From Sphaerochaeta sp. (GTDB lineage: Bacteria > Spirochaetota > Spirochaetia > Sphaerochaetales > Sphaerochaetaceae), in the NCBI GenBank assembly GCA_016342655.1, contig JAEINL010000030.1:1-42741 (forward strand): DNA of 42,741 bases, in the 5' to 3' direction. This document shows, piece by piece, positions 1 to 42,741 of the stretch. Made by a program: the position numbers and the translations under genes. The first letter of the stretch is position 1; each line of letters begins with the position of its first letter. Under the pieces are notes generated by a model that made no database searches, was not told where the DNA came from, and was given only the letters and a program-made list of their open reading frames with translations.

Positions 1-45
1 CTTCCTTTATCTTTGATAAGGCTAGCATAGCATGAGTTTTTATTA

Positions 46-1029
46 TTGTATACTTATTTCAGGAACGTTGTACTAGAGGATAAGATAGCGGGTGCAAAGA
101 ATATTGCTAGCGCAGTTACAAGACTTGCAGAGCTTGCCCCCATCCCTATCGCATTGCACCTTGATCACGGTCGTGACCTTTCTAGTGTAAAGGCTGCCAT
201 TGATGGGGGATACACCTCTGTGATGATCGACGGCTCGTCCCTTTCCTTGAAGGATAACATCGAGCTTACCCGGGAGGTGGTCAAGTATGCACACCCCTTG
301 GGAGTCACCGTAGAGGGAGAACTTGGAATCCTTGCAGGCATTGAGGACCATGTATTCTCTGAAACCAGTTCCTATACCAATCCTCTCGATGCCATCAGGT
401 TCTTCAAGGAAACGAAGGTCGATGCCTTGGCCATCAGCTATGGTACGATGCACGGAGCCAACAAGGGTAAGGATGCAAAGGTTCGCAAGGAGATAGCCAT
501 TGCCGTCAAGGAGTGCCTGCGCCACGAACATATTTTTGGCGTGTTGGTAAGCCACGGATCGTCCACTGTCCCCTCCTACATAGTTGATGATATCAACGCC
601 CTTGGTGGTGATATCCGCAATGCCTATGGCATCGCGCTTTCGCAGCTGAAGGAGGTCGGCAAGCTTGGTATCGGAAAGATCAACGTCGATACAGATATCC
701 GTCTTGCTGTGACACGTAACCTCAGGGAGTACTTTGTAAATAACCCGGAGCACCAGAGCGAGAGCTCTGTCAAGGCGATCTGGAAGATCATGGAAGCCAA
801 TCCCCAGGCTTTCGATCCCCGGCTTTTCCTCACTCCCATCATGGATACCGTAATGTATGGCACCATCCCTAACGAGGGCGTTAGACAGATAACTGACTGC
901 ATCCGTCGTGGGGTTATGGAAGTTGTAGGCACCCTTATCGTGCAGTTCGGCTGTGTCGGTATGGCAAGCCAGGTGGAGATAAAGAGCTTGGAATGGATGG
1001 CAGATTTCTATAAGAAGGAGGGCATCTGA
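46..1029 (+). CDS. class II fructose-bisphosphate/ketose-bisphosphate aldolase, 5'-truncated
   Basis: Zn-dependent class II aldolase family, which cleaves ketose bisphosphates to dihydroxyacetone phosphate plus an aldehyde. Visible family residues are the HLDHG motif (D40, H41), VEGE (E92), the metal histidine in TMHG (H136) and SHGSS (H170). A C-terminal extension follows the core. The reading frame opens only at a TTG at 46, and an in-frame TAG lies at 28-30. Homologues have about 60-70 further residues (first beta strand and helix, with an AFN-type motif) before the segment matched here, so the N-terminus is missing in this sequence. Either the gene is a decayed remnant or the first about 55 bases are a join or assembly edge. 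The stop overlaps the next start (TGATG), so it belongs to the operon with the isomerase-like and LarA-like genes. The substrate is probably a sugar-catabolic ketose phosphate rather than strictly fructose bisphosphate; that is inference. Confidence 0.75.
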   Translation: MYTYFRNVVLEDKIAGAKNIASAVTRLAELAPIPIALHLDHGRDLSSVKAAIDGGYTSVMIDGSSLSLKDNIELTREVVKYAHPLGVTVEGELGILAGIEDHVFSETSSYTNPLDAIRFFKETKVDALAISYGTMHGANKGKDAKVRKEIAIAVKECLRHEHIFGVLVSHGSSTVPSYIVDDINALGGDIRNAYGIALSQLKEVGKLGIGKINVDTDIRLAVTRNLREYFVNNPEHQSESSVKAIWKIMEANPQAFDPRLFLTPIMDTVMYGTIPNEGVRQITDCIRRGVMEVVGTLIVQFGCVGMASQVEIKSLEWMADFYKKEGI

Positions 1030-1895
1030 TGCAGCATATATACGTAAACTTCAAACGCTTTGACATTCCCCCAACTTTGGGTGGGGTCAATAGGCTGGGC
1101 AGCAGTCAGGAGTGGGCAAGGATCCTCGTGGCTTCTACGCTGCCGTATCTCAAGCAGTATGATAGGGGCGAGGTTGCTTTCACACAATTCTATCCTGAGG
1201 CCCATATCATAGGGGCATTGCAGGAGAAGGGTGATTCTCCTGAGCTCGCCATAGGATGCCAGGGCGTGTACCGCGGCGATACCTCAAGGGGAGGTAACTT
1301 TGGCTCCTTCACCACAAACCGTCCGGCCAACGCCATGGTGGCCCTTGGGTGTGAAGACACCATCATCGGCCACTGCGAAGAGCGCAATGACAAGAATGAG
1401 ATATTGGCTCTTGGTGGGAACACCACCCGCGCAAAGGTAAATGAACTCCTAAACAAGGAGATCCTCTGTGCCCAGAAAGCTGGCATGAAGGTGCTCTACT
1501 GTATAGGAGAAAAGGAAAGCGAGCTTGATGACTGGAAGGCGGTGCTCTCTGAGCAGCTGACCATCGGCTTGGAGGGGTGTGATTTAGGGACTATCACCAT
1601 AGCCTATGAGCCTGTGTGGTCTATCGGGCCTGGCAAGAAGCCGGCGGATAAAGCGTACATCACCAAGGTTGCACGCTTCATAAAGGAAACCATCGGTAAC
1701 GTAGGCGTTGTCTATGGTGGGGGCCTCAAGCAGGAGAATGCTGCTATGCTCGCTTCCATTGAAGAGATAGACGGTGGCCTGATCGCCCTTACCCGCTTTA
1801 GCGGTGAGATCGGGTTCTATCCTGACGAATACCTGGAGATCATTCAGATCTATATGCAGGCGAAAAAGGGCAAGGAGTACCAGAGTGAAAATTGA
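1029..1895 (+). CDS. triose-phosphate-isomerase-like protein
   Basis: TIM-barrel isomerase of the triose-phosphate isomerase family, 288 aa, longer than the usual 250. The catalytic set is present but divergent: N7 and K9 in VNFKRF (NxK), H115 in GHCEERN (GHSERR in classical enzymes), E194 in AYEPVWSIG, and the phosphate loop YGGG near residue 237. The start overlaps the aldolase stop by one base and has AGGAGG upstream. The 3' end overlaps the GTG start of the LarA-like gene. Such divergent copies often sit in carbohydrate operons and act on other sugar phosphates, for example EryH on L-erythrulose 1-phosphate. The pairing with an aldolase here supports turning a catabolic ketose or aldose phosphate into glycolytic triose phosphates. 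Whether it is the housekeeping TpiA cannot be decided from this window. Confidence 0.8.
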   Translation: MQHIYVNFKRFDIPPTLGGVNRLGSSQEWARILVASTLPYLKQYDRGEVAFTQFYPEAHIIGALQEKGDSPELAIGCQGVYRGDTSRGGNFGSFTTNRPANAMVALGCEDTIIGHCEERNDKNEILALGGNTTRAKVNELLNKEILCAQKAGMKVLYCIGEKESELDDWKAVLSEQLTIGLEGCDLGTITIAYEPVWSIGPGKKPADKAYITKVARFIKETIGNVGVVYGGGLKQENAAMLASIEEIDGGLIALTRFSGEIGFYPDEYLEIIQIYMQAKKGKEYQSEN

Positions 1896-3345
1896 ATTGG
1901 AGTATGGGAAAGGAACTATGACGGCAACTCTGCCTGACAATACCGATGTATTCATCCCCGGGGTTACCCTGGCAGACCCTCCCTTTATCCCAGAGGACAA
2001 AGTCGAGGCTCAGACTCTTCGGAGCCTACGAAACCCCATTGGCATGGAGCCGCTTTCCCATCTTGCCAAGCCTGGACATAAGGTTGTCATCATATTTCCA
2101 GACAGAGTCAAGGGTGGGGAGCAGGCCACCAGCCATCGAAAAGTCTCCATCAAGCTGATCCTTGAGGAGTTGTATACAGCAGGGGTTGCAAAGAAGGATA
2201 TCCTGCTTCTCTGCTCCAACGGTCTGCATAGGAAGAACACTGATAAGGAAATCCTGGGAATCTTGGGTTCCAATCTGTACTCCCAGTTTGCCCCAAGCCA
2301 CCAGATCATGAACCATGACAGCGAGGATTACGAGCATCTTGTTGATCTGGGTGTCACCGAAGTAGGGGACCCTGTCCTGATGAACAAGTATGTCTATGAT
2401 GCTGACCTTGCAATCCTGATCGGACATGTGCAGGGCAATCCCTATGGAGGATACTCCGGCGGGTACAAGCACAGTGCCACCGGCATCACCCACTGGAAGA
2501 GCATTGCAACCCACCATGTTCCCTCTGTGATGCATCGTGATGACTTCACCCCGGTAAGCGGACACAGCCTCATGCGTACTAAGTTCAACCAGATCTCCAT
2601 GCATATGGAAGATTGTATGGGTAAGAAGTTCTTCTGCTGTGATGCAGTGCTCGATACCAAGTCACGACAGATTGCAGTCTACTCCGGCTATGCCAAGGAG
2701 ATGATGGAGCTGTCTTGGATCGAGGCAGACAAGAGGACCTATGTTCCTTTTGCAGAGAAGAAGTATGATGTCATAGTCTTTGGCATGCCCCAGTTCTTCC
2801 ACTATGGGGAGGGTATGGGAACCAACCCTGTGATGATGATGCAGGCCCTCAGCGCCCAGGTCATCAGGCACAAGAGGATCATGAGTGACAAGTGTGTCAT
2901 CATCTGCTCCTCGTTGTGCAACGGCTACTTCCATGATGAGCTCTGGCCCTATACTCGTAAGATGTATGAGATGTTCCAGAAGGACGAGATGAATATCCTT
3001 CCTGACATGAATCGCTATGGTGAGTATTTTGCCACGAATGAGGAGTATATCCGCCAGTATCGATACTGCAATGCGTTCCATCCCTTCCATGGATTCTCCA
3101 TGATAAGCTGTGGACACATAGCGGAGATGAACACCAGTGCCATCTACATTGTAGGGGCTCAGGAACCTGGTATTGCAAGAGGAATGGGGTTGAAGACTAG
3201 AGCCACCTTTGAAGAGGCCCTCGAAGACGCAAAGAAAAAGTTTGTTGGGGATAATCCCAACATACTAGCTCTCCCCCTTGCCTTCAAGACAGCTGCTGTA
3301 CACCTTTGTATGAAGGATGATCCTATTCCTTCTACCTTTCACTAA
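1885..3345 (+). CDS. LarA-like (DUF2088) nickel-pincer family racemase/epimerase homologue
   Basis: The N-terminal part matches the lactate racemase LarA family, whose members carry a nickel-pincer nucleotide and racemise or epimerise alpha-hydroxy acids. Visible are PDR (residues 72-74), SNGLHRKNTD with H115 (LarA catalytic H108), GYSGGYK with K195 (pincer-attachment lysine K184) and the THH pair H210/H211 (Ni ligand H200). The residue matching LarA H174 in EPHFFAGFSGG appears to be N185 here; this alignment is from memory. The GTG start at 1885 has AAGGAG seven bases upstream and overlaps the isomerase-like gene; an upstream extension to 1804 would read through that gene. At 486 aa it is longer than LarA (about 425 aa). 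No larB, larC or larE is in the window. The substrate is probably a sugar acid or hydroxy acid (inference). Confidence 0.75.
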   Translation: MKIELEYGKGTMTATLPDNTDVFIPGVTLADPPFIPEDKVEAQTLRSLRNPIGMEPLSHLAKPGHKVVIIFPDRVKGGEQATSHRKVSIKLILEELYTAGVAKKDILLLCSNGLHRKNTDKEILGILGSNLYSQFAPSHQIMNHDSEDYEHLVDLGVTEVGDPVLMNKYVYDADLAILIGHVQGNPYGGYSGGYKHSATGITHWKSIATHHVPSVMHRDDFTPVSGHSLMRTKFNQISMHMEDCMGKKFFCCDAVLDTKSRQIAVYSGYAKEMMELSWIEADKRTYVPFAEKKYDVIVFGMPQFFHYGEGMGTNPVMMMQALSAQVIRHKRIMSDKCVIICSSLCNGYFHDELWPYTRKMYEMFQKDEMNILPDMNRYGEYFATNEEYIRQYRYCNAFHPFHGFSMISCGHIAEMNTSAIYIVGAQEPGIARGMGLKTRATFEEALEDAKKKFVGDNPNILALPLAFKTAAVHLCMKDDPIPSTFH

Positions 3346-3435
3346 GAAGGGTAGCAAAAGCAACTGTAGTTGCTTGCACTGAAGCCTGTAGAAGAAAACA
3401 GCAGAAGAAAGCTTAAGGTAAAGAAAGAGAACTCT

Positions 3436-3466
3436 CTCAGGGGTCTTGGTTTCCAAGACCCCTGAG
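3436..3466 (+). terminator. hairpin ending the aldolase/isomerase/LarA operon
   Basis: A perfect 14-bp stem (3436-3449 with 3453-3466) closes a 3-base loop, 90 bases after the LarA-like stop. The downstream T-run is weak, so termination may be factor-assisted. The rest of 3346-3653 shows no gene. Confidence 0.7.
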
Positions 3467-3653
3467 CTATCATGCGGCTTCTTCGTGTGAAAACCCAGGG
3501 TCCATTGAGACTCTTCTGATTAGATAGCCTTTATTTTTGTTACCCTCATATTTGCCAAGTTCGCTAACATATATACTACACAAGTATGTAACTAGTATTC
3601 TCATACCAGAGCCCTTACAGGGACCAACTTCAACGATTGGTTAGAACATACCA

Positions 3654-3682
3654 TTGTCACATAAGACCTATCTTAATAAAAT
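3654..3682 (+). promoter_or_regulatory. sigma70-type promoter of the GDSL hydrolase gene
   Basis: TTGTCA (3654-3659) and TAAAAT (3677-3682) are separated by 17 bases, about 60 bases upstream of the ATG at 3744. A second TATAAT at 3685-3690 is too far from the -35 box. Confidence 0.55.
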
Positions 3683-3743
3683 ATTATAATAGAAAGAAAA
3701 AGGCTCCTCTACAGTATGTGTAAGAGGAACAAGGAAGGGCACC

Positions 3744-4436
3744 ATGATACAACGGATACGAATTTTTGGAGACTCCATTCTGAAAGGGGTAATATACGAC
3801 AAGTCCAGCAACCAGTACTCTATATTGAAAAATCCTCCTATCAATGGCTTGAGTCAAACGTACGGGTTGGACATCCACAACAGTTCAATGTTTGGCTCTA
3901 CTATCAGCAAAGGGATAAAATTGCTTCAACGAGCTATTGACCGAGGGCTTTCCTGTGAAATCGTACTGGTAGAGTTTGGAGGCAATGATTGTGATTTTCC
4001 CTGGGCTGACATAGCCCAGAATCCAACGGGGGAATTCTCACCCAATACACCCCTTGCAGTCTTTTCTTCAACCTTGCAGAAAATGGTGGAGACCTTGAAA
4101 GCCAAAAAGATCCTACCCGTCCTCATGACGTTGCCTCCCATTGTCTCAATGCGTTATTTGAATCATATCTGTAGAGATGGCTTGAACAAAGAAGCGATTC
4201 TCACCTATTTGCAGGGGGATGCCCAAAAGATTGCTCGTTTCCAGGAGCTCTATTCATTGAAAATCAAATCCATAGCGAAAGAAACAAAGACAGCCCTTAT
4301 AGACGTCCGCAGTGCCTTCCTCCAACGCCATGACTTTGGCTCCCTTATCTGTGAAGATGGTATCCACCCAAATCATGAGGGGCATCTCTTGATTGCTTCA
4401 AGTCTTGGTGAGTACTTGGGGCAACGAAGTTCCTGA
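3744..4436 (+). CDS. SGNH/GDSL-type hydrolase
   Basis: A serine esterase/lipase-fold hydrolase of 230 aa. All four SGNH blocks are visible: block I FGDSILKG with the nucleophile Ser near residue 11, block II Gly in SSMFGST, block III GGND, and block V DGIHPN with the catalytic Asp and His near the C-terminus. There is no signal peptide or membrane segment, so it is cytoplasmic. AGGAAGGG precedes the ATG. It is a single gene between an operon terminator and a convergent oxidoreductase gene, so context does not indicate the substrate; family members deacylate esters of sugars, lipids or peptides. The interval 4437-4554 holds only two short hairpins (4467-4480 and 4492-4506) without T-runs. Confidence 0.85.
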   Translation: MIQRIRIFGDSILKGVIYDKSSNQYSILKNPPINGLSQTYGLDIHNSSMFGSTISKGIKLLQRAIDRGLSCEIVLVEFGGNDCDFPWADIAQNPTGEFSPNTPLAVFSSTLQKMVETLKAKKILPVLMTLPPIVSMRYLNHICRDGLNKEAILTYLQGDAQKIARFQELYSLKIKSIAKETKTALIDVRSAFLQRHDFGSLICEDGIHPNHEGHLLIASSLGEYLGQRSS

Positions 4437-4554
4437 TGACGAAGGTCTGTTTGTTCAGAGATATATGTACCTAGAGGTACTGCTTATGGACGTTTCCTCT
4501 GGAAACTAGTATCTACATGAAAATGTGGGCTGGGTTTGCATGTCATTGGTATGC

Positions 4555-5607
4555 TCACTCAATATGAAAGGCTCTTTTCTCTACCGATGATCGTTCAGCT
4601 TTATCTAATAGCAGTTGGATACGGCATGCCTCAGGAAACGAACATACATCAACGCTCTTTCCTCGCATTCCACCTATGAAGGCCTCATCCTGAGCGTAGA
4701 TGAAGTCTGTCATGAAAGCCTGTTTTTCTGTGGGTATTCTTTGGATAGTTGTGTCAAATCCCCCATCCTTTTTTTTAGGAAGGAATTCGATAAAGGAGTC
4801 CCAAAGGGAGAGCTTGATAAGCCCTCCCTCTCCATTGACCTTGAGGTTGAACTCATCGAATCCTACTCGACTCACATGAAAGCTACACAGTTCTCCCTTT
4901 TCTCCAACTGCTGAGATTACAGCTGAGTCATCATTCTCAACACTGCTTTTTCCCTTAAGCCCCATGGGGCGAAGACCGATATGTGTCTGTGTAGTGCAAC
5001 TGACTTCTGTAATGATGATGCCACATGCATAGTGGGCAATATCAAGCACATGGGAGCCGAAGTCTTGCAGGGCACCAAAGCCACTGATCTCTTTGTCCAT
5101 TCGCCATTCAAAGGGTAGGGATGGGTTCGCGAGACGTAGGCCTCCGTAGGTAATGCTGAGGTTAAAGATTCTACCCATCCGCTCTTTGACAAGACGCTTC
5201 AATTGGAGCACTTGTTGTGAAAAGCGAAGATCATACCCCACCATAGTGAATACTGGTTGTGTTTCCAGTGCCCTGAGGATGAGAGAGCAATCATCATAGG
5301 TAGTAACTATGGGTTTCTCTACTAGGAGAGCTTTTCTTGCTTCTATAGCCTTCAGGATGAACGGGGTGTGGACATTGGAGGGAGTGCAGATGATAACGCC
5401 ATCAACAGCATCGAGGAGTTCCTCATAAGAGGTGTATGCAATGGTGTTCTGCAGCTTGTGTTCCTTGATGAAGGCTTCGCTTCTCTCCAGGCTCCTGTTA
5501 TAGACGCCTGATACTTCTACATTTTGCATCTGTACCAATGCCTGGGCATGGAATGATCCTATGCTGACGGTGCTTCCTGTTCCAATGATTCCAATCTTTA
5601 CTCTCAT
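4555..5607 (-). CDS. Gfo/Idh/MocA family NAD(P)-dependent oxidoreductase
   Basis: The N-terminal Rossmann fold shows GIIGTGS at residues 6-12. The family's EKP motif follows (LVEKPIVTT, near residue 97), with the catalytic lysine. The C-terminal alpha/beta domain contains DFGSHVLDIAHY, with the His of the active-site DxGxHxxD motif. Length is 350 aa, normal for the family. Members oxidise or reduce sugars, inositols and sugar derivatives with NAD(P); the exact substrate is not predictable. The ATG has AAGGAAAAAG just upstream. It stands alone, is divergent from the LacI-type gene and convergent with the GDSL gene. The region upstream (5608-5816) holds a dispersed repeat copy and no gene. Confidence 0.85.
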   Translation of the reverse strand: MRVKIGIIGTGSTVSIGSFHAQALVQMQNVEVSGVYNRSLERSEAFIKEHKLQNTIAYTSYEELLDAVDGVIICTPSNVHTPFILKAIEARKALLVEKPIVTTYDDCSLILRALETQPVFTMVGYDLRFSQQVLQLKRLVKERMGRIFNLSITYGGLRLANPSLPFEWRMDKEISGFGALQDFGSHVLDIAHYACGIIITEVSCTTQTHIGLRPMGLKGKSSVENDDSAVISAVGEKGELCSFHVSRVGFDEFNLKVNGEGGLIKLSLWDSFIEFLPKKKDGGFDTTIQRIPTEKQAFMTDFIYAQDEAFIGGMRGKSVDVCSFPEACRIQLLLDKAERSSVEKRAFHIE

Positions 5608-5624
5608 TCTTTTTCCTTCTTCAT

Positions 5625-5668
5625 TCTTCCATTCTCCCTGTGGGAAGGCAGGGTAGTCAAGGTTGGAG
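5625..5668. repeat. left copy of a 44-bp direct repeat
   Basis: This 44-bp segment matches 12661-12704 in the same orientation with six mismatches by eye. Shared blocks include TTCTCCCTGTG and AGTCAAGGTT. It lies between the oxidoreductase gene and the regulator of the sulfatase module. Confidence 0.65.
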
Positions 5669-5816
5669 ATACACCGATGATGAGAAGACTCTTTTTCAAT
5701 GGGCCTATCGTACTTGGGGTAGATCTTCCGTCTGACAGGATATTGTCTTGTAAGTGTACCGTTCTTTTTGATTAATTAGGAAGAAATACCAAGCAGAAAA
5801 TGAGAAAAAGTTTTTG

Positions 5817-5873
5817 TTGACACGTATAAATATCCATGAGAATATATTCTCAGTATTAAGTTGACTCGTGTCA
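5817..5873 (+). promoter_or_regulatory. promoter/operator region of the LacI-type gene
   Basis: It contains TTGACACGTATAA (5817-5829), a perfect 16-bp palindrome TGAGAATATATTCTCA (5837-5852) and TGACTCGTGTCA (5862-5873), a near-perfect palindrome related to the first element. TTGACA at 5817 can serve as a -35 box, with the A/T palindrome covering the -10 region about 18 bases downstream. A related element recurs at 6889-6900 before the binding-protein gene. The layout suggests autoregulation by the LacI protein. Confidence 0.5.
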
Positions 5874-5891
5874 CTATAAATGGGGTTTTAC

Positions 5892-6866
5892 ATGGTATCA
5901 AGAAAAGATGTAGCAGAACTTGCAGAAGTATCACCTACCAGTGTCTCCTATTATATCAATGACACAGGGTATGTGGGTGCCAAAGCTAGGCAAAGAATTC
6001 AGGAAGCTATAGATACCCTGGGCTACAATCCAAATCAGATTGCCCGGAGTCTAAAAATCAAGGATAGCCGCCAGTTTGTCTTTTTCTGTAACGAAATTCG
6101 AAATCCTTTCTACTCCCAATTGGTTCATCAAGCTACCAAGGCTGCGCTTAAAGAGGATTATGTCACGCTGTTTTCTCCTGTTGTAGATGATGATAAATAT
6201 ATCAGAAAAGTTTGTGGATATCAGATTAGCGGAGTATTTGCATCTAACAATCGTATTGGGGTTGATGCAATCAATACGATGGCCAAACAGAATATTCCGG
6301 TTGTTATACTTCGTGATGTGAAATGGCCTGACCTTAGTCCCAAAGTTACTCAGATTAAGGTGGATTACTCTTATATAATGGATGAAATAGTAGTGCATCT
6401 TAGAGAACAGGGCTGTAATGAAATGCACTATATTTCGAGTTCAAGTTCACCAAAAATCCTAGATGAAAAGACGAAAGCCTTTTTTAAAGCCTACAACAAA
6501 GAGGATGTACAAGTTTCCTTCGGAATTGCAGATACCTCGGAAGCATTCGAAAAGATCGTATCTTCATATTCCTCTGATAATTGTCCTGATGCTTTTGTCT
6601 GTACTAACGATGCAGTTGCGTTTGGGGTTCTTAAAGCAATTACTACGATCGGCCTCCGTGTACCAGAAGATGTCATGGTCGTAGGGTTCGACAACGCATA
6701 TATAGCAAAATATAGTGTACCTAGTATCACCAGCGTGGATATTGAGAGTGAAAAGATGGGAAAGATAGCCATTGATCTACTGATAAGAAAGTTACATGGC
6801 GAAGAGGTTGATGACTATGTGGTCACTCCCCATCTTATTGTGAGGCAATCAAGTATTAGAGAATAA
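5892..6866 (+). CDS. LacI-family transcriptional regulator of the sulfatase/importer module
   Basis: The N-terminal LacI helix-turn-helix is clear (SRKDVAELAEVSPTSVSYYI, then the hinge GYNPNQIARSLK). It is followed by a periplasmic-binding-protein-like effector domain with the usual DAFVCTNDAVAFGVL and GFDN segments. The ATG at 5892 is preferred because LacI proteins begin right before this helix and GGGG lies six bases upstream; an in-frame ATG at 5880 would add four residues and has no clear ribosome site. The gene heads a same-strand module of an ABC importer and a sulfatase, which it probably represses until the substrate is present. Palindromes upstream of this gene and upstream of the binding-protein gene are candidate operators. 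Base composition is visibly AT-richer than in the flanking housekeeping genes. Confidence 0.88.
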   Translation: MVSRKDVAELAEVSPTSVSYYINDTGYVGAKARQRIQEAIDTLGYNPNQIARSLKIKDSRQFVFFCNEIRNPFYSQLVHQATKAALKEDYVTLFSPVVDDDKYIRKVCGYQISGVFASNNRIGVDAINTMAKQNIPVVILRDVKWPDLSPKVTQIKVDYSYIMDEIVVHLREQGCNEMHYISSSSSPKILDEKTKAFFKAYNKEDVQVSFGIADTSEAFEKIVSSYSSDNCPDAFVCTNDAVAFGVLKAITTIGLRVPEDVMVVGFDNAYIAKYSVPSITSVDIESEKMGKIAIDLLIRKLHGEEVDDYVVTPHLIVRQSSIRE

Positions 6867-6888
6867 TACATAGTTTTTTGGCAAATGT

Positions 6889-6900
6889 TGACACGTGTAA
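6889..6900 (+). promoter_or_regulatory. candidate LacI operator before the binding-protein gene
   Basis: TGACACGTGTAA contains the perfect 8-bp palindrome ACACGTGT and matches the elements at 5818-5829 and 5862-5873. It overlaps TTGACA (6888-6893), a possible -35 box, and lies 23 bases before the ATG at 6923. Confidence 0.5.
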
Positions 6901-6922
6901 TTAATGAACATAGGAGGTTCAA

Positions 6923-7987
6923 ATGTTTAGTGGAAAAGTAAGAAGAGTGGTTGTGGTGTTGATGATGGTACTTCTCTGTACTCACGTTTTTGCTGCAGGT
7001 CAGAAGGAGACTGGGGCAGTAGGCAAAGCAGGATTGCCGGTGATCAGGATCGGGGCAATGGCCTATTACCTGAGTGTTCCCTTGCAGGTTATCCAGGATG
7101 AGGGACTGGACAAGAAGTTTGGTTTTGAAATGGACATCATTGATTTCCCTTCGGGTGGACCAATGGCTGAAGCCTTAGGTGCAGGGCAGTGGGATATTGG
7201 TCCAATTGGAGCCGGTGGTATGGTAGCCATCCCAAACTACAATGCCAAGCTTATCGCAGATGTTGAATCAGAGATGGACGGTGCTTGGATTATTGCTCGT
7301 CCTGATAGCGATATTGTAAAAGCCGGTTCGACCATCGCTAAATATCCTGATGTAATTGGTTCAAAATCTACAGTAGAAGGGAAAAAGATGCTCGGAACTG
7401 TAGGTAACATTTCTCATTACATGGGGCTCAACTATCTGAGTAAATTTGACTTGGAAATGAGCGATGTGGATTTTGTGCATATGGAGACTTCCCAGATTTA
7501 TACTGCGTTTGTTTCAGGTAATGGTGATCTTGCCTGCCTCGGTTCCCCCTCTGCAGCTATGAAACTTGTTCAGGAAGGGTATGTGCGAGTAGGTGGGTTA
7601 GCTCAACAAGGAGTAAGCCAGCAGGATGCAATACTAGTCAGTGATGATTTTTATACCAATCACTATGATTTGTGTGTAAATTTCATGAAAGCCTGGTATA
7701 CCGCTACAGATATGCTTAATGCAGATCCTCAGTATGAATTTGATATGGTCAAGAAGTTTTATACAGAAAGTGGGCGTTCTGATTTCAACGACGCAGGAAT
7801 CCAGATGGAATGTGATTTCAATGCCTATGTTGACTCAAAAACTGCTTTTGACAAGGAAGTAGGTGCTTGGATGAAGGGCTTGATTCAGTTCTATGTTGAT
7901 AATGGGTCAATGAAGCAAGTTGTTATTGATAAGATGAATACAAATATTAAGCTTGATGTCGTTAAGGATGCTATTGCAGCTCTTTGA
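6923..7987 (+). CDS. ABC transporter substrate-binding protein, NitT/TauT type
   Basis: A 354-aa exported binding protein. The first 24 residues form a signal peptide (basic start, hydrophobic stretch, cleavage expected after HVFA before AGQKE); no lipobox cysteine sits at the cleavage site. The mature part resembles SsuA/TauA/NrtA-like binding proteins (NMT1/THI5 fold): a short strand with IGAMAYYLSVPLQ, then DIIDFPSGGPMAEALGAGQWDIG, the usual ligand-loop region. AGGAGG (6912-6917) precedes the ATG. It is followed by two permeases, two ATPases and a sulfatase, so the ligand is probably an organosulfate or sulfonate (inference). A hairpin after the stop may raise its level relative to the membrane genes. 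Confidence 0.85.
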   Translation: MFSGKVRRVVVVLMMVLLCTHVFAAGQKETGAVGKAGLPVIRIGAMAYYLSVPLQVIQDEGLDKKFGFEMDIIDFPSGGPMAEALGAGQWDIGPIGAGGMVAIPNYNAKLIADVESEMDGAWIIARPDSDIVKAGSTIAKYPDVIGSKSTVEGKKMLGTVGNISHYMGLNYLSKFDLEMSDVDFVHMETSQIYTAFVSGNGDLACLGSPSAAMKLVQEGYVRVGGLAQQGVSQQDAILVSDDFYTNHYDLCVNFMKAWYTATDMLNADPQYEFDMVKKFYTESGRSDFNDAGIQMECDFNAYVDSKTAFDKEVGAWMKGLIQFYVDNGSMKQVVIDKMNTNIKLDVVKDAIAAL

Positions 7988-8008
7988 TTAGGTAGTAGCT
8001 AGCTTTAT

Positions 8009-8030
8009 CGGCTGTCCATTAGGACAGCCG
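8009..8030 (+). other. intercistronic hairpin between binding protein and permease genes
   Basis: CGGCTGTCC and GGACAGCCG form a 9-bp stem with a 4-base loop and no T-run. Such hairpins commonly stabilise the upstream mRNA or partly attenuate, giving more binding protein than permease. Confidence 0.6.
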
Positions 8031-8047
8031 ACGTAAGGTAGGAAAAT

Positions 8048-8836
8048 ATGGAAAAAACGAAAATGAACAAACGTACGTACTACTTGATATCTGTCATTAC
8101 CATCATGGTGTTCTTATCCGTGTGGTATATCCTTTCGGATGTCCTGCAAGTATTTAGAAATGGAATGTTACCGGGGCCTATCACTATTTTGGAAGCATTT
8201 GTAGACAAGCTCACAAACAAATCTCCCGATGGCAATACGTTAGGAGGTCATGTTCTGGCTAGCCTCATAGTAGTGCTTTCCGGATATGTGATTGGAGTTG
8301 GGATTGGAATCCCCACAGGTATCCTGATGGCCTGGTACAAGCCAATTGACTATTTGGTTAGACCTCTATTTGACTTTTTGAGAACAATCCCCGGTATTGC
8401 TTGGATTCCTGTCGTTACCGTTTGGCTTGGTATAGACCTTAAGGCAAAAGCTGCAATCATTTTTGTCAATGTCTTTGTCGGAACGGTGGTCAATGTGTAC
8501 TCTGGGATTAAGCAAACCAATGAAGTTCAGATTTGGGTAGCACAGATTTTTGGTGCTTCTCACTTCGAAGTTCTTAGAAAAGTGGCTTTTCCCTCAGCAC
8601 TCCCCTACTTATTTACAGGACTGAAGGTTTCGCTTGGTATGGCATGGTTAGGTATTATTGCAGCTGAGTTGCTTGCAGCCCAAAGTGGTCTTGGATATAT
8701 GATCCAGGTGGCTAGGAATTTTGGGAGAGCAGATCTTGTGATAGTGGGCATGCTTACAATTGGAATGTTGGGTGCATTATTGACCCTCATTCTGGAATGG
8801 GTTGAACGAAAATTTGTAAAGGGACGTAGCAAATGA
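8048..8836 (+). CDS. ABC transporter permease (SsuC/TauC-like), first
   Basis: A 262-aa inner-membrane permease with about six hydrophobic segments: one near residues 11-30, then the binding-protein-dependent permease core from about residue 75. The ATPase-contacting EAA-like loop is seen as QIFGASHFEVLRKVAFPSAL followed by PYLFTGLKVSLGMAW. Its match is to the nitrate/sulfonate/taurine permease group. It overlaps the second permease by four bases (ATGA), which implies translational coupling and probably a heterodimeric channel. AAGGTAGGA precedes the start. Confidence 0.87.
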   Translation: MEKTKMNKRTYYLISVITIMVFLSVWYILSDVLQVFRNGMLPGPITILEAFVDKLTNKSPDGNTLGGHVLASLIVVLSGYVIGVGIGIPTGILMAWYKPIDYLVRPLFDFLRTIPGIAWIPVVTVWLGIDLKAKAAIIFVNVFVGTVVNVYSGIKQTNEVQIWVAQIFGASHFEVLRKVAFPSALPYLFTGLKVSLGMAWLGIIAAELLAAQSGLGYMIQVARNFGRADLVIVGMLTIGMLGALLTLILEWVERKFVKGRSK

Positions 8837-9612
8837 AAATTGGATCCAAACTCAATAAAATTGGCTGGGGTGTTGTTAGCTTGTCCCTCGTGTTTGTTCT
8901 CTGGTATGCAGCATCGCAACTGGCATCCATGAATAAGTTATTACCTAATCCTTTTGATGTTTTAAAATATATTGGTGTGCATTTCGTAGTACCGATAGGG
9001 AAGAAAAATATCTGGGGGCACCTCTATTGGAGTATGACCCGCGTTATGACAGGATATGTGCTAGCTTCTATCGTTGGTATCACACTAGGATTTGTCGTTG
9101 GATGGTTCAAAGTAGGGGAGGCCATTGTCAAGCCTTTTTACCTAGTGCTCCGTTCGATACCTTCTATCGCATGGATTCCCTTGGCTATCCTGTGGTTTGG
9201 TATTGGTGAACAAAGTAAAGTATTCATAGTCTTTATCGCCACAATGTTAATTATCATGACAAATGTGATCGATGGAGTTAAGGACGTAAACCCTGAGTAT
9301 CTGGGTGTCGCAAGAATGCTTGGCACCAAAGAGAAACAGATATTTTTCCATATTGTTCTTCCAAGTACCGTACCCCAAATATTCAACGGGCTGCAGGTAG
9401 CCTTAGGGGCGGCTTGGGCCACAGTCCTTGCTGCTGAGATGGTACGTTCCTCAGAGGGTGTTGGATGGATCATTCTCATGGGGCAGACTTCCATGAACAT
9501 GACCCAAGTATTTGCTGGGATTATTATAATTGGACTTGTAGGTTTGACACTTGCATTACTCATGAGGGCTTTGGAAGCGAAGCTTTGTTCTTGGAATATT
9601 AGAGGTGAATAA
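8833..9612 (+). CDS. ABC transporter permease (SsuC/TauC-like), second
   Basis: A 259-aa permease paralogous to the preceding one. It has an N-terminal hydrophobic segment and a core containing SIPSIAWIPLAILWFGIG, and its EAA-like loop is ARMLGTKEKQIFFHIVLPST. Starting within the stop of the first permease and ending within the start of the ATPase gene (TAATG), it is tightly coupled. Two distinct permeases beside two distinct ATPases point to a fully hetero-tetrameric importer; most NitT/TauT systems use one of each as homodimers. Confidence 0.87.
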   Translation: MKIGSKLNKIGWGVVSLSLVFVLWYAASQLASMNKLLPNPFDVLKYIGVHFVVPIGKKNIWGHLYWSMTRVMTGYVLASIVGITLGFVVGWFKVGEAIVKPFYLVLRSIPSIAWIPLAILWFGIGEQSKVFIVFIATMLIIMTNVIDGVKDVNPEYLGVARMLGTKEKQIFFHIVLPSTVPQIFNGLQVALGAAWATVLAAEMVRSSEGVGWIILMGQTSMNMTQVFAGIIIIGLVGLTLALLMRALEAKLCSWNIRGE

Positions 9613-10370
9613 TGAATAAGATCTTGGAAATCCAGAATATTGGTAAAACTTTTACCAATGAGGAAACCAACATAAAAAATGAAGTCTTGCGAGATGTTAC
9701 CTTTACTATCAATGAAAATGAGTTCGTGGTAATTTTTGGGCCAGGACAATGTGGTAAGAGTACCCTGCTTAACATACTAGCTGGGCTTATACCTCCCACC
9801 GTAGGAACAGCTTATGTTAAGGGCAAGGAAATAAAAAAACCAGGTCCTGATCGGGCGGTAGTATTCCAGAATATTATGCTTTTCCCCTGGCTGACTACGT
9901 TAGGAAATGTAGAGTACAGCATGAAGATTAGGGGATGGGAGAAAGCAAAAAGAAGAGTTGAAGCTCAAAAATATATAGATCTTGTTGGTTTGCATGGGTT
10001 TGAGAATGCTTATCCTGTCAAACTCTCAGGTGGAATGAAGCAACGCGTAGGTATTGCTCGCGCTTACTGTACGAAACCTGATGTCATGTTGATGGATGAA
10101 CCTTTTGGCGCCCTTGATGCACAGACTAGGTATCTGATGCAAGATGAGGTCATCAGGATCAGTAACACTGAGAAACGTTCTGTAGTTTTTGTAACAAATA
10201 ATATTGAAGAGGCAATCTATCTGGCAGACAGGATTATTGTAATGACAGAAAGTCCTTCAACTGTTTTGAGGGAAGTGAAAATTGATCTTCCCAGGCCTAG
10301 AAACCATATGAATCATGAATTCTTGCTGCTGAGAAAAGAGATAAGCGCAATGGTTAATAGGACGAGGTGA
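9612..10370 (+). CDS. ABC importer ATPase A, canonical signature but H-loop His replaced by Asn
   Basis: A 252-aa nucleotide-binding subunit of the SsuB/TauB type. Walker A is GPGQCGKST (43-51), the Q-loop is VVFQN near residue 85, the signature is LSGGMKQR (138-145), and Walker B with catalytic Glu is VMLMDEP (158-164). The H-loop, normally VTHDxxEA, reads VTNNIEEA, with Asn196 (codon AAT at 10197-10199) in place of the switch histidine. It overlaps the second permease by one base and is three bases from the next ATPase gene. Its defect complements that of ATPase B: the pair would make one canonical and one degenerate ATP site. It is clearly not a pseudogene, because the frame and all other motifs are intact. 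Confidence 0.9.
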   Translation: MNKILEIQNIGKTFTNEETNIKNEVLRDVTFTINENEFVVIFGPGQCGKSTLLNILAGLIPPTVGTAYVKGKEIKKPGPDRAVVFQNIMLFPWLTTLGNVEYSMKIRGWEKAKRRVEAQKYIDLVGLHGFENAYPVKLSGGMKQRVGIARAYCTKPDVMLMDEPFGALDAQTRYLMQDEVIRISNTEKRSVVFVTNNIEEAIYLADRIIVMTESPSTVLREVKIDLPRPRNHMNHEFLLLRKEISAMVNRTR

Positions 10371-10373
10371 AAA

Positions 10374-11120
10374 ATGCAAACTGAAAAGATTAAAGTTGAA
10401 GCTATACATCTTACAAAGAACTTTGGAGATCTAAAAGTATTAGATTCCATTTCGTTTTCTGTCAGACAAGGGGAATTCCTTTGCATTGTAGGTCCTACTG
10501 GTTGCGGTAAAACAACATTCCTCAATTGTCTGACCAAGATATTTGATGTAACTGATGGTGAGATTCTCGTTGACGGCAAACCGATCAATTGCAAGAAAAA
10601 TAATATTTCTTACATCCTCCAAGAATATTCTGCAATGGATTGGCTTACTGTAGAAGAAAATATCAGGTTCGGTTTGGAAATCAAGAAATATTCTGCTTCC
10701 CTGATGAAAGAAAGAACTGAAGAAATGTTAGAACTGGTCGGTTTGAAAGAGTACCGTGATTATTATCCCAAGCAACTTTCAATCAGCATGTTGCAACGCA
10801 CGGTCATAGGGCGGGCCTTTGCTACATACCCTGAGCTGTTGCTGATGGATGAACCCTATGGCCAGTTGGATCTTGATCTCCGTTTCAAGCTTGAGGATGA
10901 TTTGATAAGGCTCTGGGAGAAAACTAAAACTACAGTAATTTTCATTACACACAATGTTGAGGAAGCTGTATACCTTGGTCAACGAATCATGGTTCTGACT
11001 AATAAGCCCACAAAAGTCAAAGAGATTATCGACTGTGACTTGCCTCGGCCTAGGGATGTGGCCTCCGAGGATTTCGTCAAAGTACGAAATGATGTCACTG
11101 AACTAATAAGATGGTGGTAG
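10374..11120 (+). CDS. ABC importer ATPase B, intact H-loop but degenerate signature
   Basis: A 248-aa nucleotide-binding subunit paralogous to ATPase A. Walker A is GPTGCGKTT (40-48), the Q-loop is ILQEYSAMDW, Walker B is LLLMDEP (155-161), and the H-loop is intact as FITHNVEEA with His193. The signature, normally LSGGxxQR, reads LSISMLQR (135-142), so both glycines are lost. In a head-to-tail dimer, A's H-less Walker site faces B's broken signature, while B's complete Walker site faces A's good signature. The coding region is strikingly AT-rich. The sulfatase start follows directly after the stop. Confidence 0.9.
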   Translation: MQTEKIKVEAIHLTKNFGDLKVLDSISFSVRQGEFLCIVGPTGCGKTTFLNCLTKIFDVTDGEILVDGKPINCKKNNISYILQEYSAMDWLTVEENIRFGLEIKKYSASLMKERTEEMLELVGLKEYRDYYPKQLSISMLQRTVIGRAFATYPELLLMDEPYGQLDLDLRFKLEDDLIRLWEKTKTTVIFITHNVEEAVYLGQRIMVLTNKPTKVKEIIDCDLPRPRDVASEDFVKVRNDVTELIRWW

Positions 11121-11121
11121 A

Positions 11122-12582
11122 ATGAAAAAGAAACCCAATTTCCTAGTATTTATGACTGATCAGCAGAATGCGCAAACTATTATGCCTGGGCATCTGGCCA
11201 AGACTCCTAATATTGATGCCTTTGTAAAAAAATCCATGCTTTTTACGGATGCATATACAACATCTCCTCACTGTTGTCCTTCTCGTGCAGCTTTCTTTAC
11301 TGGTCTATACCCTTCCGAACATAACGTCTGGAATAATGTTGAGGTAGACAATGCTCTCTCCCGTGGTTTGTATGATGGCATTACATGCTTCCCAGAAGTT
11401 CTGCAAAAGAATCAGTACGAAACTGTGTTTGCAGGAAAATGGCATGTAAGTGCTGTCGAAGGACCTGAAGATAGAGGATTTTCTCAAGTGCTCAATGAGT
11501 ATGTTTCTAATTATGGACGATATACAGCAGGGAATAACCCTGTCGCAAATGACTGGGAACATATGTATAGTGATAAAGAAAGTATTAAGTTTGATGATTC
11601 CAAAGAGTTTGGTGAAATTGTGCGTCCAGGATACCCAAAATACTTTCAGTTTGGGGTGGATGAGAACCCCTTCTCTGATGCTCTTTCTGTTGATAATGCA
11701 TGTAAGAGTCTTGATTCCTATGATGATGGGGAAAATCCATTTTTCCTGTATGTCGGTGTGACGGGTCCCCATGATCCCTATTGTGCACCTCAAAGATTTA
11801 TTGACATGTATAAAGATGTCGAAATAGCACTTCCTGAAAACTTTGATGATCCTATGGCTGATAAGCCATCTCTATACCGAAGGACGCGGGATTGCTTTTC
11901 CTTGACGAGGGAAGAACATAGAGAAAGCATCAGACATTACCTGGCCTTTGTTTCCTATGAAGACTATCTATTTGGCAAATTGATGGATAGGCTGAAGGCA
12001 AATAATCTTGAAGAAGATACCTATGTGTTATTTGTAACTGATCATGGTGATTATATGGGAGCACATGGACTGTGGGCAAAGGGCTTGCCTTGTTTTAAGG
12101 AAGCCTATCAAATATGTGCTGTCATGGGTGGAGGGGCTATTGCAGCAGGTAGTGTCTGCGATGAACTCGTTTCAATAACTGATTTTTTCCCTACGTTCCT
12201 TGAACTTGCAAGCAGTAAGTACACAGAACATGTAACAGGGAGATCTCTTGTGCCCTTGTTGCATGGGAAGAAAAGCCCCGACTGGAGAACAGAAATCTAT
12301 ACCCAGACCAATGGAAACGAGGTCTATGGTATTCAAAGGGCGGTTTGGAATAGGAAATGGAAGTATGTTTTGAATATGTTTGATTATGATGAGCTATATG
12401 ATTTGGAAAATGATCCATTAGAAATGCACAACGTACGTAACCGGGAAGAGAATAGACCCATCATCAAAGAGTTATGTAAGAAATTATGGACGTTCGCACA
12501 AGATACCAAGGACAATTGTACCTGTCCGTATATCATGGTGAGTTTTGCACCGTATGGACCTGGTATAGTTTTGGAGGAGTAG
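11122..12582 (+). CDS. cytoplasmic type I sulfatase (formylglycine-dependent)
   Basis: A 486-aa alkaline-phosphatase-superfamily sulfatase. The maturation motif CxPSR is present as CCPSR (51-55), so Cys51 would become formylglycine. Metal and substrate residues are visible: D13/Q14 (MTDQQ), K106/H108 (GKWHVS), H217 (GPHDPY), D307/H308 (VTDHGD) and K320. No signal peptide or lipobox is seen, unlike most polysaccharide sulfatases, so it acts in the cytoplasm on an imported compound. It begins one base after the ATPase B stop and is the last gene of the import operon. A radical-SAM sulfatase-maturating enzyme would be needed in an anaerobe and is not in the window. Related families also include phosphonate monoester hydrolases; the CxPSR motif favours a sulfatase but does not exclude that. 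Confidence 0.88.
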   Translation: MKKKPNFLVFMTDQQNAQTIMPGHLAKTPNIDAFVKKSMLFTDAYTTSPHCCPSRAAFFTGLYPSEHNVWNNVEVDNALSRGLYDGITCFPEVLQKNQYETVFAGKWHVSAVEGPEDRGFSQVLNEYVSNYGRYTAGNNPVANDWEHMYSDKESIKFDDSKEFGEIVRPGYPKYFQFGVDENPFSDALSVDNACKSLDSYDDGENPFFLYVGVTGPHDPYCAPQRFIDMYKDVEIALPENFDDPMADKPSLYRRTRDCFSLTREEHRESIRHYLAFVSYEDYLFGKLMDRLKANNLEEDTYVLFVTDHGDYMGAHGLWAKGLPCFKEAYQICAVMGGGAIAAGSVCDELVSITDFFPTFLELASSKYTEHVTGRSLVPLLHGKKSPDWRTEIYTQTNGNEVYGIQRAVWNRKWKYVLNMFDYDELYDLENDPLEMHNVRNREENRPIIKELCKKLWTFAQDTKDNCTCPYIMVSFAPYGPGIVLEE

Positions 12583-12660
12583 GTTTTACTGTCCTGGTTT
12601 ATTGTAGCTTGGAGGTGTAGGAAGAGTATTTGTGCATCTCTATCAGCATACTCCCTTCTG

Positions 12661-12704
12661 TCTTCCCTTCTCCCTGTGAGAAGGTAGGGCAGTCAAGGTT
12701 AGGG
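12661..12704. repeat. right copy of the 44-bp direct repeat
   Basis: Direct-orientation partner of 5625-5668. With it, this copy brackets the regulator, importer and sulfatase genes. The 683-bp gene-free stretch 12583-13266 holds this repeat, an imperfect inverted repeat (12790-12816), a candidate small RNA gene and a second hairpin. Confidence 0.65.
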
Positions 12705-12888
12705 GCAAAGCAATGGAGAAGAAGATCCTCTGATCACTGAACTCTACTAGGGTAAAAGAATTGAAAAAACTCTGAATGATTTTGACCACAGGTGCAAGGA
12801 TTTTGCGAAATCACCTATGGTAACTATTTAAGTAGTGACAACGTAAATAAAAGCTAAGAAAGATTTTTTAAAAAAACGCAAAAAAGTA

Positions 12889-12917
12889 TTGATTATTTTC
12901 CCTGATGTTTGTAGTGT
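12889..12917 (+). promoter_or_regulatory. candidate promoter of the anti-SD small RNA
   Basis: TTGATT (12889-12894) and TAGTGT (12912-12917) are 17 bases apart, following an A/T-rich tract resembling an UP element. The predicted start is near 12924. Confidence 0.4.
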
Positions 12918-12923
12918 TCTAGC

Positions 12924-13042
12924 CAGAAAGAGAACGACATGCTTCTGCGTCCGTCGGACTAGATAGCACAGATATCGGATTTTTTCTAACCTCCTTTTGT
13001 TCCCTCTAGGGTTTAACCTCCTTTTCCCTAGAGGGTTTTTTT
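12924..13042 (+). ncRNA. candidate small RNA with two anti-Shine-Dalgarno repeats
   Basis: A predicted transcript of about 119 nt that does not overlap any supported gene, bounded by the promoter at 12889-12917 and a strong terminator. It holds two identical 12-base elements TAACCTCCTTTT at 12987-12998 and 13014-13025. Each contains ACCTCCTTTT, complementary to the ribosome-binding site AAAAGGAGGT and matching the 16S rRNA 3' end. The second copy sits in the 14-base loop of the terminator hairpin, exposed for pairing; the first lies in a predicted single-stranded CU-rich segment. A small stem GTCC/GGAC occurs at 12949-12959. C-rich loops that block ribosome sites are known in other bacterial sRNAs such as staphylococcal RNAIII. 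No open reading frame with a ribosome site is visible. The family is not one I recognise. Confidence 0.5.
13002..13042 (+). terminator. intrinsic terminator of the candidate small RNA
   Basis: CCCTCTAGGG (13002-13011) pairs perfectly with CCCTAGAGGG (13026-13035) and is followed by seven Ts (13036-13042). The loop carries the second anti-SD element. Confidence 0.85.
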
Positions 13043-13178
13043 GTCTTTATGCCTTATAATGTGAAATGGGGATTATTAACCAATCAAAAGCAACACACCT
13101 GTATGAGTGTTTCTTTTTCACCTGGTCACTAAGAACAATAAGCCACTATTGCTAATAAATGCATCGATTCAACAGAGA

Positions 13179-13203
13179 ACGCACTCTCTCGAGTGCGTCT
13201 TTT
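13179..13203. terminator. hairpin between the small-RNA region and the exporter genes
   Basis: ACGCACTC (13179-13186) and GAGTGCGT (13191-13198) form a perfect 8-bp stem with loop TCTC, followed on the + strand by CTTTT. It may terminate the minus-strand exporter operon, or a + transcript that starts near a TATAAT at 13055-13060. Confidence 0.55.
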
Positions 13204-13266
13204 GCATGGTCTTTCATTTCTAGGGCACGTATAGGTACCCAAAGAAACTTTTTGTGTCTTGGCCTT

Positions 13267-15159
13267 CTAATCCAGCTCGAAGACCCCAGTATAGAGCTTC
13301 TGGTACTGGCCTTGCTTGTCCATCAGCTGCTGGTGAGTACCTCGCTCGATAATTTCTCCTTGCTCGAGCACCATAATTACATCGGCGTTCTTAATGGTGG
13401 AAAGCCTGTGTGCAATGACAAAGACTGTTCTTCCGTGCATAAGGGCGTCCATACCTTTCTGCACTATTGCCTCTGTCCTGGTGTCTATACTGCTGGTAGC
13501 CTCATCAAGGATGAGTACCGGAGGGTTGGCAACGATCGCCCTGGCGATGGAGATGAGCTGTCGCTGTCCCTGGGAAAGGGAAGAACCGTCTCCTGCAAGC
13601 TCAGACTCGTAGCCCTGGGGAAGCAATCGGATGAAGGAATCGGCATTGGCAAGCTTTGCTGCCTCGATGACCTCTTCGTCCTTGGCATCCAATCTTCCAT
13701 AGCGGATATTCTCCATGACAGTGCCTGAGAACAGGTTCACATCCTGCAAGACCACACCCAGTGAGCGCCTGAGGTCATCCTTCTTTATCTTGTTGATGTT
13801 GATGCCATCGTAGCGGATCTTTCCGTCAGCCAGGTCATAGAAGCGGTTGATCAGGTTGGTTATGGTTGTCTTGCCTGCTCCGGTTGCACCTACCAGGGCG
13901 ATCTTATGGGTAGGGCGGGCATAGAGGGATACATCCTTGAGCACTAAGGTCTCTTCGGTATAGCCAAAGTCGACATTGAAGAACTGCACATAGCCGTCCA
14001 ACTTGGTATACATCTCGGCTTGTGTGTTGTGGGGGTTCTTCCATGCCCAGAAATTGGTCCGTCTGTCTGTCTCTACAATCGCGCCTTTTTCATCATAGGC
14101 GGCATTTACCAAGGTCACGTACCCCTCGTCAACTTCCGGCTCCTGGTCAAGCAGGGCAAAGATACGCTTTGCCCCTGCTAGGGCCATGACCACACTGTTG
14201 AGTTGCTGTGCCATCTGGTTGATGGGCATGTTGATCGTCCTGCTCAGTTGTAGGAATGTTGCGATGGCACCTAGGGTGAGGACCCCTCCCCATCCGCTGA
14301 TAGCCAGCATTCCTCCGGCAATCGCCACGATCACATACTGGATGTAGCTGATGTTTCCCATTATCGGCATGAGGATATTTGCAAACCTATTGGCCTTGTT
14401 CGCATTGTTGAAGAGCTCTTCATTGAGCTTGTCAAAGGATTTTTCAGCTTCCTTTTCATAGGTGAATACCTTGACCACTTTCTGGCCGTGGATCATCTCT
14501 TCGATGAAACCGTTGGTCTTTCCCAAGGATTTTTGCTGGTCCATAAAATACTTACCGCTTTGCTTGGCAATCTTAGAGGTAATCCACAGCATTCCTGTAA
14601 GGGAAAAGATCACCACCACCGTCAAATGCCAACTTGTAAAGAGCATGGCAAAGAATATTGCTAGTACGGTAAGTGAGGAGGAGAATATGTTCGGTATGCT
14701 TTGTGTCACCAGCTGGCGCAAGGTGTCGGTATCATTAGTATAGAGACTCATCAGGTCCCCATGGGAATTGGTATCGAAAAACCTGATGCTGAGGTGCTGC
14801 ATATGGGCGAACATATCATCTCTGATGTTCCTCAGCGCACTTTGTGCGATGGTGATCATCAGCCGGTTGTACAGGAACGTTGCAATCACCCCAGCCAGAT
14901 ATATGCCTCCCATCATGGCCAAGGCCTTGAGTAGGGGTAAGAAGGAAGGGTTTGCCTCGCTAGAGAGTGGGACAATGAAGTCGTCGATCAACACGCGTAG
15001 GAAGAGCGACCCCCCGACTCCTGCCAACGCACTTATCACAATGCAGAGCAGGACGAGGATGAAGCGTTTCTTATACGGAACGAAGATGTATTCGAGGAGA
15101 CGGCTCATCGTATGCTTATCGAGTTTCATCTTTTTGGTTTCTTTCTTGGTAGCGCCCAT
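13267..15159 (-). CDS. heterodimeric ABC exporter subunit with canonical catalytic residues
   Basis: A 630-aa half-transporter: a six-helix ABC type I exporter membrane domain (about residues 30-330) and a C-terminal ATPase domain. Walker A is GATGAGKTT, the Q-loop VVLQDVNLFSGT, the signature LSQGQRQ (Gly-to-Gln at the third position), Walker B with Glu LILDEATSS, and the H-loop VIAHRLST. It therefore keeps the catalytic Glu and His that its partner lacks. About 50 residues between the two domains (near 350-400) form an extra linker seen in TM288-like subunits. GGAGG lies just before the ATG, which overlaps the partner's stop by one base. Likely role: multidrug or lipid-like export in the inner membrane. 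Confidence 0.88.
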   Translation of the reverse strand: MGATKKETKKMKLDKHTMSRLLEYIFVPYKKRFILVLLCIVISALAGVGGSLFLRVLIDDFIVPLSSEANPSFLPLLKALAMMGGIYLAGVIATFLYNRLMITIAQSALRNIRDDMFAHMQHLSIRFFDTNSHGDLMSLYTNDTDTLRQLVTQSIPNIFSSSLTVLAIFFAMLFTSWHLTVVVIFSLTGMLWITSKIAKQSGKYFMDQQKSLGKTNGFIEEMIHGQKVVKVFTYEKEAEKSFDKLNEELFNNANKANRFANILMPIMGNISYIQYVIVAIAGGMLAISGWGGVLTLGAIATFLQLSRTINMPINQMAQQLNSVVMALAGAKRIFALLDQEPEVDEGYVTLVNAAYDEKGAIVETDRRTNFWAWKNPHNTQAEMYTKLDGYVQFFNVDFGYTEETLVLKDVSLYARPTHKIALVGATGAGKTTITNLINRFYDLADGKIRYDGININKIKKDDLRRSLGVVLQDVNLFSGTVMENIRYGRLDAKDEEVIEAAKLANADSFIRLLPQGYESELAGDGSSLSQGQRQLISIARAIVANPPVLILDEATSSIDTRTEAIVQKGMDALMHGRTVFVIAHRLSTIKNADVIMVLEQGEIIERGTHQQLMDKQGQYQKLYTGVFELD

Positions 15160-16883
15160 TATGCCTCCTCCCTACTCTGGGAGTCGTAAATCTCACGATA
15201 CATCTCACTATGGATAAGCAGTTCATCATGTGATCCTACGCTCTGGATCAGGCCTTCGTCGAGAACCACGATCATATCTGCGTCCTTTACGGAGTTAATC
15301 CTCTGGGAGATGATGATCTTGGTGGTTTCCTTGAGCTCATTTCTGAAAGCTCCCCTGATATGGGTATCGGTCTTGGTGTCGACAGCACTGGTCGAGTCAT
15401 CCAGGATGAGAATCTTCGGTTGTTGTAAAATCGAACGGGCAATGCTGAGCCTCTGCTTCTGACCTCCCGAGAGGTTGGATCCGTCTTGCTCGATATGCGA
15501 GTCATACCCATCGGGAAAGCTCTGTATGAAGGGGTCAGCCTGTGCGATCTTGCACGCAGCAATCATCTGCTCGTCACTTGCCTCCAGGTTTCCCCACCTG
15601 AGGTTTTCCTTGATGGTTCCTGAGAAGAGCACGCTCTTTTGCAAGACCACGCTGACCGCATTCCTGAGGGAAGAGAGCTGGTAATCCCGGACATCCTGGC
15701 CTCCTACCTTCACCGAACCTGAGAATACATCGTAGAGGCGCCCGATCAACTGGATGAGGCTGGTCTTGCCGCTGCCTGTAGAGCCGATGATACCAACAAC
15801 ATCACCGCTATTGATGTGTAGGTCTATATCCTTGAGGCAGAGCTTGTCCTCTGTTTTGGTGTAGCTGAAGGTTACCTTTTCAAAATCAATACTTCCATCG
15901 GTAACGGATGTGATGGCGCCCTCCTTGTCGGTAAGATCACTCTTTTCAGAGAGCACCTCTTCAATACGGAAAGCTGAAGCCCTGCTGATGGTGATCATGA
16001 CAAAGACCATCGAGAGCATCATCAGGCTCATGAGAATCTGGGAGGTGTAGGTGATGAAACTCATCAGCTGACCGGTGGTCATGCTGTCGCTTACAATGAG
16101 GCGAGCTCCCAAGTAGGATATGGTGAGCAGGCTGATATACATCAGGCCCTGCATCAGTGGACTGTTGAAGGCAACGATCTTCTCTGCCTTACTGGAATCC
16201 TGATAGATGGAATCGGAGACCTTCCCAAACTTCTCTGTCTCATGCTCTTCCCGTACAAAAGCTTTTACCACCCGTACACCCCGGACATTCTCCTGAACTA
16301 CAGAATTGAGCTTGTCATAGGTCTTGAACACCCTGACAAAGAGAGGGTAGGCGTGCGAAATGATGATGAACATCCCTAAGGCCAACAGGGGAATGGCCCC
16401 GAGATAGACCAAAGAGAGTTTGGCATTGAGCCTGCTTGCCATGAAGAAGCTGAAGGCCAGCATAAAGGGACTGCGCACTGCTATTCTGATGAGCATCTGA
16501 TACGAACGTTGCACGTTGGTCACGTCTGTGGTCAGACGGGTGATGAGGCTCGAAGAGGAGAACTTGTCGATATTCGAGAAGGAGAAATCCTGTATGGTGT
16601 AGTACATCTTCTGCCTGAGGTTCTTGGCAAATCCGGTTGAGGCAATAGCTGCAAAAAACCCTGAAAGAACACCAAAGATGAGTGCAACAAGCGCACATCC
16701 GAGAAGGATTATACCCCAGTACCAGATACGCTCCATATTGCCCGCATCAATTCCCTGGTCAATGAGGTTGGCCATCAGATAGGGGATGAATACATCCATG
16801 ACCACTTCCAAAATCATAAATAAGGAAGTCAGAAAGCTTGGTAACCTATAGCCTTTTGTCTGTTTTCGTAAATTCTGTAACAT
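15159..16883 (-). CDS. heterodimeric ABC exporter subunit with degenerate catalytic site
   Basis: A 574-aa half-transporter with a six-helix membrane domain and an ATPase domain. Walker A is GSTGSGKTS and the signature LSGGQKQR is canonical. Walker B ends in ILILDDSTS (Asp in place of the catalytic Glu), and the H-loop reads IISQRINS (Gln in place of His). This is the classic degenerate-site arrangement of TM287/288, BmrCD and LmrCD-type heterodimers: the degenerate site is formed by this subunit's Walker motifs with the partner's LSQGQ. It lies 11 bases after the MarR gene and overlaps the partner start, so it is in one operon with both. Confidence 0.9.
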   Translation of the reverse strand: MLQNLRKQTKGYRLPSFLTSLFMILEVVMDVFIPYLMANLIDQGIDAGNMERIWYWGIILLGCALVALIFGVLSGFFAAIASTGFAKNLRQKMYYTIQDFSFSNIDKFSSSSLITRLTTDVTNVQRSYQMLIRIAVRSPFMLAFSFFMASRLNAKLSLVYLGAIPLLALGMFIIISHAYPLFVRVFKTYDKLNSVVQENVRGVRVVKAFVREEHETEKFGKVSDSIYQDSSKAEKIVAFNSPLMQGLMYISLLTISYLGARLIVSDSMTTGQLMSFITYTSQILMSLMMLSMVFVMITISRASAFRIEEVLSEKSDLTDKEGAITSVTDGSIDFEKVTFSYTKTEDKLCLKDIDLHINSGDVVGIIGSTGSGKTSLIQLIGRLYDVFSGSVKVGGQDVRDYQLSSLRNAVSVVLQKSVLFSGTIKENLRWGNLEASDEQMIAACKIAQADPFIQSFPDGYDSHIEQDGSNLSGGQKQRLSIARSILQQPKILILDDSTSAVDTKTDTHIRGAFRNELKETTKIIISQRINSVKDADMIVVLDEGLIQSVGSHDELLIHSEMYREIYDSQSREEA

Positions 16884-16894
16884 GCTGTGTCTCT

Positions 16895-17332
16895 CTACTC
16901 CAAATTCTTCTTGAGCTTCTCTGTTATTGCGAAGAACTGTGTAAGCTCATCTTTAGTCAAACCGCTTTGAAGGTTCTGTTCGAACTCCTGAATGAAAGCC
17001 AGGTGCTGTAAGTAAATCTGATAGCCAGTTTCTGTAATGACCACAATGTTCTGTCTGGCATCGTCAGGGCTGGGGGTACGTGTTATCAAGTGGTTGGTTT
17101 CCATCAGGCGAAGCATGTTTGCTGCTGTGGAACCACGTATGCCAAATTCCTTTTGAATCTCCCTCTGGGAAATGGATTTCCTCTCTGTACGGTTTAAGAA
17201 GCAAAGGATATGTGCCTGCATAGGTGTTATGGGGCTATTGCCCTGTTTCCTTATACCTTCCTCAAGTTTACGGGAGACGAGGTTTGTAAGAATTTTAAGG
17301 GTTAGTCCGATGCGATCAGAGGTGTGGTGCAC
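16895..17332 (-). CDS. MarR-family transcriptional regulator
   Basis: A 145-aa winged helix-turn-helix protein. Helix-turn-helix residues SISQREIQKEFGIRGSTAANMLRLME (about 53-78, recognition helix in its second half) precede a wing with RTPSPDDARQNIVVITETG, the family's DxRxxxxxLTxxG signature. The start is GTG at 17332, supported by AAGGAG a few bases upstream on the minus strand. It is the first gene of the exporter operon and probably represses it until a drug or metabolite binds. An inverted repeat 15-30 bases upstream is the likely operator. Confidence 0.88.
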   Translation of the reverse strand: MHHTSDRIGLTLKILTNLVSRKLEEGIRKQGNSPITPMQAHILCFLNRTERKSISQREIQKEFGIRGSTAANMLRLMETNHLITRTPSPDDARQNIVVITETGYQIYLQHLAFIQEFEQNLQSGLTKDELTQFFAITEKLKKNLE

Positions 17333-17347
17333 TTCAACTCCTTTTTT

Positions 17348-17361
17348 GTTAGCTTGCTAAC
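17348..17361. promoter_or_regulatory. candidate MarR operator
   Basis: GTTAGC and GCTAAC form a perfect inverted repeat with a 2-base centre, immediately upstream of the MarR ribosome-binding site. Its position fits autorepression of the MarR-exporter operon. Confidence 0.5.
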
Positions 17362-17488
17362 GATAATACTGAAGAACCCCCTTTTCGGCTAGAGTCCTAG
17401 GGTGCGTAATGCAGAAAATGTAGGCTCTCATGGCTTGCCCTGGGGTATTGATACCTTTCATTATTTCGCCATAAAGGATAAGACAAGC

Positions 17489-17514
17489 TGGGCTCCCTTT
17501 GAAAAGGGAGCCCA
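17489..17514 (-). terminator. terminator of pgi
   Basis: A 12-bp perfect stem (17489-17500 with 17503-17514), 23 bases past the pgi stop, followed on the minus strand by the T-rich GCTTGTCTTA. It also separates pgi from the MarR promoter region. Confidence 0.75.
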
Positions 17515-17536
17515 GAAAGTGACTTCTCTTGTTGGT

Positions 17537-19108
17537 CTAGAGCAGCTCGGAATATGCCTTGAGCACTTCGTCCCCTTCGCAGCCGTTGAGCACCTTGGTG
17601 GCAAGTACCTTGCCAAGTTGCACACCCTCCTGGTCAAAGCTGTTGAGATTCCAGGCAAAGCCTTGGAACATCACCTTGTTCTCAAAGTGTGCGAGCAGGG
17701 CCCCAAGAGTCCTTGGTTCAAGCTTTTCTGCAAACAACAAGGAAGAGTACCGGTTGCCCTCAAACTGTTTGTTTGGGTTCGCATCCTTCTTGCCCTTGGC
17801 AAAGGCAACTATCTGGGCGACAAGGTTTGCATTGAGCTTGGTCTGGCTTGTGGAATTCTCAACTACAAGGTCCTTGCCGTACTGGGAGGACGAAAATCCA
17901 ATGAATTGCAAAGGAATGGTATCGGTTCCCTGGTGCAGGAGCTGGTAGAAGGAGTGCTGTCCGTTGGTTCCAGGTTCTCCGAATATGATGGGACCTGTGC
18001 TGTAGGAGAGAGGATCCCCTTCCCGATTCACATGCTTGCCGTTGCTTTCCATATCCAGCTGCTGCAGATGGGCAGGGAAGCGTGTCAGGGCTTGAGCGTA
18101 AGGCAGTATTGCTGTGGTTGGAAGTCCTAAAGCATTCCTCAGATAGATACCGATAAGGGCGTCAGCCAGTGCTGCATTCTTGGTTATGTCGTCTTCCAAG
18201 GAGAGGATGTCTGCCTCATGAGCTCCGCTGAGAAATTCAGCAAAGACAGGATAACCAAAGGCAAGGGAGAGTAATACACCGCCCACTGCACTGGTGGCGC
18301 TGTACCTTCCCCCTATATAGTCATCGATATAGAAGGCATCAAGCAATGAGGAGGAGGTGGCTAGGGGGCTGGTCTTGCTGGTGACAGCGACCATATGCTT
18401 TTCGGCCTGAATGCCCTGTATGCCACTTTCAGTTATGGCCTTGAGCACCAGGTCCCTATTGGTGAGGGTCTCCAGTGTGGTTCCGCTCTTTGAGACCAGG
18501 ATGAACAGGGTGGTCTCAAAGTCCAGTCCCTTGAGCACTTCGGCGGCATCGTCAGGGTCGACATTGCTGATGAAACGGGCGTCAAGCTGAGGGATATCCT
18601 CTGCTGTGCACCAACCCTTGAGGGCGAGGTAGAGGGCGCGCGGGCCCAGGTCGCTTCCGCCGATACCGATCTGTACGACTGTCTTGAAGGGCTTTCCTGT
18701 CGAACCCACTATCTTGCCATTGCGTACCTTCTGGGAGAATGTTTCAATCTTCTTCAGTACGGCAACGTAGAAATCACCTTTATTCTCCCCGTTTACCTGG
18801 ATAGGATCGAGCACCTGTCCTCGGGTAAGATGGTGCAAGACCAGTCTTTTCTCTCCGGTGTTCATTATTTCACCATTGAGGACGGCGCGGTACTTTTCAA
18901 TGAGCTGTTGCTCGTCGGCGAGTTCCTGCAGAACAGCTAGGCTCTGCTTGTCAACGGGCATGGATGCATAGTTGTAGGTGAGACCGCCTGCAGAGGCGAT
19001 TTGATATGTCTTGATGCGTTGCTTGTCCAGCACTGTAGCAAGGTCTTTTGGCTGGAGGGTCAGCAGGCGGGCGTATGCATCAGTCTTGTCAAGATTCTTA
19101 AATATCAT
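17537..19108 (-). CDS. pgi: glucose-6-phosphate isomerase
   Basis: A glycolytic isomerase converting glucose 6-phosphate to fructose 6-phosphate in the cytoplasm. Family signatures are clear: GIGGSDLGP in the SIS domain, SKSGTTLET, the PROSITE-type segment DYIGGRYSATSAVG, and EPGTNGQHSFYQLLHQG near the active-site glutamate. Length is 523 aa from the ATG at 19108, which has AAGGAG eight bases upstream; a 20-residue extension to 19168 has no supporting site and would cross a hairpin. It follows argR on the same strand with a terminator-like hairpin between them, so it either has its own promoter or is read through. Confidence 0.95.
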   Translation of the reverse strand: MIFKNLDKTDAYARLLTLQPKDLATVLDKQRIKTYQIASAGGLTYNYASMPVDKQSLAVLQELADEQQLIEKYRAVLNGEIMNTGEKRLVLHHLTRGQVLDPIQVNGENKGDFYVAVLKKIETFSQKVRNGKIVGSTGKPFKTVVQIGIGGSDLGPRALYLALKGWCTAEDIPQLDARFISNVDPDDAAEVLKGLDFETTLFILVSKSGTTLETLTNRDLVLKAITESGIQGIQAEKHMVAVTSKTSPLATSSSLLDAFYIDDYIGGRYSATSAVGGVLLSLAFGYPVFAEFLSGAHEADILSLEDDITKNAALADALIGIYLRNALGLPTTAILPYAQALTRFPAHLQQLDMESNGKHVNREGDPLSYSTGPIIFGEPGTNGQHSFYQLLHQGTDTIPLQFIGFSSSQYGKDLVVENSTSQTKLNANLVAQIVAFAKGKKDANPNKQFEGNRYSSLLFAEKLEPRTLGALLAHFENKVMFQGFAWNLNSFDQEGVQLGKVLATKVLNGCEGDEVLKAYSELL

Positions 19109-19132
19109 AGGTTGGCTCCTTATGCAAAAACA

Positions 19133-19154
19133 CCCTCCCATTGTACTGGGAGGG
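19133..19154 (-). terminator. argR terminator or pgi attenuator
   Basis: CCCTCCCA and TGGGAGGG form an 8-bp stem with a 6-base loop. On the minus strand the stem is followed by TGTTTTTGC, a good U-tract. It lies about 25 bases before the pgi start, leaving almost no room for a promoter in between. Confidence 0.7.
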
Positions 19155-19175
19155 GGCTTGGTAGGCAAGGCTGTT

Positions 19176-19646
19176 TCACTCTTCGATTTCCGGGATACGG
19201 GTCTTAAAACTATCCTGCAGGTCTTCTTTGTTCATACCCTCACGAAGAATTACAAAAATGGTGTCATCCCCTGCGAGGGTCCCTAATATCTCAGGAAGGG
19301 CTAAAACATCGAGGGCGATGCCCACACTGTTTGCATGGCCCGGACGGGTTTTTAGGACACCGAAATTACCGGAGAACTCTATGGAGAGGATTCCTCTTCT
19401 CACATCCTGGATATAGCTCTTTTCCGATTCGCTGATCAGGTCGTTATCAGGCAGTGCATAGTAGTAGCCTGACCATCCATCGGAAATCTTACCGACTTTA
19501 AGCATTTTCAGGTCTCTGGAAAGGGTCGCTTGGGTTACTGTGTACCCTTCAGTCTTCAGCCTCTCAAGCAGGGAATCCTGGTTGTCGATTCTATTACTCT
19601 TAATCAGTTCCTTGACAACAGTAAGACGGTTATGTCGTTGCCTCAT
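19176..19646 (-). CDS. argR: arginine repressor
   Basis: A 156-aa ArgR-family regulator that binds ARG boxes as an arginine-dependent hexamer. The N-terminal winged helix contains VTQATLSRDLKMLKV. The C-terminal arginine-binding domain shows TRPGHANSVGIALD and EILGTLAGDDTIFVI, with the GDD residues that contact arginine. The start ATG is at 19646, with AGGAG about ten bases upstream. No arginine-pathway gene is adjacent. A promoter (19705-19733) and an imperfect inverted repeat over its -10 region suggest autoregulation. Confidence 0.93.
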   Translation of the reverse strand: MRQRHNRLTVVKELIKSNRIDNQDSLLERLKTEGYTVTQATLSRDLKMLKVGKISDGWSGYYYALPDNDLISESEKSYIQDVRRGILSIEFSGNFGVLKTRPGHANSVGIALDVLALPEILGTLAGDDTIFVILREGMNKEDLQDSFKTRIPEIEE

Positions 19647-19684
19647 TGTATGGCTTCTCCTGTCTATCGCATCGAATTGGATAT

Positions 19685-19733
19685 TTATGCGTTATATACG
19701 AATAAAGATACAGTACTATCGCAAGCAATGCAA
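19685..19733 (-). promoter_or_regulatory. argR promoter with overlapping inverted repeat
   Basis: On the minus strand TTGCAT (19728-19733) and TATCTT (19705-19710) are 17 bases apart. An imperfect inverted repeat TTATGCG-N7-CGAATAA (19685-19705) covers the start region; it matches ARG-box consensus only partly. Confidence 0.4.
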
Positions 19734-19765
19734 GATTGAACGCCTCTCTTTTTTTGGGAGAACGC

Positions 19766-19794
19766 TTGACCGGAGACCGAGAGTGTAGCATTCT
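19766..19794 (+). promoter_or_regulatory. promoter of the lemA operon
   Basis: TTGACC (19766-19771) and CATTCT (19789-19794) have a 17-base spacer. The thrS promoter candidate shares the same GCATTCT -10 box. The start would be about 20 bases before the lemA ATG. Confidence 0.45.
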
Positions 19795-19818
19795 ATTCTC
19801 ACTGAAAAGGAGTAATGT

Positions 19819-20370
19819 ATGGTAATCTTTCTTAGTATTCTTGCTGTTGTAGTGGTGTTGGCTCTCTATTTTGTGAGTGTGTACAACCGTCTGGTCAGAC
19901 TGAGAAATCAGGGCGAAGAGGCCGAATCTGCCATAGATGCCCATCTGAAACAACGCTATGACCTCGTTCCCAATCTTGTTGAGACTGTCAAAGGATATGC
20001 AAAGCATGAGAGCGAGACCCTTACAGCTGTCATAGAGGCCAGAAACAAGGCAATGAGTGCCTCAGGTACGGTAGAGAAGGATGAGGCTAACAAGAGTTTT
20101 TCCTCTACCTTGAAATCCCTGTTCGCCCTGAGCGAGGCCTATCCTGACCTGAAGGCAAACCAAGGGTTCCTTGACCTGCAGAAACAGTTGCAGAAGATTG
20201 AGGAACAGTTACTGTCAGCACGTAAGTACTACAACGCCATCATCAAACAGTTTAATACGACATGTGAGGTATTCCCCTCATCCTTGGTCGCTTCGATGGC
20301 TCACTTTACAAAGAAGCCATACCTTACCATTGAAGATGAGGCGCGTTCTAACGTACAGGTGAAGTTTTAA
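19819..20370 (+). CDS. lemA: LemA family protein
   Basis: A 183-aa membrane-anchored coiled-coil protein. One N-terminal membrane segment (about 3-22) precedes the typical LemA signature: VYNRLVRLRNQGEEAESAID, LKQRYDLVPNLVETVKGYAKHE and SARKYYNAIIKQFNT. AAGGAG sits six bases before the ATG. The 3' end overlaps the next start (TAATG). LemA proteins are frequently paired with a DUF2207 membrane protein, as here; their molecular role is not established. Confidence 0.92.
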   Translation: MVIFLSILAVVVVLALYFVSVYNRLVRLRNQGEEAESAIDAHLKQRYDLVPNLVETVKGYAKHESETLTAVIEARNKAMSASGTVEKDEANKSFSSTLKSLFALSEAYPDLKANQGFLDLQKQLQKIEEQLLSARKYYNAIIKQFNTTCEVFPSSLVASMAHFTKKPYLTIEDEARSNVQVKF

Positions 20371-22232
20371 TGAATAGGAAAAGAGTTCTGTTTCTTGTGT
20401 TAGTATGGGTAGCCTCTTTCACTTTGTTCTCTGCAGACTATGTCTTTGAGTCCTTTCATATGGACCTTGATGTATCTGAGAGCAATGTCTATACCATTGA
20501 GGAGAACATTGTCGCCAATTTTTTCACTCCCCGACACGGTATCTACCGAGAAATACCGGTGCGTTTTGGAACGAAGCGAATCAAGCTGGAGAACCTGACG
20601 AGTAGCGACCCCATCATTGAGGATTCAGTATCTAGGGACTACATCACCTTCCGCCTCGGTTCTGCTGATAGCACCGTCATAGGAAGAAAGCCCTATACCA
20701 TCTCCTACACCTATGATATAGGGGAGGATGATTATGACGACTACGACGAGCTGTACTTCAACCTGATAGGACCGGGTTGGCAAAGCATCATAGAAGAATT
20801 CTCCTTTACGATTACCTTTCCCAAGCCGATTGATTCCTCCATGATCTGGCTTACCGGTGGAACGTATGGGTCGACTGCACAGAGGGGGACCTACTCCCTC
20901 TCTGCAGACAAGAAGACCCTGACAGGGAGGGCCGAGAACCTCATCCCTGGGGAAGCCCTTACCCTTAGGGTCCAGATGGAGCAGGGTTACTTCACCGGGA
21001 TGACGGTCCATCAGGATTACACAGTCCCTTTATCCCTCCTTGCGGTTTTGCTCGGCATCGGTGCAAGTATTTTCGCAACCATGCTCTTCAGACGGTATGG
21101 GAGAGAGGAATTGTTTGTCCCTGTAGTTCGCTTTGACCCTCCTGAGGGATTTTCTCCCCTTGAGGTTGGCTTTATTGCAGACGGCAGGGTGGACAACAAG
21201 GATCTCACCTCCTTGTTTTTCTACTGGGCTGACCAGGGCTGCCTTACCATCGAGGAAGAGAGTAAGAAGAAGATTACCTTTACCCGTTTGAAGGACCCTC
21301 AGACTGATAAGAAGCATGAGAGAGATCTATTCAACGCATTTTTTGCTGCAGGGGACGGAAAGACTGTCACTCTCAAGGATCTGGAGAAGCAGAAGTTTGG
21401 CCAGGCTATGGAGAAGGCCAAGGTGCAGACCCTCTCATATTTTAAGAAAGAGAGGCGCCTGAACGACCCTGTGGCCGAGCGTAAACGAGTCATCATCTTT
21501 CTGATGGCGGCTGCCGTCGTGGTACTCAATGCGATTGCAAGCAGTGTCGGCTATCTTGCAGGAGGCACCGTTGCCCTGCTGGTAGTAGGCTTTTTCAGCA
21601 CCGTTATGAGCGGAGTTTTTGCCTATCGGCTGACCTCCAACTGGGAGATGCGTGGTACCTTCACGAAATTTATCAAAATCGTGGCTTTTGTGCTCGTCAC
21701 TTTGTTTGCCTATGTTGCCGCATTCATCATCCTGTACGGGGTAGTGGAAACCAGTATAGCTTTTGCACTGCTGATGGCCATTGCTGTTATCTTCTTTCCT
21801 GCATATCTCTCTTTCTTGGGTGTGGTCACAGCAAAGCGTAGCGCCTATGCACATACGATGTTGGAACAGACTATCGGCTATCGTGACTTCATCAGCAAGG
21901 TTGAGGTGGACAAGCTCAAGATGATGATCGATGACGATCCCGAACTCTTCTATCATGTGCTTGGATATGCCACCGTACTGGGGCTCGAGGATAAGTGGGC
22001 CAAGAAATTCTCTACCATCGCCCTTAGTCCTCCCTCCTGGTATTATGGTCAGAGTCTCGCATTCAATGCCCTGTTCTACAGTTCCTTGTCGCATAGGATT
22101 CACTCCAACGTTATGGAGCATGCAATCTACTCTCAGGCCAAGAGTGGCTCCTCCGGTGGAGTTCGCTCTTCCTTTGGTGGTAGCGGCTTCAGTGGGGGTG
22201 GATTCGGAGGTGGAGGCGGTGGTGCATGGTAA
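20370..22232 (+). CDS. DUF2207 domain membrane protein
   Basis: A 620-aa predicted membrane protein. A signal peptide (about 1-22) leads to an extracytoplasmic beta-rich DUF2207 domain (about 23-210) with HGIYREIPVRF. A membrane segment follows near residues 215-240, then a cytoplasmic helical domain, a cluster of hydrophobic segments (about 370-490), and a very glycine-rich tail (GSGFSGGGFGGGGGGAW) that is typical of the family. It is the usual operon partner of LemA. Function is unknown; the tail may mediate assembly. The last seven bases overlap the next small gene. Confidence 0.88.
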   Translation: MNRKRVLFLVLVWVASFTLFSADYVFESFHMDLDVSESNVYTIEENIVANFFTPRHGIYREIPVRFGTKRIKLENLTSSDPIIEDSVSRDYITFRLGSADSTVIGRKPYTISYTYDIGEDDYDDYDELYFNLIGPGWQSIIEEFSFTITFPKPIDSSMIWLTGGTYGSTAQRGTYSLSADKKTLTGRAENLIPGEALTLRVQMEQGYFTGMTVHQDYTVPLSLLAVLLGIGASIFATMLFRRYGREELFVPVVRFDPPEGFSPLEVGFIADGRVDNKDLTSLFFYWADQGCLTIEEESKKKITFTRLKDPQTDKKHERDLFNAFFAAGDGKTVTLKDLEKQKFGQAMEKAKVQTLSYFKKERRLNDPVAERKRVIIFLMAAAVVVLNAIASSVGYLAGGTVALLVVGFFSTVMSGVFAYRLTSNWEMRGTFTKFIKIVAFVLVTLFAYVAAFIILYGVVETSIAFALLMAIAVIFFPAYLSFLGVVTAKRSAYAHTMLEQTIGYRDFISKVEVDKLKMMIDDDPELFYHVLGYATVLGLEDKWAKKFSTIALSPPSWYYGQSLAFNALFYSSLSHRIHSNVMEHAIYSQAKSGSSGGVRSSFGGSGFSGGGFGGGGGGAW

Positions 22233-22462
22233 GGGATAAGGTCGAGCGAAAAGAGCTTAAACCGGGGTGGTACAGGCATTTCAAGGGAGGGCTCTACGAG
22301 GTTGTCGATACGGTCATCAACAGCGAAACCCTTGAGACCATGGTTCTCTACCGCCCCAAGGATTCTCCTGATTTATGGGTGCGCCCGTATGCTATGTTTG
22401 TATCTTCTGTTGTCAAGGATGGCGTTGCTGTCAGTCGGTTTTCTCCTCTTGAGAAGGGGTAG
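22226..22462 (+). CDS. DUF1653 family small protein
   Basis: A 78-aa soluble protein. It has the DUF1653 pattern: GWYRHFKGGLYEVVDTVINS, SETLETMVLYRP and LWVRPYAMFVSSV. The start overlaps the DUF2207 stop, and its ribosome-binding site lies inside the glycine-rich coding tail (GGAGGTGGAGG). Function is unknown. It is translationally coupled to the LemA/DUF2207 pair. Confidence 0.85.
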   Translation: MVRDKVERKELKPGWYRHFKGGLYEVVDTVINSETLETMVLYRPKDSPDLWVRPYAMFVSSVVKDGVAVSRFSPLEKG

Positions 22463-22514
22463 TATCCTCTCAGCAGGAAGGTCTCAGTAAAAATAAGAGA
22501 AGCGAGAAACAAAA

Positions 22515-22536
22515 AACGGAGCCATTTGGCTCCGTT
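22515..22536 (-). terminator. terminator of the RRM protein gene
   Basis: AACGGAGCC and GGCTCCGTT form a 9-bp stem with a 4-base loop. On the minus strand it continues into TTTTGTTT, a strong intrinsic terminator. It may also stop the convergent DUF1653 transcript. Confidence 0.85.
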
Positions 22537-22573
22537 CCCATTACTGAATCATTTGATGCGAAACTTCCCGAAC

Positions 22574-22852
22574 TTAGTTACGGTAGTTGTTGTGCGCTGG
22601 GCGAGGTTTTGCAATTGCCTCGTTCACACGAAGATTGCGGCCACCGAAATCAGTCCCATCAAGCTGGGAGATTGCTGCATCTGCAGCTGAATCCTCTTCC
22701 ATCTCAACGAAAGCAAAACCCTTTGGGCGGCGTGTCTCGCGGTCAATGATGATATTAGCACTAAGTACTGTACCGTACTGTGCAAACAGGTCCCGAAGAT
22801 CTTCTTCGGAGGTGTTGTAACTCATGTTACCCACATAGATTTTCTTTGCCAT
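22574..22852 (-). CDS. RRM-type RNA-binding protein
   Basis: A 92-aa single RNA-recognition-motif protein of the small bacterial Rbp type. RNP2 is KIYVGNM near residue 4 and RNP1 is KGFAFVEM near residue 44, with a short basic tail (KPRPAHNNYRN). The ATG at 22852 is chosen for its AAGGA nine bases upstream and the family start MAKKIYVGN; five further residues are possible upstream. A promoter (23007-23035) predicts a 5' untranslated region of about 150 bases, with a hairpin abutting the ribosome site. Long leaders are common in cold-induced RNA-binding genes, so cold or autoregulation is plausible. Confidence 0.92.
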   Translation of the reverse strand: MAKKIYVGNMSYNTSEEDLRDLFAQYGTVLSANIIIDRETRRPKGFAFVEMEEDSAADAAISQLDGTDFGGRNLRVNEAIAKPRPAHNNYRN

Positions 22853-22865
22853 TAAAGCGTCCTTC

Positions 22866-22880
22866 ACAGGCTTTGCCTGT
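22866..22880 (-). promoter_or_regulatory. hairpin next to the RRM gene's ribosome-binding site
   Basis: ACAGGC and GCCTGT form a 6-bp stem with a 3-base loop, ending immediately before GAAGGA on the minus-strand mRNA. It could gate translation or be the protein's own binding site. Confidence 0.4.
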
Positions 22881-23006
22881 CTACTACAATAATTGCTCTA
22901 TTTGGCGCAGTCTTGTACTTTTACCTGTCTGTAGGAGCGATTCAGTAACGCACACGTAAGATTTTAGATAATGGACCAGCTGCAACACAAAAACTAAAGC
23001 AAATTA

Positions 23007-23035
23007 ACCGTATCATGAGCTTGTTGCCCTGTCAA
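23007..23035 (-). promoter_or_regulatory. promoter of the RRM protein gene
   Basis: On the minus strand TTGACA (23030-23035) and TACGGT (23007-23012) are separated by 17 bases. The start would be near 23000. The rest of 22853-23116 holds no gene. Confidence 0.45.
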
Positions 23036-23116
23036 TTCTCGACTACAACGATTTTATGATATTCGCAACGCATTCGCCTCTTGCATTTCTTTGTCCATAT
23101 CATCATTATACTTGAC

Positions 23117-23782
23117 ATGAACAGTAATATTGTCGGATTAATTGCTTCCTTTGCCTTTCTTGGATTTGTCATTGTTTTTGCCTTTTTTTTAGGAAAAAAG
23201 ACAACCATAAGCAGTGAAACCATGCGTAAGATTATCCATATAGGGGTATCAAACTGGTGGTTCCTTGAGATTGCTTTTTTTACCAAGCTTTCCTATGCAC
23301 TTGTCGGTCCCATCTTTTTCATCATCTCCAATAGTTTTTTCACTTTCCTTGATTGGGGCAGGTTCGTTGGTATGAACGATAAGAAACGCAATTACGGCCT
23401 CATCTATTTCCCGGTGACCCTCTTGCTGATGGTTATCCTCCAGTATCAGGGAACTTTGCCTACCATAGCTTGTACCATCGGGGTGCTTGTCATGGGCTAT
23501 GGTGATGGCTTTGCCGCCCTGATAGGACGCAAATGGGGAAAGCGCAAACTGAATATTCCCAGTGGGGGAAAGACGTGGCTCGGTACTCTGGTAATGTTCT
23601 TAGTTAGCTTTCTGGTCACTTTCGTTTTCTTGATGCTAGCATCCCTTTCTTTTGTCAGTGCTTTTGGCATCGCCCTGCTTGTGGGGGTTGTATCAGCTAT
23701 TGTCGAGGCGATAACCCCGTTGGGGTTGGATAATCTCACCGTTCCTTTACTTGCAGCATTCATTGTAGGAGCCTTCGTATGA
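23117..23782 (+). CDS. phytol/dolichol kinase-like (CDP-DAG synthase superfamily) membrane protein
   Basis: A 221-aa polytopic membrane protein with about six or seven hydrophobic segments. It is related to the phytol kinase VTE5/dolichol kinase family, CTP-using kinases of isoprenoid alcohols: RKIIHIGVSNWW near the N-terminus, then VMGYGDGFAALIGRKWGKRKL, SGGKTWLGTLVMF and AIVEAITPLGLDNLTVPL, the conserved cytidylyltransferase-like motifs. An ATG at 23117 is preferred to a TTG at 23081, which would prepend a hydrophobic stretch. No ribosome site is visible, and TATACT lies five bases before the ATG, so the mRNA may be leaderless. The stop overlaps the DUF92 gene start by four bases. Confidence 0.8.
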   Translation: MNSNIVGLIASFAFLGFVIVFAFFLGKKTTISSETMRKIIHIGVSNWWFLEIAFFTKLSYALVGPIFFIISNSFFTFLDWGRFVGMNDKKRNYGLIYFPVTLLLMVILQYQGTLPTIACTIGVLVMGYGDGFAALIGRKWGKRKLNIPSGGKTWLGTLVMFLVSFLVTFVFLMLASLSFVSAFGIALLVGVVSAIVEAITPLGLDNLTVPLLAAFIVGAFV

Positions 23783-24645
23783 ATCTTGTCCTTTCCTCTG
23801 GCTCCTTTACGAATGTATTTGATCTCTGGTTCTTCTCATTACAGTACTCCTTCTGGTATCTAGCACTGATAATGCTCGTCTTCTCCCTGGTCTCCTATAA
23901 GGCGAGGCAGCTTACCGTCAGTGGTTCAATCGTCGCTTTCTTTGTAGGCTTTGGTATCACTTACTTTCTGGGCTTTGGTGCATTTACTACCATGATGCTC
24001 TTTTTCCTGTTTGCTGGTGTGTTGAGTAAGTTTTCAAAGATGCACTCCAAATTTGATGCAGAGGAAATTCAGAAGAAGGGTAGCAGGCGTGATGGGATGC
24101 AAGTGTTTGCTAATGGCGGCATGGCCCTTGTCGCGGCAGTATTGTATGGCCTCTCTCCTTCCATGGTAGCCTTGGTGATGTTCGGATCGAGTGTGGCTGA
24201 GGCTGCAAGCGATACCTTCGCAGGGGAGATAGGTATCCTTTCCAAGGCAAAACCCATCTCCATTATTACGGGACGGAAGATGAAACCGGGGCTTTCTGGG
24301 GCGATTAGTGCCCTTGGTAGTATTGCAGGTCTGTTGGGATCGCTGTTTGTCGCCCTCTATTGGATGAGTAATTTCTTCCCCCTTGAGGCCAAAAGTTTTG
24401 CCTACGCCTCGGTAGTCGCCATCAGTGGGTTTTTCGGCTGTCTCATGGATAGTGTGCTCGGAGCTACTGTCCAAGCACACTATTATGACCAGAAACGTGA
24501 TTGTCTTACCGAGCACTCCACCTCCGGAGGGAAAGAGCTACCCTTAGAACGCGGAATACGGTGGGTAGACAATGACCTGGTAAACTTGATGAGCAATGTA
24601 ATCGCAACGTTGCTCGGAGGCTCTCTTGTCCTTGTTATAGGATAA
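23779..24645 (+). CDS. DUF92/TMEM19 family membrane protein (phytyl-phosphate kinase VTE6-like)
   Basis: A 288-aa polytopic membrane protein with DUF92 hallmarks: RRDGMQVFANGG, GSSVAEAASDTFAGEIG, SIITGRKMKPGLSGAISALG and GCLMDSVLGATVQ. Plant VTE6 and cyanobacterial homologues in this family phosphorylate phytyl phosphate, the step after phytol kinase VTE5. Here it follows a VTE5-like gene with an ATGA overlap, so the pair could convert an isoprenoid alcohol to its diphosphate (inference). The conserved SGG near residue 250 (TSGGKELPL) is also present. Confidence 0.82.
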   Translation: MNLVLSSGSFTNVFDLWFFSLQYSFWYLALIMLVFSLVSYKARQLTVSGSIVAFFVGFGITYFLGFGAFTTMMLFFLFAGVLSKFSKMHSKFDAEEIQKKGSRRDGMQVFANGGMALVAAVLYGLSPSMVALVMFGSSVAEAASDTFAGEIGILSKAKPISIITGRKMKPGLSGAISALGSIAGLLGSLFVALYWMSNFFPLEAKSFAYASVVAISGFFGCLMDSVLGATVQAHYYDQKRDCLTEHSTSGGKELPLERGIRWVDNDLVNLMSNVIATLLGGSLVLVIG

Positions 24646-24759
24646 AATGTTCGTATCCACTTGCTTCTCTCCATTTTTATTTGTATGTTATTTCACGGTG
24701 GGATTGAATATGGCCCTCCTCGTATATTTTAGACCACATATTCTTAAGTGAGGATATAA

Positions 24760-26394
<1,635 letters not shown>

Positions 26395-26408
26395 GGGTAT
26401 GAAGAGAG

Positions 26409-26442
26409 GAAGGCCGCAAGGAAGTAATTCTTTGCGGCCTTC
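26409..26442 (+). terminator. terminator of groEL
   Basis: GAAGGCCGCAA (26409-26419) pairs with TTGCGGCCTTC (26432-26442) around a 12-base loop, 15 bases past the groEL stop. The T-run is weak (TTCGTGTC). Confidence 0.75.
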
Positions 26443-26483
26443 TTCGTGTCTGTCGCATGCATTTCAAGCGCGAATGGAAAAAC

Positions 26484-26513
26484 TTGACTACCATAGCTTG
26501 AACATGCTACTTT
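26484..26513 (+). promoter_or_regulatory. promoter of the yajC-secDF operon
   Basis: TTGACT (26484-26489) and TACTTT (26508-26513) have an 18-base spacer, about 85 bases before the yajC ATG. Confidence 0.45.
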
Positions 26514-26596
26514 AACCGGTACTTGGAAAATCTGCTGTAAAATACCTTTTACATCTGTTTCCTACATCCGAGTTCAATCAAAGTGAGGATATATCC

Positions 26597-27115
26597 ATGT
26601 TGTCATTTCTTAGCGCATTGGCCGCCCCCGAGGGTGGTACAGCAAGTTCTTCTGGTTCCATGATGACCACGTTCGTAACATTCGGGCTCATCATCGTCAT
26701 CTTCTATTTCCTAATCATTCGTCCGCAGAAGAAGCGGGATAAGGATACCAAGGAGATGCTCGCATCGGTCAAGAAAGGTGACAAGGTCGTTTCCATTGGA
26801 GGAATCCATGGTACAGTCATAGTTGTCAAAGAGACTACAGTTGTAGTAAAGGTTGATGACAATACACGCCTAGAGTTTTCCAGAAGTGCAATCAGTAGCA
26901 TTGTGAACCGCAAGGCTGAGACATCTTCTTCCAAGAAGAAGGGTCAGGTAGAAAAGGTTGCAGCCCCTGAAAAGGAAGTTGCTGAAGAAACCGCTGACGT
27001 TGAACCTATAGCTCCAGCTGCCACTAAGAAGAGCAAGGCAAAGGCAAAGGCAAAGAAAGAAGCTACAGATGCGACCGTTGTCGAGACGGCCCCCGAAAAC
27101 GACACTAAAAAATAA
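26597..27115 (+). CDS. yajC: preprotein translocase subunit YajC
   Basis: A 172-aa accessory subunit of the SecDF-YajC complex. A single membrane segment (about 25-42, ending FYFLIIRPQKKRDKD) precedes the conserved domain KKGDKVVSIGGIHGTVIVVKETTVVVKVDDNTRLEFSRSAI. The usual length is near 110 aa; here an extra tail of about 65 residues is rich in Lys, Ala and Glu and looks low-complexity. AGTGAGGATAT precedes the ATG. It is followed at 26 bases by secD. Confidence 0.93.
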   Translation: MLSFLSALAAPEGGTASSSGSMMTTFVTFGLIIVIFYFLIIRPQKKRDKDTKEMLASVKKGDKVVSIGGIHGTVIVVKETTVVVKVDDNTRLEFSRSAISSIVNRKAETSSSKKKGQVEKVAAPEKEVAEETADVEPIAPAATKKSKAKAKAKKEATDATVVETAPENDTKK

Positions 27116-27141
27116 ACTATAGAGACAATCTGGAGAGTATC

Positions 27142-28869
27142 ATGAAAAAACGGAGTCGTCTGGTGATTGTTCTGCTGGTGATCTTGATGTGTGGGTTCTT
27201 CCTGTATCCAACTATCAAGTGGTACGGTGGGGTACCTCAGAGCACTAAAGAATTGGCAACAGGCTCGAACGTGCAAATCAAGGAATATTCACGCGGACAA
27301 GCTTCGCGGGACCTTCGTGCATTAAAGGAATTGGTGGCGAAGGATCCCCTTACCACTCTTCCTAGCGAGTATGGATATCTGAAAGTACAGGCAAAAGCCA
27401 ACTATAAGGCTATGAAAAAACCTGTACCCAAGACATGGACAATGGAAGCCCTATTTGGTGGGTTCTACAATGAGCAGGGACTCTTTGACACCTGCGAAGC
27501 GTATTACCGTACCGAACTTCTCGACCTCAAGACCCTGAGTGGCAAGGCTTTGCAGCTTGGCTTGGATCTTCGGGGAGGCATGAGCATTCTTTTGGAAGCT
27601 GATGTCGAATCCTTTGAGGCAAAAAGAGGAGCTTCTGCTACTGCAGCCCAGGTCAGTGCAGCTGTCAAACAGGATATCGAAATCCTTGAGAAGCGTATTG
27701 ATCAGTTTGGTGTAAGCGAGCCTGTCATCAGGTTGCAGGGAACAGACCAGATCCTCATTGAGGTTCCCGGTGCTGCTGACCCTGAGAGGGTAAACTCCTT
27801 CCTCAGAGGCAAGGGCTCCTTGGAGTTCAAGATTGTCGACACAGCACTTACTGATGAGCTGACTGCCTTCTATAAGGCTAATCCCTCAGAAGTATATACC
27901 GATGCCGGTGCCCTGAAGCAACCTGAGTTTCTTCCTGCAGGCAAGCTTGCCGCAGGATATTATGTCAGCGATAGCTATGGTATCGATGAATTGGAACGCT
28001 ATGTGGTCATCGAAGAAGAGGTAGGACTCGATGGAAGCCATCTGGAAAGCGCAACCACAAGTACCGATGGTATCACCGGACGTCCTGTGGTCAACTTCCA
28101 ACTTGATAGCGTCGGTGGTGATGTCTTTTACAAGCTTACATCCACCCATGTCAATGATACTCTTGCAGTAGTCATGGACGGTAAGGTTAAGGCGATGGCA
28201 ACCATCACACAGGGGATTCGTAGTTCTGTACAGATTTCCGGGTTTACTGCTGCAGAAGCCAATGACCTCGCTATTGTATTGCGCACTGCTGCTCTTCCAA
28301 TAGAATTGACCGTTTCCAGCCAGCAGGCTGTTGGTGCAACCCTTGGTGAGGATGCGGTTAACGCCGGTCTGAAGGCTATCGCCCTTGGTCTTGTTCTGGT
28401 TGTGCTCTTCATGTTTGCTTACTACAGCCTCAGTGGCCTAATTGCGAACGTTGCCCTGCTATTCAATATGGTCATCATGATTTCCGTACTTTCCGCCTTT
28501 AACTTTACCTTGACCCTTACCAGTGTGGCAGGTCTTATCCTGACCCTCGGTATGGCTGTCGATACCAACGTAATCATCTTTGAGCGTATCAAGGAAGAGC
28601 GTAGGATGGGCAAGAGCGATATCGCCTCCATAAAGGCAGGTTTTGGCAAGGCTTTCTGGACAGTCATGGATGCAAACATCACGACCATCATTGCAGCTCT
28701 GGTCCTCTCTCAGCTTGGTACCAGTTCTGTTAAGGGTTTTGCCAACACCTTGGCAATTGGTATTGTCAGCTCAGTCTTTACCGCCCTGTTTGTGTCTCAC
28801 TTGATTTTTGATGCAACTGTAGCCGACCGTGAAGGCAAGAAGTTGCACATCAGCTGGAGGAAAAACTAA
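27142..28869 (+). CDS. secD: protein translocase subunit SecD
   Basis: A 575-aa inner-membrane subunit that uses proton motive force to drive late steps of Sec export. One N-terminal membrane segment (about 7-25) is followed by the large periplasmic region with LGLDLRGGMSILLEAD and RIDQFGVSEPVIRLQG. The C-terminal RND-type membrane region carries TLGMAVDTNVIIFERIKEE, with the key Asp. An N-terminal insertion of about 80 residues precedes the GLDLRGG motif. The stop is directly followed by the secF ATG, with no spacer. Confidence 0.96.
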   Translation: MKKRSRLVIVLLVILMCGFFLYPTIKWYGGVPQSTKELATGSNVQIKEYSRGQASRDLRALKELVAKDPLTTLPSEYGYLKVQAKANYKAMKKPVPKTWTMEALFGGFYNEQGLFDTCEAYYRTELLDLKTLSGKALQLGLDLRGGMSILLEADVESFEAKRGASATAAQVSAAVKQDIEILEKRIDQFGVSEPVIRLQGTDQILIEVPGAADPERVNSFLRGKGSLEFKIVDTALTDELTAFYKANPSEVYTDAGALKQPEFLPAGKLAAGYYVSDSYGIDELERYVVIEEEVGLDGSHLESATTSTDGITGRPVVNFQLDSVGGDVFYKLTSTHVNDTLAVVMDGKVKAMATITQGIRSSVQISGFTAAEANDLAIVLRTAALPIELTVSSQQAVGATLGEDAVNAGLKAIALGLVLVVLFMFAYYSLSGLIANVALLFNMVIMISVLSAFNFTLTLTSVAGLILTLGMAVDTNVIIFERIKEERRMGKSDIASIKAGFGKAFWTVMDANITTIIAALVLSQLGTSSVKGFANTLAIGIVSSVFTALFVSHLIFDATVADREGKKLHISWRKN

Positions 28870-30075
28870 ATGCCTAAGAAAGATATTCCTGTTATCAGAT
28901 ACCGTTGGTTTGCTTGGGTTCTGGCAATAGTTCTCCTGCTTGTGGGAGGTGGTGCTTTTATTGTCAACGGTGGGTTTAACCTTGGTGTTGACTTTGAGAG
29001 CGGACTTAGCCAGCGCATCCAGGTAGCACCTGTCGGTCTGACTGTAAGCTATTCCGGTAATGAGGATGCAGTCCTCTCCATCTCTGGTTCCGCCCTCACC
29101 CTTGAGGTCCGCGGCGCTGAAGGTGTTTCGATCAAAACGTTCAAGTCAGCTTCATATCCAACTGCTGCCGATCTGGCTGTAGCTTTGAATGCTGTTGATA
29201 AAATTGAAGCAGTAGCACTCAAGGGTTCCTTTGATACTGCAGACCTGCTTTCAGGCTATGGCTTTCCAGCCACCCTCAGCACCAATCCTACCCAACTGAA
29301 CTTCAAGGCTTCAGGCAGTGTCTCCATCGAAGACATCCGTGTAGCTCTTGAGGCTCTTGGCAACGTGAAAGTGCAGACCATGGGTGCTTCTGACGGGCAG
29401 ATGTTCCAGGTTCGTTTGGGTATCAAGGATGATGACACCCAAGCTTCCATGGAAGAGGATGTCAGACTCGCCCTTGATGCACATTTTGGTGAAGGTAGCG
29501 TCGTCGTCCTTGCCAGTGATTACATTGGGGCAAAGTTCAGCAAGACCCTGGTATCCAGTTCTATTCTTGCCATCATTGTGGCTATGGCTTTGATTTTGGT
29601 ATACATCTGGTTCCGCTTTAGGATTGCTTATGCAGTATCCTCTCTCATTGCCTTGGTGCATGACGTGCTCATGTTGCTTGGGATCATCGCACTGTTCCAG
29701 TTCGAGTTCTCCAGCACAACCATAGCCGCTCTCTTGACAATTATTGGGTATTCGCTGAACAACACCATTGTAATTTTCGACCGTATCCGTGAAAATGTCA
29801 GCCTGCACAAGGAAGTTAGTCTTTCTGTTCAGATCGACAAGAGCGTCACCCAGTCGTTGTCCCGAACCATTATGAGTGCGGTAACAACTCTGGCAGCAAT
29901 TTTGCCCTTGGCAGTTTTTGCTAGTGGTGACATCAGAATGTTTGCGGTGAATATGGGCTTTGGAATCCTGATTGGTACCTTCTCCTCCAACCTGCTTGCA
30001 CCTGCAATGCTCTATTGGATCAGCAAGGCTCAGAAAAAGGGTAATATCGTTAGAAAGGTAGAAACGGCTAAGTAA
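28870..30075 (+). CDS. secF: protein translocase subunit SecF
   Basis: A 401-aa membrane partner of SecD. An N-terminal membrane segment (about 14-31) precedes NLGVDFESGLSQRIQ, a variant of the family's GxDFxGG motif with Glu-Ser in place of the usual residues. The membrane region contains TIIGYSLNNTIVIFDRIREN. The periplasmic part is longer than in E. coli SecF (323 aa). It is the last gene of the operon, with a strong terminator 21 bases after the stop. Confidence 0.95.
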   Translation: MPKKDIPVIRYRWFAWVLAIVLLLVGGGAFIVNGGFNLGVDFESGLSQRIQVAPVGLTVSYSGNEDAVLSISGSALTLEVRGAEGVSIKTFKSASYPTAADLAVALNAVDKIEAVALKGSFDTADLLSGYGFPATLSTNPTQLNFKASGSVSIEDIRVALEALGNVKVQTMGASDGQMFQVRLGIKDDDTQASMEEDVRLALDAHFGEGSVVVLASDYIGAKFSKTLVSSSILAIIVAMALILVYIWFRFRIAYAVSSLIALVHDVLMLLGIIALFQFEFSSTTIAALLTIIGYSLNNTIVIFDRIRENVSLHKEVSLSVQIDKSVTQSLSRTIMSAVTTLAAILPLAVFASGDIRMFAVNMGFGILIGTFSSNLLAPAMLYWISKAQKKGNIVRKVETAK

Positions 30076-30096
30076 CTAGCAAGTACTATGCGAATG

Positions 30097-30131
30097 CGCC
30101 GCCGTGGGGTCTCCTTGCGGTGGCGTTTTTT
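30097..30131 (+). terminator. terminator of the yajC-secDF operon
   Basis: CGCCGCCGT (30097-30105) pairs with GCGGTGGCG (30117-30125), including two G-U pairs, and is followed by six Ts. ispH starts 15 bases later, so some read-through is possible. Confidence 0.8.
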
Positions 30132-30146
30132 ACTTAGGGGGTTAGG

Positions 30147-31004
30147 ATGGAACTTATACTTTCCGATACGATGGGGTACTGTGGAGGAGTCTTTAGGGCA
30201 ATTTCCATGGTTGAACAGGCCATTGATGAAGCAAAGCAGAAGGGTGTTCCGGTCTATTCTCTAGGGAGGGTCATCCACAACTCGCAGGTATGTTCCTCCT
30301 TTACGGACCAAGGCCTTGAGACCATCACATCAGCAGATGGTCATCCACCGGGGATTGTGGTCCTTCGGGCCCATGGCGTGGCAGATGCACTTAGGCGTCA
30401 GTTTGTCGATTCGGGCTTTACCATAATGGACGCAACCTGCCCTGTGGTCTCGCGTAACCTCAACCTTATAGCCAAGAACCAGAAAGATGCTGAAATCGTT
30501 ATTGTAGGACATGAGAATCATCCGGAAACCCTTGCTATGCAGGGTGTGGAAAGGAATGGACGTGCCTATCCGTCGATTTCCATAATTAGCCCAGCAGATG
30601 TATCACAACTTAAGAAGGGCAGAGCGTATGCTGTCTTTGTCCAGACAACGTTTGACCGCCTTCTTTGGAGGGAGGTCAGGTCAGCTCTTCTTGCCTTAAA
30701 GGTGCAGGGGTATTCCATAGAGTTCTGCAATGAAGTGTGCCCCAGTTCAGTGAACAGACGTGATGCTGTCTTGCGTCTCAGTGAACAGTGTGATGCCATC
30801 TTGGTGGTAGGAGGCAAAGATAGTGCCAATACCAGGGCTTTGTATACCTTGGTAGTAGGTATTGGAAAAAAAGCCTGGCATATCGAAACTGAAGATGAAA
30901 TTACATCTGAAATGAAAGGTTATGCTATACTAGGAATTACCGCAGGGGCTTCAACGCCCCCTCAGACCATTGATGCGGTGATTGCAAAGCTAAAGGAGAA
31001 CTGA
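30147..31004 (+). CDS. ispH: 4-hydroxy-3-methylbut-2-enyl diphosphate reductase
   Basis: The last enzyme of the MEP isoprenoid pathway (LytB/IspH), reducing HMBPP to IPP and DMAPP with an Fe-S cluster. The three cluster cysteines are C12 (GYCGGV), C98 (DATCP) and C198 (NEVCPSSVNRRDA). Substrate residues lie in LRAHGV (H76), GHENHPE (H125/E127) and QTT (167-168), and in the C-terminal GITAGASTP. Length is 285 aa, normal for the short form. AGGGGG lies upstream. It sits two bases before rex, as a two-gene unit. Confidence 0.95.
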   Translation: MELILSDTMGYCGGVFRAISMVEQAIDEAKQKGVPVYSLGRVIHNSQVCSSFTDQGLETITSADGHPPGIVVLRAHGVADALRRQFVDSGFTIMDATCPVVSRNLNLIAKNQKDAEIVIVGHENHPETLAMQGVERNGRAYPSISIISPADVSQLKKGRAYAVFVQTTFDRLLWREVRSALLALKVQGYSIEFCNEVCPSSVNRRDAVLRLSEQCDAILVVGGKDSANTRALYTLVVGIGKKAWHIETEDEITSEMKGYAILGITAGASTPPQTIDAVIAKLKEN

Positions 31005-31006
31005 AC

Positions 31007-31678
31007 ATGGATATTCCCAACAGAGATATACCTATACCCACGATTAAGCGACTTCCCTCCTACCTACGCCTTTTGAAGCAATATTTTGAGGATGGGCAGA
31101 AGATGATCTCTGCGACAACCCTTGCTGAGGAGCTTGGGCTCAAGCCCATTCAGGTTCGCAAAGATATTTCCTGTACTGGTATCGAAGGCAGGCCAAAGGT
31201 TGGCTTTTCCGTTGTCCGACTTATTGATGCCATCATCCATACGTTGGGGTGGGACAACTCCACAGATGCTATATTGGTGGGAGCAGGCCATCTTGGGTCT
31301 GCCCTTGCACGCTACGAGGGATTCGGCACCTATGGGCTCAAGATTGTGGCAGCCTTTGATATCGATGAGGCTAAGTGGGGTGCCAAATTGGGTGAGGTTC
31401 CAGTCTACTCCATTGGAGACATTAGGGAGTACCTCAAGGCGAATCATGTGAATATTGGAGTTCTTACAGTACCGGCCATGCATGCACAGGAAGTGGCGGA
31501 GCTGCTGGTCAGCTGTGGAATCATGGCAATTTGGAATTTTGCTCCGAAAGATCTCAAGCTTCCAGAAAGGGTTGTCGTGCAACGCACCGACCTTGCTACA
31601 AGCTTTGCTGTTCTCTCTGCAAAAGTGAAGCGTAAGATTTCCGATGAGGACCTTGCAAGCGAAGTTGACAAGTGGTAG
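31007..31678 (+). CDS. rex: redox-sensing transcriptional repressor Rex
   Basis: A 223-aa NADH/NAD+-sensing repressor of fermentative and energy genes. The N-terminal winged helix reads KRLPSYLRLLKQY...ISATTLAEELGLKPIQVRKDIS. The Rossmann domain has VGAGHLGSAL, where the usual motif is GAGNLG. The C-terminal domain-swap helix includes VVVQRTDLATSFAVLSAKV. AAGGAG precedes the ATG. It is immediately upstream of the hydrogenase cluster, but no clear Rex operator was found before that cluster. Confidence 0.93.
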   Translation: MDIPNRDIPIPTIKRLPSYLRLLKQYFEDGQKMISATTLAEELGLKPIQVRKDISCTGIEGRPKVGFSVVRLIDAIIHTLGWDNSTDAILVGAGHLGSALARYEGFGTYGLKIVAAFDIDEAKWGAKLGEVPVYSIGDIREYLKANHVNIGVLTVPAMHAQEVAELLVSCGIMAIWNFAPKDLKLPERVVVQRTDLATSFAVLSAKVKRKISDEDLASEVDKW

Positions 31679-31711
31679 ATGGTATTGTAATCGTATGATT
31701 GCAAGTATTAC

Positions 31712-31754
31712 AAACCCATTTAAATATTCGTATAGGAATATTAAAATGGGTTTT
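31712..31754 (+). terminator. terminator of ispH-rex
   Basis: A 10-bp outer stem (31712-31721 with 31744-31753) and a 7-bp inner stem (31723-31729 with 31736-31742) separated by one mismatch, with a 6-base loop and then TATAG. It lies about 35 bases past the rex stop. Confidence 0.8.
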
Positions 31755-31818
31755 ATAGTATAAGAAACTACAAAAATATAATTACTGTACCATTTAAAAT
31801 ACCTTATCTTTGTTTTTG

Positions 31819-31847
31819 TTGACTCTCTTGGGATAAATGGATACCAT
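31819..31847 (+). promoter_or_regulatory. promoter of the hydrogenase cluster
   Basis: TTGACT (31819-31824) and TACCAT (31842-31847) are 17 bases apart, about 30 bases before the first gene. No Rex-type palindrome is evident around it. Confidence 0.45.
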
Positions 31848-31878
31848 GCAGACAGAGATGACCTAGAGGGAAGTGAAT

Positions 31879-32139
31879 ATGGAAAAAATACTTGTTGAAT
31901 TGTGTATGGGAAGCTCTTGTTTTGCACGGGGCAATGCACAGACACTGACCATGCTTGAGAACTATATCGCTGAGAACAAGCTTGGTGATAGGGTGGATCT
32001 GATTGGGCATCTCTGTCTAGGCGCCTGTTCTATAGGTCCAAATGTAAGGATAGGGGATGTTACCCATAGTGGAATATCGTCTGAATGTGTGCTTGACCTG
32101 CTACGTGAAGCCTTGGATACTCAGGAAGGAGCGGTGTAG
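31879..32139 (+). CDS. thioredoxin-like [2Fe-2S] ferredoxin, NuoE/HfsA-like
   Basis: An 86-aa small [2Fe-2S] protein. Cysteines are arranged as CMGSSCFARGN and GHLCLGACSIGPNV, the four-ligand pattern of the NuoE/HydC thioredoxin-like domain. The ATG at 31879 has GAGGG eight bases upstream; a GTG at 31873 is too close to the site. It overlaps the next gene start by one base. Role: electron shuttle for the adjacent PAS-hydrogenase (inference from context). Confidence 0.82.
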   Translation: MEKILVELCMGSSCFARGNAQTLTMLENYIAENKLGDRVDLIGHLCLGACSIGPNVRIGDVTHSGISSECVLDLLREALDTQEGAV

Positions 32140-33962
32140 TGATATACCCAATCTATACCGAGCTTACCGAGTGCAGAGACTGTTACAAGTGTGTCCGATC
32201 CTGTCCAGTAAAGGCAATTCAGGTCCAAAATGGATCTGCAGTTGTGGTAAAGGACCGTTGCATCTACTGTGGTGCTTGTGTCGATATCTGCCCTTCCCAT
32301 GCAAAAAAGATACGCAATGACCTGGGTAGGGTGAAGCAATTTCTCAAGAGCGGACGCAGAGTGTTCTGCTCTCTTGCACCTTCTGTGTCTTCGGAATTTC
32401 CCAACAGTGTCGACTCTGTTGTTGTTGCACTCAAACGTCTGGGGTTCTTTGCCACCAGTGAGACCGCCATCGGCGCAGCTTTGGTCAGTGCAAGCATCGA
32501 AGCCTATGCAGCTGAACATGATGGGCGTTGCAACTGGATCTCAACAGCATGTCCCACAGTAGTGCAGATAGTTAAGAAGTATTATCCTTCCCTTGTCCCT
32601 TCCTTGAGCAAGGTCCCTTCACCTCTGCAGTGTCATAGCGCATATCTGCGAAAGCTCTATGGGCAGGATATTGGCATAGTTTTTATCGGACCTTGTATTG
32701 CGAAGAAGATTGAGGCTGATGAGACTCCCGGGTATCCTGATTTTGTGCTGACCTTCGGCGAACTCCACACCTGGTTGGAAGAGGAGGACATTGACCTGGA
32801 TACGATAACAAGTGAGCTGATTGGAGGGAAAGAGACTGTCCCGGCCTTTCTTCCTAGCGCTGCAGGCAAGTCAACGCTCTATCCAGTGGAAGGGGGCATG
32901 ATTGCCTCCCTCAATTGGGGTAATGATCCATTTCAGACCCATGCTATCGCTATAAGTGGCTCAGAACAAGTTGGCAGCACCCTGCAAGGTATGGTCGATG
33001 ATAACCAAAACTCTGATTTTCTGGAATTGCTTTTCTGTGAGGGAGGATGCATCAACGGCCCAGGGGCGGCATCCGGGAGGTCCTCTGCCTCCAAGAAGGG
33101 ACTCTCTTCCCGTTTTACCCGCTCTAGGATTACAGAGCCTCAGAAGATATTCGGTGGTGATCCTATCTTTGTATCAGAGCTTCTCAAGGGTGGTTATCCG
33201 CTGATAGAGAAAGCAGGAAGTGTCGATTCTTGTGTTTCTTCTCCTCGTTTTGGAGTGCTTCATGCTGAAGAAGAGATTGAGCATGCCCTGCACCTTTTGG
33301 GCAAGGCTGACAAACGCGAGGAACTCAACTGCGGTGGCTGTGGCTATAATAGCTGCAGGGAGATGGCCATAGCCTATCTTGACGGCATGGCTGAGCCTGA
33401 GATGTGCGTCACCAAGATGCGCAAGGAAGCGCAGAGTAAGATGGACGTGCTGTTGCGCACCATCCCCATAGGGGTGGTCATCGTTGATGACATGCTGAAG
33501 ATAGTAGATTGCAACAGTGGTTTTCTTCGCCTCTTCTCTGAGGTGGACTTTCCCTTGGAAGAGGCCGCCCTCGATATGGTCGCCGGTCTGCCTTTGGAGC
33601 GGTTTGTGCCGTTTCACGAGAAGTTCCGCGAGCAGTTTACCTATGCCAAGGCAGAGCAATATCGCCTACACTACCAGGACAAGTACTTGCGTGTAACCTT
33701 TTTTTCAGTAGAGAAACAGAGGCTTGTCGGAGCCCTCTTTGAAGACATCACCACACCAACTGTGCGTAGGGAGACTGTTATCAAGAAAGCTGAGAGCGTC
33801 ATACAGAAGAGCTTGGAGACCGTACAGCAGATAGCATCCCTGTTGGGGGAGAATGCTGCCGATACTGAGATTATGCTCAATAGTCTCATCGATGCATTCA
33901 AGGTCCCCGGCAATGGGGAAATCGAAGGCTTTACCAAAGATGAGCAACAGGACCTGTCATGA
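32139..33962 (+). CDS. putative sensory [FeFe]-hydrogenase with PAS domain (HydS/HfsB-like)
   Basis: A 607-aa multi-domain Fe-S protein. Two ferredoxin clusters (C12/15/18/22 and C41/44/47/51) lead to the H-cluster region with three Cys motifs: L1 TACP (C138), L2 GPCIAKKIE (C186) and L3 FCEGGCINGPG (C300, C304). L1 has Ala where catalytic hydrogenases have the proton-transfer Cys, typical of slow sensory enzymes. A four-Cys Fe-S domain follows (C398, C401, C406, C423), then a PAS domain (about 430-545) and a C-terminal helical tail. The start is GTG at 32139 with AAGGAG upstream. The stop overlaps the PP2C gene. Known group C sensory hydrogenases pair with a phosphatase or kinase in this way. 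Role: sensing H2 or redox state (inferred). Confidence 0.85.
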   Translation: MIYPIYTELTECRDCYKCVRSCPVKAIQVQNGSAVVVKDRCIYCGACVDICPSHAKKIRNDLGRVKQFLKSGRRVFCSLAPSVSSEFPNSVDSVVVALKRLGFFATSETAIGAALVSASIEAYAAEHDGRCNWISTACPTVVQIVKKYYPSLVPSLSKVPSPLQCHSAYLRKLYGQDIGIVFIGPCIAKKIEADETPGYPDFVLTFGELHTWLEEEDIDLDTITSELIGGKETVPAFLPSAAGKSTLYPVEGGMIASLNWGNDPFQTHAIAISGSEQVGSTLQGMVDDNQNSDFLELLFCEGGCINGPGAASGRSSASKKGLSSRFTRSRITEPQKIFGGDPIFVSELLKGGYPLIEKAGSVDSCVSSPRFGVLHAEEEIEHALHLLGKADKREELNCGGCGYNSCREMAIAYLDGMAEPEMCVTKMRKEAQSKMDVLLRTIPIGVVIVDDMLKIVDCNSGFLRLFSEVDFPLEEAALDMVAGLPLERFVPFHEKFREQFTYAKAEQYRLHYQDKYLRVTFFSVEKQRLVGALFEDITTPTVRRETVIKKAESVIQKSLETVQQIASLLGENAADTEIMLNSLIDAFKVPGNGEIEGFTKDEQQDLS

Positions 33963-35152
33963 ACGATCTCTTCATTGATGTTGACTATGCACAGATTTAC
34001 AAGAGCGGGCAGAAAATAGGCGGAGATGTCTTTTTGCTGTCGCGCAATCCCGATAGGGAGCAGATAGTCTGCACCCTTAGCGATGGTCTGGGCAGTGGCG
34101 TAAAGGCCAATGTGCTGGCAAGCCTCACCGCCCATATGGCACATAAGCTGAGTTTCAGTGAAATGGACCTCACTCACTCAGCAAAGATCATCATGAACAC
34201 CTTGCCTGTGTGCAAGGAACGCAAGATAAGTTATGCAACCTTCAGTATTGTCGATATCCGTCATCCGTCGCTGAATGATATCAGGGTGAACCTGGTCGAA
34301 TATGATAATCCTTTGGCACTGCTGTTCAGGGAGAGCACACCTGTGCAATGGGAACGGGAGAAGATTGAACTCCATCGTGAGGGGGCCTTCAAGAAGGAAG
34401 AGCTGTCTCGCTCATCGTTACAGATGACTGTGGGGGATCGTCTGATAGTATTCAGTGATGGGGTCACCCAAGCGGGGATGGGTAAGGCCTTACCACTTGG
34501 ATGGCGTCTTGGTGGGGTGCGCGAATATGCCCAGCAGCAGATAGAGAAGAACCCGAGCATTTCCAGCCATGATCTCAGCCGTAGCATTGCACGTAAGGCA
34601 AATGGCCTTGACAGGCTCGCTCCCAAGGATGACATCACCGTTATGGTGGTATATGTCCGTAGACCCAGACGGACTCTTGTTGTTACCGGTCCTCCCTTTA
34701 CCAAGGAGAAGGATGAAATTCTCGCTGAAAAGTTACGTGCCTTCGAAGGAAGGAAAATCCTCAGTGGTGGTACCACGGCCCTTATTGTATCTCGTCTGTT
34801 TAATAAGAAGATAAAGGTCGACCTGTCCTGCTGGTCGCCTGAAGTACCTCCGGTCTCGATTATGGAGGGCATTGATCTGGTGACTGAGGGAATGCTTACC
34901 CTCAGCAAGGTGGCAACAGCCCTAGAGCAGAAGAAACCTGTACGAACACTGCCCAACGATGCAGTACGCAAGTTTGTGGAGGTTATGCAGGACAGTGATC
35001 AGGTTCACTTCATAGTGGGTACGAAGATCAACGAAGCACACCAGGATCCTAGCATTCCTGTGGAGATAGGAATCCGTCGCACGATAGTCGGGAGAGTGAG
35101 AAAAGCTCTCGAGGATAATTATCTGAAAGAGACCTCACAAGAGTACTTGTAG
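33959..35152 (+). CDS. SpoIIE-type PP2C protein phosphatase (HfsC-like)
   Basis: A 397-aa protein whose N-terminal half is a PP2C/SpoIIE phosphatase domain: GGDVFLL near residue 22, LSDGLGSGVKA, a central FSDGVTQAG, and the metal-binding DDITVMVVYV near residue 225. The C-terminal about 170 residues form a second region that I do not recognise. The start overlaps the PAS-hydrogenase stop by four bases. The pairing suggests that the hydrogenase's redox state controls this phosphatase, acting on an unidentified phosphoprotein such as an anti-sigma-type partner (inference). Confidence 0.85.
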   Translation: MNDLFIDVDYAQIYKSGQKIGGDVFLLSRNPDREQIVCTLSDGLGSGVKANVLASLTAHMAHKLSFSEMDLTHSAKIIMNTLPVCKERKISYATFSIVDIRHPSLNDIRVNLVEYDNPLALLFRESTPVQWEREKIELHREGAFKKEELSRSSLQMTVGDRLIVFSDGVTQAGMGKALPLGWRLGGVREYAQQQIEKNPSISSHDLSRSIARKANGLDRLAPKDDITVMVVYVRRPRRTLVVTGPPFTKEKDEILAEKLRAFEGRKILSGGTTALIVSRLFNKKIKVDLSCWSPEVPPVSIMEGIDLVTEGMLTLSKVATALEQKKPVRTLPNDAVRKFVEVMQDSDQVHFIVGTKINEAHQDPSIPVEIGIRRTIVGRVRKALEDNYLKETSQEYL

Positions 35153-35168
35153 GGGCGAGGAGTTTTGT

Positions 35169-35435
35169 ATGGCAAAGAGAGCGAAAGTAACGGTAAAAAT
35201 CTGTGTCGGGACTGCCTGTTTTGTTCAAGGAGGAGCCGATCTGTTGCTGTATGATGAGTTTTTAGACCCAATAATTCTTGCAAATTGTGAGATTGAAGGT
35301 GTCTCATGTCTGGGGAAATGTAAGGAGGCCGACTCGAAGGAAGGGGCTCCCTTTGTACAGATAGGCTCTAGCATCCATGGCGACATGACAGAGGAGAAGT
35401 TCTGCCGATTGCTCTCGGAGGCCGTCCATGCTTGA
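35169..35435 (+). CDS. thioredoxin-like [2Fe-2S] ferredoxin, second copy
   Basis: An 88-aa small [2Fe-2S] protein paralogous in layout to the first gene of the cluster. Ligands are CVGTACFVQGG and VSCLGKCKEADSK. GAGGAG lies before the ATG, 16 bases after the phosphatase stop. It overlaps the catalytic-type hydrogenase start by eight bases. Likely it feeds or drains electrons for that enzyme. Confidence 0.82.
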   Translation: MAKRAKVTVKICVGTACFVQGGADLLLYDEFLDPIILANCEIEGVSCLGKCKEADSKEGAPFVQIGSSIHGDMTEEKFCRLLSEAVHA

Positions 35436-36897
35436 GCTGAACAACCAGTACAATCAGATCAGGGCAAAGGTGCAGATTGAGGTGCTCAAGCAGTTTTTTG
35501 ATGACACCTTAGTGCAAAATGCAGATAAGATTCCTTTTTACATCATTCCTAAGAACCGTATACCCAACAGATGCTGCATCTATAAGGAGCGTGCAATGAT
35601 CCGTTACAGGATTATGGCAATGCTAGGTATCAATATTGAAGTGGATGATGAAGAAATGAAGAGCCTCAGTGAGTATGTGAAGGAGGCTCTGATACAGCAG
35701 GCTCCACCATTTCCCATTCTTACCACCATCTCCACTGCCTGCTCTGCCTGCCCGCCTGAACGGTATCTTATCAGTGATGCATGCAGGGGGTGTTTTGCCC
35801 GTCCTTGTCTGGCTAACTGTCCCAAGGATTGCATATCTTTCATAAACGGGAAGGCTCATATCGACGAAAGCCGGTGTATTCGTTGCGGCAAGTGCGAAGG
35901 TGTCTGTCCCTTCCATGCTGTTGTCCATATCCCTGTTCCCTGTGAACAGGCTTGCCCGGTTGATGCGTTGAAGAAGAATGCAGAGGGGTATGTCGAAATT
36001 GACCATAAGAAGTGCATAAGCTGTGGCCGTTGTGCCGTTAGTTGTCCTTTCGGGGCGATCGTAGAGCGTTCTGGGCTTATTCCCGTGGTGAAAATGCTCA
36101 AGGCCAAGGCTCATATGACTGCCATGATAGCCCCGGCTATCGAGGGACAGTTCCCTGGCACCTTATCTCAGATTAAGAGTGCTTTGCTTGCAACGGGTTT
36201 TTCCTCGGTTGTGGAGGTCTCCCAAGGAGCTGAGACTACCTGTGTACATGAGGCAGAGGAGCTGTTGAGCAGAAAAGAGAACAAACTGGGTTATATGACC
36301 ACCAGCTGCTGCCCTGCCTACATGGAGATAGTGGACAAGCATCTCCCCTTCCTTTCCCAAAAGCGATCTTCAGCCCTCTCTCCCATGGGCTATACCGCCC
36401 AGTGGTGTAAAGAGCAGAATTCAGAGACAAAGACCATTTTTATCGGTCCCTGTCTTGCAAAGAAGGTTGAAGCGGCCAAAATGGAAAGTATCGACGGGGT
36501 AATGACCTTCGTTGAACTTGCTTCCTTGTTTCTTGCCAAGGGTATAGACGTGCGTGAGATGGAAGGCTCTGACTTAGGGGATACCACCTTATTTGAGGAT
36601 TGCCGTGAGTTCGCCCTCTCCAGTGGAGTCGCTTCCAGTGTCTTGAGACGTCTGGAAAACCCACAAGATGTGGCGGTGCTTTCTATTGATGGGATAGACA
36701 AGAGGATGTACAGGACTATGAAGATTTGGGAGAAACGAGCCCCAGAAGCAGACTTGATTGAGGTCATGTGTTGTGAGGGGGGGTGTATCAGCGGCCCTGG
36801 TACTGTAGTCAAGCCTTCTGTTGCCAAACGCCTGCGTGGAGGAAACAATGCCTCTTCCCCAGTCAAGGCGATGCGTGAACCAATAGCACGGAGGTAA
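35428..36897 (+). CDS. [FeFe]-hydrogenase-like protein with extra ferredoxin clusters (HfsD-like)
   Basis: A 489-aa protein with an N-terminal unrecognised region (1-100), multiple ferredoxin-type cysteines (C119/122/127/131, C150/153/156/160, C172/C176, C196/199/202/206), and the H-cluster domain. L1 reads TTSCCPAY (C294 and C295, so the proton-transfer Cys is present), L2 reads IGPCLAKKVEA (C342), and L3 reads EVMCCEGGCISGPG (C449, C453). L2 has Gly where the usual MPC has Met. It is thus a better candidate for catalytic H2 production or oxidation than the PAS protein. The gene order (2Fe-2S, PAS-hydrogenase, PP2C, 2Fe-2S, hydrogenase) resembles the hfs cluster of Thermoanaerobacterium. H-cluster maturases (HydEFG) are not in the window. 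Confidence 0.85.
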   Translation: MLELNNQYNQIRAKVQIEVLKQFFDDTLVQNADKIPFYIIPKNRIPNRCCIYKERAMIRYRIMAMLGINIEVDDEEMKSLSEYVKEALIQQAPPFPILTTISTACSACPPERYLISDACRGCFARPCLANCPKDCISFINGKAHIDESRCIRCGKCEGVCPFHAVVHIPVPCEQACPVDALKKNAEGYVEIDHKKCISCGRCAVSCPFGAIVERSGLIPVVKMLKAKAHMTAMIAPAIEGQFPGTLSQIKSALLATGFSSVVEVSQGAETTCVHEAEELLSRKENKLGYMTTSCCPAYMEIVDKHLPFLSQKRSSALSPMGYTAQWCKEQNSETKTIFIGPCLAKKVEAAKMESIDGVMTFVELASLFLAKGIDVREMEGSDLGDTTLFEDCREFALSSGVASSVLRRLENPQDVAVLSIDGIDKRMYRTMKIWEKRAPEADLIEVMCCEGGCISGPGTVVKPSVAKRLRGGNNASSPVKAMREPIARR

Positions 36898-36901
36898 GTG
36901 T

Positions 36902-37384
36902 ATGAGTGCCGTATGTCTGGAAGGACCTTTACTCGATCAGGTAGAAACCCTTGTAGGACCTTGGGAGCTCAGTATCGAACGACGATACTGCCATCTCGCC
37001 AATGTCTCTGCCCTGCTGTGGAACCATTTTGAGCATAGTAACTGGGTAGGGTTCTACGTGAGGCAACCAGGGGAGGACCGCCTTATCCTAGGTCCTTTTC
37101 AGGGAAAGGTTGCCTGCACTGATATAGCATTCTCCAGAGGCGTATGCGGTAAGGCCGCAAGGACCAAAGAGAGCCAGCGTATAGCAGATGTGCACCTGTT
37201 CCCCGGTCATATCACCTGTGATGATGAATCACGAAGCGAGCTGGTTGTGCCTATAGTCGATAAGGAGAATACCCTTGTCGCCCTGCTTGATGTGGATAGT
37301 CCCCTTAGGGACCGTTTCACCGAGGAAGATCAGAAATTGTTGGAAGCTGTTGCTTTGGTGCTGGGTGAAAGGCTTTGGTCTTGA
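36902..37384 (+). CDS. msrC: free methionine-(R)-sulfoxide reductase, GAF domain
   Basis: A 160-aa GAF-domain reductase (fRMsr/YebR type), which repairs free methionine (R)-sulfoxide. The three conserved cysteines lie in GKVACTDI, GVCGKAA and GHITCDDESRSE, with the conserved NWVGFYV and LVVPIVDKENTLVALLDVDSP. The 3' end overlaps the thrS promoter (37381 on). It starts five bases after the hydrogenase stop, so it is co-transcribed with a redox cluster, consistent with oxidative-stress repair in an anaerobe (inference). Confidence 0.9.
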   Translation: MSAVCLEGPLLDQVETLVGPWELSIERRYCHLANVSALLWNHFEHSNWVGFYVRQPGEDRLILGPFQGKVACTDIAFSRGVCGKAARTKESQRIADVHLFPGHITCDDESRSELVVPIVDKENTLVALLDVDSPLRDRFTEEDQKLLEAVALVLGERLWS

Positions 37385-37409
37385 CTAATTGGTATCTTGT
37401 GCGCATTCT
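37381..37409 (+). promoter_or_regulatory. promoter of the thrS T-box transcript
   Basis: TTGACT (37381-37386) and CATTCT (37404-37409) with a 17-base spacer. The -35 box overlaps the msrC stop. The same -10 box is used before lemA. Confidence 0.5.
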
Positions 37410-37415
37410 TACAGC

Positions 37416-37714
37416 AAGGCATTGAGAAAGACAAGTAGTCGATAGCGGTGTGACAGAGAGGACTCCCACGGTAGTGGTTGAGAGGAGTCTGACGAGCGCC
37501 CGATGAAAACCCCTTTTGAGCCGCATACCGAACCCTTCTAGTAGGCTATGCCGCACACCTGGCGAAACAGGTAGAACGAGCGTCCTGTCCAGTGTCCTAG
37601 AGCTGGTGGGGAAGCAAGGTGGAACCGCGGAAACATGAGAGCTTTCATGCCTTCGTCCTTGCCGGATACGGAATATGCCGTAACGGGAAGACGTTGGCAT
37701 GAAGGCTTTTTTTT
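37416..37714 (+). promoter_or_regulatory. T-box leader (threonine) upstream of thrS
   Basis: A tRNA-sensing riboswitch leader of about 300 nt. Recognised elements, in order: GAAAGACAAGTAG at the stem I 5' side; a distal stem GACTCC/GGAGTC; a specifier loop GATGAAAACC whose codon ACC (37509-37511) encodes threonine; an AGTAGG segment (stem III region); the T-box core AAGGTGGAACCGCGG (37616-37630); and a terminator stem (37640-37651 with 37696-37707, 12 bp with one G-U) followed by eight Ts (to 37714). Uncharged tRNA-Thr would favour the antiterminator and raise thrS expression. The specifier matches the downstream gene, which supports function. T-boxes are rare outside Firmicutes. Confidence 0.92.
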
Positions 37715-37738
37715 AGGTATTGTTGTAAGGAGATAGAA

Positions 37739-39484
37739 ATGGCTAAAGTGGAAGTGGGAGAGAGACTCTCCAAGATCCGTCACTCAATGTCGCACGTAAT
37801 GGCCGAGGCTGTCCTGGAGATGTTCCCCAGTGCACAAATTGCCATCGGACCTTCGATCGAGAACGGATTCTATTATGATTTTGACCTGCCAAGGCAGTTG
37901 GTCGCCGACGATCTACAAGAGATTACAGAGAAGATGCGTGCCATCATCGCTGAGAACAAACCCTTTGTCCGTACGGTGGTAAGCCGCGAAGAGGCACAGA
38001 AGATGTTTGCCTTTCAGACGTACAAGCTTGAGTTGATCAATGCAATTCCCGAAGATGAAGAGGTCTCCCTCTACAGTGTCGGAGAATTTACAGATCTCTG
38101 TCGTGGGCCTCATGTTGAATCCTCCAAAGAGCTCAAGGCGGATGCTTTCAAGCTTATGAGCATCGCCGGTGCATACTGGAGAGGCAAAGAGACCAACCCT
38201 ATGCTTACCCGTATATATGGTACTGCTTGGACAAATGCCAAGGAGCTCAGGCTTTACATGCAGCACCTTGAGGATGTGGAGAAAAGAGATCACCGCAAGC
38301 TTGGTAAGGACCTGGACCTTTTCAGTCTGCATGAAGAGGCAGGCCCCGGCTTGGTCTACTGGCACCCGATGGGGGCTAGAATCCGTCAGGCTATTGAGAG
38401 CTTCTGGAGAGATGAGCACTATGCTAATGGCTATGAGATGGTCTATACCCCCCATATCGGCAAGTCGTGGCTCTGGGAGACCAGTGGTCACCTCGGCTTC
38501 TACAAGGAAGGAATGTACCCTCCGATGGAGCTGGACAAGAGCGACTATTATGTCAAACCGATGAACTGTCCGTTCCATATCATGATCTACAACAACAGTA
38601 AGCACTCTTACCGTGACCTTCCCTTCCGATGGGCAGAGCTTGGAACCGTCTATCGATATGAGAAGGCAGGAGCGATGCACGGCCTGATGCGAGTTCGAGG
38701 CTTTACCCAGGATGATGCACACCTGTTCGTCACACCTGACCAGATGCAAGAGGAAATTTTGGAAGTGCTTAGGTTTTCACTGCACATGCTCAAGTCCTTT
38801 GGCTTTACTGAGATCAACGCATACCTTTCCACCATGCCTGAGAAGGCTGTTGGTGATCCCAAGCGTTGGGCTGATGCTACAGAAGCCCTTCGTGAGGCAA
38901 TTGAGGCTGAGGGCCTGAGCTACGAGGTTGATGAAGGTGGTGGTGCTTTCTATGGTCCCAAGATTGACCTGAAGGTGAAGGATGCCATCGGTCGTGAGTG
39001 GCAGCTCTCTACCATCCAGTTCGACTTCAACGAACCTGAACGCTTCAACATGACCTTTGTGGACCGTGACGGGGTGGAAAAGCGTCCGTATATGATTCAC
39101 CGTGCCTTGCTTGGTTCGCTGGAACGGTTTTTCGGTGTCCTTATCGAACACTATGCAGGGGCTTTCCCCCCATGGTTGGCTCCTGAGCAGATCAAGATAA
39201 TCCCTGTTGGGGAAAACTTCTTCGACTATGCAAAAGAGCTTGAGAAGCGACTCCGCAAGGAAGGTTTCCGCGTTTCTGCAGACCTTGGTGATGACCGGAT
39301 GAATGCAAAGATCCGCAACGCTCAGCAGTTGAAGATACCATACATGCTAATTCTAGGAGAACGTGAGGCTGAAAATGACCAGGTCTCTGTTCGCTACAGA
39401 AGTGGCAAGCAGGAGAATGGTATTGCTACCGAGGCTTTTATAGCTTCTGTGAAAGCTACGATTGCAAGCAAAGAACAGCTGTAA
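37739..39484 (+). CDS. thrS: threonyl-tRNA synthetase lacking the TGS domain
   Basis: A class II aminoacyl-tRNA synthetase that charges tRNA-Thr. The sequence starts directly with the editing domain (HSMSHVMAEAV, CRGPHV), without the N-terminal TGS domain of about 60 residues, giving 581 aa where most have about 640. The catalytic domain contains the zinc Cys in KPMNCPFH, the class II motif 2 region RYEKAGAMHGLMRVRGFTQDDAH, and motif 3 MIHRALLGSLERF. The anticodon-binding domain is at the C-terminus. AAGGAG precedes the ATG. It is controlled by the T-box directly upstream. Confidence 0.97.
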   Translation: MAKVEVGERLSKIRHSMSHVMAEAVLEMFPSAQIAIGPSIENGFYYDFDLPRQLVADDLQEITEKMRAIIAENKPFVRTVVSREEAQKMFAFQTYKLELINAIPEDEEVSLYSVGEFTDLCRGPHVESSKELKADAFKLMSIAGAYWRGKETNPMLTRIYGTAWTNAKELRLYMQHLEDVEKRDHRKLGKDLDLFSLHEEAGPGLVYWHPMGARIRQAIESFWRDEHYANGYEMVYTPHIGKSWLWETSGHLGFYKEGMYPPMELDKSDYYVKPMNCPFHIMIYNNSKHSYRDLPFRWAELGTVYRYEKAGAMHGLMRVRGFTQDDAHLFVTPDQMQEEILEVLRFSLHMLKSFGFTEINAYLSTMPEKAVGDPKRWADATEALREAIEAEGLSYEVDEGGGAFYGPKIDLKVKDAIGREWQLSTIQFDFNEPERFNMTFVDRDGVEKRPYMIHRALLGSLERFFGVLIEHYAGAFPPWLAPEQIKIIPVGENFFDYAKELEKRLRKEGFRVSADLGDDRMNAKIRNAQQLKIPYMLILGEREAENDQVSVRYRSGKQENGIATEAFIASVKATIASKEQL

Positions 39485-39500
39485 AGCATGATGAACAGAT

Positions 39501-39530
39501 GCAAGAAGCCGGAGTAATCCGGCTTCTTGC
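39501..39530 (+). terminator. hairpin after thrS, before the carboxypeptidase gene
   Basis: GCAAGAAGCCGGA (39501-39513) pairs perfectly with TCCGGCTTCTTGC (39518-39530) around a 4-base loop. There is no clear T-run, so it may attenuate rather than stop transcription into the next gene, whose ribosome site follows at once. Confidence 0.6.
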
Positions 39531-39543
39531 CTTGGAGGATACG

Positions 39544-41061
39544 ATGACACGAGAAAAAGCATTTCAGAGGTTGGAAGCGATCGACCGTGAAGTGGTGATG
39601 CTTGAACATATGCACTCTGTCCTCTCCTGGGATCAGGAGATGGGAATTTCTGAAAAGGGGCTTGAGGAGCGTTCGGTACAAATGGGATGGCTTTCCACGC
39701 AAGCGCATGAAATCACCTGTAGCAACGAAATGGGAGACCTGCTGTCCGCCCTTGATGCCAATAGGAATAATCCGGAGGGTTCGGGAGAGGATGCCTTTGA
39801 AAGGGCTCTTGTCCGTCTTCGGTTCCGTCATTGGGACAAGCATAGGAGCATGCCCTCTTCTTTGGTGAAGGCAATCAGTGAGAAGGCCTGCACGTCGCAT
39901 GAAAGCTGGGTTGAGGCAAGAAAGCAGAACGATTGGAACATGTTCAAGGGTGATCTCCAGGAGATCATCGCTCTGACAAGGGAAAAGGAATCGTGCTATA
40001 GGCGTGAAGGATTCAGTGGCTATGATGTCCTACTTGATGATTTTGAGGTTGGAATGAAGGGCTCTGAGGTAGAGGCCTTGTTCTCTTCCATCAAGCCCAA
40101 GCTGGTATCGTTAGTGAATACTCTGGCAGACAAGAATGTTGACGATGATTTCCTCAAGGTGGACTATCCTATTGCTCAACAGCAGGAGTTTTCTAAAATT
40201 GTCCTACAGGATATGGGCTTTGACTTCAGTCGCGGAAGCAGCTCTGTTTCGGTCCATCCCTTTACCTCGACGTTGGGCAGCGATGATATTCGCATAACCA
40301 CACGCTATACCGATCCCAGTGTGCTGGATTCGTTTAGCTCGACTGTCCATGAAGGGGGCCATGCCCTCTATGAAATGGGGATGAACAGTGGCAGGAAAAA
40401 AGGCACTAGCGTAGCAAATGCTGCCTCGCATGGTATGCATGAGTCCCAGAGCAGGCTTTGGGAGAACATGGTGGCTAAAAGTGAGGGTTTCTGGACTCAT
40501 TACTATCCTCTCTTTTGTACGTTCTTCCCTTCTCAGACAGAAGGGGTGAGTCTTGCACAGTTCTTGCAGGCGGCAAACAAGGTCCAGAGATCGCTTATCA
40601 GAGTCAATGCTGACGAGGTGAGCTACTCGCTGCATGTCATGCTTCGTTTCGAACTTGAACAACAGTTGTTGTTTGGCAACCTTTCAGTGGACGACCTTCC
40701 TGAAGCCTGGAATAAAAAGTCAGAAGAGATGTTGGGCGTAGTGCCTGAGACCTATGCTCAAGGGGTGTTGCAGGATGTCCACTGGAGCAGTGGAGACTTT
40801 GGATACTTTGCAACCTATGCTCTGGGAAATCTCTATGGTGCTCAAATCTGGCAGAGGATGCAGGCGGATCTTGATGTAGATTCCCTGATGCGGGGTGGCA
40901 GACTCTCTGAGCTTCATTCCTATCTGGATGAGCGCATCTATATGAAGGGGAGTCTCCTTTTGCCTGGGGATCTGCTCGTGGAGGCAACCGGAAAACCTCT
41001 TGACGCGAATCTATTCACAAGCTACCTTGATGACAAGTTCAGCCGCTTGTTCGGCTACTAG
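39544..41061 (+). CDS. M32 family carboxypeptidase (Taq type)
   Basis: A 505-aa zinc metallocarboxypeptidase. The zinc-binding HEGGH motif lies in STVHEGGHALYEMG, the third ligand in HESQSRLWENMVAKS, and the family's DEVSYSLHVMLRFELE follows. There is no signal peptide, so it is cytoplasmic and probably trims peptides. The ATG at 39544 has GGAGG seven bases upstream; an upstream extension to 39499 would run through a hairpin. It is nine bases before the pgsA-like gene, so the two are co-transcribed. Confidence 0.92.
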   Translation: MTREKAFQRLEAIDREVVMLEHMHSVLSWDQEMGISEKGLEERSVQMGWLSTQAHEITCSNEMGDLLSALDANRNNPEGSGEDAFERALVRLRFRHWDKHRSMPSSLVKAISEKACTSHESWVEARKQNDWNMFKGDLQEIIALTREKESCYRREGFSGYDVLLDDFEVGMKGSEVEALFSSIKPKLVSLVNTLADKNVDDDFLKVDYPIAQQQEFSKIVLQDMGFDFSRGSSSVSVHPFTSTLGSDDIRITTRYTDPSVLDSFSSTVHEGGHALYEMGMNSGRKKGTSVANAASHGMHESQSRLWENMVAKSEGFWTHYYPLFCTFFPSQTEGVSLAQFLQAANKVQRSLIRVNADEVSYSLHVMLRFELEQQLLFGNLSVDDLPEAWNKKSEEMLGVVPETYAQGVLQDVHWSSGDFGYFATYALGNLYGAQIWQRMQADLDVDSLMRGGRLSELHSYLDERIYMKGSLLLPGDLLVEATGKPLDANLFTSYLDDKFSRLFGY

Positions 41062-41070
41062 AGGATGTCT

Positions 41071-41667
41071 ATGAATATTCCGAATAAGCTTACTGTTTCT
41101 CGCCTGATCATGGCCCCGATGTTTTTTATTGCTTTTTACCTTCCTTTTTGGGTGAGCCCTGAGCTGGGTAAGCTCTCTTCCATACTTACCATCATATTGT
41201 TGGCCTGTACAGAGATGAGTGACCTGCTTGATGGCATAATTGCAAGGAAGTATGGAATGGTCACCGATTTGGGTAAGGTAATGGATCCCTTTGCGGATAC
41301 CTTCTCCCGTCTGACCTATTTTGTATGCCTTTCGAGCTATGGGATTATGCCCTCATGGGCGTTTATCATTATTATTTGGCGTGAATTCTTCATCCTGTTC
41401 CTCAGGATGCTGATGATGGGCAAAGGTAAGCCTGTGGCTGCAAATATATGGGGCAAGACGAAGGCCGTGCTCTATGCAATCAGCGGAGCCGCTGGTGTAC
41501 TGTACATCGCTCTGACGCGTTGGTTTGTAGGTGCCTCCTGGCTTTCCCCTATAGCTTCAACGCTGACTGTCGTGTTTGCATTGGCCGCATTTGCCTCTGC
41601 TGCTTCCTTGCTTACGTATGTGAAGGCCATCATTCGTGATGGAAGCCTTTCAACGTTGTCCCGGTAG
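41071..41667 (+). CDS. pgsA: CDP-alcohol phosphatidyltransferase, PgsA-like
   Basis: A 198-aa membrane enzyme of the CDP-alcohol phosphatidyltransferase family, likely phosphatidylglycerophosphate synthase. The catalytic motif is visible as SDLLDGIIARKYGMVTDLGK plus the following VMDPFAD, covering the DxxDGxxARxxxxxxxxGxxxDxxxD pattern. About five hydrophobic segments are seen. The ATG at 41071 gives the typical MNIPNKLTVSRL start with GAGG six bases upstream; the ATG at 41065 is too close. Other substrates within the family, such as inositol or choline, cannot be excluded. Confidence 0.85.
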   Translation: MNIPNKLTVSRLIMAPMFFIAFYLPFWVSPELGKLSSILTIILLACTEMSDLLDGIIARKYGMVTDLGKVMDPFADTFSRLTYFVCLSSYGIMPSWAFIIIIWREFFILFLRMLMMGKGKPVAANIWGKTKAVLYAISGAAGVLYIALTRWFVGASWLSPIASTLTVVFALAAFASAASLLTYVKAIIRDGSLSTLSR

Positions 41668-41675
41668 GTAGCATT

Positions 41676-42482
41676 TTGAGAGAACTTGATACCCTCACCG
41701 AGGGTGAGGTTGCTTCCATTGCTTATGTGCTCACCGATGTGGATGATACGATTACCACGAATGGGAAGTTGCATCCAGAAGGCCTTGAGGCCCTCTGGAA
41801 GTTACATGATTCGGGTCTGAAGGTCATTTGTGTCACCGGTGGGTCTGCAGGTTGGGGTGATACCTATCTGAGGCAGTGGCCGGTTGAGGCTGTCCTCAGT
41901 GAAAGTGGGGCACTCTGTCTCTATCGGAAAGATGGAGTAATCAGGCACTATGTACATCCTTCCATCAAGAAAGAGGGGTATGGGCAAAGGGTAAAAGAGC
42001 TCATTGAACGGGTTCTTTCCCTTGTTCCTGAGGCCAAGCTTTCCAGTGACCAGTTTGCCCGTATCTATGATATTGCCTTTGATCACGGTAGTGAGCCTCC
42101 GTATTTGAGCAAGGATCAGATTGCTAGGGTCGTTGCCATTTGCCAAGATTTTGGTGCAGGTACTGCAGTCAGCTCAATTCATATAAATGCCTGGTTTGGT
42201 GAGTTTGACAAGAGACGAGGTACTGAAGCTTTCTTCAGGGATGTGCTCGGCCTTGAAGGTACTATCCTGCAGAAGGTCTGTTGCTATTGTGGGGATGCTC
42301 CCAATGACCAGGTGATGTTCTCCCATTTCCCTTTGAGCTTTGGTGTGGGAAACATCAGAAAGCACAGCAAGAATATGCAGGATTTACCTACGTTTGTTGC
42401 CCGACAAGAGGGAGGGGCAGGATTTTGTGAGATTGCAGAGGCACTGTTACGCTGCAAGAGAAATAATTCTACAATACTTTGA
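41676..42482 (+). CDS. HAD superfamily hydrolase (HAD-IIB-like phosphatase)
   Basis: A 268-aa haloacid-dehalogenase-fold phosphatase. Motif I is DVDDTIT (D21 nucleophile, D23), motif II VTGGSAG, and motif IV YCGDAPNDQVMF, with a cap domain between. The overall layout resembles the sugar-phosphatase/mannosyl-phosphoglycerate phosphatase (HAD-IIB) group, but the substrate is not predictable. The start is a TTG at 41676 with AGGTAG upstream; no ATG is available nearby before motif I. It follows pgsA by eight bases, which might hint at phosphatidylglycerophosphate dephosphorylation, but the family usually acts on sugar phosphates. Confidence 0.78.
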   Translation: MRELDTLTEGEVASIAYVLTDVDDTITTNGKLHPEGLEALWKLHDSGLKVICVTGGSAGWGDTYLRQWPVEAVLSESGALCLYRKDGVIRHYVHPSIKKEGYGQRVKELIERVLSLVPEAKLSSDQFARIYDIAFDHGSEPPYLSKDQIARVVAICQDFGAGTAVSSIHINAWFGEFDKRRGTEAFFRDVLGLEGTILQKVCCYCGDAPNDQVMFSHFPLSFGVGNIRKHSKNMQDLPTFVARQEGGAGFCEIAEALLRCKRNNSTIL

Positions 42483-42700
42483 AAAGAACGCTTGACACTA
42501 AAGAGCCTATTTTGTTATGTTGTCTGAGCACGCTGAGTCACAGAAAAGCTCAGCAGAAGATTTTTGACAGATATATGAGGGAAGAGAAGAGAAGATATAC
42601 GCAAGACGATTACTGGAAACGGTCGTTGGTCGAGCGTGGAAGCGAAAGCTTTCGGGAAGCAATAGGGCTTCCCAGTCAATTACCGAGTGATGAACAGTAG
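42479..42700 (+). CDS. small hypothetical protein, doubtful
   Basis: A 73-aa open frame beginning with TTG that overlaps the HAD stop by four bases. It is very basic and acidic in turn (REEKRRYTQDDYWKRS), with no motif I recognise and no clear ribosome-binding site. Translational coupling to the HAD gene is possible. It could equally be a chance frame. After its stop, 42701-42741 shows nothing recognisable before the window ends. Confidence 0.35.
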   Translation: MKRTLDTKEPILLCCLSTLSHRKAQQKIFDRYMREEKRRYTQDDYWKRSLVERGSESFREAIGLPSQLPSDEQ

Positions 42701-42741
42701 ATGAGATAAGCTACGTTCGTTTGCGAGAGATGACAGGGTGG

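Follow-up and report, generated by a model that had tools for sequence, protein, structure and literature searches.

The window, a 42,741-nucleotide stretch of Sphaerochaeta DNA, carries what we consider, with a probability of about 0.7, to be a member of a stand-alone spirochaete small RNA (sRNA) family that presents a duplicate anti-Shine-Dalgarno (anti-SD) motif and would most likely block translation initiation in trans without Hfq. The structure of this RNA is predicted and conserved, its motifs are nearly invariant, it is present as a single copy in its own genome, and its terminator lies on the plus strand. From the sequence we infer transcription, action in trans and repression; by analogy with known anti-SD RNAs, pairing with a Shine-Dalgarno (SD) sequence would block 30S binding. 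The initial annotation had proposed a separate small RNA with two anti-SD elements, a proposal that is now well supported by homologues, covariation, invariant unpaired motifs, the single copy and changing neighbours. The sRNA families annotated in spirochaetes are few, six being given in a table within the accessible part of one report (PMC9029176). An RNA found across much of the class, whose two anti-SD elements are its nearly invariant parts, would offer a handle on translation control in Hfq-less spirochaetes.

Layout and constraint of the RNA element

The element and the related features of the window are arranged as follows.

12889..12917, plus strand: promoter-like pair, TTGATT (12889-12894), 17-base spacer, TAGTGT (12912-12917)
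12925..13042, plus strand: whole small RNA, about 118 nt, from predicted fold, genus alignment and blastn; putative 5′ end
12925..12987, plus strand: 5′ hairpin domain, closing stem 12925-12932/12980-12987, with inner stems
12988..13001, plus strand: linker AACCTCCTTTTGTT, 14 bases, predicted unpaired, holding anti-SD copy 1 (aSD1)
12989-12998, plus strand: aSD1, ACCTCCTTTT, within the linker
13002..13035, plus strand: terminator hairpin, 10-bp stem, CCCTCTAGGG (13002-13011) with CCCTAGAGGG (13026-13035), ten perfect pairs
13012..13025, plus strand: terminator loop TTTAACCTCCTTTT, 14 bases, holding anti-SD copy 2 (aSD2)
13016-13025, plus strand: aSD2, ACCTCCTTTT, within the terminator loop
13036..13042, plus strand: U tract of the intrinsic terminator, seven T
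17540..19102, minus strand: glucose-6-phosphate isomerase gene (pgi), tblastn 61.8% over 526 aligned positions, about 4.5 kb from the RNA

The 12-base sequence TAACCTCCTTTT was read at 12987-12998 and at 13014-13025, as the initial annotation had described, the second copy lying within the 14-base terminator loop. This pair is the sole exact 12-base repeat with starts 6-40 bases apart on the plus strand of the window, besides one simple tandem. When both strands were searched, ACCTCCTTTT occurred exactly at two sites in the 42.7-kb window, both within the RNA; allowing one mismatch yielded 7 sites versus 3.56 expected, which is unremarkable. The segment 12925-13042 folded at -36.6 kcal/mol (z -3.05), and none of 200 shuffles was equally good. 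The 5′ end of the RNA likely lies close to 12925, the position at which the modelled 5′ hairpin starts its closing stem, and not at 12889. Blastn alignments of many relatives start at query base 36, corresponding to 12924, and the outer stem, linker and terminator are common to the genus sequences. The strong terminator recognized at the outset is present, with ten perfect base pairs and seven T, and its stem is conserved by compensation. Some 140 bases further downstream, at 13179-13198, lies another hairpin that resembles a terminator, ACGCACTCTCTCGAGTGCGT, with a weak run of T.

The conservation of the element is what sets it clearly beyond chance. In an alignment of 17 sequences from the genus and its near kin (A3), TAACCTCCTTTTGT and TTTAACCTCCTTTT were identical in all 17 while the stems varied, and the copies of ACCTCCTTTT in the linker and loop were invariant. 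Double-sided changes were observed at 8 of the 25 consensus pairs of A3, five at inner pairs of the 5′ hairpin and three in the terminator. Across 80 distinct sequences, compensatory changes affected 9 of the 10 pairs of the terminator stem (116 cells), a count biased upward by the fitting of this alignment to the structure; the terminator covariation score was 0.413 versus 0.125 for shuffled and at most 0.123 for slid alignments, exceeding 500 of 500 shuffles. A MAFFT alignment (A1) was also analysed, comprising 32 of 40 loci once a copy truncated at a contig end and seven copies from the genus, several of which duplicated or nearly duplicated retained rows, had been excluded. It contained 13 compensatory cells at five pairs; the cells were above all 500 shuffles, whereas further pair types were matched by 298 of 500 shuffles, and A1 was also not above a slide of +1.

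Both motifs are predicted to be accessible. The unpaired probability of aSD2 exceeded 0.8 in all 82 homologues, and that of aSD1 averaged 0.81 and exceeded 0.5 in 72 of 82, with half or more of aSD1 predicted to be paired in the other 10. One chance match (L085), which was kept in alignment A2 and model R2, was removed from these counts and from the strand counts below. A class-wide 5′ hairpin was found under a permissive rule in 73 of 82 homologues, but also in 82% of shuffles, and its mean energy was -8.4 versus -5.0 kcal/mol in shuffles. As it was not clearly better than shuffles under the permissive rule, the class-wide hairpin was rejected, and the 5′ hairpin is claimed for genus-type sequences only.

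Distribution across spirochaetes

A 157-base blastn query matched 40 of 60 genomes once each, among them 24 of the 26 genus genomes, with distant genomes aligning only across the last 50-65 bases. The hairpin and both repeats are retained in relatives, with motifs that are nearly invariant. With E 0.01 as cut-off, a first covariance model of the conserved core, built from 32 sequences, matched 100 of the 392 genomes of the phylum; eight of these matches were outside the class, weak and possibly due to chance. For the second model, 92 loci were given as search input, of which 84 matched, and the model was built from 84 matches. At E 1e-4 it matched 166 of 394 class genomes and left 228 without a match; within the family of the window, 84 of 92 genomes were matched (by a manual count of rows). 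The window's own genome contains a single copy (E 6e-17; next best 1.3). Most of the matching genomes listed have one match, and some have two or three (G040, G044, G047, G435, G438, G439, G448, G455 and G568), which raises the possibility of occasional duplication of the RNA.

Furthermore, we scanned a named collection of 84,980 species, with one genome each, for the exact two-motif pattern and obtained 77 contigs. The hairpin was carried by 67 spirochaete contigs, three of them identified as such by candidate genus names, and by one contig labelled Cloacimonadota. The remaining nine look like chance: no hairpin was seen in them by reading, eight had no covariance match at E 0.1, and the ninth had a weak one of 26 bits. 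The Cloacimonadota-labelled contig (L141) has Sphaerochaetaceae-type upstream sequence and a pgi-cluster gene downstream, and is for this reason probably mis-binned. The exact two-motif pattern is therefore nearly confined to spirochaetes in this collection. A phage origin was rejected, as 50,697 phage records gave no match.

Pairing potential, targets and known relatives in function

The 16S tail GGATCACCTCCTTTCT was found in ten rRNA copies of six relatives, all of which share ACCTCCTTT with the motif; the window's own assembly gave no 16S tail match. With this tail, 9 of the 10 motif bases match, not all 10. Pairing with AAAAGGAGGT sites, as proposed initially, is not supported in that form: AAAAGGAGGT-N2-7-ATG occurred 12 times in 7 genomes versus 13 for a backwards control, and AAAGGAGGTT-N0-7-ATG 36 times in 26 genomes versus 47. 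Given that full complements before ATG are rare and not in excess over the control, most pairings would use a shorter core. The 'global' SD-binding role suggested initially is not supported as worded, since complements before ATG are no commoner than in the backwards control, and the rarity of full 10-base complements at this position renders such a role doubtful.

A profile search for Hfq (PF17209), which detected the protein in 5 of 14 control genomes, including E. coli and B. subtilis, found none in 59 of 60 genomes. The sole Hfq gene (G004:C20:2187-2375) lies in a fragmented assembly and is either contamination or a real exception. With hosts that lack Hfq, the RNA would act without it or through another chaperone in its place. 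In the mechanism that we favour, a transcript would run from near 12925 to the U tract at 13042 and display the anti-SD of 16S rRNA twice, in the single-stranded linker and in the terminator loop. Either motif could pair with an mRNA at its SD region and exclude the 30S subunit; the two motifs might provide redundancy or allow one RNA to catch two mRNAs.

No conserved specific target emerged from our searches. The window's own genome has one further perfect site, AAAAGGAGGTTA, which was rejected as a target because none of the starts lying 30 bases or less from it opens a frame longer than 11 codons. The SD of a universal-stress-protein gene is a full fit in G016 and G006 and close to one in the window genome; its loss in most of 24 genus orthologues led us to reject it as a conserved target. 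In a duplex test on sampled genome stretches, with starts picked by best duplex, solute-binding-protein-like ORFs paired better with the RNA than other ORFs in both G018 (13 of 353 ORFs, one-sided p 2.5e-5) and G016 (28 of 682, one-sided p 3.2e-5), the class having been gathered by an iterated HMM and possibly including other exported proteins. Five of them ranked in the top 30 in G018 (p 0.0025) and three in G016 (p 0.12). The 16S tail alone gave a weaker preference (p 0.013 in G018 and 0.002 in G016), with a residual left over. Composition-shuffled flanks equalled the natural flanks in 38 of the 60 G016 trials and 1 of the 60 G018 trials; in view of the G016 result, the preference may only reflect the strong SDs of highly expressed genes. 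We therefore treat mRNAs for the periplasmic solute-binding proteins of ABC transporters, which are among the better complements, as a lead only. Were they targets, the RNA would control nutrient uptake, which would fit a gene often sited between the phosphofructokinase gene (pfk) and pgi.

SD-length profiles over 400 kb each showed no interpretable difference between G018 and G059, which have the RNA, and G055, which has no match by blastn or the second covariance model, and thus gave no support to an RNA-driven avoidance of strong SDs; counts of strong SDs on homologous loci are confounded by the loci's own motifs. A fuller scheme, which we advance tentatively and regard as unlikely, would make the RNA a decoy anti-SD, a duplicate mimic of the 16S tail acting without Hfq. 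Its level would set the translation of strong-SD mRNAs, those for nutrient uptake first, and would be coupled to glycolysis through the pfk/pgi site, with an alternative-sigma-like promoter in some lineages.

The two ACCUCCUUUU motifs could also be bait for factors that recognize the 16S tail in maturation or initiation, in which case the RNA would be protein-binding or ribosome-associated and its pairing with mRNAs secondary. The nine bases identical to the 16S tail of relatives and the rarity of strong full complements before ATG would suit such a role. However, GATC ahead of ACCTCC, which we take to be part of the Era site, is not conserved, and the bases before ACCTCC differ between loci (TAACC, CGACC, TTGACC or TTTACC); variation of the motif tail to ACCTCCTTTGC is likewise tolerated in some other loci. 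We consider this bait function improbable.

The preferred reading, repression in trans by SD pairing, has parallels among known RNAs. None of 4227 Rfam families reached its threshold anywhere in the window. suhB (RF00519), which we take to be the Rfam entry of the alpha-r14 group, did not turn up for the window at an E-value cut-off of 10 and scored 14.9 versus 41 bits in one relative. The highest bit score in the window and three relatives belonged to LhrC (RF00616), at 31.8, 19.7, 28.0 and 22.6 versus 110 bits; LhrC also had the lowest E-value in three of the four scans, another family being lower in one relative. As described in the accessible text of PMC4132741, LhrC of Listeria likewise has two hairpins, with a C/U-rich SD-binding motif both in an unpaired stretch and in the loop of the terminator, and acts on its target without Hfq, but it is present in five copies and has three CUCCC...UUUU motifs, one of them in a 5′ loop. 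The spirochaete RNA differs in having one copy in its own genome and two ACCUCCUUUU motifs, in belonging to another phylum, and in scoring far below threshold.

The csRNAs of the CiaRH regulon in Streptococcus, a genus without Hfq according to the same part of PMC4132741, have an unpaired anti-SD stretch between two stem-loops, as far as the available portion of PMC3091779 describes them; the predicted structure of the spirochaete RNA shares this feature. The csRNAs also carry an anti-start codon and a CiaR promoter with a TTTAAG pair (PMC3091779, same portion); of that pair, 12820-12925 contains one TTTAAG with no second behind it, and in the spirochaete RNA the terminator loop carries a second motif. 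The alpha-r14 or NfeR1 RNAs of alphaproteobacteria ('cuckoo', suhB-type) similarly combine identical, ultraconserved unpaired anti-SD motifs with variable stems, and the tested targets of NfeR1 include periplasmic ABC-transporter parts (PMC10746234, accessible sections), which the solute-binding lead would fit. They have CCUCCUCCC three times, in three hairpins, whereas the spirochaete RNA has ACCUCCUUUU twice, with one copy in a hairpin loop. RNAIII, RsaE, SprD and FsrA, the UCCC-loop sRNAs of Firmicutes, also bind SDs through a C-rich motif in the summary given in the same part of PMC4132741; the likeness concerns this summary description only, and none of them reached its Rfam threshold in the window.

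For each of LhrC, the csRNAs and alpha-r14, the spirochaete RNA lacks one or more of the defining features; it belongs to none of the three, although by inference it would work as they do. The lack of an Rfam match and these missing features together point to a new family of RNA within a functional kind already known. It would be one more instance, besides LhrC, the csRNAs and alpha-r14, in which an unrelated RNA arrives at this solution, suggesting that different RNAs converge on the SD as their docking site. We found no description of this RNA in the open-licence literature, and the accessible parts of PMC7160235 and PMC8632094 contain no mention of it.

Genomic setting, promoter and strand

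Counts of neighbours were taken from tblastn instead of neighbour clusters, whose sizes are lower bounds because the hairpin finder left 53 of 167 loci unflagged, the nine chance contigs among them. Of the 63 loci that extend more than 700 nt upstream, 42 have a same-strand pfk gene on that side; over all 68 loci the number is 44. The tblastn match to pfk ends between 100 and 604 nt ahead of aSD1. Downstream, a convergent pgi gene was located within 700 nt in 21 of 58 loci, and both genes flank the RNA in 20 of 68; one pfk and one pgi representative were confirmed by Pfam (PF00365 and PF00342). The window itself has a sulfatase gene upstream, not pfk, and the interval 13267-17332 between the RNA and pgi holds an ABC exporter gene and, by reading, another exporter-like gene and one that is MarR-like. 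Elsewhere, an OmpA-like gene was read upstream on the opposite strand in some genomes, and Treponema-like genomes have other neighbours altogether. As the upstream gene changes, the RNA is not a fixed 3′ UTR, and its varied neighbours indicate that the element behaves as a unit of its own.

The promoter is the weak part of the case, whereas the terminator and the conservation are strong. The hexamers and 17-base spacer noted initially are present in the window, but the pair fell below the cut-off of a consensus promoter scan; the terminator search of the same scan had a loop limit of 8 and hence missed the terminator with its 14-base loop. As judged by the hexamers, genus relatives have a similar pair, TTGATT or TTGACG followed by TACTGT, TACTAT or the like. 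Outside the Sphaerochaeta type, as told by reading, whose copies have this sigma-70-like pair, a GTAAC-N16-18-GTT(T/A)N string was located 31-46 bases upstream of aSD1 in 24 of 82 homologues by raw count (carriers include L031, L032, L034, L035, L037, L047, L053, L055-L058, L062, L103 and L104). We presume that this string resembles an alternative-sigma or ECF-type promoter. The strict form TGTAAC-N14-19-GTTTA was present in 11 of the 82 homologues. In seven genomes searched, a stricter version of TGTAAC-N-GTTTA occurred five times, in three genomes; three occurrences were at the RNA gene itself and no ORF of at least 100 aa opened within 300 bases behind the other two, and a regulon of this string was accordingly rejected.

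These data bear on the possibility that the element belongs to the upstream gene, most often pfk, as its 3′ end or terminator, with anti-SD loops acting in cis on its own or a neighbouring mRNA. The frequency and proximity of pfk on the same strand would favour such an arrangement. Yet pfk is not upstream in 21 of the 63 loci, its place being taken by the sulfatase gene in the window and by an OmpA-like gene on the other strand in some genomes, and the promoter-like pair of the genus and the GTAAC-type string of other homologues lie just upstream of the RNA. A cis element is, in our estimation, quite improbable.

If the minus strand were the RNA, it would present two AAGGAGG sites, one of them in a hairpin loop, in the style of a CsrA sponge of the RsmY type. 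Across 65 distinct homologues the reverse complement folds about equally well, the mean difference of 0.23 kcal/mol slightly favouring the minus strand, and an RsmY match appeared on the opposite strand of one relative, far below threshold at 15.6 versus 57 bits. The T tract, however, occurs on the plus strand only, with a mean of 6.83 T in the 8 bases 3′ of the stem versus 0.69 on the minus strand, and the 5′ domain and promoter-like pair also sit on plus. Hairpin pairs were more numerous on plus in 13 homologues, equal in 38 and more numerous on minus in 14. Refolding gave a small surplus of G-U pairs on plus (15 versus 5), and a cruder count of G-U against A-C cells in alignment A2 (33 versus 27) was indecisive for strand. 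A minus-strand RNA is highly unlikely on this evidence. Finally, although the element looks like an intrinsic terminator, an ordinary terminator with a chance repeat and a C-rich loop arising by chance is scarcely credible and already refuted by the conservation pattern, in which the loop and linker motifs are kept nearly invariant while the stem is rewritten by compensation, and its own genome has just one such element.

On the minus strand near aSD1, loci such as L046, L048 and L075 contain AAAAGGAGGTTATGAAAAG, with an SD closely before an ATG, an arrangement that looks coincidental.
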